From NCBI RefSeq assembly GCF_013344685.1, contig NZ_CP050137.1, positions 2,783,001 to 2,847,000 on the forward strand: 64,000 nucleotides of DNA, read 5' to 3'. Positions within the stretch are counted from its first letter, which is position 1; each line of letters starts with the position of its first letter. Shown here in pieces: positions 1 to 64,000 of the stretch. Under the pieces are notes generated by a model. It saw only the letters and a program-made list of their open reading frames with translations, did not search any database and was not told the DNA's origin. Both the position numbers and the translations under genes were made by a program. Source of the stretch: Sphingomonas sp. CL5.1. Its GTDB lineage: Bacteria > Pseudomonadota > Alphaproteobacteria > Sphingomonadales > Sphingomonadaceae.

Positions 1-623
1 AGGAACGCATTGCCGCCCCTGACCCCGGCCACCTCGAGATTCTCGGTGGCGCCGAATTCTTCCAGGTCGGGCTTGCGGGTGATGACGCGCAGCGTGCCCG
101 CCATCGACATCGCGCCGAACAGCGTGCCCTGCGGACCCTTCAGCACCTCGATCCGCTCGATATCGTGCAGTCGCAGGCCCGGCGTGCCGTCGCCGCGCAC
201 GTTCGAGTTGTAGCCGCCGAGCAGCGGGGTCTCGTCCAGATAGATGCCGGTGGTCTGGCCGACCGTGGAGGCGACGCCGCGGATGATGAGATTCTGCTGC
301 GCCGCGCCATAGGTCTGGAGCGCGAGCGAGGGGTCGATCTTGCCGACGTCGCTCAGGGTGGTGACGGCGAAATCCTGAAGCTTCTGGCTGCTCAGGACGT
401 CGACGGCGGACGGGATGTTGTTGACCGCTTCGCTGCGGCGATTGGCGGTTACCAGGATGTCCTGCGGCACGGCGGCGGTCTGACCGGTGCCGGCCGCCGT
501 CGCGCTGGCCGCCTGCGTCTCGTCCGCATAGGCTGGCGAACAGGCCAGCACCGCCACGGCGTTGAAGGCGGAGAATCCAAGCAGCGTGAACTTCAGTTTC
601 TTACGGATGTCGCGATCGTGCAT
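1..623 (-). CDS. TonB-dependent outer-membrane receptor, N-terminal part
   Basis: The gene runs off the left edge, leaving the first 207 codons. The start ATG at 623-621 has GGGAGG just upstream. Residues 1-33 form a signal peptide ending in SPAYA. A TonB-box-like stretch (DILVTANRR) follows, then a plug domain with the usual IEVLKGPQGTLFG motif. This is the family that imports bulky nutrients or iron chelates across the outer membrane using TonB energy. The substrate cannot be read from the plug. It lies 80 bp downstream of the RidA-family gene on the same strand, so the two may be cotranscribed from the AraC-type promoter at 1276-1348. The gap also holds an AT-rich stretch (about 648-677) that could be a separate promoter. 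The barrel is outside the window. Confidence 0.93.
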   Translation of the reverse strand, partial: MHDRDIRKKLKFTLLGFSAFNAVAVLACSPAYADETQAASATAAGTGQTAAVPQDILVTANRRSEAVNNIPSAVDVLSSQKLQDFAVTTLSDVGKIDPSLALQTYGAAQQNLIIRGVASTVGQTTGIYLDETPLLGGYNSNVRGDGTPGLRLHDIERIEVLKGPQGTLFGAMSMAGTLRVITRKPDLEEFGATENLEVAGVRGGNAF

Positions 624-702
624 CGCCCAATCCTCCCATGAGTTAGGTTTCTATGATATTGATTATATTTATTTATTCCGGGCCTTGCGGGCCGGGGCGG
701 GT

Positions 703-1158
703 TCATCCCGGGGAAACACATGCGACCACTTCGATCTCGCAAACTCCGTCGGGGTTCGCGAGCGACCCGGCGCCGATCACGGACCAGGCCGGATAGGGCT
801 TGCGGCAGAACTCGTCCTTGACGGCGGCCATGACGCGGATGTCCGCGCCGATATCGAGATGGAAGGAGGTCAGCTTGACGACATCGTCCCAGCCCGCGCC
901 GCTCGCTTCGAGCACCTCGCCGATCTGCCGGAAAGCGTTGCGAAATCCTTCGGCGCGGTCGTCGCCCTGGCGGCAGACGGCGATCACGCCGGTCAGATAG
1001 ACGGTCGAGCCGGCGACGAATGCGGAAGGAACATGGAACGCCAGATGCGCCGCCGCGAGCGAGGGGTGCACCACCTCGCGGCCACGCCCTCGCGCGCTGT
1101 GCGGGGCGGCGGATTCGAGCGCGACCGAGGTCGATTGTTCCGTCATCTCAGAACGCAT
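703..1158 (-). CDS. RidA/YjgF-family protein
   Basis: 151 residues, slightly longer than the usual 120-130. The family forms trimers, and many members hydrolyse reactive imines or enamines or deaminate aminomuconate-type intermediates. Typical segments are FRNAFRQIGEVLEASGAGWD, DVVKLTSFHLD and the C-terminal PDGVCEIEVVACV. The arginine that E. coli RidA uses to bind the carboxylate (PAR-S context) is replaced by Trp (PAWSV). This is therefore probably not a canonical RidA and may use another substrate or have lost deaminase activity. The start could be the ATG at 1158 or one at 1146 (MTEQS); neither has a strong ribosome site. It sits between the conserved AraC-type promoter and the TonB receptor, which ties it to the island. 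Confidence 0.85.
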   Translation of the reverse strand: MRSEMTEQSTSVALESAAPHSARGRGREVVHPSLAAAHLAFHVPSAFVAGSTVYLTGVIAVCRQGDDRAEGFRNAFRQIGEVLEASGAGWDDVVKLTSFHLDIGADIRVMAAVKDEFCRKPYPAWSVIGAGSLANPDGVCEIEVVACVSPG

Positions 1159-1275
1159 CCCCGGCGCGCGACCGGGTGCGCCGGCGATCGGTCAGGGGCA
1201 ACGGTTCGGTCTGGCTTCGCGCCATCGCGATCTTCCTCTCGGCTCTGTGGGGCGTTTTGCTCGTGAGGATCGAGC

Positions 1276-1348
1276 CTACACGCAAAGCGAATGAGCGGAA
1301 GGTCGCGGGGTTTGGCTGTCGGAAGTCCCGCTTAAGCAATCGGCAGAA
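1276..1348 (-). promoter_or_regulatory. Conserved 38-bp AraC-type operator with promoter, site 1
   Basis: On the minus strand the element occupies 1348-1311. It begins TTCTGCCGAT and ends CGGGACTTCCGAC-AGCCAAA. It matches sites at 2751 and 7949 almost base for base. CTGCCGAT and CTTCCGAC lie 21 bp apart, a two-helical-turn direct repeat as expected for AraC proteins. Nine bases further on is CTTCCG (possible -35), a 17-bp gap, then TAGGCT preceded by TG (possible -10, 1278-1273). It drives the RidA/TonB receptor direction. The rest of the 319-bp gap between the RidA and AraC genes shows nothing else I can name. Confidence 0.75.
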
Positions 1349-1477
1349 TGGCGCGCGATCGCTTCGCGGGCGGCGGCGGAACGGCCCGACGCGGCGTTGT
1401 CGCGCCCGTCCTTACGCCGATTCCGTTACATCTGAAACCAGCCGGCGTCACGCCGGTTTTGTCCTGGCGGTGGCGGC

Positions 1478-2563
1478 TTATTCCATCCCGCCGGCCGGAT
1501 CGGCTGCGGCCTCGCGCGCCGCTCCCTTCCATACGAAGGAAGGGGTGAAACCGAAGAAATTGTGGAACGCCGTGGCGAAGCTCGCCTGATGGCGATAGCC
1601 GACCGCGACCGCCACCGATTTGACCGACAGCCCCCGCGCCAGCAACTGCTGGGCCTCGGTCATCCGGCAATGCAGGCTGTATTCGAACACCGTCATGCCG
1701 AACAGCAGCTTGAAGCCGCGCTTCAGCTTGTCGGTGTTGGTGCCCACCGCGCGCGCCAGGCTGGCGATGGTTGGCGGATTCTCGATGTCGCGCTTCAGGA
1801 TTTCGCGAGCGCGTTCGAGCATATCGATCTCGGACGCGGTCAGCGTCAGCGCGAAAGGGGCGGAATCGATCGTCCTCAGCTCGTCAACGACGTCGCAGAG
1901 GATTTCGAGCGACTTGGCGCGGATCATCTGCAAACGGTGGCGGTCGAACGGCCGGTGCTCGGTCAGCGACTTGACCGCGCCGAGCAGCGGCAGCCGCGCG
2001 GGCACCGCGACGACCGACGATTCCGCCCGGATCGGTTGCAGGAGCTGGCGGGCCAGCGGGCCGAGCTGCTCGATCGGCAGCCCGAACAGGTCGGTCAGCA
2101 CGCGCGGCTCTATATACAGGCTCACCAGCTTGCGCGGCCCGGCGGAGCACAGCACCTGATAGCCGGCCTGCGCGCCAGCCTGGCACAGGATCAGCGCGGG
2201 CTGATCGAACAACCGCTCCGGCGCGCCGTCGCCCGACGCGGCGGTGTCGAGCGCGGTCGGGCCTTCGATCTGAAGGTGGATCTCGAACAGGCCCTCCGGC
2301 ACGACCGCTTCCTCGCGCACCGTGGCGTAATCGGCGCGCGTGACCACCGTGAAAAGGTCGGGCGCATCCACCGGACCGTCCGCACACAAGTCCCAATAGC
2401 CTTCGCGCGCATCGTGGGAGACGGGCACCCGCGCGCCCATGATCCGGTGCGGCGGATCGATGACCTGTTCGCCCGTCCATCGCGCCGACCGGATCACGCG
2501 GAAGGCGTCGCGCAGGCCCGAATTCTCGCCGGTGAGCGCCGTCCGGAATAGAGGTTCGGTCAT
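1478..2563 (-). CDS. AraC-family transcriptional regulator
   Basis: 361 residues from the ATG at 2563; a TTG five codons upstream is less likely. The first 240 residues are a sensing domain of the AraC-binding-like type with no recognised ligand. The C-terminal hundred residues are a two-helix-turn-helix AraC domain, with IASLARAVGTNTDKLKRGF as the first HTH and VAVAVGYRHQASFATAFHNF as the second, ending in FFGFTPS. It is flanked on both sides by copies of the 38-bp element, with a third copy 5 kb away, and is the only AraC-type gene in the window. It is therefore the obvious candidate to bind them and activate the RidA/TonB, S10 peptidase and kynureninase-like/PrnB-like units. No S1-type site points towards its own start. 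Confidence 0.93.
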   Translation of the reverse strand: MTEPLFRTALTGENSGLRDAFRVIRSARWTGEQVIDPPHRIMGARVPVSHDAREGYWDLCADGPVDAPDLFTVVTRADYATVREEAVVPEGLFEIHLQIEGPTALDTAASGDGAPERLFDQPALILCQAGAQAGYQVLCSAGPRKLVSLYIEPRVLTDLFGLPIEQLGPLARQLLQPIRAESSVVAVPARLPLLGAVKSLTEHRPFDRHRLQMIRAKSLEILCDVVDELRTIDSAPFALTLTASEIDMLERAREILKRDIENPPTIASLARAVGTNTDKLKRGFKLLFGMTVFEYSLHCRMTEAQQLLARGLSVKSVAVAVGYRHQASFATAFHNFFGFTPSFVWKGAAREAAADPAGGME

Positions 2564-2750
2564 GGCTGGCCCGGTCAAGACATCCTCTGGCTCTGGTGGA
2601 GGCTTGTCCCTTCCCGTCCGGGGGACGGCTCCAGTGGTGGCAAGGGCAATGGCCGATTGCCGGCAGGCTAGGCGATCCGCTTCGCGCTGTCAGTAACTTT
2701 GTGCGCGGCTGGCGGCGAGCGATGGCGCCGGGGCGGTCGATTGTCGCGCG

Positions 2751-2823
2751 TTCTGCCGATCGCTTAAACGGGACTTCCGACTGCCAAAATCCGCGAGCTT
2801 CATCCCTCCCACCTTGGCTGTAG
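2751..2823 (+). promoter_or_regulatory. Conserved 38-bp AraC-type operator with promoter, site 2
   Basis: The operator at 2751-2788 starts TTCTGCCGAT and ends GGGACTTCCGAC-TGCCAAA. It differs from site 1 at only three or four positions. CTTCAT starts nine bases after it, and TGTAGCCT lies at exactly the same offset as in sites 1 and 3 (TGTAG at 2819-2823). It is oriented towards the S10 peptidase gene, whose ATG is 59 bp past TGTAG. It lies in the 319-bp divergent gap between the AraC and peptidase genes, where I see no other feature. Confidence 0.75.
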
Positions 2824-2882
2824 CCTGTCGCGATCGGCGCGCGCGGCGTGCCGTCGTCAATATTGCGGGAGGTATCAGCCGA

Positions 2883-4460
2883 ATGAAACTCGTTCCACGC
2901 CGGTCGGGCATCGCTCTTGCGCTGACAGCCGCGCTGCTCGCCGGCACGGCGCAGGCGCGTGCCACCGCCGCATCCGCCGCCGCTACGCAGGAGCGTGGGC
3001 CCGGCGCTGTGGCGGTGTCGGCGGGAGCCGTCACGATCGGCGGCAAGCGCATCGACTTCCATGCCCATACCGGGACGATCGACGTCTATCCGCGTCCGCC
3101 GCACGATTATTCAGCCGAACAGAACGGCCCCGACGCGACCAGGGCGTCGATGTTCTACATCGCCTATTTCAGGGACGGCGCGCCGTCCGCCGACCGCCCG
3201 ATCACCTTCCTCTACAATGGCGGGCCGGGGTCGGCGACCTTCTGGCTGCAAATGGGCGCGTTCGGTCCGAAGCGCATCCTGCTGCCGCGCACGCCGGGCA
3301 ATCCGTCCGACAGCCCGGTGACGGTGAACAACCAGTATAGCCTGCTCGACGCCTCCGATCTCGTGTTCATCGACGCGCCGGGCACCGGGTTCAGCCGGGT
3401 GTCGGGGAAAGACCCGATGGCCTTCTACGGCGTCGATCCCGACGTGTTCGCGTTCAGCGATTTCATCCGCGCCTTCCTGACGACCTACGATCGCTGGGCG
3501 TCGCCGAAATACATCTTCGGGGAAAGCTATGGCACGACCCGCTCGGGCGCGCTGGCCAACGATCTTCAGGCCGTCAACCAGATCAAGGTCGATGGCATGA
3601 TCCAGCTATCGCAGATCCTGAATTTCGATCTCGAGATCGAGACGCCCGCCGTCAATCCGGGCGCGGATCAGGCCTATGTCGTTGCGCTGCCCAGCTTCGC
3701 GGCGACGGCTTATCATCATCATCGCGCGCGGGCGGGAGCGGGCATGGACCTCGACGCGCTCCTCCGGAAGGCCGAGGATTTCGCCAATACCGACTATCTG
3801 CTGGCGCTTCAGCGGGGCAACGCGCTCGATCCGGCGGCGCGGCGGGCGATGGCGGAGAAGCTGTCGGACTTCATCGGCTTGCCCGCCGATTACATCCTGA
3901 AATCGGACCTTCGCATCGAGGGCGGGCAGTTCGCGCAGCAGTTGCTGGCCGACAAGGGGCAATCGGTCAGCCGATTGGACGGACGCGTGGCCGGGCCGCA
4001 GATCGACAGTCTCGCCAAGGCGGCGGGCTACGACCCGTTCGACGTCACCGTCTCGCCGCAATATGTCGCGGTCTATAACGATTATGTCCGCCGCGAGCTG
4101 AAATATGAGACGGCGGTGTCGTTCAAGCCCAAGTTCAACGGCTTCGCGATCTGGGACATGAACCACCGCGTCGCGCGCTCGCCCGCGATCAGGGGCGCGA
4201 CCAATGTGATGACCGACCTCGCGCGGGCGATGACGTTCAACCCGAAGCTGCGGGTGATGGTCAGCGGCGGCTATTTCGATCTGGTGACGCCCTTCTATCA
4301 GGGCTGGTTCGAGATGAACCACCTGCCGATCCCGGCCGATCTCCAGAAGAATATAGAATATCGTTATTTCGCTTCGGGGCACATATCCTATTCGGACGAG
4401 GATGTGCTGAAGCAGTTTTCCGCCGATGTCCGGGCGTTCGTCACCAAGCGCCCGGAATGA
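2883..4460 (+). CDS. Secreted S10-family serine carboxypeptidase
   Basis: 525 residues starting at the ATG at 2883, about ten bases after GGGAGG. Residues 1-26 are a signal peptide (LTAALLAGTAQARA), so the enzyme acts in the periplasm or outside. Family S10 serine carboxypeptidases remove C-terminal residues from peptides or act as acyl hydrolases. The oxyanion-hole motif FLYNGGPGSATFW is present. The catalytic triad is readable as Ser215 (FGESYG), Asp466 (GGYFDLVTP) and His500 (FASGHIS). In the island it could release an aromatic amino acid or acyl group from an imported peptide or conjugate before uptake. Its promoter carries the 38-bp AraC-type site. It converges on the aldehyde dehydrogenase gene across a hairpin. 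Confidence 0.93.
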   Translation: MKLVPRRSGIALALTAALLAGTAQARATAASAAATQERGPGAVAVSAGAVTIGGKRIDFHAHTGTIDVYPRPPHDYSAEQNGPDATRASMFYIAYFRDGAPSADRPITFLYNGGPGSATFWLQMGAFGPKRILLPRTPGNPSDSPVTVNNQYSLLDASDLVFIDAPGTGFSRVSGKDPMAFYGVDPDVFAFSDFIRAFLTTYDRWASPKYIFGESYGTTRSGALANDLQAVNQIKVDGMIQLSQILNFDLEIETPAVNPGADQAYVVALPSFAATAYHHHRARAGAGMDLDALLRKAEDFANTDYLLALQRGNALDPAARRAMAEKLSDFIGLPADYILKSDLRIEGGQFAQQLLADKGQSVSRLDGRVAGPQIDSLAKAAGYDPFDVTVSPQYVAVYNDYVRRELKYETAVSFKPKFNGFAIWDMNHRVARSPAIRGATNVMTDLARAMTFNPKLRVMVSGGYFDLVTPFYQGWFEMNHLPIPADLQKNIEYRYFASGHISYSDEDVLKQFSADVRAFVTKRPE

Positions 4461-4466
4461 ACGATC

Positions 4467-4496
4467 CCGGCGCCCGCTCGGAACGGCGGGCGCCGG
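4467..4496. terminator. Bidirectional hairpin terminator between convergent genes
   Basis: A perfect 11-bp stem (CCGGCGCCCGC at 4467-4477 with its complement at 4486-4496) surrounds an 8-base loop. It lies in the 43-bp gap between the stops of the S10 peptidase and the aldehyde dehydrogenase. It lacks a clear T-run, so termination strength is uncertain. Confidence 0.65.
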
Positions 4497-4503
4497 AACC
4501 GGA

Positions 4504-5928
4504 TCAGGCGTCCTCTTCGGACAGCACGGCGAGCGGCTTCACCTCGCCGTGGTTGCGGATGAGGGCCTTCTTGCGGACGTAGCGCATCATGGTGGAGGCG
4601 CCGTAGCGCGAGCCGCCGATGCCCGACATGCCGAACGCCATCTTCTCGCCGTCGAGCGTGATCGCGCGCGGCAGGTCGGTGTCGTTGATGCTGACCGCCC
4701 CGGCGTTGACACGGGCGGCGACGCGGGTCGCTTCCTCCGGCGTCGGGCCGAACACCGCCGCCGTCAGGCCGTAGCGGGTGTCGTTGGCGAGGCGCACCGC
4801 CTCGTCCACGGTATCGAACGCCATCACCGGCACGACCGGGCCGAACGTCTCCTCGGTCATCAGCTCCATGTCGTGGGTCGCGCCGTCCACCACCGTGGCG
4901 CGCATGTAGAGGCCGCCGTCATGCTCCTCGACCGTGCCGCCGGTGACGATCCGCGCGCCCTTCGCCTCGGCGTCGCGAAGCTGGCCGGCGACGATGCCGG
5001 CCTGTCGCTCGAAGATGAACGGGCCGATCTCGCCGCGGCCCATGTCGGGATAGTTGAGCGCCAGCGCCGCCGCCTTCTCCGCCAGCAGGCGCACGAATTC
5101 CGCATGCACCTTCTCGGCGACATAGACGCGCTCGATCGCGTAGCAGACCTGCCCGGTGTTATAGACCGCGCTGCGCAGGATCGAGGTGGCGGCGCGATCG
5201 AGGTCCGCGCCCGCGAGCACGATCGCCGGGTCCTTGCCGCCAAGTTCGAGGAAGCAGGGGATCAGCCGTTGCGCCGCGGCCTGCGCCACCTTCAGCCCGG
5301 TCGGGATCGAGCCGGTGAACACGATCAGGTCCACCGCCGCGATCAGCGCTTGCCCCGTCGCGCCGTCGCCGCGCACCACCTGGATCACGCCGTCCAGTTC
5401 CGGCACCGCGCGGATCGATTCCACCAGCGGCTCGACGAAGCGCGGCGTCACCTCGCTCGGCTTCACCACCACGGTGCAGCCCGCCATCAGCGCCGGCAGC
5501 GCGTCGAAGAAGGACAGCACCATCGGGAAGTTCCACGGGCTGATGACGCCGACCACCGGATAGGGCACATATTGCTGCTCGAAATCGATATCCGGCGCGC
5601 CCGACGCGCGCGACACCGGCGCGAACACCTTCTCCGCATGCTCGGCATAGCCGTGGATCATATGGCCGATCGCATCGACCTCTTCATGGGAGATGCGCGC
5701 GCGGCCGGTGTCGATCGAGAGCGCGGTGGCGATCTTCTCCATGTCGCGCTGGAGCTGCGCCGCCCATTTGTGCAGCACCTCGGCGCGGTGGGCGATGCCG
5801 CTCTGCGCCCAGCCGACCTGTGCCGCCCGCGCCTTGCCCACGGCGGCATTGACGGCGGCGGCGTCGTCCGCCTCGAAACGATAGTCGATCTGGCCGGTGC
5901 GCGGATTGCGCGCCTGAAGTTCACTCAT
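4504..5928 (-). CDS. NAD(P)-dependent aldehyde dehydrogenase
   Basis: 474 residues of the aldehyde dehydrogenase superfamily, full length. The family oxidises aldehydes to acids through a cysteine thiohemiacetal. The N-terminal cofactor fold has the SPWNFP and FTGS motifs. Glu228 (FLELGGKD) and Cys262 (GQVCYAIER) are the expected general base and nucleophile. The start ATG at 5928 overlaps the ubiX stop as TGATG, so it is translationally coupled as the last gene of the ubiD-ubiX-aldehyde dehydrogenase operon. It could oxidise a semialdehyde made by the ring-cleaving or decarboxylating steps of the island, for instance an aminomuconate-like semialdehyde, but the sequence alone does not give the substrate. 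Confidence 0.92.
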   Translation of the reverse strand: MSELQARNPRTGQIDYRFEADDAAAVNAAVGKARAAQVGWAQSGIAHRAEVLHKWAAQLQRDMEKIATALSIDTGRARISHEEVDAIGHMIHGYAEHAEKVFAPVSRASGAPDIDFEQQYVPYPVVGVISPWNFPMVLSFFDALPALMAGCTVVVKPSEVTPRFVEPLVESIRAVPELDGVIQVVRGDGATGQALIAAVDLIVFTGSIPTGLKVAQAAAQRLIPCFLELGGKDPAIVLAGADLDRAATSILRSAVYNTGQVCYAIERVYVAEKVHAEFVRLLAEKAAALALNYPDMGRGEIGPFIFERQAGIVAGQLRDAEAKGARIVTGGTVEEHDGGLYMRATVVDGATHDMELMTEETFGPVVPVMAFDTVDEAVRLANDTRYGLTAAVFGPTPEEATRVAARVNAGAVSINDTDLPRAITLDGEKMAFGMSGIGGSRYGASTMMRYVRKKALIRNHGEVKPLAVLSEEDA

Positions 5929-6539
5929 CACTCGGACTCCGGTTCTTCTGCTTGTGCGATTGGTCGGGTGGTTTCCCGCCAGCGGCTCGCCCAGCCGACG
6001 TCGATGTCGAACAGGTCGAGCACGCGGCCGACATTGTGGCGGACGATGTCGTCCACCGTGCCGGGCCGGGCGTAGAAAGCGGGGACGGGCGGGGCGATGA
6101 TCGCGCCCGCTTCCGAAAGGGCGGTGAGCATCCGGAGATGCCCGGTATGGAGCGGCGTCTCGCGCACCATCAGCACCAGCCGGCGGCGTTCCTTCAGCGT
6201 CACGTCGGCGGCGCGGCTGAGCAGCGAGGCGGTGATGCCGGTCGATATCTCCGCCGCCGTGCGGATCGAGCAGGGGGCGATCACCATGCCGATCGTGCGG
6301 AACGACCCGCTCGCCAGCGCCGCGCCGATATCGCCGTGCGGATAGAGGCAGGTGGCGAGCGCGCGGACATGCTCGATGGTGGCGTCCGCCTCCTCCTGAA
6401 GCGTGCGGCGGCCGGCGGGGGAGACGATCACATGCGTCTCCACCTCGCTGCCCTTCAGCGCCTCCAGCAGGCGCAGGCCGAGCACGGCACCCGACGCACC
6501 GCTGATCCCGACCACCAGACGTTTCGGCGCGGCGCTCAT
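5928..6539 (-). CDS. ubiX: UbiX-type flavin prenyltransferase
   Basis: 203 residues starting at the ATG at 6539; longer open frame upstream is inside ubiD. UbiX-type enzymes prenylate FMN to make the cofactor that UbiD decarboxylases require. Diagnostic segments are the N-terminal flavin-binding VVGISGASGAVLG, the central MVIAPCSIRTAAEISTG, and LVLMVRETPLHTGHLRML, which carries the phosphate and prenyl-binding residues. The ATG overlaps the ubiD stop (ATGA), and its own stop overlaps the next gene. A ubiX dedicated to a neighbouring ubiD is usual for catabolic decarboxylases rather than for ubiquinone synthesis. Confidence 0.93.
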   Translation of the reverse strand: MSAAPKRLVVGISGASGAVLGLRLLEALKGSEVETHVIVSPAGRRTLQEEADATIEHVRALATCLYPHGDIGAALASGSFRTIGMVIAPCSIRTAAEISTGITASLLSRAADVTLKERRRLVLMVRETPLHTGHLRMLTALSEAGAIIAPPVPAFYARPGTVDDIVRHNVGRVLDLFDIDVGWASRWRETTRPIAQAEEPESE

Positions 6540-7858
6540 CGACGGGGCGTGCGCAGCCAGGCGGCGAGGTCGATCGTGTCGGCGCCCGGCACGCTCTTGC
6601 GCACGAACTCCGCCTCGCGGCCCCACGGCGCGGTGGCGTCGATGATGAGGCGGCCCCAATGGTCCTTGTGCGGATCGCGATAGAAGCCGGGGATGTCGTT
6701 GAGGATCATCGCGCGCGTATCGGCCCGCCCGCGTGTCAGATAGGCCCACATCACGTCGTCGAGGTCGTAGATGTCGACGTCCTCGTCCACCGCGATGCAC
6801 ACCTTGTTGTAATCGAGGTGCGAGCCGAGCGCGGCGAGCAGCGCGTGCTTGCCATGACCCTCATACTGCTTCTTCAGGCGGATGATCGTGATCATCACGT
6901 TCGGCCGGCAGCTCACGTCGATCACGCCGGGCACCTGCTTCGAGACATGCTCGTAGATGCGCGCGGCGGTCGCCGCCTCCAGCGGGCGCAGGTCCTCGGT
7001 CGATCCGCAGACCAGCCCGTGCATCGTCGCGCCGGGGCGACAGGTGACGGCCGTCACCTCGAACACATGGTTCGGGCCGACCTCGACATAATAGCCCATG
7101 AACTCGCCGAACGGCCCCTCGTCGCGGCGCTCGCGGGGAAGGAAGCGGCCCTCCACGACGATATCGGCTTCGGCGGGCACCTCCATGTCGATCGTGCGGC
7201 ACTTGCGCATCGGCACCGGCCCGCCGCGCAGATTGGCGGCCAGCCCCAGCTCGCTCTCGCCGTAAGGCAGCGAGGTGCAGGCGGCGAGGAAGATCTCCGG
7301 CGGCGCGCTCAGGATCAGCGCGGCCTCCAGCGGCTGCCCGCGCTCCTCCGCCTTCGCCTGATAGCGGGTGAGGTCGTGCGTGCCGCCGAGCCGCACGCGC
7401 AGCTCCTCGTCGCTGATGAACATCGAGCGGTGGAACGAAAGGTTGATCGCGCCGGTATCCGGCTCCTTCGCGGCATAGATGGCGGAGGTGAAATACGGCC
7501 CGCCGTCGCGCGCGTGATAGGTGATGAGCGGCAGGTCGCTCAGCCGGCACTCGCGGAACTCGTCGCTTTCCACCGTCCTGGTCATCGGCGCCATCGCCTG
7601 GCGTTGCAGCTCCAGCCAGCGCGGCGCGAAGCTCAGCCCCTCGGCGCCGATCAGGCGGCACAGCCGCGCGTGGCTGCCGTAGAGGTTGATCGCCACCGGA
7701 AAATCGGAGCCGGCGACGGAATGGAACAGCAGCGCCTCCTCGCCCTCGCGTTGCGCCGCGACCGCGATCGCCGCAAGCTCGTGGCGCGGCTCGACGGTGC
7801 GGTCGACATGGAGAAGCTCGCCCCGCGCATCCAGATCGGCCAGGAATTCCCGCAACAT
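6536..7858 (-). CDS. ubiD: UbiD-family prenyl-FMN decarboxylase
   Basis: 440 residues, preceded by AAGGAG five bases before the ATG at 7858. UbiD enzymes reversibly decarboxylate aromatic, heteroaromatic or alpha,beta-unsaturated acids using prenylated FMN. The catalytic triad known from fungal Fdc1 is visible as Arg144 (FHRSMF), Glu247 and Glu252 (DEGPFGEFMGYY). Together with the partner UbiX this should be an active enzyme. Family members act on pyrrole-2-carboxylate, indole-3-carboxylate and hydroxybenzoates, among others. The context of a PrnB-type haem enzyme and a kynureninase-like enzyme favours an indole-, pyrrole- or anthranilate-type acid, which is inference. It is the first gene of the leftward operon and diverges from the kynureninase-like gene across promoter site 3. 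Confidence 0.92.
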   Translation of the reverse strand: MLREFLADLDARGELLHVDRTVEPRHELAAIAVAAQREGEEALLFHSVAGSDFPVAINLYGSHARLCRLIGAEGLSFAPRWLELQRQAMAPMTRTVESDEFRECRLSDLPLITYHARDGGPYFTSAIYAAKEPDTGAINLSFHRSMFISDEELRVRLGGTHDLTRYQAKAEERGQPLEAALILSAPPEIFLAACTSLPYGESELGLAANLRGGPVPMRKCRTIDMEVPAEADIVVEGRFLPRERRDEGPFGEFMGYYVEVGPNHVFEVTAVTCRPGATMHGLVCGSTEDLRPLEAATAARIYEHVSKQVPGVIDVSCRPNVMITIIRLKKQYEGHGKHALLAALGSHLDYNKVCIAVDEDVDIYDLDDVMWAYLTRGRADTRAMILNDIPGFYRDPHKDHWGRLIIDATAPWGREAEFVRKSVPGADTIDLAAWLRTPRR

Positions 7859-7948
7859 CCGCTCCTTGAAAATTCATCGGCTTTCGATCGCGGGTTTAAA
7901 GCAGAGGGGATCACCGCACGCCATAATCCCGCCGCCCGCCGGACCGTA

Positions 7949-8021
7949 TTCTGCGCATCCCCAAAGCGGGACTTCCGACAGCCAAAGCGTGCCGCCTTTT
8001 CTCGGTGCCGAGGCCGTGTAG
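7949..8021 (+). promoter_or_regulatory. Conserved 38-bp AraC-type operator with promoter, site 3
   Basis: The operator at 7949-7986 starts TTCTGCGCAT and ends GCGGGACTTCCGAC-AGCCAAA; its right half is identical to site 1. CTTTTC follows after nine bases and TGTAGTTT at the same offset as the other sites (TGTAG at 8017-8021). It points to the kynureninase-like gene, whose ATG is 83 bp beyond. It also lies 90 bp upstream of the divergent ubiD operon and could act on both. No other feature is seen in this 246-bp gap. Confidence 0.75.
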
Positions 8022-8104
8022 TTTTGCTACTCGCGATGGCGGGCCGCATGATCGAGGCCCGTCGGACACACGAATATCGGCGCGAGCCGCAGGGGGTTGG
8101 GGAG

Positions 8105-9205
8105 ATGAAGTCGCGTTTCTGCGTTCCGGCGGAAGGCCCGTATCTGCTGGCGCACAGCGCGGGGTGCCAGCCGGTCGGGCTGGAGGCGCGGCTGGTCGAC
8201 GATTATGTCCGGCCGTGGCGCGAGCATCCGGCGCGGATCTGGGACGCATGGCTCGGCAGCATCGCCGAGTTCCGCGAGGCGGTGGCCGCCCTGCTGGGCG
8301 GCAAGGCGGATGACTGGTGCCCGCAGCCGAGCATCTCCGGCGCGGTGTCGCGCTTCCTGAGCGGCATCACCTTTCCCGCCGGGCGCGACGTGGTGCTGGT
8401 GTCGGCCGAGGCGTTCCCCTCGGTCGGTTTCGCGCTCGCCGGGCTGGAGCGGCTGGGCCTGCGGTTCGAGGTGGTGCGCGGCGCGCCTGACGCCCTCGAA
8501 AGCTGGGCGCGGCTCGACGATCGCGACGTGGCGGCGGTGGTGCTCACCCACGTCCATTCCAATAGCGGACGGATCACCCCCGTCGCCGAGGTCGCCGCAA
8601 GGGCGCGGGCCAACGGCGTGGTCTCCGTCGTCGATATCGCGCAATCCGCCGGCATCCTGCCGCTCGACGTGACCGCGTGGCCGGTCGATGCGGTCGCGGG
8701 CACCTCGCTCAAATGGCTGTGCGGCGGCGCGGGCGGCTGCTTCCTGTGGGTCTCCCCGGAAAGGGTCATGGAGGTCGAGCCGGTCGAGCGCGGCTGGTTC
8801 TCGCACCTCGACCCCTTCGAGATGGATATCGAACATTTCCTGTTCGCTCCCGACGCGCGCCGCTTCTGGGGCGGTACGCCGGTGATCGCGCCTTACGTGT
8901 CGGCTCTGGAAGGGCTGCGGGTGGTGCGCGAGATCGGGGTGGAGACGATCCGGGAACACAATATCCGCCTCCAGCGCGGGTTCCTCGATGCGCTTGGCCG
9001 TAGCGGCGTTGCCGCCCCGGTTCCGGGCGAGCGCGGCGGGACCCTGTGCCTGGAACTCGGGGAAACGGTCGAGGCGGCGCTGGTCGCCGCCGGGGTGCAA
9101 TGCGATCGGCGCGGCAGGATATTGCGGCTGTCGTTCGGCATCTGGAACGACGACGCGGACATCGCGATCGTCGCGCAGGCCATCGCCCGAGGCATGACGA
9201 CCTGA
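8105..9205 (+). CDS. Kynureninase-like class V aminotransferase-fold PLP enzyme
   Basis: 366 residues from the ATG at 8105 (GGGGG about 10 bases before). It belongs to the fold-type I PLP enzymes of the class V aminotransferase/kynureninase group. Lys203 (GTSLKWLCGG) is the expected Schiff-base lysine and Asp177 (VSVVDIAQSAG) the residue that holds the pyridine nitrogen. GTPVIAPYVSALEGL and a small C-terminal domain are present. Kynureninases cleave the side chain of kynurenines to anthranilates and alanine; cysteine desulfurase-like relatives also exist, so the exact reaction is open. Eighteen bases separate it from the downstream PrnB-type gene, and the pair sits behind the conserved promoter. 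A haem enzyme acting on an indole next to a kynureninase relative is a telling combination. Confidence 0.85.
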   Translation: MKSRFCVPAEGPYLLAHSAGCQPVGLEARLVDDYVRPWREHPARIWDAWLGSIAEFREAVAALLGGKADDWCPQPSISGAVSRFLSGITFPAGRDVVLVSAEAFPSVGFALAGLERLGLRFEVVRGAPDALESWARLDDRDVAAVVLTHVHSNSGRITPVAEVAARARANGVVSVVDIAQSAGILPLDVTAWPVDAVAGTSLKWLCGGAGGCFLWVSPERVMEVEPVERGWFSHLDPFEMDIEHFLFAPDARRFWGGTPVIAPYVSALEGLRVVREIGVETIREHNIRLQRGFLDALGRSGVAAPVPGERGGTLCLELGETVEAALVAAGVQCDRRGRILRLSFGIWNDDADIAIVAQAIARGMTT

Positions 9206-9223
9206 AGATTCTGGAACGATAAA

Positions 9224-10405
9224 ATGGACAATGCTGAAAAGTTCGAGGGCTGGATTCGCGGCCCCTTCGTGGAGATGAACACCGAGCTGGAGGACCTTTA
9301 TTTCGCCCAGCCGGACCGGATGGAGATCGAAAGCGTCGGCACGTCGATCAAGGAGACGCTGCGCGACGAGGGCCGCGCGCTGATCGTCCCGCTGCTGGAG
9401 GAGGGCAAGACCGGCGACGGCTTCGTCAACGCGTTCGGCGTGCTGGGCAATGTCGGCCTCTATCTCGGCGCGCTACGTCGGCACGAGATGACCAATCCCG
9501 ACCGCGAGGAGCGTTCGCCGTTCGTCGAGGCGTCGGCGCTGGCGCTGCACATCGGCGTGTCGATCGGCATGGTGCCGCGCTTCGCCACCTCGCATCTCGC
9601 GACGCACAACCTCGCGGTGAACGGGATACGCAAGAGCTTCACCTCGCTGCGCGACGAATTCCTGTTCATCGACGAGAATACGCGCGGCATCCTGAGCTTC
9701 CAGAGCGCGGCCGACGCGCTCACCCGCATCGTGCCGCTGGGCGTGACCAGCCCGGTCGCCGACGTGCTCTATGAACAGGCGAAGCAGGCGATGGCGAACG
9801 TGATCCGGTTCAACGACCGCCTGTTCACCGAGCTGGATATCGACCGCTTCTTCTTCTCCGTCCGGCCCTATTATAAGCCGTACCGCGTCGGCCGGCAGAT
9901 CTATCGCGGCGCCAATGCGGGGGACTTCGCGGGCATCAACGAGATCGACCTCATGCTCGGCGTGTGCCGCGCGAGCGATCCTTCCTATTCGCAGCTCCTG
10001 CACGAGAAGATGCCGTTCATGCTGCCGTCCGAGCAGCGCCGGCTGAACGAATGTATGAGCCGCAGGAGCCTGCTCGACGAGCTGCTGCTGCTGATCGACG
10101 ATCATGCCGACAAGCCGTGGTTCAGGAGCAGCGCGCGCATGTATCTCGAGGTGTTCGATCTCTATGCGGAAACGGCGCGCCAGCATCACGACCAGCTCGT
10201 GATGCGCTTCATCCAGCGGCCGAGCGACAATCTCGCGCAGGCGCGGCTCACCGGCATCACCGCCAGCGGGCCGAGCCTGGAGGTGCTGATCCGTTCGCTC
10301 GAAACGCTGCGCGACTATCGCTGCGCGGCGGATCGCCCGGACCTCGCCACCCGTCACCGCGACATTGCGCGGTTGCGCGCGGTGGCCGATGGGAGCGATG
10401 CCTGA
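9224..10405 (+). CDS. PrnB-family haem protein (indole/tryptophan dioxygenase superfamily)
   Basis: 393 residues. PrnB (PF08933) is the pyrrolnitrin-pathway enzyme that rearranges 7-chlorotryptophan. Its fold is that of indoleamine and tryptophan 2,3-dioxygenase, with one haem. The match to remembered PrnB is clear in the central RPYYKPYRVGRQIYRG segment (RPFYEPIRVGGQSY in PrnB) and in the following SYSQLLHEKMPFMLPSE. A His pair at 321-322 (ARQHHDQL) falls where PrnB has its haem-ligand histidine. No prnA, prnC or prnD homologue is in the window, so this is not a pyrrolnitrin cluster. I infer oxidation or ring rearrangement of an indole compound that the kynureninase-like partner then processes. 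The 267 bases after it hold only a short dyad (CTCCAT..ATGGAG, 10409-10424). Confidence 0.75.
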   Translation: MDNAEKFEGWIRGPFVEMNTELEDLYFAQPDRMEIESVGTSIKETLRDEGRALIVPLLEEGKTGDGFVNAFGVLGNVGLYLGALRRHEMTNPDREERSPFVEASALALHIGVSIGMVPRFATSHLATHNLAVNGIRKSFTSLRDEFLFIDENTRGILSFQSAADALTRIVPLGVTSPVADVLYEQAKQAMANVIRFNDRLFTELDIDRFFFSVRPYYKPYRVGRQIYRGANAGDFAGINEIDLMLGVCRASDPSYSQLLHEKMPFMLPSEQRRLNECMSRRSLLDELLLLIDDHADKPWFRSSARMYLEVFDLYAETARQHHDQLVMRFIQRPSDNLAQARLTGITASGPSLEVLIRSLETLRDYRCAADRPDLATRHRDIARLRAVADGSDA

Positions 10406-10672
10406 TCTCCATCGCCATGGAGACAGACAGGCCGGATAGTGATCCTCCGAACGTGCGGGCGGCGCGCCTGGCGCCCAGCTTCTGACTGGCACACGTCGCC
10501 CGCACGCTCGTGACGAACATGGCCATCCCTCGCGGGACTATTATTCGCGCTATCCGGGGCGGTGGAGCTAGCCGACCCCGGTCGGCTCCTTTCATCGGCG
10601 GTCGACAAGCCCTTTTGTCGTCGGCTTTTTTCGATGATAGGATGCCGTGCGGGCCAGATGCGGAAGATTGCC

Positions 10673-11209
10673 ATGGACAGGAAATCGGCGAGCGAGCGCG
10701 AGTCCCGGCAGAAGGCGCTGGCGGCCCGATGGAGCATAGCGGCGGAGGCGATAGAGGCACTCGCCGGCACGCGATCGCTCGATGCCGTGGTCAGCGTGTT
10801 GCGCGCCTTCGCGCGCCGCGCGGTGGGAGCGGACGGCATCGCGGTCGTCCTGCGCGAGGAGGATCAATGCCATTATGTCGCCGAGGACGCGAAGGAGCCG
10901 CTCTGGGCCGGGCAATATTTTCCGGCCGGGAACTGCGTCTCCGGCTGGGCGATGTCGCACCATCAGACGGCGGTGATCCCCGATATCTTCGATGATCCGC
11001 GCGTTCCGGTCGAGGCATATCGCGACACCTTCGTCCGCTCGATGCTGATGGTGCCGATCGGCCGGGTCGAATCCATTGCCGCTGTAGGCGCCTATTGGTC
11101 CGATTTCGGGCAGCCGTCCGACGATGAGATCATGCTGCTCGAGGCGTTGGCGCGCGCCGCTTCGGTCGCGCTGGAGAATGAGCGGCTTTCGCGGCGCGCC
11201 GGGGGCTGA
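10673..11209 (+). CDS. GAF-domain sensor protein
   Basis: 178 residues from the ATG at 10673 (GGAAG eight bases before); an in-frame ATG at 10634 is an alternative. Residues about 25-170 form one GAF domain, with GNCVSGWAMSHHQTAVIPDI and SMLMVPIGRVESIAAVGAYW typical of small-molecule or light-sensing GAF modules. No output domain is attached. It lies 120 bp upstream of the HWE-type histidine kinase gene on the same strand, and stand-alone GAF proteins often feed such kinases. The ligand is unknown. No bilin-binding cysteine motif is obvious. Confidence 0.8.
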   Translation: MDRKSASERESRQKALAARWSIAAEAIEALAGTRSLDAVVSVLRAFARRAVGADGIAVVLREEDQCHYVAEDAKEPLWAGQYFPAGNCVSGWAMSHHQTAVIPDIFDDPRVPVEAYRDTFVRSMLMVPIGRVESIAAVGAYWSDFGQPSDDEIMLLEALARAASVALENERLSRRAGG

Positions 11210-11329
11210 GGGCACGGCGGACGGCTTGACTTCCGGTCATCCGGGCGGTCCTTATCGCGGCATGTGTTTCCACAAGGGATTGCTCATGATTGGGCGTGAT
11301 GATCGTGGATCACGAAAACGGCGCGGCGT

Positions 11330-12337
11330 GTGAAGCCCGCCGCATTCGTCAAGCAAGCCATTCTCAAGCCTGCGCGATCGACGATGGCGGTCGCTCTCGT
11401 GGTGATAACAGCAATCGCTCTCGTGGTGATAACAGCAATCGCCGTCCCGACGCTGATCGGCCTGGCGGCCGAGCCGCTCGCCCACGAGCGCGGCCCCTAC
11501 GTGGCCTATGTTCCGATCATCATGGGCATCGCGCTCTTTCTGGGCTGGCGGCCGGCGGCGATCGTCACCCTCGGTTCGGTGATCGTCGCCAACCTGCTGT
11601 TCCACCCTGTACGCACCTTCGGCCTCGGCGAGGGGCTGATCCGGACATTGCTGTTCTGCGCGGCCAGCGCGGTCTCGATCATATTGGGGCATTTCGTCAG
11701 GCACGTCGTCATCGAGCTGGACGCAGCCGCGCGCCGCGAGGAATTCCTCGCTTCCGAACTGGGCCATCGCGCGAAGAACCATCTCGCCCTGATCGAGGCG
11801 CTCGCGCGGCAATGCCGGCAGTCCGGGGATTCGACGGAGGAATTCTTCGACAAGCTGCTCCCGCGTATCGAGACGCTTTCCCGCGCGCAGGAACTCCTCA
11901 CTCGCGGCGGCTATGGGGCCTGCGATCTGAAGGGACTCGTCCGGGATGCGTTGAAGCCGTTCGAGCATCACCCCGGCATCTCGATCGCGGGGCCGACCGT
12001 GCTGGTCCCGCCCGGCCAGACGACGCCCCTTATCATGGCTATCCACGAACTCGGCACCAACGCATCGAAATACGGCGCGCTCACCGTTCCCGATGGAAGG
12101 GTCGAGATAGGCTGGCGCGTCGAGCAGGATCGCGTTGAAATCTCCTGGATCGAGCGAGGCGGGCAAGTGGTCGAGGCGCCGCGACGTCGCGGGCTCGGCT
12201 CGCGCCTGATCTCACGCCACCCGGCATTCCATGCGGCGTCACTGGAGTTCCCGCCGGAGGGCGTGCGTTGCACGATCACGCTGAAGATCGCGCAGGAGGA
12301 ATTGCGGAACCCGCGGGAGACGCGCGGCGATATCTGA
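11330..12337 (+). CDS. Membrane HWE/HisKA_2-type sensor histidine kinase
   Basis: 335 residues if the GTG at 11330 is used; the ATG at 11384 is another possible start and neither has a good ribosome site. The N-terminal 130 residues hold four hydrophobic segments of a DUF4118-like membrane sensor. The phosphoacceptor is His146 in ASELGHRAKNHLALIEA, the signature of the HWE/HisKA_2 group. The ATPase domain has HELGTNASKYGAL (N box) and RRGLGSRLI. Such kinases often act on PhyR-type or single-receiver regulators in the general stress response of alphaproteobacteria, but no phyR gene is nearby. The first membrane segment contains a perfect tandem duplication (see 11391-11438). Confidence 0.88.
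   Translation: MKPAAFVKQAILKPARSTMAVALVVITAIALVVITAIAVPTLIGLAAEPLAHERGPYVAYVPIIMGIALFLGWRPAAIVTLGSVIVANLLFHPVRTFGLGEGLIRTLLFCAASAVSIILGHFVRHVVIELDAAARREEFLASELGHRAKNHLALIEALARQCRQSGDSTEEFFDKLLPRIETLSRAQELLTRGGYGACDLKGLVRDALKPFEHHPGISIAGPTVLVPPGQTTPLIMAIHELGTNASKYGALTVPDGRVEIGWRVEQDRVEISWIERGGQVVEAPRRRGLGSRLISRHPAFHAASLEFPPEGVRCTITLKIAQEELRNPRETRGDI
11391..11438 (+). repeat. Perfect 24-bp tandem duplication inside the kinase gene
   Basis: Two identical 24-base units lie head to tail (11391-11414, 11415-11438), beginning TCGCTCTCGTGG. They keep the frame and add a second ALVVITAI to the first transmembrane segment of the kinase. Perfect identity suggests a recent slip or a length-variable site. 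Confidence 0.9.
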
Positions 12338-12348
12338 GCGCCGTTTCC

Positions 12349-12411
12349 GCCTCCGGGATATCCCCTAGGTCCCACTCCCGAATTTCCCGCCCCGCCGCTG
12401 CTTCCTATGGC
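12349..12411 (+). promoter_or_regulatory. Conserved FixJ-type promoter element upstream of nnrS
   Basis: GCCTCCGG-N4-TCCCCTAGG-N7-CCCGAATTTCC is followed 18 bases later by TATGGC (12406-12411). The same blocks with the same spacings occur upstream of the alternative oxidase gene (16405-16467). TTTCCC/TTTCCG to TA shows a 17-bp spacer, so these read as -35 and -10. The TAGG core lies near -48, a usual place for a response-regulator activator. FixJ, encoded between the two genes, is the likely binder (inference). Confidence 0.55.
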
Positions 12412-12458
12412 GCGGGGGCGGCGCCAGCGGGTCGCCGTTTCGGGCGGGAGGTGATGAC

Positions 12459-13658
12459 GTGAGAGCCGAAGACGAACGCTTCCGCACGCTGATGCGGCTT
12501 CCACCGCTCCTGCGCGGCGGGTTCCGGCCGTTCTTCCTCGGTGGCGCATTATGGGCGGTCATCGTGGTCGCGCTCTGGGTGCTCGCGTTCGCGGGCAGGA
12601 TCGCGCTTCCCACCCGGTTCGACGCGCTCGCCTGGCATCGTCACGAGATGCTTTTCGGCTATCTCGTCGCGGTGATCGCCGGCTTCCTGATGACCGCGAT
12701 CCCCAACTGGACCGGCCGCCTGCCGATCGCCGGGGGCAGGCTGGCGGCGCTGGCGGGCCTGTGGCTGGCCGCGCGGGCGGCGGTGCTGTTTTCCGCGATC
12801 ACCGGCGCGGCGCTCGCTTTCCTGCTCGACGTCGGCTTTCTCGCGACGCTTGGTTTCGTCGTCGCGCGCGAGGTGATCGCCGCGAAGAACCGCAACGTCC
12901 CGATCGCGGTCGCGATCGGAATCCTTGCGCTCGCCGACGCGCTCGACCATGCGGAAGCGCTTGGCCTCGCGGTGCCGGCGGGGCTGGGCTGGCGGCTGGG
13001 TTTCGCGATCGTGCTGTTCCTCGTGTCGCTGATCGGCGGGCGCATCATCCCCTCATTCACGCGCAACTGGCTCGCGAAGCAGGGGCGGGAGAGGGGGCTT
13101 CCCACACAGCCCGGCCGCTTCGACGTGGCCACGCTCGCGGTGACCGGTATCGCCCTGCTCGTCTGGGCGGCGCTGCCCGAGAGCAAGGTCGCCGGCGCGC
13201 TGCTGGTGAGCGCGGGCTTGCTCCAGACCGTCCGCCTGGCGCGCTGGTCGGGGCTGCGTAGCTGGCGCGAGCCGATCGTGCTGATCCTGCACGTCTCCTA
13301 TGCGTGGCTGCCGCTCGGGCTGTTGCTGCTCGGCGGGAGCCTGTTCGTCTGGTGCATCCCGGCCTCGTCCGCGATCCATGCGCTCGGCGCCGGGGCGATG
13401 GCGTCGATGACGCTCGCGGTGATGACGCGGGCGACGCTCGGCCATACCGGGCGGCAACTCCGCGCCGATCGCGCGACGCAGGCGATCTATCTGCTGTTGA
13501 CGAGCGGGGCGGCGCTGCGCTTCGCGGCGCCGATGCTGCCGGTCGATTATGTCGGCGCGATCGCTTTGGCGGGGGCATTATGGGGTGGCGCCTTTCTGCT
13601 ATTCCTCCTCGTGTACGCCCCAAAGCTGCTCGGCCCGCGCCCGGACGGCAGGGCGTGA
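12459..13658 (+). CDS. nnrS: NnrS-family membrane protein
   Basis: 399 residues, GTG start after GGGAGG. NnrS proteins are haem- and copper-containing polytopic membrane proteins linked to nitric oxide and nitrosative stress. About twelve hydrophobic segments are visible. The family hallmarks GGFRPFFLGGALWA near the N terminus and FDALAWHRHEMLFGYL (with the two conserved His) are intact. SFTRNWL and AIHALGAGAMASMTLAVMTRATLGHTGR follow, holding further candidate His ligands. It is followed by the Nfu gene after four bases, so the two form an operon. The promoter shares an element with the oxidase promoter. Confidence 0.93.
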   Translation: MRAEDERFRTLMRLPPLLRGGFRPFFLGGALWAVIVVALWVLAFAGRIALPTRFDALAWHRHEMLFGYLVAVIAGFLMTAIPNWTGRLPIAGGRLAALAGLWLAARAAVLFSAITGAALAFLLDVGFLATLGFVVAREVIAAKNRNVPIAVAIGILALADALDHAEALGLAVPAGLGWRLGFAIVLFLVSLIGGRIIPSFTRNWLAKQGRERGLPTQPGRFDVATLAVTGIALLVWAALPESKVAGALLVSAGLLQTVRLARWSGLRSWREPIVLILHVSYAWLPLGLLLLGGSLFVWCIPASSAIHALGAGAMASMTLAVMTRATLGHTGRQLRADRATQAIYLLLTSGAALRFAAPMLPVDYVGAIALAGALWGGAFLLFLLVYAPKLLGPRPDGRA

Positions 13659-13662
13659 TCCG

Positions 13663-14286
13663 ATGAACCCGATCGAGTTCGAGCCGACCCCCAACCCAGA
13701 CGCGCTCCGCATCCTGCCGGGGCGCCGCGTGTCGCATGGCCAGCCCAGGCAGTTCACCAGAACGTCGCCGGTCGCCGATCCGCTGGCCGCCGAACTGCTC
13801 GCCATCGATGGCATCGAGCGTGTGCTTATCGGCGCCGATTTCGTGACCGTGGTGCGCGAGGACGCGAGCCGGACGTGGGACTCGCTGCGGCCGGAGATCG
13901 TGCTGGCGCTCTCCGATGCGCTCGATCGCGATCTTCCGCCCGAGCCGCCGACGGTGCCAGCGGAGAGCTTGCCGCTCGGCGAGATCGAGCAGCAGATCGA
14001 GGTCGTGCTCGATCGCTGGGTCCGCCCGCTGCTCGCGGCGGACGGCGGCGAGGCGGTGTTCGTGCGCTTCGATCCGACGGACGGGACGGTCTGGATTCGC
14101 ATGGAGGGCGCATGCGGCGGCTGCCCCTCCGGCAGCATCACGCTGAAACGCGGGATCGAGCAGGCGATCCGGCGCTGGGTTCCCGAAGTGACGCGCGTCC
14201 TGCCGGTCGAGGCCGAGCGCGCGCGGGAGAACGATCCGAAGGCGCGGTTCCGCCAGTGGATCGCGGGGAAATGGGGGAGCCGCTAG
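13663..14286 (+). CDS. NfuA/Nfu-type iron-sulfur cluster scaffold
   Basis: 207 residues from the ATG at 13663. Residues 1-90 match the Nfu N-terminal domain (FEPTPNPDALRILPG) and residues about 105-185 the NifU C-terminal domain, with Cys151-x-x-Cys154 (GACGGCPSGS) for binding the [4Fe-4S] cluster. The domain order is that of mitochondrial NFU1 and alphaproteobacterial Nfu carriers, which hand clusters to target enzymes. In an operon with nnrS it may repair clusters damaged by nitric oxide, which is inference. Its 3' end overlaps the convergent fixJ stop by four bases. Confidence 0.92.
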   Translation: MNPIEFEPTPNPDALRILPGRRVSHGQPRQFTRTSPVADPLAAELLAIDGIERVLIGADFVTVVREDASRTWDSLRPEIVLALSDALDRDLPPEPPTVPAESLPLGEIEQQIEVVLDRWVRPLLAADGGEAVFVRFDPTDGTVWIRMEGACGGCPSGSITLKRGIEQAIRRWVPEVTRVLPVEAERARENDPKARFRQWIAGKWGSR

Positions 14287-14894
14287 ACGAGCCGCGCGAT
14301 CATCACCATCCGCACCAGTTCGGAGGCCGTCCGCGCGCCCATCTTGGTCATCACGTTGGCGCGATACACTTCAACGGTGCGCGCGCTGATCTCGAGGTCA
14401 TAGGCGATCACCTTGTTCGCCTTGCCCTCGATCAGCCCTTCCATCACCTCGCGCTCGCGGCCTGACAGCGTCGCCAGCCGCTTGCCGATCGCGTCGCGCT
14501 CCAGCTCCATCTCGCCGCGGCTTTGCTGGCGGGCGAGCGTGGTGCGCACCGCGAGCAGGATCGCCTCGTCGCTGAACGGCTTCTCGATGAAATCGGAGAC
14601 GCCGGCATGCAGCGCCTGGATCGCCATCGGCACGTCGGCGTGGCCGGTGATGACGATCACGGGATCGGTGACGCCGATCGCCTTGAGCTTCGCGACCAGC
14701 TCCAGCCCGTTCATTTCCGGCATGCGCACGTCGGTGATGATGCAGCCGTGCTCCATCGTCGGCACGGCCTTCAGGAACTGGCTCGCGGATTCATAGGTCC
14801 GCGTCGCGATCTCGGAACAGTCGAGCAGGAAGGAAAGCGAATCTCGGACGCCCTCGTCGTCATCGATCACATGGACGACAGGTTCACTCGGCAT
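14283..14894 (-). CDS. fixJ: FixJ-type response regulator
   Basis: 203 residues. The receiver domain (residues 1-125) has the acidic pair in [10 protein letters not shown], the phosphoacceptor Asp in [13 protein letters not shown] and the Lys in FIEKPFSD. The output is a LuxR/FixJ helix-turn-helix ([20 protein letters not shown] ... [17 protein letters not shown]). It is the partner of FixL, with the fixL and fixJ frames overlapping by 11 bases. FixJ normally activates microaerobic respiratory genes. The shared elements at 12349 and 16405 are its likely targets here. Confidence 0.95.
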
Positions 14895-16401
14895 CGTAGA
14901 GCTCCTCCTTGCTGACGGCGGGGATGGTGAAACAGAAGACCGCGCCGCCGCCTTCGTTCGCGCCCGCCTGGATATGCCCGCCATGCGCCTCGACGATGGT
15001 GCGGCAGATCGACAGCCCCACGCCCATGCCGGTGCGTTTGGTGGTAACGAACGGCTGGAAAAGCTGATCCGCGACATCGGGGCGGATGCCGGGGCCGGTG
15101 TCCGCGACGGTGACGAGCGCCATGTCGCCGGCATCGGGCGCGACGCTGACGGTCAGCTCGCGTCGTTCGGATTCGGTCATCGCGTCGACGGCATTGCGGA
15201 TCAGGTTGAGGATGACCTGCTGGATCTGCACCTTGTCGACCAGCACGAGGTCGATCTCGGGGCGCAGATCGATGCGCACGCGGATGCCATGTTCCTTGGC
15301 GCCGACCAATGCGAGCGCGCTCGCCTCCTCCAGCAGCTTGGGCAGGTTCTCCAGTCGTCGCTCGGTCTCCCCGCGCGAAACGAAGTCGCGCAGCCGCCGG
15401 ATGATCTCGCCGGCACGTAGCGCCTCGGCGGCGGCGCGGTCCACCGCTTCGGCCACGCGCGCGTGCGGCACCTCCTCGCGGCGGAGCAGCGCCTTGCTGC
15501 CCATGAGATAATTGCCGATCGCGCTGAGCGGCTGGTTCAGCTCGTGCGCCAGCGCCGACGCCATCTCGCCCAGCGCGGTGAGGCGGGAGACGTGGACCAG
15601 TTCGCTCTGCAATTCCTGTAGCCGCGTCTCGGTCTGCTGCCGCTCGGTCAGGTCGCGGACGAAGCCGGTGAAGAAGCGCCCCTCGCGAAGCTGCATCTCG
15701 CCGACGGCAAGCTCCATCGGGAAGGTCGAGCCATCCTTGCGCTCGCCCACCACCACGCGCCCGACGCCGATGATGCGCCGCTCCCCGGTACGGTAATAGC
15801 GTTCCAGATAGCCGTCGTGCGCCTCGCGATAGGGGGAGGGCATCAGCATGCTGACGTTACGCCCGGTGACTTCCTCGGCGGTCCAGCCGAACTGGCGCTC
15901 GGCGGTGTCGCTGAAGTCGCGGATCAGCCCGCCCTCGTCGATGACGATCATCGCGTCGGGCACGGTCTGGAGGATCGACGTGAGGTGCGCCTCGCGCTGC
16001 GCCAGCTCGCGCGCGATCGTCTCCTCGCGCTCGCGCGCCTCTTTCAGCCACGCGCCGCCGAACGCGACCACGGTGCCGATGACGAGGAATACCGCTGCCG
16101 CGATCCAGTCGCCGGGCAACAGCGGGCCAGTGAGCGCATCGGCCGCCACCCCGGCCGCCGCGCCCGCGAAGGTCGCGATCGCCGCCGCGCGGAAGCCGCC
16201 GACCGCCGCCGCCACCACGCCGGGCACGAAGAAGATGAAGGTCGCACGATTCGCCAGCAGCGGGTCCAGCCCCAGCCGCGCGGCGAAGCCCAACGCGACG
16301 ATGCCGAGCGCGATCAGCGTCACCCTGCCGCTGCCGAGGTGCTGGCCCGCCGCCGCCGGGGCTTGCCGGCGCAGCGCCGGGCGGAAGGCGACGCGCGGCA
16401 C
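14884..16401 (-). CDS. fixL: FixL oxygen-sensor histidine kinase
   Basis: 505 residues from a GTG at 16401, chosen because GGAGG lies five bases before it; upstream open frame is not coding. Residues about 10-130 carry membrane segments. A PAS domain follows, with His195 in [11 protein letters not shown] where Bradyrhizobium FixL has its haem ligand, and IIGVGR keeps the distal arginine. The kinase core has phospho-His286 ([14 protein letters not shown]), [16 protein letters not shown] and [11 protein letters not shown]. The close match to the rhizobial protein over PAS and kinase supports a true haem-based oxygen switch. It diverges from the oxidase gene across the conserved element. Confidence 0.94.
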
Positions 16402-16404
16402 CCC

Positions 16405-16467
16405 GCCTCCGGTACGTCCCTTAGGATGAAGACCCAAATTTCCGCTCCCGATCGATGCGCATAGATC
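16405..16467 (+). promoter_or_regulatory. Conserved FixJ-type promoter element upstream of the alternative oxidase
   Basis: GCCTCCGG-N4-TCCCTTAGG-N7-CCCAAATTTCC is followed 18 bases later by TAGATC (16462-16467). It matches the nnrS element at 12349 block for block. The left end overlaps the fixL ribosome site on the other strand, so part of the GCCTCCGG identity may be chance. TACGTCCCTTAGG also resembles rhizobial FixJ boxes. Confidence 0.55.
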
Positions 16468-16518
16468 GTCCGCGACAAGCCCGTGGATCAAGTGGCCCAG
16501 CGGAAAGGATAATTCAAC

Positions 16519-17208
16519 ATGACTCCCCCCCTGATCGACCTGTCCGTTCATCACCAGCCGCAAGGCGCTTCGGATCGCGTCGCCTTCGGCTTCACCAAGA
16601 CGCTGCGCTGGGTCGCCGACACTTTCTTCGCCAGGCGCTACGGCCATCGCGCGGTGGTGCTGGAGACGGTGGCTGCCGTGCCCGGCATGGTCGGCGCGAC
16701 GATCAACCACCTGAAATGCCTGCGCCGGATGTGCGACGACCGCGGCTGGATCAAGACGCTGATGGACGAGGCCGAGAACGAGCGCATGCACCTGATGACC
16801 TTCGTCGAGGTGTGCAAGCCGACCTGGTACGAGCGCGCCGTCATCATCGGCGTGCAATGGGTGTTCTATCTCGCCTTCTTCGCGCTCTATCTTATCAGCG
16901 CGAAGACCGCGCACCGCGTCGTCGGCTACTTCGAGGAGGAGGCGGTGATCAGCTACACCCACTATCTCGCCGAGATCGACGAGGGCCGCTCCGAAAACGT
17001 GCCGGCGCCGGAGATCGCGCGGCGGTACTGGAACCTCGCTGAGGGAGCGCGGCTGCGCGACGTGGTGCTGGTGGTCCGCGCGGACGAGGCGCATCACCGC
17101 GACGTCAATCACGGCTATGCGAACGAGCTGGCCGGCAAGCCGCAGGGCGAGATCGCGCCTTGCCCGCCGCATGAAACGCTCGAACCCGCCTGGAAGCAGG
17201 CGGCGTGA
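16519..17208 (+). CDS. aox: Alternative oxidase (cyanide-insensitive quinol oxidase)
   Basis: 229 residues with GGAAAGGA before the ATG. Alternative oxidases are di-iron membrane-bound quinol oxidases that reduce oxygen to water without pumping protons and resist nitric oxide and cyanide. All di-iron ligands are present: Glu49 (VLETVA), Glu88 and His91 (ENERMHL), a Glu at 139-141 (FEEEAV), and Glu190 and His193 ([11 protein letters not shown]). The enzyme is rare in bacteria and known from some sphingomonads. Its place next to fixLJ and nnrS suggests use when oxygen is low or nitric oxide is present. Confidence 0.95.
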
Positions 17209-17255
17209 TCCCCAGGGGCGGCGGGCACGCCCCGCCGCCGACCGGGAGGCCGGAC

Positions 17256-17639
17256 ATGCCGCAGCCACGCATTCTCCTCGTCGACGATGATCCGGCGGTC
17301 CTTGCCGCGATCACATTCGCGCTGGAGATCGAGGGTTTCGACGTGGCGGCATACGACAGCGCGGCGGCACTGCTGGCGGGCGGGCAGGATATCCTGCCCG
17401 CCTGCATCGTGCTCGATCATCGGCTGCCCGGCATCGACGGCCTGGAGTTGCTCGCGCAGCTACGGGGACACGGCCTCGGCGCAGCGGCGATCATCATCAC
17501 GAGCAATCCCTCACAGAATCTCCGCCGGCGCGTCCGCGAGGCGGGCGCCCGATTGGTGGAGAAGCCGCTATTATGTGACGAACTGGTAGCGGCGATACGG
17601 CGTGTCATCATGGACGAGCCGAACGGCCGCGACGCATAG
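17256..17639 (+). CDS. Single-domain response regulator (receiver only)
   Basis: 127 residues starting after GGGAGG. It is one receiver domain: acidic residues in [11 protein letters not shown], phosphoacceptor Asp in [12 protein letters not shown], Ser/Thr in IIITSNPSQ and Lys in LVEKPL. There is no output domain. It lies 47 bp downstream of the oxidase gene on the same strand, so it may be cotranscribed. It could compete with FixJ for FixL phosphate (FixT/CheY-like role), or act for the HWE kinase; this is inference. Confidence 0.88.
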
Positions 17640-17738
17640 ATTGAGCAATCCGATCACAATGACGCTTTTAATGAAGGAGGCGAATGAGCGGCATTGGGTT
17701 AGCCATTGGCATACCCACGAAGGACGAGGAATCCGCCC

Positions 17739-19222
17739 ATGACCAAGTTTCATCCCGACGCGGGCCAATGCCCCGTCTCCCACCTGACCACCGCGTTCGG
17801 CGCGCCGGTACCGGACAATCAGGACAGCCTGACCGCCGGCCCGCGCGGTCCGCTGCTCGCGCAGGACGTGTGGCTGAACGAGAAGCTCGCCAATTTCGTG
17901 CGCGAGGTGATCCCGGAACGGCGGATGCACGCCAAGGGATCGGGCGCGTTCGGCACCTTCATCGTCACCAACGACATCACCCGCTACACGCGCGCGAAGA
18001 TATTCAGCGAGGTGGGCAAGAAGACGGAGATGTTCGCCCGCTTCACCACCGTCGCCGGCGAGCGCGGCGCGGCCGATGCGGAGCGCGACATTCGCGGCTT
18101 CGCGCTCAAATTCTACACGGAGGAAGGCAATTGGGACATGGTGGGCAACAATACGCCGGTCTTCTTCCTGCGCGATCCCCGCAAGTTCCCCGATCTCAAC
18201 AAGGCGGTGAAGCGCGATCCGCGCACCAATATGCGCAGCGCCACCAACAATTGGGACTTCTGGACGCTACTGCCCGAAGCCTTCCATCAGGTGACGATCG
18301 TGATGTCCGAGCGCGGCATCCCAGGAGCTATCGGCACATGCACGGCTTCGGCAGCCACACCTACAGCTTCTGCAACGAGGCGGGCGAGCGTTTCTGGGTG
18401 AAGTTCCATTTCCGGTGCCAGCAGGGCATCGAGAACCTGACCGACGCGGAGGCCGTGGCGCTGGTCGGCGGCGATCGCGAATCGCACCAGCGCGATCTCT
18501 ATGAAGCGATCGGGCGCGGCGATTTCCCGAAATGGAAGATGTACATCCAGATCATGCCGGAGACCGAGGCGGAGACCTATCGCTTCCACCCGTTCGACCT
18601 GACGAAGGTGTGGTACAAGGCGGATTATCCGCTGATCGAGGTCGGCGAGTTCGAGCTGAACCGTAACCCGGAGAATTTCTTCGCGGATGTCGAGCAGTCG
18701 GCTTTCGCGCCCTCAAACCTCGTGCCCGGCATCAGCGTGTCGCCGGACCGCATGTTGCAGGCGCGGCTGTTCAACTATGCCGACGCGCAGCGCTACCGGC
18801 TGGGGGTGAACTACCACCATATTCCGGTCAACGCCGCGCGCTGCCCGGTGATGAGCAATCATCGCGACGGCTATGGCCGGATGGACGGCAATTATGGCGG
18901 CCGCCCGCATTACGAGCCGAACAGCTTCGGCCAGTGGCAGCAGCAACCCGATTATGCGGAGCCGCCGCTGAGGATTTCCGGCGACGCCGCGCACTGGAAC
19001 TTCCGTGAGGACGACGCCGATTATTTCACCCGGCCGCGCAAGCTGTTCCAGCAGATGAACGATGCGCAGAAGCAGGCGCTGTTCGGCAACACCGCGCGGG
19101 CGATGGGCGACGCGCCTGACTTCATCAAGCAGCGCCACATCGACAATTGCACGCGCTGCGATCCCGCTTACGGCGCGGGCGTCGCCGCCGCGCTTGGCAT
19201 GACGGCGCCGGCCCAGGCGTAG
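17739..19222 (+). pseudogene. katA: Clade 3 catalase gene with a one-base frameshift
   Basis: The 5' part (17739 to about 18325) encodes a normal catalase start with the active-site His in [14 protein letters not shown] and Asn in [10 protein letters not shown]. At 18321-18326 the bases CCAGG stand where six are needed for the conserved Ile-Pro-Ala-Ser-Tyr-Arg. After this point the protein continues in another frame as [14 protein letters not shown]. It ends normally with the haem-ligand Tyr in [11 protein letters not shown] and a full C terminus. Apart from the missing base nothing is eroded, so it is a very recent mutation, a phase-variable state or a sequencing error. A stronger ribosome site (AAGGAGG) precedes an out-of-frame ATG at 17684. 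Catalase would remove hydrogen peroxide in the cytoplasm. Confidence 0.85.
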
Positions 19223-19245
19223 CGGCACGCCTGGGCAGCGCGCGA

Positions 19246-21057
19246 CTAGCCTTTGCGCGTCGCGCGCTCCCGCCGCGGGGCGGCGGTTTCCGGCAGCCGC
19301 ATGTTCCCCTCGTCGTCCGCCGCGGGCACGGTGAAGACGCCCCAGCGGGCGAGCCGCTCGCCGAGGATCGTGCTGGAGGTCAGCGAGATCAGCCATGGCG
19401 AGGCCAGCAGGCCGGCGATCACCGGCGAGAGCCACAGGCCGAGAACCGGATCGACGACTCCGGCGGCGATGAACGCGGCGGCAAGGGCGAGATGCTCGCG
19501 CACCTTCGGCAGGACCTCGCGCAGCGGGATGCGGGCTGCCTCGCGGCTCTGCACCGTCCAGTTCGAGGGGACGCCGAGCAGCAGGCCGATCATCGCCTTG
19601 GTCTGCGTCACCATCGTCACCGGCGCGAGCAATATCGCCAGGAGGATTTCCAGCACGGCCGAGCGGACGATCGCGCCCGCGCCGCCGAAGCTCCGGCGGC
19701 GCTCGCCGTTGGCCAGCGCCCAGATCAGGCCCATCGCCTTGACGCCGAACAGGCACAGCAGCGTCACCACCAGAACCGCCGCCGGGGGGCCGTCGACGAT
19801 CGCGTCGCGATGACCGAGCAGGGTCTGCGCGACCTCCGCGAGGATCAGCAGCAGCCACGCCGGCGAGGTGAGATAGGCGGAGGCGCCGATCAGCAGGTGC
19901 AGGCGGCTGGCCCAGTGGAAGCCGGCGGCGTCGAGCAGCCGCAGGTGCTGGAGGTTGCCCTGCGCCCAGCGGCGGTCACGGATGGCGTGGTCGATGATCG
20001 TGGGGGGGAATTCCTCGTAGCTGCCCTCGATCATCACCATATGGACGGCCCAGCCACGCCGCCGCAGCAGCGCCGCCTCCACCATGTCGTGGCTCTGGAT
20101 CAGGCCGCCGAACGGCGGCTCGCCGGGCAGGTCGGGCAGGCCGCAGCATTCGGCGAAGGCACGCGTGCGGATGATCGCGTTATGCCCCCAGAAATTCGCC
20201 TCCGAGCCGGACCACCACACGAGGCCAGCCGACGAGATCGGGCCATAGGCGCAGGTCGCGAAACGCATCCACCGCTGGAACAGGGTGCGCGCGTTGATGA
20301 TCAGCGGCACCGTCTGCAACAGGCCGACGGTGGGTTTGCTCTCCATGATCGCGGCCATGCCCACCATCGCGCTGCCGCTCATCAGGCTGTCGGCGTCGAG
20401 CACGATCATCTGCGCATAGGTCCCGCCGAAGCGGCGCACCCATTCGGCGACATTGCCCGGCTTCTTGCCGATGTTGCGGGTGCGGCGGCGATAATAGACC
20501 GGGATCGGCGCATCCGGCGCGAGCCGCGCCCAGGCCGCTTCCTCCAGCTTGCCGTGCAGTTCGCTCGAATCGCTGAGGATGAAGAAATCGAAGAACCCCG
20601 CGCCGCCGGCCTCGGCCACCGATCGCGTCATCGCCGCGACGCGGCCGAAGGTCGCCTCGATGCCCTCGTTGTGGACCGGCATCAGGATCGCGGTGCGGTG
20701 GCGCAGTGCGCCGGCCGGCTGTGGGATCGGCGCGAAGCCGGGATGCTCGCCGGTGATGAGCTTGACGAAGCCGACCAGCCCGCTGACGAAACCGAAGGCG
20801 ATCCAGCTCACCAGCGGCACGAACAGCGCCAGCAGCAGCACGTCGAGCAGGCCGATGCCGTCCTCGCCGAGCGCGACCCGCAGCCCGGTCGAGGCATACA
20901 TGCCCAGCACCGCCGTCGCGACGATCAGCAGCAGCCGCTTGGCGAGCAGGCCGGGTGGGGCGGTGCGCACCTCGATCGTGCCGGGCGGATTGCCGTGGAG
21001 AAGCTGCTCCGGCATCGCGAGCGGCGCCTCGGGCGGCAGCGGAACGGGGAAGGTCAT
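19246..21057 (-). CDS. opgH: Glucans biosynthesis glucosyltransferase OpgH/MdoH
   Basis: 603 residues; the ATG at 21057 overlaps the opgG stop (ATGA). OpgH is the inner-membrane family 2 glycosyltransferase that polymerises UDP-glucose into beta-glucan and passes it to the periplasm. Two membrane segments near residues 35-95 precede the cytoplasmic catalytic domain with MPVHNEG, VLDADSLMSG (metal-binding Asp pair) and RDRRWAQGNLQH (acceptor site motif). At least four membrane segments follow. It is shorter than the E. coli enzyme (about 850 residues), as usual in alphaproteobacteria. It is the last gene of the outer-membrane factor, fusion protein, opgG, opgH operon. Confidence 0.93.
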   Translation of the reverse strand: MTFPVPLPPEAPLAMPEQLLHGNPPGTIEVRTAPPGLLAKRLLLIVATAVLGMYASTGLRVALGEDGIGLLDVLLLALFVPLVSWIAFGFVSGLVGFVKLITGEHPGFAPIPQPAGALRHRTAILMPVHNEGIEATFGRVAAMTRSVAEAGGAGFFDFFILSDSSELHGKLEEAAWARLAPDAPIPVYYRRRTRNIGKKPGNVAEWVRRFGGTYAQMIVLDADSLMSGSAMVGMAAIMESKPTVGLLQTVPLIINARTLFQRWMRFATCAYGPISSAGLVWWSGSEANFWGHNAIIRTRAFAECCGLPDLPGEPPFGGLIQSHDMVEAALLRRRGWAVHMVMIEGSYEEFPPTIIDHAIRDRRWAQGNLQHLRLLDAAGFHWASRLHLLIGASAYLTSPAWLLLILAEVAQTLLGHRDAIVDGPPAAVLVVTLLCLFGVKAMGLIWALANGERRRSFGGAGAIVRSAVLEILLAILLAPVTMVTQTKAMIGLLLGVPSNWTVQSREAARIPLREVLPKVREHLALAAAFIAAGVVDPVLGLWLSPVIAGLLASPWLISLTSSTILGERLARWGVFTVPAADDEGNMRLPETAAPRRERATRKG

Positions 21058-22619
21058 GGCGAAAGCGGCTCGATCAGCGTTTCGGACAGCGCGGAATTGT
21101 CGCGACGCAGGAACAGGCGCAGCTCTTTGGGATTGGCGGCGTCGGCGCGGATATCGAGCGTGACGCGCCAGCGGCCGGGTTGGCCCACCACCGGATAAGC
21201 GGCTATCGCCAGCAGCGCCGGCTTGCCCACGTTGACCACCGCCTCGACGCCGCTCCGGCGATCCAGCCCGATCAGGCTCTTGCCTTCGAAATCGACGACA
21301 TATTTGCGTGCGCCCGCGATGGGCGGCGTGCCGGGGATGCCTGCCGCGCCCGCCCAATTATCCACCACGCGCGCCACGCTGCCTTCGAACGGGTCCTGCG
21401 ACATCCATCGCAGGCGATAGGCGACATCGCGCCGCTCGCCCGCGCGTGCCGGCCGGTCACCCTGCCAGAAGGCGACGATATTGTCGTTCGTCTCCCCGTC
21501 CGTCGGCATCTCGTAGAGCAGGACGGCGCCCGCGCCCCAATCCCCGACCGGCTCGACCCACAGGCTTGGCCGGCGGTCATAGAAGGCGCCGTCGTCCTGG
21601 TAATCGGCGAAGCGCTGGTCGCGCTGGATCAGGCCGAAGCCCTTCACCCCATCGGCGCGGAAGCTGGCGGTGCGCGCGTGCGGCGGGTTGGCGAGCGGTC
21701 GCCAGATGCGCTCCCCGCTGCCGGACCAGATCGCGAGCCCGTCCGAATCGTGGATCTCCGGCCGCCAGTCGGTCGCCGCGCGGCGATCGTTCTGGTCATA
21801 CCAGAACATGCTGCTGGCGGGCGCAATGCCCAGCCGCCGGATGTCGCGGCGCGGGAACAGCGCGGCGCGCACCGACTGGGTGACGCCGCCGGACTCCAGC
21901 GCGCAATCGAAGGCGTAGGCGCCAGCGATGCTCGGCCCGTCGAGCAGCGCGTGGACCTTCAGGCGGCGGTCCGAGACCGGCTCGATCCAGAAATCGGTGA
22001 AGGACGGAAACTCCTCCGGCCCGTCCAGCCCGGTATCCACCGCGATGCCGCGCGCCGACAGGCCATATTGATCCTGCGGCCCGACCGCGCGGAAATAGGA
22101 GGCGCCGAGGAAGGCGAGCCAGTCGCCCGACAGGTTCGGGTTGAGCACGCGGAAGCCCGCCGGGGCGGTCGGCTCGTCGCCGGCGAACAGCCCGTCCGTC
22201 GCGATCAGCGGACGGGCCATGCCGTCTTCGACGAGGTTGATCGAGACCGGCACCGGCGCGAGATAGGTCGCCGGCATCAGCCGCACGAAGCCGGCGAGCC
22301 GCTCCGCCGCGCCATAAGCGCGCCGTGTCGCCGCATCGAAATCGGGCGCGACATCATGCGCGGGCTGGCGCGCCACGTAACGGCGCGTGGCGAGCGCCTG
22401 CGCGCGCGAGACCAGCCGATCCCATGAGAAAGGCGTCGGCGGCCCGAATTCCGGCGCGCGCGGAGTCGCTGCCCGAGCCTGCGCCGTCACCATCGCGCCA
22501 GCCAGAAGGGCCAGGCTGGACCGCCGTGAAATTCGCACCGGGCCGTTCAAATCCGCATCGCCGTCACCAGATGACGCTCCTCTTACGGCTTCCGCGCGGA
22601 AAAGCGCGGCTGTCGTCAA
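21054..22619 (-). CDS. opgG: Periplasmic glucans biosynthesis protein OpgG/MdoG
   Basis: Up to 521 residues. OpgG/OpgD proteins act in the periplasm on the glucan backbone made by OpgH; recent work on the family shows glucanase-type activity. A twin-arginine signal (ISRRSSLALLAGAMVTAQARA) lies 30 residues into the frame. The true start may therefore be the TTG at 22619 or a later GTG at 22538; no ribosome site decides. The mature part is a beta-sandwich protein with FWYDQNDRRAATDWRPEIHD, SLWVEPVGDWGAGAV and IVAFWQGDR, typical of the family. It is 26 bp downstream of the fusion-protein gene, which suggests one operon. Confidence 0.92.
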   Translation of the reverse strand: MTTAALFRAEAVRGASSGDGDADLNGPVRISRRSSLALLAGAMVTAQARAATPRAPEFGPPTPFSWDRLVSRAQALATRRYVARQPAHDVAPDFDAATRRAYGAAERLAGFVRLMPATYLAPVPVSINLVEDGMARPLIATDGLFAGDEPTAPAGFRVLNPNLSGDWLAFLGASYFRAVGPQDQYGLSARGIAVDTGLDGPEEFPSFTDFWIEPVSDRRLKVHALLDGPSIAGAYAFDCALESGGVTQSVRAALFPRRDIRRLGIAPASSMFWYDQNDRRAATDWRPEIHDSDGLAIWSGSGERIWRPLANPPHARTASFRADGVKGFGLIQRDQRFADYQDDGAFYDRRPSLWVEPVGDWGAGAVLLYEMPTDGETNDNIVAFWQGDRPARAGERRDVAYRLRWMSQDPFEGSVARVVDNWAGAAGIPGTPPIAGARKYVVDFEGKSLIGLDRRSGVEAVVNVGKPALLAIAAYPVVGQPGRWRVTLDIRADAANPKELRLFLRRDNSALSETLIEPLSP

Positions 22620-22644
22620 CGGCCCACGGCGTCTCGCGACCGGT

Positions 22645-23889
22645 TCAGCGCAGCCCGGTGATGACGCGCATGCCGGGTTTCAGCATGTCCGACGCCACCT
22701 CGCTTTTGCGTCCGTCGCTGCCGCCGCGCGTGACGGGGATGCGCTCCGGCGTGCCGTCGCTGCCGGTGACATAGACGGCCTCGCCATGCACCTCGCCCGG
22801 CGCGCGCGCCGCGTCGCTTGCCCGCCCGAAGTGCAACGCGCTGTCCGGCACCACCAGCACGTCGCGGCGCAGGCCGAGATCGAGCTGCACCGTGACGGTG
22901 GTTCCAACCCGCAACGCCGCGCCGGGGTTCCCCAGCTCCAGCGTGATGCCGACCGGCACGGTGTCGGCTGCGGCGGGCTTCGGCAGACTGCGCGCCGGGC
23001 TGGGCGGTGCGGCGGTTTCGGTGACGCGGAGGATCGGCGCGGCAATGGCTTTCCCCGATGCCGTGGTGACGATCGCGCGAGTCGGGTGAGCCTCGCGCAG
23101 CCTCAGCGCCTGCGCCCGGTCCGTGGCGATCTCCAGCCGCAGGCGGCTATACGGTTCGGCGATGGCGAACAGGTGCCGACCCGGCGTGCCGCCGATGCTC
23201 TGGCCGACGGCGACGAAGCGGCGCGCGATCACGCCGGCGATCGGCGCGCGGATATCCGCCGACGCGAGCCGCGCCTCGCGCTCGTTCAGCGCGGTGCGGG
23301 CGGAAGCCACCTCCACCTGCGCGGCGTCCACGGCGTCGTTCGCGCGCTTCGCCGTCTCCTGCGCCGCCGCCATCTCACGGTTCGACGGCACGCTGCCGCC
23401 CGAGCGCCGCCGCACGCGCTGATAGAGCGCCAGCCGGCCCTCGATATCCTCCTTCGCCGCCTGCGCCTTGCCGAGCGCGGCCTGACGCGCGTCGAGCAAT
23501 TGCCGGGCCTGGTCGATCGCTTCCCGAAACGGCGCCGGATCGAGGCGGGCGAGGATATCCCCCTTGCTCACCGGCTGCCCGTCCTCGACCGCGACATCGC
23601 GGATCACGCCTTGCTGCCCGGTGTCGACCATATGCACCGCGACAGGTTGCAGTCGCCCGCCGCCGAACAGCTTCAGCGGGATATCGACGCGGGCGACCGG
23701 CTCGGTGGCATATTCGGTCGCCAGACCGCCGTTCACGAATCGGCCGACGAGGACGATCAGCACGACCGCCGCAAGCCCGATCGACAGCCATCGTATCCAG
23801 CGCCGCCACGATCCGCCGGGATTCGTGCCGAGGAATTCGTCGACGGAGGGGCCGGCGGCCTGTCCGATATCGTCAGGGGCGTCGGCCAT
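22645..23889 (-). CDS. HlyD/RND-type periplasmic membrane-fusion protein
   Basis: 414 residues. One membrane anchor at about residues 30-50 (WLSIGLAAVVLIVLVGRF) is followed by a lipoyl half (GVIRDVAVEDGQPVSKGDIL), a coiled-coil hairpin (about 110-190, RQLLDARQAALGKAQAAKED), the second lipoyl half (SADIRAPIAGVIARRFVAVG) and beta-barrel and proximal domains. Such adaptors bridge an inner-membrane exporter and an outer-membrane channel. No RND or ABC pump gene is present. Instead opgG and opgH follow directly, and the outer-membrane factor gene overlaps its start by 17 bases. OpgH itself moves glucan across the inner membrane and could replace the pump, which is inference. Confidence 0.9.
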   Translation of the reverse strand: MADAPDDIGQAAGPSVDEFLGTNPGGSWRRWIRWLSIGLAAVVLIVLVGRFVNGGLATEYATEPVARVDIPLKLFGGGRLQPVAVHMVDTGQQGVIRDVAVEDGQPVSKGDILARLDPAPFREAIDQARQLLDARQAALGKAQAAKEDIEGRLALYQRVRRRSGGSVPSNREMAAAQETAKRANDAVDAAQVEVASARTALNEREARLASADIRAPIAGVIARRFVAVGQSIGGTPGRHLFAIAEPYSRLRLEIATDRAQALRLREAHPTRAIVTTASGKAIAAPILRVTETAAPPSPARSLPKPAAADTVPVGITLELGNPGAALRVGTTVTVQLDLGLRRDVLVVPDSALHFGRASDAARAPGEVHGEAVYVTGSDGTPERIPVTRGGSDGRKSEVASDMLKPGMRVITGLR

Positions 23890-24901
23890 CCGCCTCCGGC
23901 TCCCAGCTTCCGCCGAGCGCGGTGAACAGGTCGATCAGCGCCGTGGCGCGATCCGCCGCGGCATCGACCCGTTCGTTGCGCACCGCGAGCAGCGCGCGCT
24001 CGGCATTCTGTAGCGCGACCTGATCGCTCGTCCCTTCGCGATATTGCTTGCGCGCCATCGCCGCGAGTTGCCCGGCATCGGCGACGGCCTTGTCCAGCGC
24101 GGCCTCGCGGGCCTTGGCGGAGGCGAAGGCGGTGCGGGCGTTCTCCGCTTCCTCCAGCATCCGCAGCACCGCTTCCCTATAGGCCGCGAGCGTCCCCTTC
24201 GTGCCGCCGCCCCATGTCCGCGCCTGTCCGAGCCGCAACGCGGCCAGCCGCGCGTCGGGCCGGTGCGTCAGCAGGTCGGACGGTGCGCCGGCCACGATCT
24301 CCGCCGGCCCCACGGGGATCGGCGCGGGCGGGGCAAGCTGCTCGCGCAGCGCGGCGGGGGCCTGTCCTGTAAGGACCGCGATATGCGCGATATCCGCCGC
24401 GATCCCGGCTTCCAGCGCGGGAATGGCCGCCGCGACGCGATCGCTCTCCGCGACGGCCTGCAACGCGTCGAGCGGTGTGACCAGCTTGGCCTCTTCGCGG
24501 AACCGGGCGATCTCCTGGTCCTCCCGCCGGATGGTCAGGTGGGCGCGGATGTTCCCGATCTTCGCCTGCCGCGCGCACAAAGCGACATAGCTGCGCGCGA
24601 TCGCCGCCTCGGTGGCGATACGCTTCATCGCCTGTTGATAGCCAGCCTTGCCACTCGCGACCGGGCCGGGCTCGCTCCCGCGTTCGACCAGCGCGTCGAG
24701 CAGCGGATCGTCGAAGCGGCGCCACCAGCGGGTGAGGTCTTCGGCGCGGAGCGGCTGCTGCGCGGCCGCGTCCCCCGAATAAAGATCGGGCAAGCCGAGC
24801 TGCGCCAGCGTGATCGGCCGCCCGCCGCCCGACATGTTCTCGCACCCGGACAGGCCCAGCAGCGCCGAGGCGCACAACAACGCTGTTCTAGCTACGCCCA
24901 T
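23873..24901 (-). CDS. Shortened NodT/OprM-type outer-membrane efflux lipoprotein
   Basis: 342 residues against about 460-480 for complete members. A lipoprotein signal ends in LLGLSGC. The N-terminal WWRRFDDPLLDALVERG and the central IARSYVALCARQAKIGNIRAH plus VTPLDALQAVAESDRVAA are typical of the family. The usual stretch after DALV with the first helix pair and barrel strands is reduced to about 15 residues. After THRPDARLAALRLGQART the second strand pair is also missing. A trimer with so few strands could not form the normal 12-strand barrel. It may be a degenerated channel or a periplasmic tunnel piece. The frame is intact and the gene leads the opgGH operon, which argues for function. 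Confidence 0.82.
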   Translation of the reverse strand: MGVARTALLCASALLGLSGCENMSGGGRPITLAQLGLPDLYSGDAAAQQPLRAEDLTRWWRRFDDPLLDALVERGSEPGPVASGKAGYQQAMKRIATEAAIARSYVALCARQAKIGNIRAHLTIRREDQEIARFREEAKLVTPLDALQAVAESDRVAAAIPALEAGIAADIAHIAVLTGQAPAALREQLAPPAPIPVGPAEIVAGAPSDLLTHRPDARLAALRLGQARTWGGGTKGTLAAYREAVLRMLEEAENARTAFASAKAREAALDKAVADAGQLAAMARKQYREGTSDQVALQNAERALLAVRNERVDAAADRATALIDLFTALGGSWEPEADGRRP

Positions 24902-25077
24902 TCACATCCCGATACTTCAACCCCAACGCGCTGAACCATCGAGGGACGCGGGCGTTGCGGTTCTTCCCTCACAAGTCGAACAGCGTCTGGTTCCGTAGCG
25001 CGCGGGCGGCCCATGTCCAGTGCGCGAGGGAAGGTGCGCATTGTTGCCGACGCGGAAATCGGGTTAGCGTGGCGCTC

Positions 25078-26142
25078 ATGGAAAAAGTCCCCGCCAAGGC
25101 GACCGCGCGCGAAACGGCAGGTTTCACGCTGCTTCTCATCTCCGTCACGGCCGCGATGATCTGGTCGCTCTGGGCCTTTTCGGGGGCGATCCTGTGGGCG
25201 ATCGTGCTGGCGGTGGTGTTCAGCCCGCTCAAGGAGCGGGTCCAGCGCGCGATGCCGGGTAGGGAAGGGCTGGCGACCGCGATCACGCTGCTCATCATCG
25301 TGTGCGGCGTGCTGTTCCCGGTCAGCCTGCTCATCAACATGCTGATCGGCGAGGCGGCGGGGCTGGTCGCGCGGCTCCAGTCGAACCCGGCGGAGCTGCC
25401 GGCACTGTTCGACCGGGTCGTCCATGCGCTGCCGGACTGGGCGCAATCGTGGCTGCATCAATCCGGGTGGGACAATCTGTCGACGCTGGGCGACCGGCTC
25501 GCCGCCAATATCCAGACGCTGGCGCAGGCGCTGGGGGCGAAGGCGCTGTCGATCGGTGCCGATCTGCTCAGCTATCTCGTCGCGCTGCTGGTAGCGCTCT
25601 ACCTGATCTACGTCTTTCTGCGGCACGGGCGGATGCTGGTCGAGCGCGCGGGCGCGGTGATGCCGCTGGCGCCGCAACGGCGCGCGGTGCTGGCGCGCAA
25701 TTTCATCTCGGTGGTGCGCGCCACGGTGAAAGGATCGATCGTCGTCTCGGTGGCGCAGGGCACGGCGGGCGGGGTGATAATGTGGCTGCTCGGCGTGCCC
25801 AACGCCTTGCTGTGGGCGGTGGTGATGGCCTTCTCGTCATTGCTGCCGGCGGTGGGAACCGGGCTGGTATGGGTGCCGGCCTCGCTCTACCTGCTCGCGA
25901 CCGGCCATATCTGGCAGGGGATCGTGATGGCGCTGATGGGCGCCTTCGTGATCGGCACGATCGACAATGTGCTGCGCCCGATCCTCGTCGGGCGCGAGAC
26001 GCAGATGCCCGACGCGCTGGTGCTGCTGGTGACGCTGGGAGGATTGTCCGCATTCGGGTTCAACGGCCTCATCATCGGCCCGGTCATCGCCTCGCTGTTC
26101 CTCGCCACATGGGAAATGGTGCGCGAGGATCAGGGCGCGTAG
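25078..26142 (+). CDS. AI-2E-family transporter (PerM/TqsA type)
   Basis: 354 residues from the ATG at 25078. Seven or eight hydrophobic segments with a long loop after the third fit PF01594. The family includes TqsA and YdiK permeases and sodium/proton exporters, so the substrate is open. Typical are GTAGGVIMWLLGVPNALLWA, SSLLPAVGTGLVWVPA and IDNVLRPILVGRETQMPDAL near the C terminus. It is monocistronic and ends one base before the convergent LysR gene. The 176 bp between it and the divergent outer-membrane lipoprotein gene show no clear feature. Confidence 0.88.
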   Translation: MEKVPAKATARETAGFTLLLISVTAAMIWSLWAFSGAILWAIVLAVVFSPLKERVQRAMPGREGLATAITLLIIVCGVLFPVSLLINMLIGEAAGLVARLQSNPAELPALFDRVVHALPDWAQSWLHQSGWDNLSTLGDRLAANIQTLAQALGAKALSIGADLLSYLVALLVALYLIYVFLRHGRMLVERAGAVMPLAPQRRAVLARNFISVVRATVKGSIVVSVAQGTAGGVIMWLLGVPNALLWAVVMAFSSLLPAVGTGLVWVPASLYLLATGHIWQGIVMALMGAFVIGTIDNVLRPILVGRETQMPDALVLLVTLGGLSAFGFNGLIIGPVIASLFLATWEMVREDQGA

Positions 26143-27006
26143 TCAGGCCGAAGTCGTCTTGCTCCGGCGCGACAGCACCTCCGCCATATCCGCGACGAGC
26201 CGGCTGATCGGCCCGCTCGCTTCCCAGGCGTAGAGCGAGGCGGCCATCGGCTGCTCGTCGCCCAGCGCGCGGTGGATGCGGACCCGCCGCCCCAGTGTCG
26301 AGCGGCGCGGCAGGAGCGAGATGCCCATCCCCGCTTCGATCGCGACGAGGACGCCGGACAGGCTGCTGCCGGTGAAGGCGATATACCAGCGGCGCTGCTC
26401 CTGCTCGATCCGCGCGAACATCTCGTCGCGATAGAGGCCGCCCGGCGGGAAGGAGACGAGCGGGACCGGATCGGGCCATTGCCGCTCGACGACGGCGCTC
26501 TCGAACCACGCCATCGGCTCCGGGAAGGAGGCGCGGCAATCGGCGGCGGCCTCATGCTCCTTGACGACCACGATATCGAATTCGCCGTTGCGGTAGCGGC
26601 GTGTCAGTTCGCGGCTCAACCCGGTCGTCACATCCAGCCGCGTCTCGCGATGGGCTTCGGAGAAAGCGGCGAAGATCCGTGCCATGTCCGGCGTGACGAT
26701 ATCGTCCGGCACGCCGATGCGCACCGCCGTAGTGCCGGCCGGATCGGCGAGCAGGCCCGTCGCCTCGTCCTGCAACGCCAGGATGCGCCGGGCATAGCCG
26801 AGCAGGCGCTCGCCGGCGGGGGTGGGGAGGACCGGGCGCGCCGCGCGGTCGATCAGCGCATGGCCCACCGCCTGCTCCAGCCGGGCGAGCTGCTGGCTGA
26901 TCGTCGATTGCGTCATGTTGAGTCGCGCGGCCGCGCCGGTGAAGCTCTGCTGGTCGGCGATCGCGACGAAGGCGCGGAGCAGGCGGGGATCGAGCATCGG
27001 AGACAT
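26143..27006 (-). CDS. LysR-family transcriptional regulator
   Basis: 287 residues; the start may also be the ATG three codons in. The N-terminal winged helix (LLRAFVAIADQQSFTGAAAR, TQSTISQQLARLEQAVG) is followed by a periplasmic-binding-like effector domain (residues about 90-285). It diverges from the amidohydrolase operon over a 98-bp gap with a near-palindrome at 27011-27036, the usual arrangement for a LysR regulator of the adjacent operon. The effector is probably a substrate or intermediate of that operon. Confidence 0.93.
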   Translation of the reverse strand: MSPMLDPRLLRAFVAIADQQSFTGAAARLNMTQSTISQQLARLEQAVGHALIDRAARPVLPTPAGERLLGYARRILALQDEATGLLADPAGTTAVRIGVPDDIVTPDMARIFAAFSEAHRETRLDVTTGLSRELTRRYRNGEFDIVVVKEHEAAADCRASFPEPMAWFESAVVERQWPDPVPLVSFPPGGLYRDEMFARIEQEQRRWYIAFTGSSLSGVLVAIEAGMGISLLPRRSTLGRRVRIHRALGDEQPMAASLYAWEASGPISRLVADMAEVLSRRSKTTSA

Positions 27007-27010
27007 TCAC

Positions 27011-27036
27011 ATATTGGATGGAGTTCATCATAATAT
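27011..27036. promoter_or_regulatory. Candidate LysR operator
   Basis: ATATTGGATG-GAGTT-CATCATAATAT is a near-perfect inverted repeat: the ATATT/AATAT and GATG/CATC arms match, with one base of slippage. It is the only AT-rich dyad in the LysR/amidohydrolase gap. Confidence 0.5.
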
Positions 27037-27104
27037 CTTGTTTGCGCATGATATGGAACCGGCCGTACAAACGGCGCGGAAACGACCCTCCGCATTCGAG
27101 AAGG

Positions 27105-28565
27105 ATGATGTCCGTGAAACTGGCTCTTATCGCGCTTTCCGCCGCCGCGTCGTTGCTGCCGTTTCAGGCGATGGCGCAGCAGAAGGCCGACGTGCTGATC
27201 CGCCACGCGACCGTGGTGGATGTCGAGCACGCGCGGACCATTCCCGATCAGGCGGTGGCGACGGTGGGCGAGAAGATCGTCGCGGTCGGCAACGACGCGG
27301 AGGTCGCGAAGGCATGGGCCGCGACCCGGCAGGTGGAGGGGAAGGGGCGCTTCCTGATCCCCGGCTTGTGGGACATGCACATGCACTTCGGCGGCGGCCC
27401 GGAGCTGGCGGAGGAGAACAAGGCGCTGCTGCCGCTCTACGTCGCTTACGGCATCACCACGATCCGCGATTGCGCGGGCGACATGGCCTATGACGTGCTC
27501 GACTGGCGACAGCAGATCGCGGACGGCAAGCTGTTCGGTCCGCGCCTGCTCACCTCCGGCCCCAAGATCGAGGGGATCAAGCCGGTGTGGAAGGGCACGC
27601 TGGAAACCGGCTCCGAGGCCGATGTCGATGCGGCGGTGGCGAAGCTGGTCGCGCTGAAGGTCGATTTCGTCAAGATCACCGACAGCACGCTGAAGCCGGA
27701 ATTGTTCCTCTATGCCGTGCGCAAGGTGCGCGCGGCCGGGCTGCGTGCCTCGGGGCATATCCCGATGGCGCTGACGGTGGGGCAGGCGGTGGACGCCGGG
27801 ATCAGCTCGATCGAGCATCTCAGCTACGCCTATAAGGCCGGCGTGAAGGACGAGGCGCGGATCGCGGCCGATTTCGGTGCCGCCCGTATCGATCGCGCGC
27901 AGGCGCAGGCCGAGCTTGCCGCGGGCTTCGATCCGGCGACCGCGATGGCCTCCTATGCGAAGCTGCGCGACCGCAACGTGTTCGTGACGCCGACGCTCAA
28001 TATCGAGCGGACGCTTGCCTATCTCGACAGCGACGATCATTCGAAGGACGCTTTTCTCGCCTATATCGGGCCGGGTATCCGCAAGACCTATCAATGGCGC
28101 ATCGACCGCGCCGCCAAGGCGACGCCGGCCGAGATCGCGGCGCGGCACGAGCAATATCGGAAGACGGCGGCGGTGATGCCGCTGCTGGAGAAGGCGGGCG
28201 TGACGATCATGGCCGGCACCGACGCCGGCTTCCTCAATTCGTTCGATTATCCCGCGCTGGCGCTGCATCAGGAGCTGGCGCTCTATGTGAAGAACGGGTT
28301 GACTCCGGCGGAGGCGCTCTCCGCCGCGACGCGCGCCGGGCCGAAGTGGTTCGGTGTGCTTGACCGCTACGGGGCGGTGGAGACGGGCAAGCAGGCCGAT
28401 CTCGTGCTGCTCGACCGCAACCCGCTGGAGGACATCACCGCGACGCAGAGCATCGACACGGTGATCCTGCGCGGCACGGTGGAGGATCGCGCGACGCTCG
28501 ACCGGCTGCTGGCCGAGGTGAAGGCGAAGGTTGCGAAGTGGGACGCGGAAGCGGCGAAGAAGTGA
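27105..28565 (+). CDS. Secreted amidohydrolase (imidazolonepropionase/prolidase-like)
   Basis: About 486 residues; the two adjacent ATGs at 27105/27108 and a GTG at 27114 all lie close to AGAAGG. A signal peptide (LALIALSAAASLLPFQAMAQ) places it in the periplasm. It is a TIM-barrel metal hydrolase of the amidohydrolase superfamily with HxH in WDMHMHFGG, Lys in DFVKITDS, His in SGHIPM and SIEHLSY, and the catalytic Asp in MAGTDAGF. Members of this secreted group hydrolyse dipeptides or cyclic amides. It is the first gene of an operon with a deaminase, an MFS carrier and a DUF2520 protein. The next start overlaps its stop. Confidence 0.9.
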   Translation: MMSVKLALIALSAAASLLPFQAMAQQKADVLIRHATVVDVEHARTIPDQAVATVGEKIVAVGNDAEVAKAWAATRQVEGKGRFLIPGLWDMHMHFGGGPELAEENKALLPLYVAYGITTIRDCAGDMAYDVLDWRQQIADGKLFGPRLLTSGPKIEGIKPVWKGTLETGSEADVDAAVAKLVALKVDFVKITDSTLKPELFLYAVRKVRAAGLRASGHIPMALTVGQAVDAGISSIEHLSYAYKAGVKDEARIAADFGAARIDRAQAQAELAAGFDPATAMASYAKLRDRNVFVTPTLNIERTLAYLDSDDHSKDAFLAYIGPGIRKTYQWRIDRAAKATPAEIAARHEQYRKTAAVMPLLEKAGVTIMAGTDAGFLNSFDYPALALHQELALYVKNGLTPAEALSAATRAGPKWFGVLDRYGAVETGKQADLVLLDRNPLEDITATQSIDTVILRGTVEDRATLDRLLAEVKAKVAKWDAEAAKK

Positions 28566-29035
28566 CGGCTGCCGACGACGAACGTTTCCTGCGCGCCGCG
28601 ATCGATCTGGCGCGTGAGAATGTCGCGCACGGCGGGCGGCCGTTCGGCGCATTGGTGGTGAAGAACGGCGCGGTGATCGCGACCGGCGTCAACGAGATCA
28701 TCGCCACTCATGATCCCACCGCCCATGCCGAACTGGGCGCGATCCGCGCGGCGAGCCGGAAGCTCGGCTCGCCGGACCTGTCGGGGTGCGTCGTCTATGC
28801 CAGCGGCCAGCCTTGCCCGATGTGCATGGCGGCGATGCGGATGGCAGGGGTCGTGGCGGTCGCCTTCGCCTGCTCGAACGCCGACGGCGAGCCGTTTGGC
28901 CTGTCGACCGAGGCGCTGCGCCGCGAATTGGCGCTGCCCTTCGCCAAACAGTCGATGGCGATCCGCCACGTCCCGATCGCCGGCGCGTCCGGCGTCTATG
29001 CCGAATGGCGAGGCCGGCAACGGCATCCGGCATGA
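28562..29035 (+). CDS. Nucleoside/guanine deaminase-like protein
   Basis: 157 residues from the GTG at 28562, which overlaps the amidohydrolase stop. It belongs to the zinc-dependent cytidine deaminase superfamily: HAE in DPTAHAELGAIR and PCPMC in SGQPCPMCMAAM give the three zinc ligands and the catalytic Glu. Overall shape (RPFGALVVKNG ... GVNEI) resembles guanine deaminase GuaD and tRNA adenosine deaminase-like proteins. It has no signal peptide, so it acts in the cytoplasm. The operon context suggests deamination of an imported heterocycle or purine. Confidence 0.9.
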   Translation: MTAADDERFLRAAIDLARENVAHGGRPFGALVVKNGAVIATGVNEIIATHDPTAHAELGAIRAASRKLGSPDLSGCVVYASGQPCPMCMAAMRMAGVVAVAFACSNADGEPFGLSTEALRRELALPFAKQSMAIRHVPIAGASGVYAEWRGRQRHPA

Positions 29036-30249
29036 CCGCCCGCGCCGACCGCATGGCATCCGGCGCGCCGGCGATGCTGGGGCTGGTCGTGCTGGTCGGC
29101 CTCAACCTGCGTCCGTTCCTCACCGCGACCGGGCCGCTCGCCCCCGCGATCCGCGCCAGCACCGGCATGACGCTCCAGGGCATGTCGCTGCTGACGCTCA
29201 TGCCGATGCTGCTGATGGGGCTGTGCGCCTTCGCCGGGCCGGCGGTGCAGGCGGCGGTCGGCGCGCGCGGCGCTATGGCCTGGGCGCTGCTGCTGCTCGC
29301 GTCGGGATCGCTGCTGCGGCTGTGGACGTCGGACGGGACGGGATTGGTCGGTACGGCGGCGTTGCTCGGGCTGGGTGTCGCGGTGGTGCAGGCGGTGTTC
29401 CCGGCGGTGCTCAAGCATCATTTCCCGAGACAGCTCGCGGTCGCGACCGGTCTTTATTCCGCGATGCTGATGGGTGGCGGCGCGCTCGGCGCGCGGCTGG
29501 CCCCGGTCATCGCGAGCGCGGCGGGGGACTGGCATGCCGGGCTGGCGTGGCTGGCGCTGCCCGCGCTGGCGGCGGCGGTCGCGGCGATGCGCATCTTGCC
29601 GGCGGCCGAACGTAGCGAGGCTGTGTCCGCGATCTCGGCGCGCGCCTTGCTGCGGCGGCCGCGCACATGGCTGCTGATGGTGAGCTTCGGGCTTATCAAC
29701 GGCGGTTATTCCTCGATCATCGCATGGCTGCCGCCCTTCTATCAGGAGCGCGGCTGGAGTCCGGCGGCAAGTGGCGGGTTGCTCGCGCTGATGGCGCTCA
29801 GCCAGGCGACGGCGGCGCTTCTCTGCCCGGTGCTCGCGCGGCGCGGGCGGGATCGGCGCGGGTGGCTGTGGCTGACCATGGCGCTTCAGGCGATAGGTTT
29901 CGCCGGGCTGGTCGCGATGCCGGATTTCCTTCCGTCGCTATGGGCGATGACGGTCGGCGCGGGGCTGGGCGGCTGTTTCGCGCTGACGATGCTGGTCGCG
30001 CTCGATCACCTTCCCGATCCCGCGCGGGCGGGAGCGCTCGCCGCGTTGATGCAGGGCGGCGGTTTCCCCCTCGCCGCGATCGCGCCGTGGGTGGTGGCGT
30101 TGCTGCACGAAAGTACCGGCGGCTTCCGCGCCGGCTGGGCGATGCATCTCGCGAGCGTCGCCTTCGTCGCGTGCCTGACGATCCGCTTGGCGCCGCGCTC
30201 TTACGGCCCGGCGCTGGCGATCGTAGCGGAGCGGCCGTCGCCGCGCTAA
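29032..30249 (+). CDS. CynX/NimT-type MFS transporter
   Basis: 405 residues; the ATG overlaps the deaminase stop (ATGA). Twelve hydrophobic segments are visible. The first loop GLNLRPFLTATGPLAPAIR is characteristic of the CynX/NimT (cyanate/2-nitroimidazole) branch of the major facilitator superfamily. SYSSII-type TM7 residues (INGGYSSIIAWLPPFYQERG) also fit. The direction of transport is unknown. It could bring in the substrate of the deaminase or expel an analogue. Confidence 0.88.
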   Translation: MTARADRMASGAPAMLGLVVLVGLNLRPFLTATGPLAPAIRASTGMTLQGMSLLTLMPMLLMGLCAFAGPAVQAAVGARGAMAWALLLLASGSLLRLWTSDGTGLVGTAALLGLGVAVVQAVFPAVLKHHFPRQLAVATGLYSAMLMGGGALGARLAPVIASAAGDWHAGLAWLALPALAAAVAAMRILPAAERSEAVSAISARALLRRPRTWLLMVSFGLINGGYSSIIAWLPPFYQERGWSPAASGGLLALMALSQATAALLCPVLARRGRDRRGWLWLTMALQAIGFAGLVAMPDFLPSLWAMTVGAGLGGCFALTMLVALDHLPDPARAGALAALMQGGGFPLAAIAPWVVALLHESTGGFRAGWAMHLASVAFVACLTIRLAPRSYGPALAIVAERPSPR

Positions 30250-30258
30250 ACGCGCCGC

Positions 30259-31143
30259 ATGACGGTGTATTGCCAGATCGGCGTGGTCGGCTCGGGCCGG
30301 GTCGCCAGCGCGCTCGGGCTCGCGCTCGGCCCGCATTCGGCGGCGCCCCCGCTGCTCCACGCCCGCTCGCCGGAGCGGCTGCGCGCCGCCGTCGCGTCGA
30401 TCGGGCGGGCGAGCGCGGCGTCGGGATATGAGGCGCTGGCCGATGCCTGCGACCTCGTCGTCATCGCGGTATCCGACGATGCGATCGAACCGGTCGTCGC
30501 GGCTATCGCGCGGGCGATGCCGGTCGGCCGGGCGCCGTTCGTCTTCCACGTCAGTGGCCGCAGCGGCGCGGCGATCCTCGATCCGCTGCGGGCGAAGGGC
30601 GCGCGGACCGCCGCGATCCATCCGGTGATGACCTTCACCGGCGACCCTGCAAGTGAGGTGCGTCGCATGGCCGGCGCGCGCTTCGCGATCACCGGATCGA
30701 GCGGGGAGGCGCTGGCGGAGGCGCACGCGCTGGTGCGCCTTCTCGGCGGCGTCGCGGTGGAGATCGCGGAGGACCGCCGCCCGCTCTATCACGCCGCGCT
30801 GAGCCATGCCGCCAATCACCTCGTCACCCTGTTGAGCGGATCGGCGCGCGTGCTGGAGGCCGCGGGAGCGGACGATCCCTATGGCCTGCTCGCCCCCTTG
30901 GTCAGGGCGGCATTGGAGAACAGCCTCACGCACGGCTTCGCGGCGCTGTCCGGCCCGCTGCTGCGCGGCGACGACGAGACGGTTCGCGGCCATCTGCGCG
31001 CGCTGGGCGACTATTGCGCGGAGGTGCTGCCGGCCTATCGCGCGATGGCGCTCGCCACGCTCGATGAGCTCGAGCGCGCGGGAATCAGGCCACCGTCATC
31101 GCCGTTGCGCACGGACCTGGCGGCTCACGACCCGACGCCGTGA
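30259..31143 (+). CDS. Rossmann-fold DUF2520 oxidoreductase-like protein
   Basis: 294 residues, nine bases after the MFS gene. The N-terminal dinucleotide fold has GVVGSGRVASALGLALG. The C-terminal helical DUF2520 domain holds the HAALSHAANHLVTLLSGSA segment. The family is distantly related to 2-dehydropantoate reductase and NADP-dependent oxidoreductases; no reaction is firmly established. It closes the operon and overlaps the convergent flavin oxidase gene by 19 bases. Confidence 0.85.
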   Translation: MTVYCQIGVVGSGRVASALGLALGPHSAAPPLLHARSPERLRAAVASIGRASAASGYEALADACDLVVIAVSDDAIEPVVAAIARAMPVGRAPFVFHVSGRSGAAILDPLRAKGARTAAIHPVMTFTGDPASEVRRMAGARFAITGSSGEALAEAHALVRLLGGVAVEIAEDRRPLYHAALSHAANHLVTLLSGSARVLEAAGADDPYGLLAPLVRAALENSLTHGFAALSGPLLRGDDETVRGHLRALGDYCAEVLPAYRAMALATLDELERAGIRPPSSPLRTDLAAHDPTP

Positions 31144-32879
31144 TGTACGCGGAACAGGTTGTTGGGGTCGTACCGTCGCTTGATCGCGAGCAGACGCGGG
31201 TAGTTCGTGCCCCAGAAAGCCTCGCTCCAGCGCGGGTGGAAATAGTCCGTCTCCGAGACATAGGAGGCGGGCGGGCCGCTGATCGCCTCCAGCGGCGCGA
31301 AGGCCGCCTTCATCGCGGCGGCGTCGCTGCGCCCGGCGGCCACGTCGGGCTCGTGCCCCGCCACGCCGGGATAGGCCGGCGCTTCCCCGCCCGCGACGAT
31401 CGCCAGTGCGAAGGCGTCGAGCAGACGCGGGTTGGTCGATGTGCCGGCGCATGCGGCGCGCACGTCCGGCGTCGCGCCCGCGATCCCCTTGTTGAAGTGC
31501 AGCGTGAAGTCCCAATGCGCCGCCGCTTCGACCAGCGCCGCGACCAGCCGGTCGCTGTTCGCCGGCGCGAGCAGCGAAGCGGGCAGCCATGTCGAATGAT
31601 AGCCGTGGATTACCCAGCCGGCCTCGTCGCCGTTCTGCGCCCAGAAGGCGTCGCGTGGGCGGGCGCCGGGGCGGTCGTCGTGGCGGATCACGCCGGGTAG
31701 CGTTCGGAGGAAATCCGGGTCCCACATATGCTGCGCCGGGAAGGCGGCGATCATCGGCTGGCCGACCGTATAATCCTGCGACCGCGCGCGGAGATGCGCG
31801 AGAAGCGGCTGCCATGTCGCTTCCGCCTGTGCCTGGCTCAGCCCGGAGAACAGCATCCGCACTGAAAGCCGCCGCCCCCGGAAGCCGATCTGCTCGCCCC
31901 ATGCCGGGTTGAACAGCGACGAGCGGTAAAGCTCCACCACCCGCGCCACCAGATCGCGCCACGCGACGTCGGACGATGCGGTGACATCGAATATCACCGC
32001 GCCGAACGTCGCCGGCAGGTCGTGGGTGCGCAGCGTCATGCGCGTGACCACGCCGAAACTTCCCCCGCCGCCACCCTTCAGCGCCCAAAAGAGATCGGCG
32101 TCGCGATGCGCGTTGACGACGCGGATGCGGCCGTCGGCGGTGACCACCTCCGCCTCGATCAGCCCGGCCGCGCCGGTGCCGTAGCGTTTGGAGAAGCTGC
32201 CGAAGCCGCCGCCCTGCACCAGGCCGGCGACGCCCACCGTCATGCAGCCGCCGCCCTGTACGTAGCGCCCGCCGCGCGTCGTCACCGCGTCATAGGCGCG
32301 GCCCCAGATCACGCCCGCGCCGAGCGAGACGGCGGCCTGCGATGTGGTGCCGGCGGGCGCGCCTTCGGCCACGAAGGCGTCGTGCAGCTCGATCGCATCC
32401 ATCCGCCGCGTCCAGACGAGTAGCGAGTCCGGCGCGTTCGAGCCGCCGATATAGCTGTGCCCGCCGCCCTTCACGACGAGCCGCGTGCCGGTGCGCCGCG
32501 CGAAATCGACGGCGGCGGCGACATCGGCGGCGGAGGTGGCGGCCAGCACATAGGCGCTCGGCCGCGAGGTCCAGCCGTCGGTCCAGCCAAGCGTCTGCGT
32601 CAGCGCGGGGTCGTCGCCGATGAAATAGGGGTTGCGCAGGTTGCGGAACAATTCGGCGGTCGCCGGATCGCCGGGCCGCGAGCGCGCCTCCACCAGCGGC
32701 GAGCGGACGGGGAGCAGCCGGCCCGGAACCTCCCGCGCGAGCCGCTCCCATTGTGCCGGGGCCGGCAAGGTCGCGGGCAGCATCGCGTTCAGCCCGCGCG
32801 CCGGCCCCGTTGCCGCGATGCCGAGCGATGCGCCGATCAGCGCGCGGCGGTTCAATCCATGATCGAGAAGGCTGTCCAT
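31125..32879 (-). CDS. FAD-linked oxidoreductase with BBE domain, Tat-type export signal
   Basis: 584 residues. This is a VAO/berberine-bridge-type flavoprotein: the FAD_binding_4 domain (about 110-290) and a C-terminal BBE motif (KRRYDPNNLFRVHHGVG). Two covalent flavin anchors are predicted, His in VVKGGGHSYIGGSN and Cys in VQGGGCMTVGVAG. Such bicovalent enzymes oxidise sugars or secondary metabolites and give hydrogen peroxide. The N terminus (LNRRALIGASLGIAATGPARG) resembles a twin-arginine signal, so it probably works in the periplasm. It diverges from the LytTR gene by 65 bp. Confidence 0.9.
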   Translation of the reverse strand: MDSLLDHGLNRRALIGASLGIAATGPARGLNAMLPATLPAPAQWERLAREVPGRLLPVRSPLVEARSRPGDPATAELFRNLRNPYFIGDDPALTQTLGWTDGWTSRPSAYVLAATSAADVAAAVDFARRTGTRLVVKGGGHSYIGGSNAPDSLLVWTRRMDAIELHDAFVAEGAPAGTTSQAAVSLGAGVIWGRAYDAVTTRGGRYVQGGGCMTVGVAGLVQGGGFGSFSKRYGTGAAGLIEAEVVTADGRIRVVNAHRDADLFWALKGGGGGSFGVVTRMTLRTHDLPATFGAVIFDVTASSDVAWRDLVARVVELYRSSLFNPAWGEQIGFRGRRLSVRMLFSGLSQAQAEATWQPLLAHLRARSQDYTVGQPMIAAFPAQHMWDPDFLRTLPGVIRHDDRPGARPRDAFWAQNGDEAGWVIHGYHSTWLPASLLAPANSDRLVAALVEAAAHWDFTLHFNKGIAGATPDVRAACAGTSTNPRLLDAFALAIVAGGEAPAYPGVAGHEPDVAAGRSDAAAMKAAFAPLEAISGPPASYVSETDYFHPRWSEAFWGTNYPRLLAIKRRYDPNNLFRVHHGVGS

Positions 32880-32944
32880 CTGCCGGTCCCTTATTTGCGT
32901 CCGGGCATCTTCCGGTCGCGAGGTCGCCGCGCCATAGAGGCGGG

Positions 32945-33799
32945 ATGGCCGGGGACGCGGATGGTATGAGCGGCGATCGTGGTGGTGCGTCCGGCGTTCC
33001 CGTGGGGACGAGCGGCGTGCCCGCCTTCGGCTACGCCGCCGCTGCGATCGGCACGTTCCTCGTCACCAGCATGAACGTCTGGTCCGGGCTGGACGGCCGG
33101 CATGGCGACGACTGGCGGATCGCGGTCTATGAATATACCAGTACCGCCGTCATCTTCGCGCTGCTCTGGCCGCTCGGCCGGCTTGTCCGTCGCGTGCTGG
33201 AAGACTGGCCGACACGGCGGGGGAGGGCGGCCGCGCTGCTCCTGGCGGGATTGCCGGCGTTCGCGCTGGCGCATGTCTGGGGCTTCGTCGCGCTGCGCAC
33301 GGCGATCTTCGCCGCCTTCGGCATGCGCTACGACTTCGACGGCGCGAGGGGATGGGCCTTCGAATTACCCAAGGAGATCGCGGTCTATGCGATCCTCATC
33401 ATGGTGCTTGGCGCGACGGCGGTGCTGGCGCGCCGGCCGTCGGTGACCCAAGCGCCGGCCGATACCGACCGTCGGCTCGTGCTGCGCGAGGGCGGGCGCG
33501 TGATCCATGTCCGCCCGGCGGAGGTCGCGGCGGTCTCCTCGGCGGGAAATTACGTCGAATATCATCTGGTCGACGGCCGGAAGCCCCTCGTCCGGGGAAC
33601 GCTCTCCGCATGCGCAGCGGAGCTGGACGCCGCCGGCTTCGTACGGAGTCACCGCTCGTGGCTGGTCAACATCCGGCTGATCGAGGAAATCGAACCTGCC
33701 GGCAGCGGTGACCGCCGCCTGTTCCTGTCGGGCGGCGTGGAAGCCCCGCTCTCGCGCCGCTTCGCCGATGGTTTCGATGCGGCGCTGACGATTCAATAG
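32945..33799 (+). CDS. Membrane-anchored LytTR-family transcriptional regulator
   Basis: 284 residues from the ATG at 32945 after GAGGCGGG. The first 170 residues contain four hydrophobic segments. The last hundred form a LytTR DNA-binding domain (VIHVRPAEVAAVSSAGNYVE ... FVRSHRSWLVNI). The combination is a one-component membrane regulator without a receiver. It may control the divergent FAD oxidase gene. The 3' end overlaps the convergent acyl-CoA dehydrogenase by seven bases. Confidence 0.88.
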   Translation: MAGDADGMSGDRGGASGVPVGTSGVPAFGYAAAAIGTFLVTSMNVWSGLDGRHGDDWRIAVYEYTSTAVIFALLWPLGRLVRRVLEDWPTRRGRAAALLLAGLPAFALAHVWGFVALRTAIFAAFGMRYDFDGARGWAFELPKEIAVYAILIMVLGATAVLARRPSVTQAPADTDRRLVLREGGRVIHVRPAEVAAVSSAGNYVEYHLVDGRKPLVRGTLSACAAELDAAGFVRSHRSWLVNIRLIEEIEPAGSGDRRLFLSGGVEAPLSRRFADGFDAALTIQ

Positions 33800-34965
33800 C
33801 TCCTCGGCAGCCCGAGGACATGCTCGGCGAGGAAAGACAGGATCAGGTTGGTCGAGATCGGCGCGACCTGATAGAGCCGCGTCTCGCGGAACTTGCGCTC
33901 CACGTCATATTCCTCCGCGAAGCCGAAGCCGCCGTGCGTCTGGATGCAGGCGTTGCCGGCCTCGACCGAGGCGTCGGCGGCGAGCAGCTTGGCCATGTTC
34001 GCCTCCGCGCCGTTGGGCTTGCCTGCCTCGTAGAGCCGCGCCGCCTCATGCACCATCAACTCGGCCGCGCGCATGTTGGCGTAGGCGCGCGCGATCGGGA
34101 AGGAGATGCCCTGGTTCTTGCCGATCGCGCGGCCGAACACATGGCGTTCGCCGGCATATTCGACCGACTTCTTCGTGAACCATTTCGCGTCGCCGACGCA
34201 TTCCGCCGCGATCAGCGTGCGCTCGGCGTTCATGCCCGACAGGATATAGCGGAAGCCCTTACCCTCCTCGCCGAGCAGGTTGGCGGCGGGGATGCGCATG
34301 TTGTCGAAGAACACCTCCGTCGTCGCGTGGTTCATCATCGTGCGGATCGGGCGGATGGTGAGCGAGCCGTCGGCCAGCGCCTGCTTCATGTCGACGATGA
34401 AGGTGGATAGCCCCTCCGTCTTCTTCGTCGCCTGATCGCGCGGCGTGGTGCGCGCGAGCAGCAGCATCAGGTCGGAATGCTCGGCGCGGCTCGTCCAGAT
34501 CTTCTGGCCGTTCACCACGTAATGATCGCCGTCGCGAACGGCGGTGGTGCGCAACGCGGTGGTGTCGGTGCCGCTGGTCGGCTCGGTCACGCCGAAGGCT
34601 TGCAGGCGCAGTTCACCGGTGGCGATCTTCGGGAGATAGGCGCGCTTCTGCTCCTCCGACCCGTGGCGCAGGATCGTGCCCATCGTGTACATCTGCGCAT
34701 GGCACGCGCCGCCGTTGCAACCCTCCGCCTGGATCGTCTCGAGGATCGCCGCCGCCGCCGTGAGGCCCAGCCCCGAGCCGCCATATTCCTCCGGGATCAG
34801 CACGGAGAGATAGCCCGCGTCGGTCAGCGCCTTGACGAAGGCCGTGGGATATTCGCGTTTCTCGTCCAGCCTGCGCCAATATTCGCCCGGAAATTCGGCG
34901 CACAACCGTCGCACGCCCTCGCGGATCTCGGGGAAATCCTCGCTGTCATACGGGCTGAGATTCAT
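33793..34965 (-). CDS. Acyl-CoA dehydrogenase
   Basis: 390 residues with the full three-domain fold. FAD-dependent alpha,beta-desaturation of an acyl-CoA is expected. AFGVTEPTSGTDTTAL and IWTSRAEHSDL are the FAD and substrate motifs of the middle domain. The likely catalytic Glu lies in GGFGFAEEYDVERKFRETRL. It appears monocistronic. The 141-bp region upstream contains a perfect 19-bp palindrome (35074-35092) that may be its operator. Chain specificity cannot be read. Confidence 0.92.
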   Translation of the reverse strand: MNLSPYDSEDFPEIREGVRRLCAEFPGEYWRRLDEKREYPTAFVKALTDAGYLSVLIPEEYGGSGLGLTAAAAILETIQAEGCNGGACHAQMYTMGTILRHGSEEQKRAYLPKIATGELRLQAFGVTEPTSGTDTTALRTTAVRDGDHYVVNGQKIWTSRAEHSDLMLLLARTTPRDQATKKTEGLSTFIVDMKQALADGSLTIRPIRTMMNHATTEVFFDNMRIPAANLLGEEGKGFRYILSGMNAERTLIAAECVGDAKWFTKKSVEYAGERHVFGRAIGKNQGISFPIARAYANMRAAELMVHEAARLYEAGKPNGAEANMAKLLAADASVEAGNACIQTHGGFGFAEEYDVERKFRETRLYQVAPISTNLILSFLAEHVLGLPRSY

Positions 34966-35073
34966 CGTTGCGCTTTCTGCAATGGCGGTCGGCCGGCGAC
35001 GTGTCGCCGCTGTTATCGCCCTTGCACGCGCCGCCCGCCACGAAAAGATCGCGCGAGGTTATGCCTGAAATTG

Positions 35074-35092
35074 TCATAGGGAAACCCTATGA
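35074..35092. promoter_or_regulatory. Perfect 19-bp palindrome upstream of the acyl-CoA dehydrogenase
   Basis: TCATAGGG-AAA-CCCTATGA is a perfect dyad 109 bp upstream of the acyl-CoA dehydrogenase start and 15 bp after the SDR gene stop. It could be a TetR-type operator or a terminator hairpin for the SDR operon. It lacks a T-run and G+C richness, which favours the operator reading. Confidence 0.45.
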
Positions 35093-35106
35093 GTGCGATC
35101 GTCCGA

Positions 35107-35988
35107 TCAGAGGCTTCCGCCGTTGGCGCCGAAGATGCTGCCGGTGGTGAAGCTGGTCCCGCTCTCCGCCAGCGTGACGTAAAGGCCGGCAAGCTCGACC
35201 GGCTGGCCGGCGCGGCCGATCGGTGTGTCCTGCCCGAACTTGCGCGCACCTTCTTCCGATTGCCCACCCGATATCTGGAGCGCCGTCCACACCGGTCCGG
35301 GCGCGACCGCGTTGACGCGGATGCCGCGCGGGGCGAGCTGCTTGGCCAACCCCTTGGTGAATATCTCGATCCCGCCCTTGGATGTCGCATAGTCGAGCAG
35401 GTCGTCGCTGGGGTTGAAGCTGTTGACGCTGGCGGTAATGATAATAGCCGATCCGGCCGGCATCGAGCCGACGGCGCGCTTCGCGAGCCAGAACATCGCG
35501 TAGAGATTGGTCTTCATCGTGCGATCGAACTGCTCGTCGGAAATGTCCTCGATCGACTCGCGCGCCTGCTGGTAGCCGGCGTTGATGACGAGCAGGTCCA
35601 GCCCGCCGAGCTTCTCCCGCGCCTCGTCGACCAGCCCAGCGCAGAAGGCGGCGTCGGTCACGTCGCCGGGTAATCGCACCAGTTCCTGACCGTCGCGGGC
35701 GAACACCTGCGCGAGATCGTCGGCATCGGGCTGCTCGCGGGGATGATAGTTGATCGCCACCCGCGCGCCTTCGCGGGCGAAGGCGATCGCGGCGGCCCGG
35801 CCGATGCCTGAATCGCCGCCGGTCACCAGCGCATGGCGACCAGTGAGGCGACCCGTGCCGACATAGCTCGCCTCGCCGCAATCCGGCACCGGCTCCATGT
35901 CGCGCTGGAGGCCCGGCCATTCCTGCCGTTGTTCCGGGAAGTCGCCGCGATGATATCGGTCGGTCGGATCGACGAGCTTCCCGGTCAT
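35107..35988 (-). CDS. Stress-type SDR oxidoreductase (YdaD/YhdG-like)
   Basis: 293 residues. Classical short-chain dehydrogenase fold after a 45-residue N-terminal extension typical of the general-stress group (DRYHRGDFPEQRQEWPGLQ). TGGDSGIGRA binds NAD(P); the catalytic residues are Ser in ITASVNSF and Tyr-x3-Lys in LDYATSKGG. It lies 20 bp behind the DUF892 ferritin-like gene on the same strand, so both are probably expressed together under stress. The substrate is unknown. Confidence 0.92.
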   Translation of the reverse strand: MTGKLVDPTDRYHRGDFPEQRQEWPGLQRDMEPVPDCGEASYVGTGRLTGRHALVTGGDSGIGRAAAIAFAREGARVAINYHPREQPDADDLAQVFARDGQELVRLPGDVTDAAFCAGLVDEAREKLGGLDLLVINAGYQQARESIEDISDEQFDRTMKTNLYAMFWLAKRAVGSMPAGSAIIITASVNSFNPSDDLLDYATSKGGIEIFTKGLAKQLAPRGIRVNAVAPGPVWTALQISGGQSEEGARKFGQDTPIGRAGQPVELAGLYVTLAESGTSFTTGSIFGANGGSL

Positions 35989-36008
35989 GTCGTTTGCCTC
36001 TCCCTGCT

Positions 36009-36524
36009 TCAGGCCGGTATGTTGTCCGCGCGGGCATTAGCGCCGCTTTCGGCGAGATCGCTGAGCTTCTCGTCGGTCGCCCGTTCCTCGTCGAGCGTCG
36101 CCTGGAGCAGCGGGATCACCTGCTTGTGCCCCATCTCCTTCGCCCAGGCGATCAGCGTGCCGTAGCGCGTGATCTCGTAATGCTCGACCGCCTGTGCCGA
36201 GGCGATCAGGGCGGCGTCGAGCACCGCCTTGCCGGCGATATCGCCGGCAACCTCGTTGGCTTCCTTGATGATGCCATCGATCGCCGGGCAGTCGACCGCC
36301 TTCACCTTCTCGTCGAGCAGGCCGAACACTTCCTCCAGCCGCTCGATCTGCCCGCGCGTCTCCTCGAGATGCTGCTCGAAGCCGGCGCGAAGCTGATCGT
36401 CGGTCGCCTTCTCGATCATCTTGGGCAGCGCCTTGGTGATCTGGTTCTCGGCATAATAGATGTCCTGCAAGGTATGCAGGAACAGATCGTGCAAAGTCTC
36501 GATGTCCTTGCTGAAAAGTCCCAC
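36009..36524 (-). CDS. DUF892 (YciE/YciF-like) ferritin-like stress protein
   Basis: 171 residues from the GTG at 36524, chosen because GGAGGAG lies at the right distance; the longer open frame has no support. It is a four-helix ferritin-like protein (LHDLFLHTLQDIYYAENQIT, FEQHLEETRGQIERLEEVF, VEHYEITRYGTLIAWAKEMG) with Glu/His residues for a di-iron centre. Members are induced in general stress and stationary phase. It forms a unit with the SDR gene. No clear ECF-type GGAAC/CGTT promoter was found in the 247 bp upstream. Confidence 0.92.
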   Translation of the reverse strand: MGLFSKDIETLHDLFLHTLQDIYYAENQITKALPKMIEKATDDQLRAGFEQHLEETRGQIERLEEVFGLLDEKVKAVDCPAIDGIIKEANEVAGDIAGKAVLDAALIASAQAVEHYEITRYGTLIAWAKEMGHKQVIPLLQATLDEERATDEKLSDLAESGANARADNIPA

Positions 36525-36771
36525 GTCTTCTCTCCTCCGACTGAATGACCGGACAGGATGCCCGATGCGCGCCCTCGCCATTTCAGGGACATGTGCAAGA
36601 ACACCCCGGCGAGGGAATGCGCTGCATCGCGGGCGCGATTTTGGTCATAACATGGGTTACGAGCAGCCCTTTTCGCGCGGATGATTGGGGGCCGCCGGCC
36701 GCTTGGGCATCCAGATCGTTTCTCGTGCGTTCTGTCCGTCTCGACGACGGGGCAATCGCGGAGAAGGCACG

Positions 36772-39132
36772 ATGCGATTAATGGCGGTCCGCATCCTTGG
36801 CGTGGCAATCGCGCTTCTGGGCTGTTTCTTCGCGGTGGAGGGGGGCGTGCTCGTCTCGCTCGGCGGCTCGCCTTATTATGTGATCGCGGGTGTCGCGATG
36901 ATCGCGAGCGGCATCCTGATCGCGCGCGACGATCCGCGCGGGCGCTGGCTGTATGTCCTGATCTGGCTCGGCACATGCGCGTGGGCGATCTGGGAGGTCG
37001 GGCTGGACGGGTTGCAGCTCATCCCCCGCGTCGTCGCGCCGACCGTGCTGCTGGTGCTCGTGCTGCTGACCGCGGTCGGCCGGGGCATGGGGCGGGGCAG
37101 GCGGGTCGCCGCGCCCGTCGCGGCGGCGATCGCCGCCGGGGTGATCGCGGTGCCGCTGCTGCGCAGCCACGGCGCGGTCGCCGAGGAAGCGCCCGCGCTC
37201 ACGCCCGCCGGCGCCCCGGCCGGCGATGCCGCGAACGGCGACTGGACGCATTATGGCGGCACACTCGCCGGCCAGCGCTATTCCAGCCTCACGCAGATCA
37301 ATCCGGGCAATGTCGCGCAACTGAAGCTAGCCTGGACGCAGCGCACCGGCGACCTGCCCGACGTGGCGGAAGCGGTGCAGCACAAGCGCGAATATCATTC
37401 GGAGGCGACGCCGATCCATATCGGCGACACACTCTACACCTGCACGCCGCATTCCGTGGTGCAGGCGATCGACGCCACCACCGGCCACACCAAATGGAGC
37501 TGGAAGGATACCGCCGACCGGACGGGCAATTCCTATCTCGTCTGTCGCGGCGTCTCCTATTTCGAGGCGCCGGCCGGCACGCCGTGCCCGCGCCGCATCT
37601 TCGCGCCGACTTTCGATGCGCGGCTGATGGCGCTCGATGCCGAAACCGGGCAGCCGTGTCCTGGCTTCGGCACCAACGGCGCGATCGACCTGCGCGCGAA
37701 CATGGGCGTGTCGCATCCGGCGGACCAGATCAGCACCTCCCCGCCGGTGGTCGCCAACGGGCGGCTCATCATCGGCGAGCGGATCGTCGACAACGTCAAC
37801 CGTGACATCCCCTCCGGCGTGGTGCGCGCCTATGATCCGGTGACGGGCGCGCCGGTCTGGGCGTGGGACGTGGGCCGCTCGCCCGACGCGATCGCGCCGC
37901 TGCCGGCCGGGCAGGATTACACGCGCGGCACGCCCAACGTGTGGGGCGCGATGACGGCCGATCCGGCGAACGGCCTCGTCTATCTCGGCACCGGCAATGC
38001 CTCGCCCGATTACTGGATCGGCTGGCGCCGGCCGTTCGACGATCGGTTCGGCACGGCGATCGTCGCGCTGGAGATCGCGACCGGCAAGCTCCGCTGGGTG
38101 CGCCAGCTCGTCCACCGCGACATGTGGGACATGGATCTGCCGATCGGCCCGTCGCTGTTCGACTATCGCGCGCCGGACGGCCGCGTGATCCCCGCGCTGA
38201 TCCAGACGACCAAGATGGGGCAGGTCTATTTCCTCAACCGGCTCGACGGATCGCCGATCACCCCGATCGAGGAGCGCCCCGCGCGGCAGGACGGGGCGAC
38301 GCCCGGCGTGAAGGTCTCGCCGACGCAGCCGTGGTCGGTCGGCCTGCCGTCCTTCACTCCGCCCGCGCCGAGCGAGCGCGCGACCTGGGGCGCGACGCCG
38401 ATCGACCAGCTCCTTTGCCGCATCGACATCCGCCGCACGCAGGGCGCGGGCATCTACCAGCCGGTCGGGCTGAAGCCGATCATCGGCCACCCGGCATTCG
38501 ACGGCGTGACCGACTGGGGCGGCGCGGCGGTCGATCCGGTGCGGCAGATGTTCGTGGTCAACACGATGGAGATGCCGTTCAAGATCCAGCTGATGCGCCG
38601 CGACGACCCGCGCGTCGGCCCGCTGCTCAAGAAGAAGCAGGGCGGCGAGAACGCGCGCGCGGCCCAGCTCTATACGCAATACAACACCCCCTATGTCGCG
38701 GTGGTGCAGGCATGGATGGGCGTATTCGGCGCGCCGTGCAGCGCCCCGCCGTGGGGCAAGCTGACGGCGGTCGACCTCAACACGCGCAAGGTGAAGTGGA
38801 ACGAGATTTTCGGCACCGCGCGCGACACCGGGCTGTTCGGCACGCGGATCGGCGTGCCGCTCAAGACCGGCGTGCCCAATCTCGGTGGGGCGATCGTCAC
38901 CGCATCGGGCATCGCCTTCATCGGTGCGACGACCGATCAATATCTGCGCGCCTATGACCTCGCCAGCGGCAAGGTGCTGTGGAAGGCGCGGCTGCCCGCC
39001 GGGGCGCAGGCCACGCCGATGACCTATCTGGGGCGCGACGGGCGGCAATATGTCGTCATCACTGCCGGGGGGCACGGCGCGCTCGGCACCGCTTACGGCG
39101 ATTATACCTTGGCCTTCGCGCTGCCCCGATAG
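36772..39132 (+). CDS. gcd: Membrane-bound PQQ-dependent glucose/quinate-type dehydrogenase
   Basis: 786 residues from the ATG at 36772 (GAGAAGG before). Five hydrophobic segments in the first 150 residues anchor it in the inner membrane. The rest is an eight-bladed PQQ propeller in the periplasm starting at DWTHYGGTLAGQRYSSLTQI. Length and order match Gcd, which oxidises aldoses to lactones and feeds electrons to ubiquinone; quinate/shikimate dehydrogenases share this layout. PQQ-site regions such as VHRDMWDMDLPIGPSLFDY and the C-terminal YVVITAGGHG are present. No pqq biosynthesis genes are in the window. Confidence 0.92.
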   Translation: MRLMAVRILGVAIALLGCFFAVEGGVLVSLGGSPYYVIAGVAMIASGILIARDDPRGRWLYVLIWLGTCAWAIWEVGLDGLQLIPRVVAPTVLLVLVLLTAVGRGMGRGRRVAAPVAAAIAAGVIAVPLLRSHGAVAEEAPALTPAGAPAGDAANGDWTHYGGTLAGQRYSSLTQINPGNVAQLKLAWTQRTGDLPDVAEAVQHKREYHSEATPIHIGDTLYTCTPHSVVQAIDATTGHTKWSWKDTADRTGNSYLVCRGVSYFEAPAGTPCPRRIFAPTFDARLMALDAETGQPCPGFGTNGAIDLRANMGVSHPADQISTSPPVVANGRLIIGERIVDNVNRDIPSGVVRAYDPVTGAPVWAWDVGRSPDAIAPLPAGQDYTRGTPNVWGAMTADPANGLVYLGTGNASPDYWIGWRRPFDDRFGTAIVALEIATGKLRWVRQLVHRDMWDMDLPIGPSLFDYRAPDGRVIPALIQTTKMGQVYFLNRLDGSPITPIEERPARQDGATPGVKVSPTQPWSVGLPSFTPPAPSERATWGATPIDQLLCRIDIRRTQGAGIYQPVGLKPIIGHPAFDGVTDWGGAAVDPVRQMFVVNTMEMPFKIQLMRRDDPRVGPLLKKKQGGENARAAQLYTQYNTPYVAVVQAWMGVFGAPCSAPPWGKLTAVDLNTRKVKWNEIFGTARDTGLFGTRIGVPLKTGVPNLGGAIVTASGIAFIGATTDQYLRAYDLASGKVLWKARLPAGAQATPMTYLGRDGRQYVVITAGGHGALGTAYGDYTLAFALPR

Positions 39133-39178
39133 CGCGCTGAGGCGCCCTCACGATCACCGCAACGGAAAGGAAGCCGAC

Positions 39179-39265
39179 ATGAATCTTGGCAAGGGATGTA
39201 TCCTGTGGCTGATCGGGATACCGATCCCCGTCATCATCCTGCTGTGGCTTTTCCTTCACCATTGA
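39179..39265 (+). CDS. 28-residue hydrophobic membrane peptide
   Basis: It begins MNLGKGCILWLIGIPIPVII and ends in LLWLFLHH, starting after GGAAAGGAAG at a good distance. It is a single membrane helix with a positive N terminus. Its TGA overlaps the TTG that is the best start for the following CDF transporter (TTGA), so the two are probably translationally coupled. I recognise similar unnamed small proteins in related bacteria but no function. It may be a transporter accessory subunit or a translational leader. Confidence 0.7.
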   Translation: MNLGKGCILWLIGIPIPVIILLWLFLHH

Positions 39266-40230
39266 GCGGCGGGCAGGACGCCGCCGGCGGAGAAGGCTGG
39301 CGCGCGAATATCGTTCTCTACGGCGCGCTGGCCGCCAATATCGGGATCGCGGTGGCCAAGTTCGTCGCCGCGGCGATCACCGGCTCCTCGTCGATGCTGA
39401 CCGAGGGGGTGCATTCGCTGGTCGACAGCGCCAACCAGATTTTGCTGCTCTACGGGCAACGGCGGGCGCGGCGGCCGGCCGACGCGCTGCATCCGTTCGG
39501 CTATGGCCGCGAGCTATACTTCTGGGCGTTCATCGTCGCGATCCTGATCTTCGCGGGCGGGGCGGGTTTGTCGGTCTATGAAGGGCTGGCCCATGTCCGC
39601 GAGCCGGAGCTGCTGCGCAACCCGACGGCCGCCTATGTCGTGCTCGGCATCGCCGCCCTGCTGGAGGGGATGTCTTGGGGAATCGCGGTGCGCGAGTTCG
39701 ATAGCGAGCGCGGCGGTCGGCGCTGGTGGGAATCTATCCGCCGCTCGAAGGACCCCGCCGGGTTCATCGTGCTGTTCGAGGACAGCGCCGCGCTGATCGG
39801 CCTGCTGCTGGCCGCAAGCGGCATCTGGGCGAGCCATCACTACGGCGACCCCCGGCTGGACGGCATCGCCTCGATCGCGATCGGGCTGGTGCTGGCCGGC
39901 GTCGCCGTGCTGCTCGCGCGGGAGGCGAAGGGGCTGCTGATCGGCGAGAGCGCCGACGCCGCGATTATCGACACCGTCTGGCGGATGCTCGACGAGCGAC
40001 CGGAGATCACCGCCGTCAATCATGTGCGGACGATCCACACCTCGCCCGAGGCGGTGTTCGTGGCGATCAGCGCGGACTTCGCCGACGACCTGCCGATGGG
40101 GCGCGCGGAACTGCTGATCGAGGAGCTGGAGGCGAGGATGAAGGCGGCGCTGCCGGAGCTGACCTCGATCTATATCCGCCCCGAGCGGCGGGAGGACGCG
40201 CTGATCCAGCAGCGTCCACTCAGGCGATGA
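39262..40230 (+). CDS. Cation diffusion facilitator (CDF) family transporter
   Basis: 322 residues from the TTG at 39262; the open frame upstream is taken by the small peptide. Six membrane segments and a C-terminal cytoplasmic domain (ESADAAIIDTVWRMLDERPE onward) fit the CDF family, which exports Zn, Fe, Co, Mn or related divalent ions by proton antiport. Metal-site residues are in TEGVHSLVDSANQ (His and Asp of the second helix) and FEDSAALIG of the fifth helix. The metal is uncertain; this branch (YdfM/CzcD-like with a long loop) is poorly studied. The 3' end overlaps the convergent Crp-type gene. Confidence 0.88.
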   Translation: MSGGQDAAGGEGWRANIVLYGALAANIGIAVAKFVAAAITGSSSMLTEGVHSLVDSANQILLLYGQRRARRPADALHPFGYGRELYFWAFIVAILIFAGGAGLSVYEGLAHVREPELLRNPTAAYVVLGIAALLEGMSWGIAVREFDSERGGRRWWESIRRSKDPAGFIVLFEDSAALIGLLLAASGIWASHHYGDPRLDGIASIAIGLVLAGVAVLLAREAKGLLIGESADAAIIDTVWRMLDERPEITAVNHVRTIHTSPEAVFVAISADFADDLPMGRAELLIEELEARMKAALPELTSIYIRPERREDALIQQRPLRR

Positions 40231-41008
40231 TGAGCCGGTCCTCCTCCTCGATCGCAGGGGAAGGCTGGCAGGGGACGGCGGGAGCGCGCTGGAACAGCCG
40301 GAGCGCGCCGAAGACATTGTTCCTGAACCGCCGCCCTTCCGCGTTCGACCTGAAGAACGCGATCTTCCTGAGCCTGGAGAAATCGCGCAGGCGGAGCTGT
40401 TTCGACTTCAGCTCGATCAGCCCGGCCCGCCGCATCTGCTGCAAGGTCCGGTTGACGTGGACGGGGGTGAGGCCGGTGACGTCGGCGAGGTCCACCTGCG
40501 TCAGCGGCATCTCGCAGGTGCCGCTGCCATTGCCGCTCACCCGCCCGATCCGCTCGACAAGCTCGCAGAACAGATGCGCCAGCCGCTCCATCGCGGTGCG
40601 CCGCCCGAGCGAGACCAGCCATTCGCATTGTGTTTCCGACGCGAGATGCGCCTCGTTCTCGACGATCGCCCGAATGCCGGGATCGCATTCGACATGGTGT
40701 TCGAACTCGCCGATATCGATCCGGAGCGCCCGGATCGGCGTCAGCGCGATCACATGCTGCGTCGTCGTGCGGGCGCGCCGCCACGCGAGATCGCAGAAGT
40801 CGCCGGGCACGAACACCGCCGTTATCTGCCGTCGCCCGTCGCTGAGCAGCCGGTAGCGCGCGGCCCAGCCGTCGATCAGCAGGAAGATATGCGTGAGACG
40901 TTCCCCCGGCCTGGCGAGATAGGTATGCGCCCGGTGGACATCCAGCGCGTCGCCTGTTCGCGCCTCCGCCGAAGTCGCTTCGACGGCCGGATCGGACGTC
41001 TCATGCAT
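40220..41008 (-). CDS. Crp/Fnr-family transcriptional regulator
   Basis: 262 residues from the ATG at 41008 (GGGAG five bases upstream); a longer form from 41035 is possible. The N-terminal cNMP-binding fold (LTHIFLLIDGWAARYRLLSD, ITAVFVPGDFCDL) is followed by a winged helix with recognition helix in LTGLTPVHVNRTLQQMRRAG. No FNR-type cysteine cluster exists, so it is not an iron-sulfur oxygen sensor. Sphingomonads have many such paralogues of unknown ligand. The region to 41278 (270 bp) shows nothing else. Confidence 0.9.
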   Translation of the reverse strand: MHETSDPAVEATSAEARTGDALDVHRAHTYLARPGERLTHIFLLIDGWAARYRLLSDGRRQITAVFVPGDFCDLAWRRARTTTQHVIALTPIRALRIDIGEFEHHVECDPGIRAIVENEAHLASETQCEWLVSLGRRTAMERLAHLFCELVERIGRVSGNGSGTCEMPLTQVDLADVTGLTPVHVNRTLQQMRRAGLIELKSKQLRLRDFSRLRKIAFFRSNAEGRRFRNNVFGALRLFQRAPAVPCQPSPAIEEEDRLIIA

Positions 41009-41278
41009 CGCGCGCTCCCGTGCATTCCGAAACATCAAGAATGCGCGGGGGGCGAGTCGGGGTCATTGATCCATGTTGTGATCGCCGGGGAAAGAGGCGG
41101 ATGGTTCCGTTTCAGCGATCGGTGGAAATGATGATTCGCCGCGTTCTTATCGGTCGACAACGATCGGAAGAATGTGCCTGTTCCCTTGATGTTCCGCGCG
41201 TGCTAGACGAATTCCAATGGAGTTCCTTCCCGTGATCCCGACCCCGGCCACGCGCCGGATTCCCGCGCGGGCGGCGTG

Positions 41279-42538
41279 ATGGGGCGGCGTTCCGGCAGCG
41301 CCGACCTTCCCCTCCACGGCGGGCGTGTGCCCGCGTGGCTCGGCCAGCGCATGACCAGGCTGGGCGCGGTCATCGTCGAGGCGATCGTCCTCGAATATGG
41401 CCGCGACGAACTGCTGCGGCGACTTGCGCACCCCTTCTGGTTCCAGTCGTTCGGGGCGGTGATGGGCATGGACTGGCACTCGTCCGGCATCACGACGAGC
41501 GTCATCGGCGCGCTCAAGCGCGGGCTAGCGCCGCTGTCCGGCGAGCTCGGTATTCATGTCTGTGGCGGCAGGGGCCGGCACAGCCGCGCGACGCCGCAGG
41601 AGCTGGCGGCGGTCGGCGATCGCATCGGCATCGACGGCATGGCGCTGGCACGGGTCAGCCGGCTGGTCGCGAAGGTCGATAATGCGGCGGTTCAGGACGG
41701 GTTCGACCTTTATCTCCACGGCTTCATCGTCACCGACGACGGGTGCTGGGTCGTCGTCCAGCAGGGCATGAACGGCGATCGCCGGCAGGCGCGCCGCTAT
41801 CACTGGCTGTCGGAGGGGCTGGAGAGCTTCGTCGATACGCCCCACGCCGCGATCGAAGGGCACGGGCAGGGACGAATCGTCAATCTCGCCGACCGCCGCG
41901 CCGCGCAATCGCGCGCGCGCCAGCTCGAGTTGCTTGCCGATGCCGGCCCGACGGGGATCGCGCGCGAGCTTGCCCGGCTGGAGGGCAAGACGGCAACTGC
42001 GCCCGCGACGGAGCCGCTGCTTCCGCATCTGGTCCTGCCCGACCACCATGACGTGCGGGCGGCGGACGTCGTCGACCGGCGGCTCCATGCCGCCTTCGCC
42101 GCCGCCGCCGATCGCGGCCCGGCGGATTTCGCGGAGCTGCTGCTGGTGCCGGGCGTCGGCGCGCGCACCGTCCGCGCGCTCGCGCTGGTGGCGGAGGTGG
42201 TCCACGGCGCGCCCTGCCGATTCAGCGATCCGGCGCGCTTCTCGCTCGCCCATGGGGGCAAGGACCGGCATCCCTATCCTGTGCCGACCAGGGTCTATGA
42301 TCACACGATCGCAGTGATGAAATCCGCCGTGGTGAAGGCGAAGCTCGGGCGTGAGGAGGAACTGGCGGCGATCCGGCGGCTCGATGCGCAGGCGCGGCGG
42401 CTGGAGGGGGCCGTGTCCGGCCCCTCGGTGGCGGCGATCATCGCCGGGGAGTTCGCGCGCTCGCACGATTATGGCGGTCGCAGCGTGTTCGGCTGGGAGC
42501 CGCCGGCCACGCGCGATCCGGCGGCGCAGCCGGGCTGA
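41279..42538 (+). CDS. DUF763 protein with helix-hairpin-helix motif
   Basis: 419 residues. It matches the DUF763 family: N-terminal ADLPLHGGRVPAWLGQRM, QSFGAVMGMDWHSSGITTSV, and a middle segment DGCWVVVQQGMN. A helix-hairpin-helix (LLLVPGVGARTVRALALVAE) near residue 290 is a non-specific DNA-binding motif. Its stop overlaps the start of the AlkZ-like glycosylase gene (TGATG). Function of the family is unknown; a nucleic-acid role, perhaps nuclease or repair, is suggested by the motif and its partner. Confidence 0.88.
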   Translation: MGRRSGSADLPLHGGRVPAWLGQRMTRLGAVIVEAIVLEYGRDELLRRLAHPFWFQSFGAVMGMDWHSSGITTSVIGALKRGLAPLSGELGIHVCGGRGRHSRATPQELAAVGDRIGIDGMALARVSRLVAKVDNAAVQDGFDLYLHGFIVTDDGCWVVVQQGMNGDRRQARRYHWLSEGLESFVDTPHAAIEGHGQGRIVNLADRRAAQSRARQLELLADAGPTGIARELARLEGKTATAPATEPLLPHLVLPDHHDVRAADVVDRRLHAAFAAAADRGPADFAELLLVPGVGARTVRALALVAEVVHGAPCRFSDPARFSLAHGGKDRHPYPVPTRVYDHTIAVMKSAVVKAKLGREEELAAIRRLDAQARRLEGAVSGPSVAAIIAGEFARSHDYGGRSVFGWEPPATRDPAAQPG

Positions 42539-43683
42539 TGGCGGTCGAACGGATCGGCCTGCCGCTCGCGCGGCGCATCGCGCTTGCCGCGCAGGGTTTC
42601 GGCGTGGCGCGTCCTGCGTTACCGGCTCCGGCGCATCTGCGCCGCACGGTGGCGCGGCTCAACCTCCACCAGATCGACAGCGTCAACGTGCTGGCGCGCG
42701 CGCATTATCTTCCCGCTTTCTCGCGGCTCGGCTGTTATGATCGGGCGGATTTCGACCGGCTGGCATGGGGGCCTAAGCGCCAGCGCGGGCTGTTCGAATA
42801 TTGGGCGCACGAGGCCTCGCTCCTGCCGTTCGACTTCCATCCGCTGCTCCGCTGGCGGATGGCGCAGGCCGATCGCGGCGAAACCGGCTGGGGCCGGATG
42901 CGCCTCTACGCCACGGAGCGCCGCGCGGAGGCGATGGCCCTGCTGGATCGAATCCGGGGCGAGGGGCCGCTCGCCGCCTCCGACTTCGAGAGCCACAAGG
43001 GGCAGTCCGGCTGGTGGGAGTGGAGCGATACCAAGCGCGCGCTCGAATGGCTGTTCTGGGCGGGCCACATCACCACCGCCACGCGGCGCGGCGGTTTCGA
43101 GCGCGTCTATGACCTCACCGGGCGCGTCATTCCGGGCGAGGTGCTTGCCCGCCCGACGCCTTCGGACGCCGAGGCGCATCGCGGCCTGATCGAGCGCGCC
43201 GCCGCCGCGCTGGGCATCGCCACCGATGGTGAGCTGCGCGATTATTTCCGCCAGTCGCCACAGTACGCGCGGCCCGCGATCCAGAGCCTCGCGGAGGAGG
43301 GCGTGCTGATCCCGGTCGCCGTCCCCGGCTGGCGGCAGGCGTGGCTGCACCGCGACGCCCGCCGGCCGAGACGGATCGAGGCGCGGGCGCTGCTGGCTCC
43401 GTTCGATCCGCTGGTCTGGGAGCGCGATCGCACCGAGCGCCTGTTCGGCTTCCGCTATCGTATCGAAATCTACGTGCCGGCGGAGAAACGGCGATACGGC
43501 TATTACGTGCTTCCCTTCCTGCTCGGCGGTCGGCTGGTCGCACGGGTCGACCTCAAGGCCGACCGGCAGGCGAAACGGCTGATCGTCCGGTCCGTTCACC
43601 TCGAACCGGACGCGCCTGGCCACACGCATGAGGCGCTCCGCCTGGAGCTGGAGAGCATGGAACGTTGGCTGGGATTGGGCTGA
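42538..43683 (+). CDS. AlkZ/YcaQ-like winged-helix DNA glycosylase
   Basis: 381 residues of the HTH_42 family. Streptomyces AlkZ and E. coli YcaQ unhook DNA interstrand crosslinks and remove bulky N-alkyl purines. The catalytic Q-hydrophobic-D motif is present as Gln45-Ile46-Asp47 (NLHQIDSVNV). Three tandem winged-helix domains are expected, with KGQSGWWEWSDTKRALEWLF and LLAPFDPLVWERDRTERLFGF as typical later segments. Coupling to the DUF763 gene suggests both act on the same kind of DNA damage. Confidence 0.9.
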   Translation: MAVERIGLPLARRIALAAQGFGVARPALPAPAHLRRTVARLNLHQIDSVNVLARAHYLPAFSRLGCYDRADFDRLAWGPKRQRGLFEYWAHEASLLPFDFHPLLRWRMAQADRGETGWGRMRLYATERRAEAMALLDRIRGEGPLAASDFESHKGQSGWWEWSDTKRALEWLFWAGHITTATRRGGFERVYDLTGRVIPGEVLARPTPSDAEAHRGLIERAAAALGIATDGELRDYFRQSPQYARPAIQSLAEEGVLIPVAVPGWRQAWLHRDARRPRRIEARALLAPFDPLVWERDRTERLFGFRYRIEIYVPAEKRRYGYYVLPFLLGGRLVARVDLKADRQAKRLIVRSVHLEPDAPGHTHEALRLELESMERWLGLG

Positions 43684-43695
43684 TCTTGTCGCGAT

Positions 43696-43794
43696 TTCCC
43701 GATCGATCCGCGTGAGCGCTTCATCGTCCGGATCGACGATCCGGGGAAGAACCGGAAATTCAGCGCCGTCGAAGTCGGGGAACCGGCACGCTAA
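43696..43794 (+). other. Possible remnant of a coding region
   Basis: A 32-codon open stretch in one frame (FPIDPRERFIVRIDDPGKNR and on to EPAR, stop at 43792) has coding-like composition but no start codon. It begins just after the AlkZ-like gene stop. It may be the truncated end of a lost gene. I do not recognise it. Confidence 0.3.
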
Positions 43795-43826
43795 TCATCC
43801 CTGACGCGAGGCGTGCCGTCAAAGCG

Positions 43827-44201
43827 CTATCGTCTGTAGCCGAAGCGGCTGCTTTCGATCGACACAACCGCGCCGGCGTTATCGCCCAAGGGGATCGCCG
43901 CCGTGCCGTATATGCCGCGCGTGCCGGCCGTCCCGATCATCATGCCGACCTCGCCGTGGATGCGCCGATCGGCGCGTTCCGCGCTGGTCAGCTCGCCGCG
44001 CGCGGCGGCGGCGCTGTCCTCGGTGTTCCCCTCGAGTATCCTGTCGCGCTGCTCGTCGGTGAGACGAATGGTGTCGGAACTCAGGGGCGCGCCAGCCGCC
44101 GGCGCCGTTTGCGCGACCGACGGCATCGCCCAGCCGGCCCCAGCCCCGAGAGAAAGCGCGATAGCGAAGGCGCGGAAATGCGGCGGCGTCGAGCGATTCA
44201 T
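43827..44201 (-). CDS. Small secreted protein of unknown function
   Basis: 124 residues with a signal peptide (residues 1 to about 31, ending MPSVAQTAPA). The mature part has a charged middle (IRLTDEQRDRILEGN, ELTSAERADRRIHGE), then a glycine-rich end with GTRGIYGTAAIPLGDNAGAV and a C-terminal aromatic FGYRR. The tail resembles a single beta hairpin of a surface or periplasmic protein. I do not recognise the family. Confidence 0.65.
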   Translation of the reverse strand: MNRSTPPHFRAFAIALSLGAGAGWAMPSVAQTAPAAGAPLSSDTIRLTDEQRDRILEGNTEDSAAAARGELTSAERADRRIHGEVGMMIGTAGTRGIYGTAAIPLGDNAGAVVSIESSRFGYRR

Positions 44202-44442
44202 ATCGCCTTATATACCGTCAAACCCGACTGCCAAATGAACGGCCTCATGATTCGCCGAAGATTTGAACCCATGCAGTCGCGGGGTCGCGATGAGGTGGCC
44301 GGGTTCGCGATGCGGAATCCGTTTTTCCTGAGCTTCAACCCGCGCGTGTCGCGCCAAGGCAGGGCCGGACAGGAATGCCTGTCGCGCGCTCAGGCCGGAA
44401 ACTTTCGGTGCTCCCCGTCGCAATCCGGGCAAGCGAGCTATT

Positions 44443-44461
44443 GCGAACTATTATCATTGGT
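44443..44461. promoter_or_regulatory. Candidate Fur box upstream of the siderophore receptor operon
   Basis: GCGAACTATTATCATTGGT contains, on the other strand, AATGATAATAGTT, close to the classical Fur core AATGATAATCATT. It lies 40 bp upstream of the TonB receptor start, as expected for iron repression. The rest of the 299-bp gap (44202-44500) shows no other feature. Confidence 0.55.
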
Positions 44462-44500
44462 GTAATTGCGCGCGCCGTGGTTCCTGTCTGTGAGGTTGCG

Positions 44501-46660
44501 ATGCGCGTATTGTTTCGGAAGTCCCTGCTGGCCGGTGCGGCGCTGGCGGCATTGACGGGATCACTCCCGGCTTACGCGGCCGCGCCGGGCGATTCGGCGC
44601 CCGCCGACAACGGCAATGACGATGTGGTGGTGCGCGGCGAGAAGGTGGTGGGGCAGGCCTCGTCCGGCACCAAATCCGATACGCCGATCGTCGAGACTCC
44701 GCAGTCGATCAGCGTCGTCAGCAGCGCGGATATCAGCCAGCTCGGCCTCGCCAATCTCAATCAGGCGCTGCGCTATGTCGCGGGCATCACGCCGGAATCG
44801 CGCGGGGCGAACGCGGAGATCTACGACCAGTTCAAGCTGCGCGGTTTCGATGCGCCGCGCTACCTCGACGGGCTGAAGGTGTTCAACAGCGCGACCGGCT
44901 ATGCCGACCAGCAGGTCGATGTCTCGCGGATCGACCGGATCGAGGTGGTGAAGGGGCCAGCCTCGGTGCTCTACGGCCAGTCCAGCCCCGGCGGCCTTGT
45001 CGCCATCTCCAGCAAGCTGCCGCTCGATCAGGGCTTCTACGGCGCGGTTTCGGGGACATACGGCACCTACAATCTCTATGACGTCGAGGCCGATGTCGGC
45101 GGGAAGATCGACGGCAACGTGCTGTGGCGCGTCTATGGCGCGGTCAACGGCGCGGATACGCAGCAGAGCTTCGGCGTCCGCCGCCGCCAGACGGTGAGCG
45201 GCGCGGTGACGCTCGGCGCGGGAGGCGACACGACGCTCACCCTGCTCGCGGCCTATTCGCACGATCCGCAGAACGGCAATTACGGCAGCGCGCCGGCGAT
45301 CGGCACCGTCTATGCCAATCCCAACGGTCGGATCGCCACGCAATTCGCCGACGGCGAGCCGGGCGATTTCTTCCACCGCGAGCAGACCGGGCTGACCTAT
45401 ATCCTCACGCATCGCTTCGGCGGCGGCTGGGCGTTCCGGTCGAGTGGGCGCTATCAATATGTCTCGACGCGGCTCGGCGCGATCTACCAGACGGGCATCC
45501 CGACCGACGCGACGCTCACCACCTTCGGGCGTGCCGCCTATGCGACGAACGAGACGATCCGCAACTGGACGTTCGACAACCAGCTCACCGGCCAGATCGG
45601 CACCGGGCCGCTCACCCATCACCTGATCTTCGGCCTCGACCGGCAGGTCGCCCATTCGAGCGAACTGGCCGCGTTCGACAGTGTCGTGAACGGGCAGGCA
45701 GTGACGCCGATCAATGCCTATAACCCCGTCTACGGCACCACGCCGGTGCCGCTGACGCCCGGCGCGATCGGCACGCCCTATTCCTATGGCGCGCGGCTGC
45801 GGCAGACTGGCCTGTACGCGCAGGACCAGATCGCGTGGGGCGGCCTGCGCCTGACGCTGAGCGGCCGCCACGATTGGGCCGACACCAAAAACGGCGCGGA
45901 GCAGCGCGACCGCAAGTTCACCTGGCGGGTCGGCGGGCTTTACATGACGCCGATCGGCCTCGCCCCCTATGCCAGCTATTCCACCTCGTTCGAGCCGCAG
46001 ATCGGGCAGGTCCAGCATGCGGACGGCAGCATCACCGGCGCCAGCCCCTCGCTCGGGCGGCAGATAGAGGCGGGCGTGAAATATCAGCCGCCCGGCACGC
46101 AGATCCTGCTGACCGCCGCATGGTTCCGCATCGAGCAGACCAACCTGCTCACCAGCATCCCCAACAGCAGCTATTCGACGCAATCGGGCGAGGTCCGCTC
46201 CGAGGGCGTCGAGGCGGAGGCGACGGTGCCCTTGCCGCAAGGCTTCACCTTGCGCGCGGCGTTCAGCCACCAGAACGTCAAGACGGTGCGCGACGACGAG
46301 ACGCCGGCGAACATCGGCAAGGGGCTGATCGGCGTCGGCAAGGGCAATGCCGCGCTCAACATCGACTGGGCGCCGCAGGGCGGGCCGCTGGCCGGGCTGA
46401 CGATCGGCGGCGGGATGCGCTGGGTCGACAAGGTCTATGGCGGCAGCGACACCAACACGCCGTCCTATACCCTGTTCGACGCGCTCGCCCGCTATGATCT
46501 CGGCCGTGCCGATCCGCGCCTGAAGGGGGTGGAGATCGGCATCAACGCGACCAACATCTTCGACAAGTCCTATCTCACGAGCTGCTATCTCAATGGCGTC
46601 GGCTGGTGCTGGTATGGCCAGCGCCGCACGGTGCAGGGAACGATCGGCTTCCACTGGTGA
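44501..46660 (+). CDS. TonB-dependent siderophore receptor
   Basis: 719 residues. Signal peptide (LLAGAALAALTGSLPAYAAA) ends near residue 28; a plug domain starts with DVVVRGEKVVGQ and IVETPQSISVVS, a hallmark of siderophore receptors. The motif VVKGPASVLYGQSSPGG is complete, as is a barrel ending in IGFHW with a terminal aromatic residue for BAM recognition. It lacks an N-terminal STN signalling domain, so it does not talk to an anti-sigma factor. It heads an operon with DUF3649, PepSY and DUF3325 genes, a set known for ferric-siderophore use. A Fur-like box precedes it. Confidence 0.94.
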   Translation: MRVLFRKSLLAGAALAALTGSLPAYAAAPGDSAPADNGNDDVVVRGEKVVGQASSGTKSDTPIVETPQSISVVSSADISQLGLANLNQALRYVAGITPESRGANAEIYDQFKLRGFDAPRYLDGLKVFNSATGYADQQVDVSRIDRIEVVKGPASVLYGQSSPGGLVAISSKLPLDQGFYGAVSGTYGTYNLYDVEADVGGKIDGNVLWRVYGAVNGADTQQSFGVRRRQTVSGAVTLGAGGDTTLTLLAAYSHDPQNGNYGSAPAIGTVYANPNGRIATQFADGEPGDFFHREQTGLTYILTHRFGGGWAFRSSGRYQYVSTRLGAIYQTGIPTDATLTTFGRAAYATNETIRNWTFDNQLTGQIGTGPLTHHLIFGLDRQVAHSSELAAFDSVVNGQAVTPINAYNPVYGTTPVPLTPGAIGTPYSYGARLRQTGLYAQDQIAWGGLRLTLSGRHDWADTKNGAEQRDRKFTWRVGGLYMTPIGLAPYASYSTSFEPQIGQVQHADGSITGASPSLGRQIEAGVKYQPPGTQILLTAAWFRIEQTNLLTSIPNSSYSTQSGEVRSEGVEAEATVPLPQGFTLRAAFSHQNVKTVRDDETPANIGKGLIGVGKGNAALNIDWAPQGGPLAGLTIGGGMRWVDKVYGGSDTNTPSYTLFDALARYDLGRADPRLKGVEIGINATNIFDKSYLTSCYLNGVGWCWYGQRRTVQGTIGFHW

Positions 46661-46953
46661 CGAAGGCGGCCGCCCCGTCGCTGCGCTACCGGCTCGCGGT
46701 GTTGTCGCGCGCGGTGGCGGCGGTCGTGGGCGGCTATGGCGTGGCCGTGCTGCTGGCGGTGGCGATCTCGTGGCTGCTGCCGCTGTCGCGCGAGGAGGCG
46801 TCGATCGTCGCCACGATGGTCGCGCTGCTCGGGCTGCCGGTGGCGGTGATGGGGTGCTTTTATGCGCGCACGGCGTTGCGCGCATGGATCGGCCTCGCGA
46901 TCGCCGCCGCCGTGCTCGCGGGCATCGCCGCCGCGATGGGATGGCGGCCGTGA
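46657..46953 (+). CDS. DUF3649 small membrane protein
   Basis: 98 residues from a GTG that overlaps the receptor stop (GTGA). Three hydrophobic segments (VAAVVGGYGVAVLLAVAISW, TMVALLGLPVAVMGCFY, IGLAIAAAVLAGIAAAMGW) with SREEASIV between the first two match DUF3649, found almost only in iron-uptake operons. A role in siderophore iron release or reduction at the inner membrane is likely but unproven. Confidence 0.85.
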   Translation: MTKAAAPSLRYRLAVLSRAVAAVVGGYGVAVLLAVAISWLLPLSREEASIVATMVALLGLPVAVMGCFYARTALRAWIGLAIAAAVLAGIAAAMGWRP

Positions 46954-48410
46954 AGCCGGGCTTTCGCGGCTCGATGACCTGGCTCCACGACTGGTCGGGC
47001 CTGATCGTCGGCTGGCTGCTGTTCGTCATCGCGCTGGCTGGCGCGCTCAGCGTGTTCCGTAGCGAGATCGGCAACTGGATGCGCCCGGAGGCGCGGTGCT
47101 GCGCGGTCGGCAGCGTCGAAGCGGGGAGCGCGGCGGTCGATTGGCTGTCGCGTCATGCCGCGCGCTCGCCGGCCTGGTATATCCAGCCCGCCGACGCGCG
47201 CTCCGCCACCAGTTATGCGGTGTGGACCGCCAGCGACGGGAGCTACGCGCAGAAATGGCTCGATCCGCGCACCGGCAGCCCCGCGACGGTGCGTGACACA
47301 TTGGGCGGCGACTTCTTCTACCGGCTGCATTTCGAGCTGGAGATGCCCTTTCCATGGGGGCGGATGCTGGCGGGCGCGGCGGCGATCGCGATGCTGCTCG
47401 CGGTTATCACCGGCATCGTCGCGCACCGGCGATTCTTCGTCGATTTCTTCACCTTCCGCGCGGGCAAGGGGCAGCGGAGCTGGCTCGATGCGCACAACCT
47501 GCTCGCCGTCACCGCTCTGCCGTTCCACCTGATGATCGCCTTCACCGGCGCGCTGACGCTCGCCAACCTCATCATGCCGTGGGGCGCGCTATCGATCTAC
47601 CACGGCGACATGGAGGCGATCCGCAAGGACCTCTATCCCGCCGCGGTCGACCGCCCGGCGAAGGGCGTCCCCGCGCCGCTCGCGCCGATCGGCCCGATGC
47701 TGCGCGCAGCCGAGCGCCATTTCGGCGGCGGGATCGCGCAGATCGCCGTGCTCAACCCCGGCGACGCGGCGGCGGTGGTATCGGTGACGAGCGCGGAGGA
47801 CAGCCGCATCGGCATCCAGCGGCAGAACATCAGCTTCGACGGCGTGACCGGCCGCCCGATCGCCGTGCATGACGAGAAACGGCCGGCGCTGCGCACCTTC
47901 AATTTCCTCTATGCCCTGCACACCGCGCGTTTCGGCGAACTGGCGACGCGCTGGCTCTATTTCCTGTGCGGGCTGATGTTGACCGCGCTGATCGGCGCGG
48001 GCCTGATCCTGTGGACCGAGAAGCGCCGCGCGCGCCGGCGGGGCTTCGGCTTCGCGCTGGTGGAGCGGCTCAATATCGGTTTCGTCGCGGGGACGCCACT
48101 CGCGTTTGCCGCCTTCATGGTCGCCAACCGGCTGCTGCCGTTCGGCTTGCCGGAGCGGGCGGCGGCGGAGGTGCGCGCGATGTTCTGGCTGTGGGGGGCT
48201 GTGCTGCTCTATGCGTTGTTCCGCCCGGCGCGGCGGGCGTGGCGTGAGGTGCTGGCGGCGGCGGCGGCGATGTGCGCGGCGATCCCGCTGGCCGATCTGC
48301 TCGCGGGCACCGGGAGGCTCGATGGTCTGCATATCGCCACCGCCATCGTCGCCCTTGGCCTTGCCGCCGGCTTCGCACGCGCGGCGGCGCATAAGACGGT
48401 GACGGCATGA
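46941..48410 (+). CDS. PepSY-domain membrane protein (iron-uptake associated reductase type)
   Basis: 489 residues, start overlapping the previous gene by 13 bases. PepSY_TM architecture: first membrane helix with MTWLHDWSGLIVGWLLFVIA, a periplasmic region, then further helices with AHRRFFVDFF, WLDAHNLLAVTALPFHLMI and FNFLYALHTARFG. The conserved His residues in these helices could bind two haems. Family members are thought to reduce ferric siderophores. Seven or more helices in all. Confidence 0.9.
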   Translation: MAAVKPGFRGSMTWLHDWSGLIVGWLLFVIALAGALSVFRSEIGNWMRPEARCCAVGSVEAGSAAVDWLSRHAARSPAWYIQPADARSATSYAVWTASDGSYAQKWLDPRTGSPATVRDTLGGDFFYRLHFELEMPFPWGRMLAGAAAIAMLLAVITGIVAHRRFFVDFFTFRAGKGQRSWLDAHNLLAVTALPFHLMIAFTGALTLANLIMPWGALSIYHGDMEAIRKDLYPAAVDRPAKGVPAPLAPIGPMLRAAERHFGGGIAQIAVLNPGDAAAVVSVTSAEDSRIGIQRQNISFDGVTGRPIAVHDEKRPALRTFNFLYALHTARFGELATRWLYFLCGLMLTALIGAGLILWTEKRRARRRGFGFALVERLNIGFVAGTPLAFAAFMVANRLLPFGLPERAAAEVRAMFWLWGAVLLYALFRPARRAWREVLAAAAAMCAAIPLADLLAGTGRLDGLHIATAIVALGLAAGFARAAAHKTVTA

Positions 48411-48667
48411 TGCCCGCGCTGCTCACCTCTTTCGGCGCGATCCTGCTGATCGGGCTGGCCACGCCGAGGCAGGCGGATCAGTGGCTCGGGCGCGGATGGA
48501 GCGGCGAAAGGCGGCGCATGTTGCGTTATGCCGGCTTCGCCGTGCTGGCTCTGTCCTTCCTTCTCCTGCCCCGCATGGACCTTCCGCGCGCGATCACGGG
48601 TTGGATCGGCGCGCTGGCCGTCGAGGGGGTCGCGGCGGCCTTGATGCTGCGAAAGCGCCGGCGCTGA
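48407..48667 (+). CDS. DUF3325 small membrane protein
   Basis: 86 residues, ATG overlapping the PepSY stop (ATGA). Three short hydrophobic segments with GLATPRQADQWLGRG fit DUF3325, the usual last gene of this iron operon. Function unknown, probably accessory to the PepSY protein. Confidence 0.85.
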   Translation: MMPALLTSFGAILLIGLATPRQADQWLGRGWSGERRRMLRYAGFAVLALSFLLLPRMDLPRAITGWIGALAVEGVAAALMLRKRRR

Positions 48668-48750
48668 CCGCTTTCGTATGACGCCGCTGGCGAGCCGGAC
48701 GTCGCGATGGATCACCCACAATCCAGCGGCAATCCGCCTCACTCGCGATA

Positions 48751-49854
48751 CTATGCTGGCAGCACGATGACGCTCGGGCCGTCGGCGAAGCTCAGGCCAG
48801 TCGCGCCGGGCTGGTGTTCCGTTCGCAGCAAACTCCCGTCTTCCTGAATGCGGAAGGCGCTCACAACCACCTTCGATCCTTGCCTGAACACCGGGGAGGA
48901 GACCAGATACAGCCATTCCCCGCCGGTGGAACGGGCGAGGGCGGCCGGACCGGGAAGAGTGACGAAGGGTGATCCAGGGACGGGAACCAGATCGCCGTTC
49001 GCCTGGATTTCATATCCGGTGATGGAATCCGAGAAGGTGTTGGCGAAATAGACGAAGCGCCCGTCCGCGCTGAAGACGGGATTGTGAGGTATCTTCCCGG
49101 TCGGATAGGGCGATCCGGCGAGTTCGCTCAGGCTTCCGTCCGCCCCGATCCGAAAACCCGCGATCGATTTCGACTGTTCGTTCGCGACATAGAGATAGCG
49201 GCCATCGGGCGAGATGCCGGGAGTGATCGGGAAGACGCCGGACGAGATCCTGCGCTCGACCGGCTTCGAGAGGCTGCCGTCCGGCCGGATTTCCAGCCGG
49301 ATCACCGCTTTCGCGAGAACGCTGGCGACATACAGGCTCTTGCCGTCAGGCGAGATGATCGGTTGCGCCGCGCCGTCGAGGCGCCGCCCCAGCGATACCG
49401 GCGCCTTTTGGGGGACGGGCAATCCCTGATCGTCGATGCGGAAATGGGCGATGCGGCCGAAGAAGAAGCCGGCCGGCCCCCGGCCCATCCCAAGATACAG
49501 GTCGCGGCCGTCGCGCGAGATCGCCATCGTGACCGGGGTGATCGATCGGGGAAGCGCGAGCGGGGCGCCCGCCGGGGTCAAGGTGCCGTCCTCCTCCACC
49601 CGGAAGGTCGCCAGTTGCGGAGAGGAGCTCTGGTGCCAGCTTACCGGCGTGCCCAGCCCGAGGCCCGGGGCGACATAGACGAAGCGCCTGTCGGGGCTTG
49701 CGATGATGTTGAAGGTGCCCGCGCCGGTGGGGAACGGCGAACCGGGCAACGATCGCATCGCGCCGTCATCGAAAAGATCGAAGCCGGCGATGCCGCCGCT
49801 CTGGGCGACGACATATAGCCGATCGATGACCGTCCTCGTTCCCGCATCCGTCAA
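48751..49854 (-). CDS. Seven-bladed beta-propeller protein (YVTN/lactonase-like)
   Basis: 367 residues with repeated blades of the form SPDGKSLYVASVL, SPDGRYLYVANEQSKS and SADGRFVYFANTFSDS. It resembles the 6-phosphogluconolactonase (Pgl/YbhE) and YVTN groups. No signal peptide is visible, so it is probably cytoplasmic. Catalytic residues of true lactonases cannot be confirmed, so it may be a binding scaffold. It diverges from the disrupted TonB receptor gene across a palindrome (49918-49935). Confidence 0.85.
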   Translation of the reverse strand: MTDAGTRTVIDRLYVVAQSGGIAGFDLFDDGAMRSLPGSPFPTGAGTFNIIASPDRRFVYVAPGLGLGTPVSWHQSSSPQLATFRVEEDGTLTPAGAPLALPRSITPVTMAISRDGRDLYLGMGRGPAGFFFGRIAHFRIDDQGLPVPQKAPVSLGRRLDGAAQPIISPDGKSLYVASVLAKAVIRLEIRPDGSLSKPVERRISSGVFPITPGISPDGRYLYVANEQSKSIAGFRIGADGSLSELAGSPYPTGKIPHNPVFSADGRFVYFANTFSDSITGYEIQANGDLVPVPGSPFVTLPGPAALARSTGGEWLYLVSSPVFRQGSKVVVSAFRIQEDGSLLRTEHQPGATGLSFADGPSVIVLPA

Positions 49855-49917
49855 GTCGTGCTCCTTCGCGTGGCGTCGTTGATAAGGCGATCATCCGACA
49901 AATCCGGCCGCCGCGTT

Positions 49918-49935
49918 GCCCCCAAAAATGGGGGC
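49918..49935. promoter_or_regulatory. Inverted repeat in the propeller/TonB receptor divergent gap
   Basis: GCCCCCA-AAAA-TGGGGGC is a 7-bp perfect stem with a 4-base loop, 64 bp upstream of the propeller start and 84 bp upstream of the receptor start. It could be an operator for both genes or a hairpin in one leader. Confidence 0.4.
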
Positions 49936-50216
49936 ATCAGGGGCGGCGACACCTTCGTAACCTCGCATCAAACAGCCGGCCGATCGCGATCGAGCCGGGG
50001 AGACGGATGGGAGGGGAAGATGAAGCGTTATTCCTGCCTGGGCGGATTGATCCTCGCCTGCATGCCGGGGCTGGCCATGGCGCAATCCGCGCCGCCGGCG
50101 GAAGGGGCGGATAACCCGTCCGACGCGAAGGATATCATCGTCACCGCGCAGCGCCGGGCGGAGCGGCTGGTGGACGTGCCGATTTCGGTGAACGTGCTAG
50201 GGTCAGGACTCGTTGA

Positions 50217-50606
50217 TCAGAGCCAGAAGATGACGGTGGCTGCGAGTGCGATGGCAGAGAAGAACACCCGCGGGCACCGGTCGTAGCGTGTGGCGACGCG
50301 CCGCCAGTCCTTGAGGCGGCCGAACATGATCTCGATGCGGTTACGGCGTCTGTACCGGCGCTTGTCGTATTTGACGGGCTGCAGCCGAGATTTGCGGCCC
50401 GGAATGCAGGGCTTGATGCCCTTCGCCTGCAAAGCCTCTCTGAACCAGTCGGCGTCATAGCCGCGGTCACCCAGCAGCCATTTCGCTTTGGGCAGGTCGT
50501 CCAACAGAGCCGTAGCTCCGGTGTAGTCGCTGATCTGCCCGGCGGTCATGAAGAAGCTGAGCGGGCGGCCGTTGGCGTCGGTGACGGCGTGAAGCTTGGT
50601 GTTCAT
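50217..50606 (-). CDS. IS5-family transposase, second frame (orfB)
   Basis: 129 residues from an internal ATG, but expected mainly as the C-terminal half of a frameshifted OrfAB transposase. It holds the second catalytic Asp in WLLGDRGYDADWF and the Glu in RNRIEIMFGRLKDWRRVATR, completing the DDE triad with orfA. Confidence 0.9.
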   Translation of the reverse strand: MNTKLHAVTDANGRPLSFFMTAGQISDYTGATALLDDLPKAKWLLGDRGYDADWFREALQAKGIKPCIPGRKSRLQPVKYDKRRYRRRNRIEIMFGRLKDWRRVATRYDRCPRVFFSAIALAATVIFWL

Positions 50607-50626
50607 GCCGCCCTTGGTGCGGCCGA

Positions 50627-50974
50627 TCAGGCGCCCGAGATCCCCTTTTTAACCCGCAGGCTCGAAGCTGTGCGGTGCGCCTTCAAATAGGTCGCATCAA
50701 TCATGATCGTCGCTGGTTCGGCGCCTTCAGCAGCCAGCCCTTCCATCATGCGAAGGAACACGCCCATATCGCCCCATCGCTTCCACCGGTTGTACAGCGT
50801 CTTGTGGGGGCCATACTCCTTGGGCGCATCGCGCCAGCGTAGCCCGTTGCGGTTCACGAATACGATGCCGCTCAACACCCGCCGATCGTCAACACGCGGC
50901 TTGCCGTGGCTCTTGGGAAAATAGGGGCGCAGACGATCCATCTGCTCGTCAGTCAGCCAGTACAAGTCGCTCAT
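50627..50974 (-). CDS. IS5-family transposase, first frame (orfA)
   Basis: 115 residues from the ATG at 50974 (GAGGAG nine bases before). The DUF4096 N-terminal domain (LTDEQMDRLRPYFPKSHGKP, NGLRWRDAPKEYGPHKTLYN) is followed by the first catalytic Asp in TIMIDATYLKAHRTAS. The frame closes soon after an A5G4 run (50650-50642), where a -1 shift would join it to the second frame (LGRLIGRTKGGMNTK). Confidence 0.9.
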   Translation of the reverse strand: MSDLYWLTDEQMDRLRPYFPKSHGKPRVDDRRVLSGIVFVNRNGLRWRDAPKEYGPHKTLYNRWKRWGDMGVFLRMMEGLAAEGAEPATIMIDATYLKAHRTASSLRVKKGISGA

Positions 50975-53195
50975 TCTCAGTCTCCTCACGGAGCCTGAAT
51001 CAGATCGCGCTTCTCATATCAATGGGTCCTGACCCTAGATCAGCAAGACCTCCAGACCAGGCATATCGATGCGCTCTCCGACATCTCCAAGAGCGTGACG
51101 AGCCTGCGCTTCGAGGGCAACGCCCCGGCCTTCCAGCCGACCCTGCGCGGCATCGGCACGCTCGATCAGGGCGCGGGCGTCGATGCCAGCGTCGCGGTAT
51201 ATGTCGACGGCGTCTACATGGCGAACAACTACGGCATGTATTTCAACCTGCCGAACGTCGCCAACGTGCAGGTGCTGAAGGGGCCGCAGGGGACTTTGTT
51301 CGGGCGGAACGCGACCGGGGGCGCGATCCTGATCTCGACGCAGGAGCCATCCGACACCTTTACCGGCAATTTCAAGGCGTCTTATCAGAGCTACAATGAC
51401 GTGAAGCTCACCGGCTATGTCTCCGGGCCGATCGCGGACGGCGTCTATTTCGGCATCGGCGGCTATTTCCGCAAGGGCGACGGATACAGCAGGAACATCG
51501 TGACCGGCGCCGACGACGACGGGCGGATCAAGATGTTCGACATCCACCCCGATCTGGTCGTCAACGTCACCGACCGGCTGAAGGTGCGCCTCACCTACGA
51601 CCATAGCTATACGTTCGACGCCTCGACGCTGCCGATCGTCAACGGCGACGGCTATAACGGCATCGGCGTGCTCAACGCGGTGGTGCCCGGCATCAACGCG
51701 ATCATCGCGACGAAGCCGGGGGAGACCGCCGAGAACGTCCTCCCGATCAACCTCAACACCAGCGACGCCGGGTCGATGATCGCGGAATGGTCGGTGTCGG
51801 ACGAGGTGAAGATCAGGAGCGTGACCTCCTATCGCAGCGACAAGCAGATGTTCGCCACCGATGCGGATTTCACCAACCTGCCGCTGGAATATGTCGCCGC
51901 GGAAACCTCGAACAAGAGCTTCTCGCAGGAAGTGACTGTCTCGGGCAAATCGGGTGGGCTCGATTGGGTGACGGGCGTTTTCTATTTCAACAATATCGCG
52001 CGGGAGCCGAATGACCGGGCGGTGCTGGGGCCGGTGCCGGCGCTCGGCATCCCGGAGATTTCCGCGACGCTCAAATCGCTGAGCGTCAAGACCGACGCCT
52101 TCGCGGTGTTCGCGGATGGCACCTATCAGCTCAACGATCACGTATTCCTGACGGCGGGCGGCAGATTCAGCTCGGAACGCAAGGTAGCGGATTCGCCTGA
52201 GCTGCCGCCGAGCGCGCTCATTCCGGTGATGCTGCCGGCGACGCATGGCGAGAAGACCTGGAACAGCTTCACGCCCCGCGCGGTGGCTCGTTACCAGTTC
52301 GACGACAACGCCAACGTCTATGCGTCGTTCAGCCAGGGATTCAAGTCGGGCGCCTATACCGGCTTCCCGCCCAACCGCGTCGAGCCGGAGCATATCGACG
52401 CCTATGAGATCGGCTTCAAACGCGCGTCACGGCTGTTCGACATCAATGCGTCGGCCTTCCTCTATAATTACCGCAACGCGCAGGTGACGGTGATCGACGT
52501 CAACCACCCGACCGGCTCGACGCTAAACGCCGGCAAGCAGCGCAACTACGGCTTCGAGCTGGAGCTGTATTTCCGCCCGACCAGGGACTGGAAGATCTCG
52601 CTCGCGGGCGCCTATCTCAACGCGACCTACACCAGCTTCGTCGGCGCGTCGCAGTTCGTGAAGGGAGCCGATGCCAGCACCTTCGGCCTGCCGGGATGGT
52701 TGCAGGTGCCGACCGATGCCACGGGCACGGTCGTTCCGCGCTCGCCGAAATGGACCGGGAATTTCTCGACCAGCTACGACATCCACGTCGGCGACGCGAC
52801 ATTGCGGCTCGCGGGGAACGTGAGCGCGACCAGTTCCTTCTATCATTTCCCGGCCGAGAGCTTCCGCGAGCCGGGTTACGCCCGGGTCGACCTCAATGCG
52901 ACCTGGATCGCCCCCGGCGGCCATTGGCAGGTGGAGGCCTATGCCACCAACCTCACCAACCATCGCTACGCGACCGAGCGCACGGGAGGACCGGTCGGCA
53001 CCGCCGTGCTTTACGGCGCGCCGCGCGTGTTCGGCGGCTCGGTCGGCTTCAACTTCTGATGATGGCCGTGGGTATAGCGGGATCGCCGCGATCGAGGAGC
53101 AATCGCCCCGGAAATGGACCTCACGGCGCGGCTCGCCGCCGGTTGAGCTTTCGCGCGGGGCCGGTCACCCGCGCATCCCTGACGGAGATGTGGAC

Positions 53196-53645
53196 ATGAC
53201 ATATCTGAAGCGCGTTCCCGCCGCCCTGTTCCTCGTCGCGCTGGCGGCATCGGCTGGCGCGCGGACAAATCCCTCCCGCGCCGAACTGGAGAAGCAGGGA
53301 AAGGAAACGCTGGCGGTGATGGAGCGCCATGCGGATGCGATGAAGACGCGTGACGTGGAAACGATCGTGGCCGATTATGCCGACGATGCGATCGTCATCG
53401 CCACGCTCTTTCCCAAGCCGATCGTCGGCAAGGCGGAATTGCGGAAAGCGGTGGTGGAGGCGCTGAAGATTCCCCCGATCACCGCGAAGGACGAAACGAC
53501 CTTCACCACGAAGGAAGCGGTGGGCGAGCTGGGCTATCAGATATTCGAGAATCCCGGCCTGACCGGAACCGAGACCTATATCGTGCGCAACGGCAAGATC
53601 GTCTTCGAGACCGCCAACATCACGCTTAAGGACGCGAAGAAATAA
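53196..53645 (+). CDS. Secreted NTF2/SnoaL-like protein
   Basis: 149 residues from the ATG at 53196 (a GTG two codons upstream is possible). A signal peptide (ALFLVALAASAGARTNPS) precedes one cone-shaped NTF2-like domain: DAMKTRDVETIVADYADDAI at its start and GTETYIVRNGKIVFETANIT at its end. Such domains are catalytic or ligand-binding pockets; no specific reaction can be given. It lies 136 bp behind the disrupted receptor gene on the same strand and ends at a good terminator. Confidence 0.82.
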   Translation: MTYLKRVPAALFLVALAASAGARTNPSRAELEKQGKETLAVMERHADAMKTRDVETIVADYADDAIVIATLFPKPIVGKAELRKAVVEALKIPPITAKDETTFTTKEAVGELGYQIFENPGLTGTETYIVRNGKIVFETANITLKDAKK

Positions 53646-53684
53646 CGCCGATCATATTCCGGGGGATCGAACAGTCTCCGGGAT

Positions 53685-53723
53685 GGGCGGGAGCGGGCTT
53701 CGTGGCCGGCTCCCGCCCTTTTC
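53685..53723 (+). terminator. Rho-independent terminator after the NTF2-like gene
   Basis: GGGCGGGAGC (53685-53694) pairs with GCTCCCGCCC (53709-53718), followed by TTTT on the plus strand. It also separates the convergent aldehyde dehydrogenase gene. Confidence 0.75.
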
Positions 53724-53725
53724 CC

Positions 53726-55225
53726 TTAGAACCGCACCTGGACCGATTTGTTCTCGGTATAGGCGGCGAGCGATTCCGCGCCGAACTCCCGCCCGATGCC
53801 AGATTGCTTGAAGCCGCCGAACGGCATCACCGGATCGCTTTCGCCATAGGTGTTGATCCAGATGCGCCCGGCCTTCAGCGCGCGCGCGACCTTGTGGGCG
53901 CGGCTGATGTCCTTCGTCCAGATGCCGGCGGCAAGGCCATAGGTGGAATCATTGCCCTGGAAGATCGCATCCTCCTCGTCCCTGAACGGGATGATCGCGA
54001 CGACGGGACCGAAAATCTCCTCGCGCGCGATCTTCATCGCGTTGGTCACGCCGGAGAAGACGGTCGGCTGCACGAAATAGCCCTTGCCTTCGATGCGTTC
54101 GCCGCCGGTCATCAGCGTCGCGCCGTCTCCGCCACCGGATTCGATATAGGACATCACGCGCGAAAGCTGCGTGCCGGACACCACCGGCCCGAGGAAGTTC
54201 GCAGGATCGAGCGGATCGCCCACCTTGCGCGCGGCGGTGATCCGCGCGACCCGCTCTGCCACCTCGTCATGGATGCTTTCATGCACGAACAGGCGCGTGC
54301 CGGAGGAGCAGATCTGCCCCGAATTGCGGGTGAAGCCGTTGACGGCCGCGTCGATCGCCCGCTCGATATCGGCATCCGGGAAGATGATGTTGGGCGATTT
54401 GCCGCCCAGCTCCAGCGTCACGCGCTTGAGGTTCCCGGCGGAGGCCTGAAGGATGCGCTTGCCCACGGCGGTCGATCCGGTGAACGACACCTTGTCGATC
54501 CGGGAATGGGTGGAGATCGCCTCGCCCACCGTCTGCCCATAGCCGGTGACGACATTCAGCACGCCCGGCGGCAGATCGGTCTCCTGGATCAGTTCGGCGA
54601 GCCGGATGGTCGACAGTGCCGCCAGCTCGGAAGGTTTCAGCACCACCGTGTTGCCCGCCGCCAGCGCTGGCCCGATCTTGGTCGGCACGAGCAGCAGCGG
54701 GACGTTCCACGGATTGATAAGTCCGCACACGCCGACCGGGTCCTTCAGCGTATAGATGAAGGTGCTGTCGTCGGTCGGCACCGTCGATCCCATGATCTTG
54801 GTCGGCCAGCCGGCGTAATAACGGAACACGTCCGCCGCCATCGCGACCACCGCCGTGCTGAACCAGAGTGGCATGCCGTTGTCGAGCGTCTCGATCGCAG
54901 CGAGTTCGGCGGCGTTGCGGTCGATCGTTTCCGCGATGCGAAGCAGTGTTTTGGTGCGCTGGTGCGGGGAGATGCCGTGCCAGCTCCGCGCGTTGAACGC
55001 CGCCTCCGCCGCATCGACGGCGGCATCGACATCGGCCGCATCGCCCTCCGCCAGCGTGGTGAGCACCTCCTCCGTCGCCGGGTTGACCGTATCGAGTGTC
55101 TTGCCGGACACAGCGGGAAGCCATTTGCCGCCGATCAGCAGCGATTTCGGCCCCGCGATCCATTTGCGGGCACGCTCCACCCCGGACAGATCGTATGACG
55201 TGGCGGAATTGCTGGTGAAGGACAT
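53726..55225 (-). CDS. Aldehyde dehydrogenase
   Basis: 499 residues with GGAGACCAGG before the ATG. Full ALDH-superfamily protein: NPWNVPLLL, FTGSTAVGKRIL, the general base in LELGGKSPNII and the nucleophilic Cys in SGQICSSGTRLFV. The last part PFGGFKQSGIGREFG is of the betaine/phenylacetaldehyde dehydrogenase group. It diverges from the CoA-transferase operon. A palindrome shared with the rest of the cluster (55317-55335) lies 92 bp upstream, so it probably supplies the acid that the ligase or CoA transferases activate. Confidence 0.93.
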   Translation of the reverse strand: MSFTSNSATSYDLSGVERARKWIAGPKSLLIGGKWLPAVSGKTLDTVNPATEEVLTTLAEGDAADVDAAVDAAEAAFNARSWHGISPHQRTKTLLRIAETIDRNAAELAAIETLDNGMPLWFSTAVVAMAADVFRYYAGWPTKIMGSTVPTDDSTFIYTLKDPVGVCGLINPWNVPLLLVPTKIGPALAAGNTVVLKPSELAALSTIRLAELIQETDLPPGVLNVVTGYGQTVGEAISTHSRIDKVSFTGSTAVGKRILQASAGNLKRVTLELGGKSPNIIFPDADIERAIDAAVNGFTRNSGQICSSGTRLFVHESIHDEVAERVARITAARKVGDPLDPANFLGPVVSGTQLSRVMSYIESGGGDGATLMTGGERIEGKGYFVQPTVFSGVTNAMKIAREEIFGPVVAIIPFRDEEDAIFQGNDSTYGLAAGIWTKDISRAHKVARALKAGRIWINTYGESDPVMPFGGFKQSGIGREFGAESLAAYTENKSVQVRF

Positions 55226-55316
55226 CCTGGTCTCCTTGGCGCCGCGCGCGACGCGGCTTCATTCTCCGGTTCTTATCGAGAAGGAACGGTTTGCGCGCGC
55301 GATGCAATTGACGATT

Positions 55317-55335
55317 GGCGAAGGCTATTTTCGCC
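55317..55335. promoter_or_regulatory. Cluster operator A (GGCGAAG-N5-TTTCGCC)
   Basis: Best copy of the cluster palindrome: symmetry extends to ATTGGCGAA and TTCGCCAAT around a 7-base centre (55314-55338). It lies in the gap between the aldehyde dehydrogenase and CoA-transferase starts. Related copies stand upstream of the hydrolase, LuxR and acyl-CoA dehydrogenase genes. Confidence 0.65.
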
Positions 55336-55367
55336 AATGGCGAGAGGAGGCTCGCGCGTTCGTCAAC

Positions 55368-55386
55368 GGCGAACGGCGGTTTCTCA
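55368..55386. promoter_or_regulatory. Cluster operator E, weaker copy (GGCGAAC-N5-TTTCTCA)
   Basis: Left half GGCGAA is kept and the right half is degenerate. It lies 97 bp before the CoA-transferase start, on the other side of the divergent promoter from operator A. Confidence 0.4.
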
Positions 55387-55482
55387 TATCAAAAATTGGA
55401 TCGCAAATTCGGTCGCGTCACTTTCGGGCAAATGCCGGCCGCATCTGCGGGACGGTTGCAGTTGCAGGAGTGATGTCTGGAA

Positions 55483-56649
55483 ATGGGACCCTTGGCTGGC
55501 CTTAAGGTCGTGGAGCTTGGCGGCATCGGCCCGGCGCCGTTCTGCTGCATGCTGCTGTCGGACCTTGGCGCGGAAATCGTCCGCATCGACAGGATCGTCG
55601 CGTCGGACAGCGGCATCGCGATGGAAAAGCGCTTCAACCTGCTGCATCGCGGGCGCAAATCCGTGGCGATGGACCTCAAGAGGCCGGCGGCGGTGGCGGC
55701 GGTAAAGCGGCTGGTGGCGGACGCGCACGTTGTGATCGAGGGCTTTCGCCCCGGCGTGGCCGAGCGGCTGGGGCTGGGGCCGAACGACTGCTTCGCCGTC
55801 AATCCGGCGGTCGTCTATGGCCGGATGACCGGATACGGGCAGGACGGCCCGCTGGCGCAGGCGCCGGGGCATGACATCAATTATATCGCGCTCAGCGGCG
55901 TGCTGCACTCGATCGGCGAGAAGGGACGGCCGCCGGTGCCGCCGCTCAACCTCGCGGGCGATTTCGGCGGCGGAGCGCTCTATCTCGCGATGGGCGTGCT
56001 TTCGGCCTTGTGGGAGAGCCGCGCGTCGGGGAAGGGGCAGGTGGTCGACGCCGCGATGGTCGACGGATCGGCGTCGCTGATGGCGCTGTTCTACGGCTTG
56101 CGCGGCGCGGGGCTGCTTTCGGACGAGCGCGGCAGCAACCGGCTCGACGGCGGAACTCCGTGGTACGGCGCCTATGAGACGCGCGACGGGGGTTATATCG
56201 CGGTCGGATCGAACGAGCCGCGCTTCTATCGCGAGACGCTGAAGCTGCTGGGACTGGAGGACGCTGGTCTCGACGATCAGGCGGATCGCGGCAAATGGCC
56301 GGAAATCCGCGCCCGCTTCGCCGAGGCGTTCCGCGCCCGCGACCGCGACGAATGGTGCCGCCTCGCCGAAGGGCGGGAGGTGTGCATCGCCCCGGTACTC
56401 TCACTCGGCGAGGCACCGGACCATCCGCACAATGTTGCGCGGCAGAGCTTCGTGACGGTGGACGATGTGCGCCAGCCCGCGCCCGCGCCGCGCTTCAGTC
56501 GAACGCCCGCGCGGATACAGCGCGGCCCCGCCGACGTAGGCGAGCATACGATCGAGGCGCTGGGCGACTGGGGCTTCTCGCCGCGGGAGATCGCCGACCT
56601 GCAGGCGGCGGGCGCGGTCGCGCAGCGCGGACAGGAGCAGGGGCGATGA
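55483..56649 (+). CDS. Family III CoA transferase (CaiB/BaiF type), first copy
   Basis: 388 residues. It transfers CoA between acids through an aspartyl intermediate; the likely catalytic residue is Asp194 (DAAMVDGSASLM). GPAPFCCMLLSDLGAEIVRI and KSVAMDLKRP are the N-terminal family motifs and GRMTGYGQDGPLAQAPGHD the middle one, close to alpha-methylacyl-CoA racemases (AMACR). An epimerase role is therefore also possible, which would fit breakdown of a methyl-branched or cyclic acid. The second copy starts on its stop codon (ATGA). Confidence 0.92.
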   Translation: MGPLAGLKVVELGGIGPAPFCCMLLSDLGAEIVRIDRIVASDSGIAMEKRFNLLHRGRKSVAMDLKRPAAVAAVKRLVADAHVVIEGFRPGVAERLGLGPNDCFAVNPAVVYGRMTGYGQDGPLAQAPGHDINYIALSGVLHSIGEKGRPPVPPLNLAGDFGGGALYLAMGVLSALWESRASGKGQVVDAAMVDGSASLMALFYGLRGAGLLSDERGSNRLDGGTPWYGAYETRDGGYIAVGSNEPRFYRETLKLLGLEDAGLDDQADRGKWPEIRARFAEAFRARDRDEWCRLAEGREVCIAPVLSLGEAPDHPHNVARQSFVTVDDVRQPAPAPRFSRTPARIQRGPADVGEHTIEALGDWGFSPREIADLQAAGAVAQRGQEQGR

Positions 56650-57869
56650 TGGGCGCGGCGATGGGACGGCCGCTCGATGGCGTGAAGGTGCTGGCGGTCG
56701 AGAATTTCGTCGCCGGGCCGTTCTGCTCGATGTGGCTGGCGGACGCCGGCGCGGAGGTGGTGAAGGTCGAATCCCCCGGCCAGGGTGATTTCTCGCGCAG
56801 CACCAGCCCGACCCGCGATGACGGTGAGGGTGTGCCGCAAGGCCTTTCCTTCCTGCGCACCAACCGCAACAAGAAAAGCGTCACGCTGGACCTCAAGCAG
56901 CCGGAAGGTCAGGCGCTGTTCCGCGAGTTGGCGGTGAAGGCGGACATTCTCGTCGAGAATTTGCGCCCGGGTGTGATGGAGCGGCTCGGCATCGATTATA
57001 ACGCGCTGCGCGAGATCAATCCCGGCCTGATCTATGTCGCGGTGTCGGGCTTCGGGCAGAAGGACCTGCTGCCCAGCCCGTTCAAGGACAATCCCGCCTT
57101 CGATATCGTCGGCCAGGCGATGAGCGGCCTGATGTACCGGCCGGAGCGGGAAGGCGACCGTCCCACCTATCTGGGCTTCTCGCTCGCCGATCTGGAGGGC
57201 GGTATCCTCGGCGCCTATGGCGCGATGCTGGCGCTGATCCAGCGCGGGCGCACGGGCAAGGGGCAATTGGTCGACATCTCGCTTTATGACGCGTCGCTGA
57301 TCCTCAACGAAATCTCGGTAGCGATGTTCTCGGTGCTGGGCACCGCGCCGAAGCCTGGCCTGCATGCCGTCACCGCGCCGTTCGGCACCTATCGCGCGCG
57401 CGACGGCTATATCGTGATCGCGGTGCTGGGCGAGCATATCTGGCAACGCTTCTGCGAGGTGATCGGGCGGGCCGATCTGGTGGGCGATCCGCGCTTCAGG
57501 GATGGCATTACCCGTCAGGCGAACAACGCCGTGCTCAACGAACTGATCGAGGCGTGGCTGGCGAGCTATTCGCGCGCGGATGCGGTGTCGCTGCTCGTCA
57601 AGGGTGGCGTGCCGGCGTCGATCGTGCAGGATGTGGGCGACCTGTTCCATTGCCCGCACGTCGCCGCGCGCAACATGCTGATGCAGTTCGACGATCCGGT
57701 GTGGGGCAAGGTGAGTATCGCCGGCAATCCGGTGAAAATGTCCGCCGTGCCGGAGGCGGAAGCCAGCCTGCCGCCCCGGCTCGGCGAGCATACCGAGAGC
57801 GTGCTGCACGACTGGCTGGGCATGGACTCCGACCGGATCGGCGAGCTGCGCGCGCGCGCGGTCGTATAA
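56646..57869 (+). CDS. Family III CoA transferase (CaiB/BaiF type), second copy
   Basis: 407 residues, ATG overlapping the previous stop. Catalytic Asp215 is predicted in VDISLYDASLIL. VAGPFCSMWLADAGAEVVKV and NRNKKSVTLDLKQPEGQ are the usual N-terminal motifs, and AVSGFGQKDLLPSPFKDNPA lacks the racemase-type loop of the first copy. This one is probably the true CoA transferase. The pair are distant paralogues, so they likely act at different steps or on different partners. Confidence 0.92.
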   Translation: MMGAAMGRPLDGVKVLAVENFVAGPFCSMWLADAGAEVVKVESPGQGDFSRSTSPTRDDGEGVPQGLSFLRTNRNKKSVTLDLKQPEGQALFRELAVKADILVENLRPGVMERLGIDYNALREINPGLIYVAVSGFGQKDLLPSPFKDNPAFDIVGQAMSGLMYRPEREGDRPTYLGFSLADLEGGILGAYGAMLALIQRGRTGKGQLVDISLYDASLILNEISVAMFSVLGTAPKPGLHAVTAPFGTYRARDGYIVIAVLGEHIWQRFCEVIGRADLVGDPRFRDGITRQANNAVLNELIEAWLASYSRADAVSLLVKGGVPASIVQDVGDLFHCPHVAARNMLMQFDDPVWGKVSIAGNPVKMSAVPEAEASLPPRLGEHTESVLHDWLGMDSDRIGELRARAVV

Positions 57870-57893
57870 TCCGGGCGAGTGAGGAGCGGGACG

Positions 57894-59546
57894 ATGCAAT
57901 ACAAGACCCGGCGGGAGCCGGAGCGGGCGGCGGGATATCGCGCGAATGGCGACTGGCCGGACGAGACCTTTTCGATCCTGCTGGCGCGGCGGGTTGCGGA
58001 CACGCCGGACAAGGAAGTGCTGTTCGACGGGGTGACGCGGCTGACGTATCGCCAGCTTTCCGAGGCGATCGACCGGGTGGCGGTACGGCTGCGCGCGGCG
58101 GAGCTGGGCGCGGGCGACGTCGTGGCGTTGCAGATCCCCAACTGGAACGAATTCGTCGTCGTTTTCTTCGCGCTGGAGCGGATCGGCGCGGTCGGGCTGG
58201 CGATCAGCATCGACTTCCGCAGCCGCGAGGTGGAATATCTGCTGAAGTCGGCCGATTGTCGGGCCTATGTGAGCTGCCCCACGTACAAGGGCTTCGACTA
58301 TGGCGCGATGATCGACGGGCTGCGCGCGCAGGTGCCGTCGCTTGCCTGGGTCGGCGTGGTGCGCGCCGAGGGGCGGCCCGCCGCGGAGAGCCTTGACGGC
58401 GCGATCGCGGGGACGGGGCGCCCGGCCGGTTTCGAGCCGGCGGCGCTGGACCCCGATAGGCTGAGCCGCATCCTGTTCACGTCAGGCACGACGGGCAATC
58501 CCAAGGGCGTCACCCACAATCACAACACCTCGCTGTGGCCGGCGCGGATGCTCAACCGCGACATGGGGCTTGGCGCGGACGAGGTGATGCTCCTCTATCT
58601 GCCGCTGGCGCTCAACTGGGGCTATCTCACCATCGTGCAGGCGATGATGGCGGGCTGCCGCGTCGTCGTGATGGAGCAGTTCCGCGCGGAGCAGGCGCTG
58701 GCGCTGATCCAGTCTGAGCGCGTGACCTATATCCCCACCGCGCCGGCCTCGATCGTGTCGATGCTAAACGTGCCCGATCTGGCGAGATACGACGTCTCCT
58801 CGCTGCGGATGGTCATCACCGGCGGCACCTCCTGCCCGCTGGAGCTGATCCGCGCCTTCCGCGCCCATTTCCCATCCGCCACGCTGATCGAGCTGTACGG
58901 GATGCTGGAGACGGGAGGGTATCACACCTATACCCGCCCGACCGACGATCCGGAGGCGGTGGCGGGTTCGGTCGGTCGCGTCGGATCGAGCATGAAGCTG
59001 CGCATCCGCGACACCGAAGGGCGGCCCGTGCCGGACGGCGAGCCGGGGGAGATCCAGTGCGACGGTCCCGGCATCCAGCTCGGCTATTACAACAATCCCG
59101 TGGCGAACGAAGAGGCCTTCACGGCTGACGGCTGGTTTCGCACCGGCGACCTCGGGACGATCGACCCGGCGGGCAATCTGCGCATCGTTGGCCGGCTGAA
59201 GGAGATCATCAATCGCGGCGGCAAGAAATATTACCCGCGCGAGGTGGAGGAGATACTCTACGCTCATCCCAAGGTGCTGCACGCGGCGGTGATCGGCCTG
59301 CCCGATGCGCGGCTCGGCGAGAGCAACTGCCTTTGCCTCGTTCCCCGGCCTGGCGTCGAGGCGCCAAAGCTGGAGGATTTCGTCGATTTCCTGAAGGGGA
59401 CGATCGCGACCTACAAGCTGCCGGAACGGCTCGAGCTATTCGATGAGCTGCCTTACACGCCGACGGGCAAAGTCCAGCGCCACGCGCTCGTGAAGCAGGT
59501 GCTGGCGCGCGATGCTTCGCAAATGGCGAAAGACGCGTTCCCCTAA
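57894..59546 (+). CDS. AMP-forming acyl-CoA synthetase/ligase
   Basis: 550 residues, ATG at 57894 after GAGGAG. ANL-superfamily ligase: P-loop LFTSGTTGNPKGVTHNH, adenine-site ELYGMLETGGYHT, hinge WFRTGDLGTIDPAG and the catalytic Lys in YTPTGKVQRHAL. It activates a carboxylic acid to acyl-CoA through an acyl-adenylate. It is 24 bp downstream of the second CoA transferase in the same operon. The chain type is unknown. Confidence 0.93.
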   Translation: MQYKTRREPERAAGYRANGDWPDETFSILLARRVADTPDKEVLFDGVTRLTYRQLSEAIDRVAVRLRAAELGAGDVVALQIPNWNEFVVVFFALERIGAVGLAISIDFRSREVEYLLKSADCRAYVSCPTYKGFDYGAMIDGLRAQVPSLAWVGVVRAEGRPAAESLDGAIAGTGRPAGFEPAALDPDRLSRILFTSGTTGNPKGVTHNHNTSLWPARMLNRDMGLGADEVMLLYLPLALNWGYLTIVQAMMAGCRVVVMEQFRAEQALALIQSERVTYIPTAPASIVSMLNVPDLARYDVSSLRMVITGGTSCPLELIRAFRAHFPSATLIELYGMLETGGYHTYTRPTDDPEAVAGSVGRVGSSMKLRIRDTEGRPVPDGEPGEIQCDGPGIQLGYYNNPVANEEAFTADGWFRTGDLGTIDPAGNLRIVGRLKEIINRGGKKYYPREVEEILYAHPKVLHAAVIGLPDARLGESNCLCLVPRPGVEAPKLEDFVDFLKGTIATYKLPERLELFDELPYTPTGKVQRHALVKQVLARDASQMAKDAFP

Positions 59547-59656
59547 GACGCTTTGAACAATCCCCGGCGGCGGATCAGGCTTGCGGCGTGAGGAGGGGGA
59601 CACCGCGCCCCACGAACTCGCCCGTGCTTACGGCTGGAATGACGGAAAGGGACGAT

Positions 59657-60136
59657 ATGGCTATCGATTACGCGGCGCTCGCGACCGGCAAATGGTTCGA
59701 GGACCTGGAGCCGGGCAAGGTGTTCAAGCACGCCATCACCCGCACGGTGACCGAAACCGACAACCTGTTGTTCAGCACGCTCACCCACAATTCGGCGTGG
59801 CTGCATCTCGACGAGGAATATTCCAAGACGCAGATGTTCGGCACGCGCATCGTCAACAGCATGTTCACGCTGTCGCTGGTGTGCGGCATCCAGGTGGCGG
59901 ACGTGACGCTGGGCACGACCCTTGCCAACCTTGGCTTCTCGGAGATCAAATTCCCGAAACCGGTGTTCTTCGGCGACACGATCTATGTCGAGACGGAAGT
60001 GATCGACCGCCGGGAATCGAAATCGCGTCCCGATGCCGGGATCGTGGAGTTCGAGCATCGTGGCCACAATCAGCGCGGCGAACTGGTCGCCAGCCTCCGT
60101 CGCTCGGGCCTGATGGCCAAGCGCCCCGTGGCCTGA
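59657..60136 (+). CDS. MaoC-type hot-dog-fold hydratase
   Basis: 159 residues from the ATG at 59657 (AAGGGA before); a longer start at 59639 is possible. Hydratase 2 motif region DNLLFSTLTHNSAWLHLDEE carries Asn and His, but the classical Asp-x4-His pair is replaced by Thr-His-Asn-x5-His. The hot-dog helix and FPKPVFFGDTIYVETEVIDR strand segment are typical of MaoC-like (R)-enoyl-CoA hydratases such as mesaconyl-CoA hydratase relatives. It should hydrate an enoyl-CoA of the pathway. 110 bp separate it from the ligase gene and hold no clear site. Confidence 0.88.
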   Translation: MAIDYAALATGKWFEDLEPGKVFKHAITRTVTETDNLLFSTLTHNSAWLHLDEEYSKTQMFGTRIVNSMFTLSLVCGIQVADVTLGTTLANLGFSEIKFPKPVFFGDTIYVETEVIDRRESKSRPDAGIVEFEHRGHNQRGELVASLRRSGLMAKRPVA

Positions 60137-60143
60137 CGGCGAA

Positions 60144-60168
60144 CCCTCCGGGCCGTCGGGCCGGAGGG
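60144..60168. terminator. Hairpin between convergent MaoC and hydrolase genes
   Basis: CCCTCCGG (60144-60151) and CCGGAGGG (60161-60168) form an 8-bp stem in the 34-bp gap between the two stop codons. No T-run. Confidence 0.55.
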
Positions 60169-60170
60169 AC

Positions 60171-60947
60171 TCAGCCCCGGAAGCGCGGCTTGCGCTTTTC
60201 CATGAACGCGCGGCCGCCTTCCTTCGATTCCTCGGTGCGATAATAGAGCGCCAGCGCCTGCATCCCGAGCGCGCCGATGCCGCGGATATTCTCGCTGTCC
60301 GCGTTGAAGGAACGTTTGGCGATCGCAAGCGCGGTAGGGCTGCGCTCCATCAGCTCGCCGCACCAGCGAGCGACTTCCGCGTCGAGCTGCTCGTCGGCCA
60401 CGACGCAATTCACCAGCCCCATCGCCAACGCCTCCCGCGCGGTATAGCGGCGGCACAGATACCACATCTCGCGCGCCTTCTTTTCCCCCACGACACGCGC
60501 GAGATAGGCGGTGCCGAAGCCGGGATCGACCGACCCCACTTTCGGGCCGACCTGGCCGAACACCGCATTCTCGGAAGCGATGGTGAGGTCGCAGATCGTC
60601 GCCAGGACATTGCCTCCGCCGATCGCATAGCCGCGCACCTTGGCGATCACCGGCTGGGGCACGTCGCGGATCAGCGATTGCAATTCGTCGATCGGCACGC
60701 CGATGACGCCCCGGCCGCCATAGCCATCGCCATGCCCGCTCTGGTCGCCGCCGGTGCAGAAGGCCCTGTCCCCGGTGCCCGACAACACGATCGCCCCGAT
60801 CGCGGGATCGGCTCCCGCCGAGGCGAAGGCGTCGAGCAGTTCCTCCACGGTCTGCGGACGGAAAGCGTTCATCACCTGCGGCCGGTTGATGGTGATGTAC
60901 GCCGCGCCGTCGACGGTCTCGCGAATGATATCCTGATAGGCGGTCAT
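60171..60947 (-). CDS. MenB/BadI-like crotonase-fold hydrolase
   Basis: 258 residues. Within the enoyl-CoA hydratase superfamily it matches MenB (dihydroxynaphthoyl-CoA synthase) and BadI (2-ketocyclohexanecarboxyl-CoA hydrolase). Shared segments are GYAIGGGNVLATICDLTIAS, FGQVGPKVGSVDPGFG (with the Asp where MenB has SFDGG), EKKAREMWYLCRRY and the C-terminal FMEKRKPRFRG. It lacks the two Glu residues of ordinary hydratases. No other menaquinone gene is near, so ring opening of an alicyclic 2-keto-acyl-CoA by Claisen-type hydrolysis is the best guess. A copy of the cluster palindrome lies 63 bp before its start. Confidence 0.82.
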   Translation of the reverse strand: MTAYQDIIRETVDGAAYITINRPQVMNAFRPQTVEELLDAFASAGADPAIGAIVLSGTGDRAFCTGGDQSGHGDGYGGRGVIGVPIDELQSLIRDVPQPVIAKVRGYAIGGGNVLATICDLTIASENAVFGQVGPKVGSVDPGFGTAYLARVVGEKKAREMWYLCRRYTAREALAMGLVNCVVADEQLDAEVARWCGELMERSPTALAIAKRSFNADSENIRGIGALGMQALALYYRTEESKEGGRAFMEKRKPRFRG

Positions 60948-61009
60948 GGCTTTGCCCTCCGATAGCGGCGTTGCGTGAAGGCAAAGCGCCGGGCGGGCAA
61001 ATTGCGGAT

Positions 61010-61028
61010 CGCGAAGCGCGGCTTCGTC
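61010..61028. promoter_or_regulatory. Cluster operator B (CGCGAAG-N5-CTTCGTC)
   Basis: A near-palindrome 63 bp upstream of the MenB/BadI-like gene start, the same distance as operator C from its gene. It lies between that gene and the LuxR stop. Confidence 0.55.
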
Positions 61029-61043
61029 CGGTGCGAAGCTGCT

Positions 61044-61877
61044 TCAGTTGATCGTTTCGCCATCCTCGTCGGCGCAGCAGCTCATATACCAGGACAGGAG
61101 GTCGTGGTACGAGCCGAGCGCCAGCTTCTCGTACAGGCGCTTGCGATAGCAGATCACCGTCTCGCGCCCGATGCCGAGGTCGAGCGCGATCCCCGAGGCG
61201 GTCAGCCCGCGCAGGATGCGCGCGCCGACCTCCACCTCGCGGCGTGGAAGCCGCTCGGGCGCGCGCTCGATACGGCGCTCGATCTGCGCGACGTCGAGCA
61301 GCTCGCGCGTCAGCCTGTTGCGCTGCCCGCCATATTCGCGATGCTTGATGAACAGCGGCAGCGCGAGATCGCGCAATATCTCCAGCCGTTCGCGGGATTC
61401 GGGGAAGCCGCCCTGCTGCTGCGACTTGGCGAGCGAGATGCCGAGGATGCCTTCCTCGCTCGATCCGCACACCATCACGCGGTCGGAAACCTGCATCGCA
61501 TCGTAATAGTTGCGCATCTCCATGCAGCGCGTCCCGGCGCGCGTGACATGGAACAGGGCGGCGGCTTCCGGCCGCGTCTCGATCCAGTCGGCGACCCAGG
61601 GATCGACCCCGAACAGACGGCGGGAGATATAGAAATCGGCCTGCCGCTCGGCCGATCCGGATGCGTCGAGGCTCACCGAGCGCAGCACGCTCGGCTGGTT
61701 GCCGATCATCTTGAAGAAATGGACATATTCGACGTTCGACACTTCCCTCAGGAAGCGCAGCAGCTCATCGGCGAAGCGCGGCGTGCCGAGCGCGCCGACA
61801 AGGCCGCCGAGATCGGCGCTCATCAGCCGCGCGTTCTCCCGCGCTCGCGTCGGGTCCGCCAGCATTGTCATCACCAT
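61044..61877 (-). CDS. LuxR-family transcriptional regulator
   Basis: 277 residues from the ATG at 61877, which has AGGAGGT five bases upstream; the longer frame is unsupported. The C-terminal LuxR helix-turn-helix (LPRREVEVGARILRGLTASG, LGIGRETVICYRKRLYEKL) is clear. The N-terminal 200 residues are a sensing domain of a type common in sphingomonads and without an evident autoinducer pocket. It sits inside the CoA cluster and is the only regulator there. Its DNA-binding fold normally recognises 18-20 bp dyads, so it is the candidate for the GGCGAAG palindrome, including a copy at 62045 before its own gene. Confidence 0.9.
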   Translation of the reverse strand: MVMTMLADPTRARENARLMSADLGGLVGALGTPRFADELLRFLREVSNVEYVHFFKMIGNQPSVLRSVSLDASGSAERQADFYISRRLFGVDPWVADWIETRPEAAALFHVTRAGTRCMEMRNYYDAMQVSDRVMVCGSSEEGILGISLAKSQQQGGFPESRERLEILRDLALPLFIKHREYGGQRNRLTRELLDVAQIERRIERAPERLPRREVEVGARILRGLTASGIALDLGIGRETVICYRKRLYEKLALGSYHDLLSWYMSCCADEDGETIN

Positions 61878-62044
61878 ATCGACCTCCTGACCGATCGCTG
61901 CTGGCCGGGATGTCTCCTCCCGATACACGCGGCGACCGTCGCTCCTCCTCTCCCGCTCGCGGCGCGCGGTCGGACCGGACGGTTCATGCTACCGTCCTTC
62001 GCGTCGAATGTGATGGCCGCGCGGCGCGAATCCAATTGGTGAAC

Positions 62045-62063
62045 GGCGAAGTCGCGCTTCGAC
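62045..62063. promoter_or_regulatory. Cluster operator D (GGCGAAG-N5-CTTCGAC)
   Basis: Six of seven outer positions are symmetric. It lies 168 bp before the LuxR start, suggesting autoregulation. The remaining 320 bp between the LuxR start and the acyl-CoA dehydrogenase stop show nothing else. Confidence 0.55.
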
Positions 62064-62198
62064 GCTCGCGAAATGGGCCTTCATCGCGTGCCGGCGTCGT
62101 CTTCCCGGATACCAGCCGCCATGATTTGCAGACACCTCGGCGTCGAAGGCTGGGCCGGGTCGGGAAGGAACCGCTTACCGTGCGACTCCTTCCTTCGC

Positions 62199-63821
62199 TC
62201 AATTCCGGCCGCCCATGAGGCCGCGTGCGATGACCTGCGCCTGGATCTCTGCGGCACCCTCGAAGATGTTGAGGATGCGTGCGTCGCACAGCACGCGGCT
62301 GATCTCATATTCGAGGGCGTAGCCGTTGCCGCCGTGGATTTGTAGCGCAGCGTCCGCGTTCGACCACGCGGCGCGCGCCCCGAGCAGCTTGGCCATGCCT
62401 GCCTCGATGTCGCAGCGCTTGCCCGAATCCTTGGCGCGCGCGGCGGCGTAGCTCAGCTCGCGCGCGGCGACGAAATCGACGAGGCTGGCGGCGAGCTTGT
62501 CCGACACGCGGGGGAAATGGACGATCGCCTTGCCGAACTGCTTGCGCGCAAGCGCATAGTCGAGGCCAAGCTCCAGCGCCCGCCGTGCGACGCCCACCGC
62601 GCGCGCGGCCGTCTGGATGCGCGCGCCCTCAAAGGTGCGCATGAGCTGCTTGAAGCCTTGCCCTTCCTCACCGCCGAGCAGCGCTTCGGCCGGCGCGCGC
62701 ATCGCATCGAACTGAAGGGCATATTCGCGCATCCCGCGATAGCCGAGCACCTCTATCTCGCTGCCGCTCATGCCGGAGGCGGGGAAGGGGCCGCTCTCCG
62801 TCCCGCGCGGCTTGGGCACCAGCAGCATCGACAGGCCGGCGTAACCCTGCGCATCGGGCACGGTGCGCGCGAGGAGCGTCATCAGGTCCGAGCGCGCGGC
62901 ATGGGTGATCCAGTTCTTGGCGCCGTCGATCACCCATTCGCCGGCATCCCGCCTCGCGCGGGTCTGAAGCGAGCCGAGGTCGGAACCGGTGTCAGGCTCG
63001 GTGAACACGGCGGTGGGCAGCACCTCGCCGCTGGCGATCCTCGGCAGCCAATGCGCCTTTTGCGCGTCCGTGCCGCCCATCGCGATCAATTCGCCCGCGA
63101 TCTCCGAACGAGTGCCGAGCGAGCCGGCGCTGATCCAGCCGCGCGACAGCTCCTCGGTGACGAGGCACATGACGAGCTTGCTGAGGCCCAGCCCGCCATA
63201 TTGCTCGGGGATGCACACGCCGAACGTGCCGAGATCGGCCATCGCCCGCACCGTGGCATCGGGGATCAGGTCGTTGGCGAGATGCCAGCGATGCGCGTTG
63301 GGGATGATCTCCGCGTCGGTGAAGCGGCGGAACTGGTCGCGGATCGCGTCGAGATCGGCGTCGTGCAGCGTCTCGCTCGGCCAATGGCCCTGCGCCAGTG
63401 CCTCGACCAGCGCCGCTCGGACGGGGGCGAGGTCCTCTTCCAGCAGCGCGGCGCAGGCGTCGGCCAGCATTCTTCCCGCCGCACCGATGCCGAGATCGGA
63501 CGGGCGCAACAACTCGTTCTGCCCCATCGGCAGGCCGCCGGCGAGCTGGCCGATCGTCTCGGCGAAGGCGAGCCGCGCGACCATCGCGTCGAGCGGGTTG
63601 ATGCCGTGGCTGGCGCGCACCCAATCAAGCACCGCTTCCAGCGCGGCGACGCTGGTGGCGATCCAGGCGAAGCCGTGCGCCGCGCGCTGATCGGCATCGA
63701 TCGACCGGCTACGCAGCCGCTCCGTCAGCGCCGCATGCGTCGATGCGCGGAACGCCTGCGCCGCCGCGAGACAAGGCGCGAGATCGTCGATCCGTTCGCC
63801 GGCCATGATCGCGCTGCTCAT
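62199..63821 (-). CDS. Acyl-CoA dehydrogenase with N-terminal extension
   Basis: 540 residues, about 150 more than a standard acyl-CoA dehydrogenase. The extra N-terminal half (residues 1-150, helical, rich in Ala and Leu) resembles the extension of large AidB/long-chain-type members. FAD and substrate motifs are TAVFTEPDTGSDLGSLQTRA and NWITHAARSDLMTLL; the catalytic Glu is likely in MRTFEGARIQTAARAVGVAR. LQIHGGNGYALEYEISRVL closes the fold. GGAGGAGG precedes the start. It should desaturate the pathway acyl-CoA. An operator copy lies 63 bp upstream. Confidence 0.92.
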   Translation of the reverse strand: MSSAIMAGERIDDLAPCLAAAQAFRASTHAALTERLRSRSIDADQRAAHGFAWIATSVAALEAVLDWVRASHGINPLDAMVARLAFAETIGQLAGGLPMGQNELLRPSDLGIGAAGRMLADACAALLEEDLAPVRAALVEALAQGHWPSETLHDADLDAIRDQFRRFTDAEIIPNAHRWHLANDLIPDATVRAMADLGTFGVCIPEQYGGLGLSKLVMCLVTEELSRGWISAGSLGTRSEIAGELIAMGGTDAQKAHWLPRIASGEVLPTAVFTEPDTGSDLGSLQTRARRDAGEWVIDGAKNWITHAARSDLMTLLARTVPDAQGYAGLSMLLVPKPRGTESGPFPASGMSGSEIEVLGYRGMREYALQFDAMRAPAEALLGGEEGQGFKQLMRTFEGARIQTAARAVGVARRALELGLDYALARKQFGKAIVHFPRVSDKLAASLVDFVAARELSYAAARAKDSGKRCDIEAGMAKLLGARAAWSNADAALQIHGGNGYALEYEISRVLCDARILNIFEGAAEIQAQVIARGLMGGRN

Positions 63822-63883
63822 CCCTGCCTCCTCCGTCCGGGGCGCTTGCTGACGCGATCGGCGCCGCGCGTCGACTTCGGATG

Positions 63884-63902
63884 GGCGAAGCGGAGCTTCT
63901 CG
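63884..63902. promoter_or_regulatory. Cluster operator C (GGCGAAG-N5-CTTCTCG)
   Basis: Left half perfect, right half partly degenerate. It lies 63 bp before the acyl-CoA dehydrogenase start, the same distance as operator B. Confidence 0.5.
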
Positions 63903-63916
63903 TTTGGGAAATCGCT

Positions 63917-64000
63917 TCAGGCCTGAAGACGCGCGGCCAGGTCCATTTCCGGCGCGATATATTCCTCGACCTCGGTGATTTCCCCATCGCTCACGGCGAC
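63917..64000 (-). CDS. C-terminal end of a gene cut by the window edge, NTF2/SnoaL-like
   Basis: The last 27 codons read VAVSDGEITEVEEYIAPEMD and end LAARLQA before the stop at 63917. The pattern (strand with DGEITEVEEYIAPE) is that of the last strand and tail of SnoaL/NTF2-like domains. Too short for more. Confidence 0.5.
   Translation of the reverse strand, partial: VAVSDGEITEVEEYIAPEMDLAARLQA

Follow-up and report, generated by a model that had tools for sequence, protein, structure and literature searches.

Three nearly identical 38-bp elements in the window (the whole stretch of 64,000 nucleotides analysed here) are very probably the operators of the AraC-family regulator encoded next to them, which is predicted to activate the ridA-tonB genes, an S10 peptidase gene, and a kynureninase-like/prnB-like gene pair (Table 1). 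Most likely, a handful of genes for uptake and breakdown are jointly turned on by this one AraC-type protein. Our analysis, which is one of sequence only, supports the interpretation given in the initial annotation of this DNA.

Table 1. Genes, operator copies and putative promoters of the cluster (positions in the window)
Feature	Position	Strand	Remarks
TonB-dependent receptor, N-terminal part	1..623	−	runs beyond the window; open frame L036 6293-8650
RidA-family protein (PF01042)	703..1158	−	first gene past site 1
Putative promoter 1	1273..1301	−	CTTCCG 1296-1301, 17-bp spacer, TAGGCT 1273-1278; TGTAG 1276-1280
Predicted operator copy 1 (38 bp)	1311..1348	−	points at ridA-tonB; 0/38 columns differ in relative G193
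AraC-family regulator, proposed binder of the three operators	1478..2563	−	HTH_18, PF12833; 361 aa from ATG
Predicted operator copy 2 (38 bp)	2751..2788	+	points at S10 peptidase gene; 1/38 columns differ in G193
Putative promoter 2	2798..2826	+	CTTCAT 2798-2803, 17-bp spacer, TAGCCT 2821-2826; TGTAG 2819-2823
S10 serine carboxypeptidase-like protein	2883..4460	+	PF00450
Aldehyde dehydrogenase (aldh)	4504..5931	−	PF00171
UbiX-like flavoprotein	5931..6539	−	PF02441; tblastn matches in L038 and L039 at UbiX-annotated genes
UbiD-family decarboxylase	6536..7858	−	
Predicted operator copy 3 (38 bp)	7949..7986	+	between divergent ubiD and kynureninase-like gene, points at the latter; 1/38 columns differ in G193
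Putative promoter 3	7996..8024	+	CTTTTC 7996-8001, 17-bp spacer, TAGTTT 8019-8024; TGTAG 8017-8021
Kynureninase-like PLP enzyme	8105..9205	+	PF00266; best PDB match 1qz9, kynureninase
PrnB-family protein	9224..10405	+	PF08933; nearest PDB sequences 1zee/2nwb, SO4414

Copies, conservation and layout of the element

The initial annotation had described the three elements as nearly identical, and pairwise they agree at 35, 32, and 31 of their 38 positions. A matrix made from the three sites scores them at 49.7 to 54.5 bits; no other place in the 64-kb window exceeds 20.4. In the 4.57-Mb genome the 20-mer core, with up to 3 mismatches allowed, occurs at 3 places, each at 0 mismatches; a reversed control pattern likewise gave 3 places, so that weaker sites are indistinguishable from noise in this search. 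The half-site core followed by N30 and TGTAG, again with up to 3 mismatches over the whole genome, matched perfectly at 3 places and with 3 mismatches at one more, the control giving none. Since searches at 3 mismatches run at background level, remote weak sites could go unseen. The genome-wide scan put forward as a check thus returned three exact places only, 3/3 of them within the cluster and at promoters.

For the comparison with close-relative DNA we used one orthologous locus, that of G193, and counted gap columns as differing. The elements differ at 2/114 columns and their upstream flanks at 81/304 (Fisher p 1e-10), a footprint-like pattern in which the elements are kept far better than what lies upstream. 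The downstream flanks of sites 1 to 3 also differ less than the upstream flanks (11/102, 25/108 and 2/102 columns); at site 3 the promoter side is therefore as conserved as the element itself.

Three near-identical copies inside 7 kb could also be expected of a dispersed or mobile repeat that came by chance to lie in intergenic DNA. However, the genome holds no further exact or near-exact copy, the 20-mer core has no match better than 2 mismatches in 100 other genomes of the genus, and the viral contigs contain no exact match to the element. Moreover, the flanks of the three elements are unrelated to one another right up to the element edge, and in G193 the elements are kept far better than their upstream flanks. 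Copy number and conservation rule this explanation out, and we give it a vanishingly small probability. Duplication of the elements together with their flanks is ruled out as well, the flanks being unrelated.

Downstream of the elements the geometry is as rigid as the initial annotation had it: at all three sites CTT begins 9 bases and TGTAG 30 bases past the element, and a 17-bp spacer separates CTTNNN from TAGNNT. A 5-base run identical across the three downstream 60-mers has a permutation p of 0.0001. The putative -10 region, TGTAGNNT, differs from G193 at 0/24 columns (p 0.09, by itself not significant). Judged by eye, the three CTTNNN hexamers resemble TTGACA poorly. With TAGNNT as the -10, the element would extend from about -82 to -45 and directly precede a very weak -35 (CTTNNN); transcription would then depend on a bound activator touching RNA polymerase. 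A conserved element ahead of genes, at conserved spacing, might alternatively be a structured RNA leader or riboswitch copied onto three transcripts; yet the element precedes the conserved promoter-like motif, from which it would therefore not be transcribed, and it is built as a direct repeat. We regard an RNA leader as highly improbable.

The direct repeat proposed for sites 1 and 2 at 21 bp is real, and wider than proposed: it spans the whole element and occurs in site 3 too, where the distal half is weaker (CTGCGCAT). At a shift of 21 the elements match themselves at 10, 10, and 9 of 17 positions (shuffle p at this shift alone 0.0018, 0.002, and 0.0136 for sites 1 to 3, uncorrected for the shift having been chosen). 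Pooled over the three sites it is the best of all shifts from 3 to 30 (57%), the runner-up being shift 28 (50%, over 10 compared positions only). Each 38-bp element thereby comprises two 17-bp halves, roughly cTKCCGAYWGCYWAA. By this direct repeat with its 21-bp period, lying upstream of a weak -35, the predicted operator is of the AraC/XylS type; two AraC monomers would bind it head to tail, one on each half.

The AraC protein, its relatives and their sites

The C-terminal helix-turn-helix of the regulator matches HTH_18 (E 4.4e-19) and HTH_AraC (E 1.2e-8), both above cut-off, which places it in the AraC/XylS family. The stretches GTNTDKLKRGFK and GYRHQASFATAF, which we take to be those with the two DNA-contacting helices, are strongly conserved in ten aligned homologues. 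The gene is rare: it was found in 2/295 genomes of the genus and in 1/349 genomes of the phylum, the latter being the window's own with nothing close beyond it. Orthologues with 63-86% identity occur among metagenome proteins. In 397 genomes of the family, searches with AraC and with UbiD both hit the same two genomes. Among 72,556 plasmid records AraC occurs in 3 only (E 1e-20), and these are the top 3 of the 29 with UbiD (E 1e-60); three UbiD plasmid loci examined from below 52% identity had no AraC match at 1e-8. Distant homologues of the regulator cluster with ubiD, ubiX and an aldehyde dehydrogenase gene in another Sphingomonadaceae genome, Paracoccus, Paraburkholderia, and Caballeronia, and these three are the genes most often kept with AraC in other genomes.

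One distant locus, in G431, encodes an AraC protein 35% identical to ours and stands alone among 6 genomes of its genus in doing so. A weaker site of like grammar seems to lie upstream of ubiD in this cluster, and the evidence for it is suggestive. A half-site pair model gave the G431 ubiD upstream region a column-permutation p of 0.001, which is optimistic as the model was devised after the site had been noticed. This model took in nine of the ten regions of the shuffle tests, the G431 ald/lrp region (shuffle p 0.78-0.85) being left out; the sum over the nine has a p of 0.001 and, over spacings of 15 to 27, is highest at 21 bp. With the full matrix, the nine-region sum was reached by 0/1000 column permutations. 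The G431 site is oriented away from ubiD and lacks a TGTAG at +30, and the score of its region is equalled by 84/3649 other 193-bp windows.

Region by region, the shuffle tests on distant loci are suggestive only: raw p was below 0.05 in 4/10 regions at the middle setting, and the lowest was not under 0.018 at any setting. The half-site search found nothing in the Caballeronia ubiD/araC and Paracoccus dioxygenase regions, and two Paraburkholderia regions fit better at other spacings (20 and 15 bp). The Paraburkholderia and Caballeronia loci share conserved blocks that are half-site-like; in the former a 20-bp pair fits better than a 21-bp one, and the latter offers no good pair. Two matrix scans of distant loci gave weak matches only. 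One of them left out the G431 ubiD region (L049); in the other, which took it in, the G431 site came second to a match inside an Lrp-like gene.

The elements might instead be operators of another regulator that the strain encodes, with the AraC gene merely a neighbour; a MarR-type gene does lie near the far end of the genes past site 1 (L036 348-878). The site expected of a MarR dimer, however, is a palindrome, and what we find is a direct repeat. The AraC gene moreover sits between two of the three sites, sites 1 and 2, as the initial annotation had noted, and the site in the cluster of the 35% homologue, suggestive as it is, points the same way. Head-to-tail halves at a 21-bp period are also the form of AraC/XylS sites (PMC5481539, PMC4514859). 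On balance another regulator is unlikely, and we keep to the neighbouring AraC protein.

Gene set and suggested pathway

AraC would be activated by an inducer, probably one of the substrates or intermediates of the pathway. Site 1 would then switch on ridA-tonB and, behind these, the MFS, TPP enzyme, amine oxidase, and racemase genes; site 2 would do so for the S10 peptidase gene, and site 3 for the kynureninase-like/prnB-like pair. The view that the element defines which genes belong together goes too far: none of the elements points at ubiD-ubiX-aldh (4504-7858, minus strand), the genes that most often accompany AraC in other genomes, and the element alone is therefore not sufficient to define the gene set. 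These three genes may be served by site 3 in the reverse direction or by another promoter.

A variant of the AraC reading, possible but on the doubtful side, is that site 3 serves mainly ubiD and that the kynureninase-like/prnB-like pair joined later. In other genomes AraC has ubiD, ubiX, and aldh as its partners, and relative to ubiD the G431 site is oriented as site 3 is. Adjoining kynureninase-like and prnB-like genes also occur in G140, G049, and G236, with no AraC match there at E 1e-50 and none to ubiD in the 19.9 kb examined. Against it, the ubiD side of site 3 differs from G193 at 35/102 columns, and the kynureninase side at 2/102.

The genes past the TonB receptor, outside the window and on the same strand, encode an MFS transporter, a TPP enzyme, a flavin amine oxidase, and an Asp/Glu racemase. 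The PrnB-family protein belongs to PF08933 (E 6.1e-154), and the kynureninase-like enzyme scores 50.8 bits against TIGR01814, below the curated cut-off of 246.4. Among the neighbours up to 10405 that were scanned against Pfam (8 proteins, and 6 others of the own genome), no prnA, prnC or prnD was found.

The gene context suggests a catabolic pathway for tryptophan, for an indole derivative, or for a peptide that contains one, because in two homologous clusters, those of G431 and Paracoccus versutus pBEN, homologues of AraC and aldehyde dehydrogenase and the same kind of UbiD are accompanied by a tryptophan 2,3-dioxygenase and a kynureninase-type gene. These two resemble bacterial kynurenine-pathway clusters (TDO, KynB, KynU). 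The window differs: it encodes a PrnB-family protein, the score of its kynureninase-like enzyme is under the family cut-off, and the genome has no PF03301 match. In the open-licence literature we found nothing that links PrnB with kynureninase (Sphingomonas, heme), or UbiD with kynurenine or tryptophan degradation.

Taken jointly, and tentatively, these points could describe a hitherto undescribed AraC regulon for the use of compounds that resemble tryptophan or bear an indole. In it, a heme enzyme of the PrnB family and a divergent kynureninase would stand in for tryptophan 2,3-dioxygenase and kynureninase, next to an unusual UbiD decarboxylase step; copies of one rigid operator-promoter unit would have recruited the S10 peptidase, the TonB receptor, and the kynureninase-like/prnB-like pair to a regulator whose ancestral partner would have been ubiD. 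For a rare AraC subfamily, associated with one kind of UbiD decarboxylase in Alpha- and Betaproteobacteria, the cluster supplies an operator and a gene set that can be tested. PrnB-family proteins, which are known from the synthesis of pyrrolnitrin, appear here in a seemingly catabolic setting, whose substrate and inducer can be searched for together.

Likeness to known AraC-type switches

The kind of switch is familiar; its sequence and gene set look new. PchR-type AraC regulators are encoded near the TonB-dependent receptor gene that they control, and serve siderophores. The AraC gene of the window likewise lies near such a receptor gene, but we found nothing in the window that points to iron. 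In XylS/Pm of the Pseudomonas putida TOL plasmid, the promoter of an AraC/XylS-family activator system is likewise preceded by two direct repeats, each combining a box A with a box B (PMC5481539), and the system serves the breakdown of aromatic compounds (PMC4225500); its half-site differs in having TGCA and GGTA boxes and 15-bp repeats, and its inducers are benzoates. Nearly the layout of our elements is found in MtlR/PmtlE of Pseudomonas fluorescens: the binding site spans 37 bp or more, lies upstream of the -35 and has two similar 15-bp blocks with direct repeats, one at -72 to -58 and the other at -50 to -36 (PMC4514859). The sequence there is another one and the regulon is that of mannitol, and the elements of the window would lie some 10 bp further upstream than the MtlR blocks.

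Elements and promoter geometry

The three 38-bp elements lie where they had first been proposed, with pairwise identities of 35/38, 32/38 and 31/38, and when the window was scanned with a matrix built from them they scored 50 to 55 bits, against 20 for the runner-up place. The promoter geometry described in the initial annotation was likewise recovered: after each element CTT stands at +9 and TGTAG at +30, with a 17-bp spacer up to TAGNNT, and one five-base run is identical in all three downstream 60-mers (permutation p 0.0001). Self-comparison at shifts of 3 to 30 bore out the proposed 21-bp period, with a 57% match over the three sites (10/17, 10/17 and 9/17; shuffle p 0.0018, 0.002 and 0.0136); other shifts up to 27 reach at most 38%, and shift 28 reaches 50% with 10 positions compared. 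From this period the 38 bp are parsed as 17 + 4 + 17, the half-site length of 17 being set by the element borders, and the half-site approximates cTKCCGAYWGCYWAA.

Features and their locations (window positions unless stated)
Feature	Location	Strand	Remark
Possible 25-codon ORF	1148-1225	-	Overlaps ridA start
Site 1	1311-1348	-	Precedes ridA-tonB
AraC regulator	1478-2563	-	Proposed binder
Site 2	2751-2788	+	Precedes S10 peptidase
ubiD-ubiX-aldh	4504-7858	-	
Site 3	7949-7986	+	Precedes kynureninase-like gene
Open upstream frame	8036-8104	+	ATG at 8036
Kynureninase-like gene	8105-9205		
prnB-like gene	9224-10405		
Kynureninase above family cut-off	G000:C1:3847227-3848381		Own genome, far from cluster
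Candidate operator	L049 7458-7495		Upstream of ubiD, G431
16-bp copies	L049 7480-7526		Upstream of ubiD, G431
poxtA-tagged gene	L048 11729-12043		Sinorhizobium

With TAGNNT taken as the -10 and its final base placed at -7, the element would occupy about -82 to -45. XylS binds two 15-bp direct repeats, each composed of box A and box B (PMC5481539). MtlR requires no less than 37 bp ahead of the -35, including two 15-bp blocks, one from -72 to -58 and the other from -50 to -36 (PMC4514859); on the same assumption our element would lie farther upstream than the MtlR blocks, by roughly one turn of the helix. The AraC protein has 361 residues with HTH_18 and HTH_AraC domains, and its HTH regions are strongly conserved across ten aligned sequences; its closest homologues (96, 86, 78, 75, 67 and 63% identity) come from sources labelled jgi or lgn, and the next group stands at 30-44%. 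Judged from sequence, the element is a predicted AraC-type operator in three copies whose rigid promoter geometry marks one local regulon. The mechanism is ordinary; the members are new.

Copy number and conservation

The window is G000:C1:2783001-2847000 of a 4.57-Mb genome, in which a 20-mer core allowing 3 mismatches matched three times, each perfectly, as often as its reversed control. The half-site core followed by N30 and TGTAG gave three perfect matches and one with 3 mismatches (control 0), in keeping with the local regulon first proposed. Among 101 genus genomes, our own included, the core matched in 30, and the control pattern more often; outside our own the best match had 2 mismatches and the remainder 3. 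No exact match was found in IMG/VR contigs.

Orthologues of AraC are scarce: at E 1e-50 they turn up in 2 of 295 genus genomes, the second being G193, with 96% AraC identity. Counting gap columns, the elements of sites 1, 2 and 3 differ from those of G193 in 0/38, 1/38 and 1/38 columns, against 24/101, 22/101 and 35/102 in the 100 bases upstream (Fisher p 1e-10), so that the upstream border is sharp. The 30-base gap after the element differs in 2/30, 7/30 and 2/30 columns, TGTAGNNT in 0/8 at each site, and the following hundred bases in 11/102, 25/108 and 2/102 (TGTAGNNT versus these flanks, p 0.09); at site 3, therefore, conservation continues into the gene. The kynureninase-like frame is open as far upstream as an ATG at 8036; with the 2/102 differences after TGTAGNNT at site 3, this would point either to an N-terminal extension, which leaves a very short leader, or to a leader that is itself conserved.

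Gene content and possible substrates

Site 1 is followed on the minus strand by genes for RidA, a TonB receptor, an MFS transporter, a TPP enzyme, a flavin amine oxidase and an Asp/Glu racemase, which from strand and spacing appear to form one operon. The small ORF at the start of ridA could encode a leader peptide or have arisen by chance.

Similar gene sets recur at a distance. In Paraburkholderia graminis and Caballeronia, AraC homologues of 35-36% identity have UbiD-UbiX genes on one side and an ALDH gene on the other; genes for a TPP enzyme, an FAD oxidoreductase and an Asp/Glu racemase lie no more than 12 kb away. Plasmid pBEN of Paracoccus versutus carries genes for AraC (29%), ALDH, UbiD (66%), UbiX, an amine oxidase and tryptophan 2,3-dioxygenase, as well as a stretch resembling kynureninase (27% to the kynureninase-like protein of the window). 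G431, a member of the Sphingomonadaceae from another genus, holds within about 12 kb AraC (35%), a TonB receptor, UbiX (65%), RidA (60%), ALDH (66%) and UbiD (69%), and beyond these tryptophan 2,3-dioxygenase, cyclase-family (KynB-like), cupin and FAH-family genes and a kynureninase above the family cut-off. Among 397 family genomes AraC (E 1e-40) and UbiD (E 1e-130) both match only our genome and G431, and among 72,556 plasmid records the three with AraC (E 1e-20) are the top three of 29 bearing UbiD (E 1e-60), as ranked among the best 20 of these 29. The earlier claim that the element defines which genes belong together goes too far: ubiD-ubiX-aldh belong with AraC by comparison with these other clusters, and no element points at them. 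A 315-bp Sinorhizobium gene for a (2Fe-2S)-binding protein was tagged poxtA by automatic resistance prediction, probably a mislabel.

The structures nearest to UbiD are 6h6v/6h6x, followed by 7p9q ("AnInD"); we take the former to be HmfF and the latter an indole-3-carboxylate decarboxylase. Tryptophan 2,3-dioxygenase (PF03301) has no match in our own genome, and a kynureninase above the family cut-off lies far from the cluster. The substrate may be tryptophan, some indole compound or a peptide that contains one.

A PrnB-family gene is present in 5 of the 295 genus genomes. The nearest match to the PrnB-like protein of the window is 1zee/2nwb (SO4414), followed by PrnB, which is grouped with IDO and TDO among the heme-dependent aromatic oxygenases (PMC11791213). 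A kynureninase-like gene adjoins prnB-like in G140, G049 and G236 (loci L056, L057 and L058; identities 74, 41 and 29% for the former and 83, 64 and 62% for the latter). These three genomes gave no AraC match (E 1e-50) and no ubiD match within 19.9 kb around the pairs, near which the half-site core gave only scattered matches at 4 mismatches allowed; the pair thus looks as if it had been recruited under site 3. By the look of the translations, racemase/aldolase-type and flavin oxidase-type proteins come next in G140, and large TonB receptor-like frames lie near the pair in G049 and G236.

Candidate operators at distant loci

With the full matrix, 4 of ten promoter regions fell below p 0.05 by dinucleotide shuffling at the middle setting, and at no setting did any fall below 0.018; the score of the G431 ubiD region was reached by 84 of 3649 other 193-bp windows, and the sum over nine regions by 0 of 1000 matrix column permutations. 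A half-site pair model (21 bp), devised once the G431 site had already been noticed, placed AAATTCCGAAACAGCAA-AAAT-GGCTTCCGCAAACCAAA upstream of G431 ubiD (p 0.001) and gave p 0.001 for the nine-region sum, which among spacings of 15 to 27 was highest at 21 bp; two Paraburkholderia regions scored better at 20 and 15 bp. The G431 candidate is directed away from ubiD, and no TGTAG was found at +30 after it. Given the post hoc model, this orientation and the absent TGTAG, the candidate operators support the AraC reading without deciding it. About three imperfect 16-bp copies (CTCGGCGCAAACCAAA) overlap the G431 candidate.
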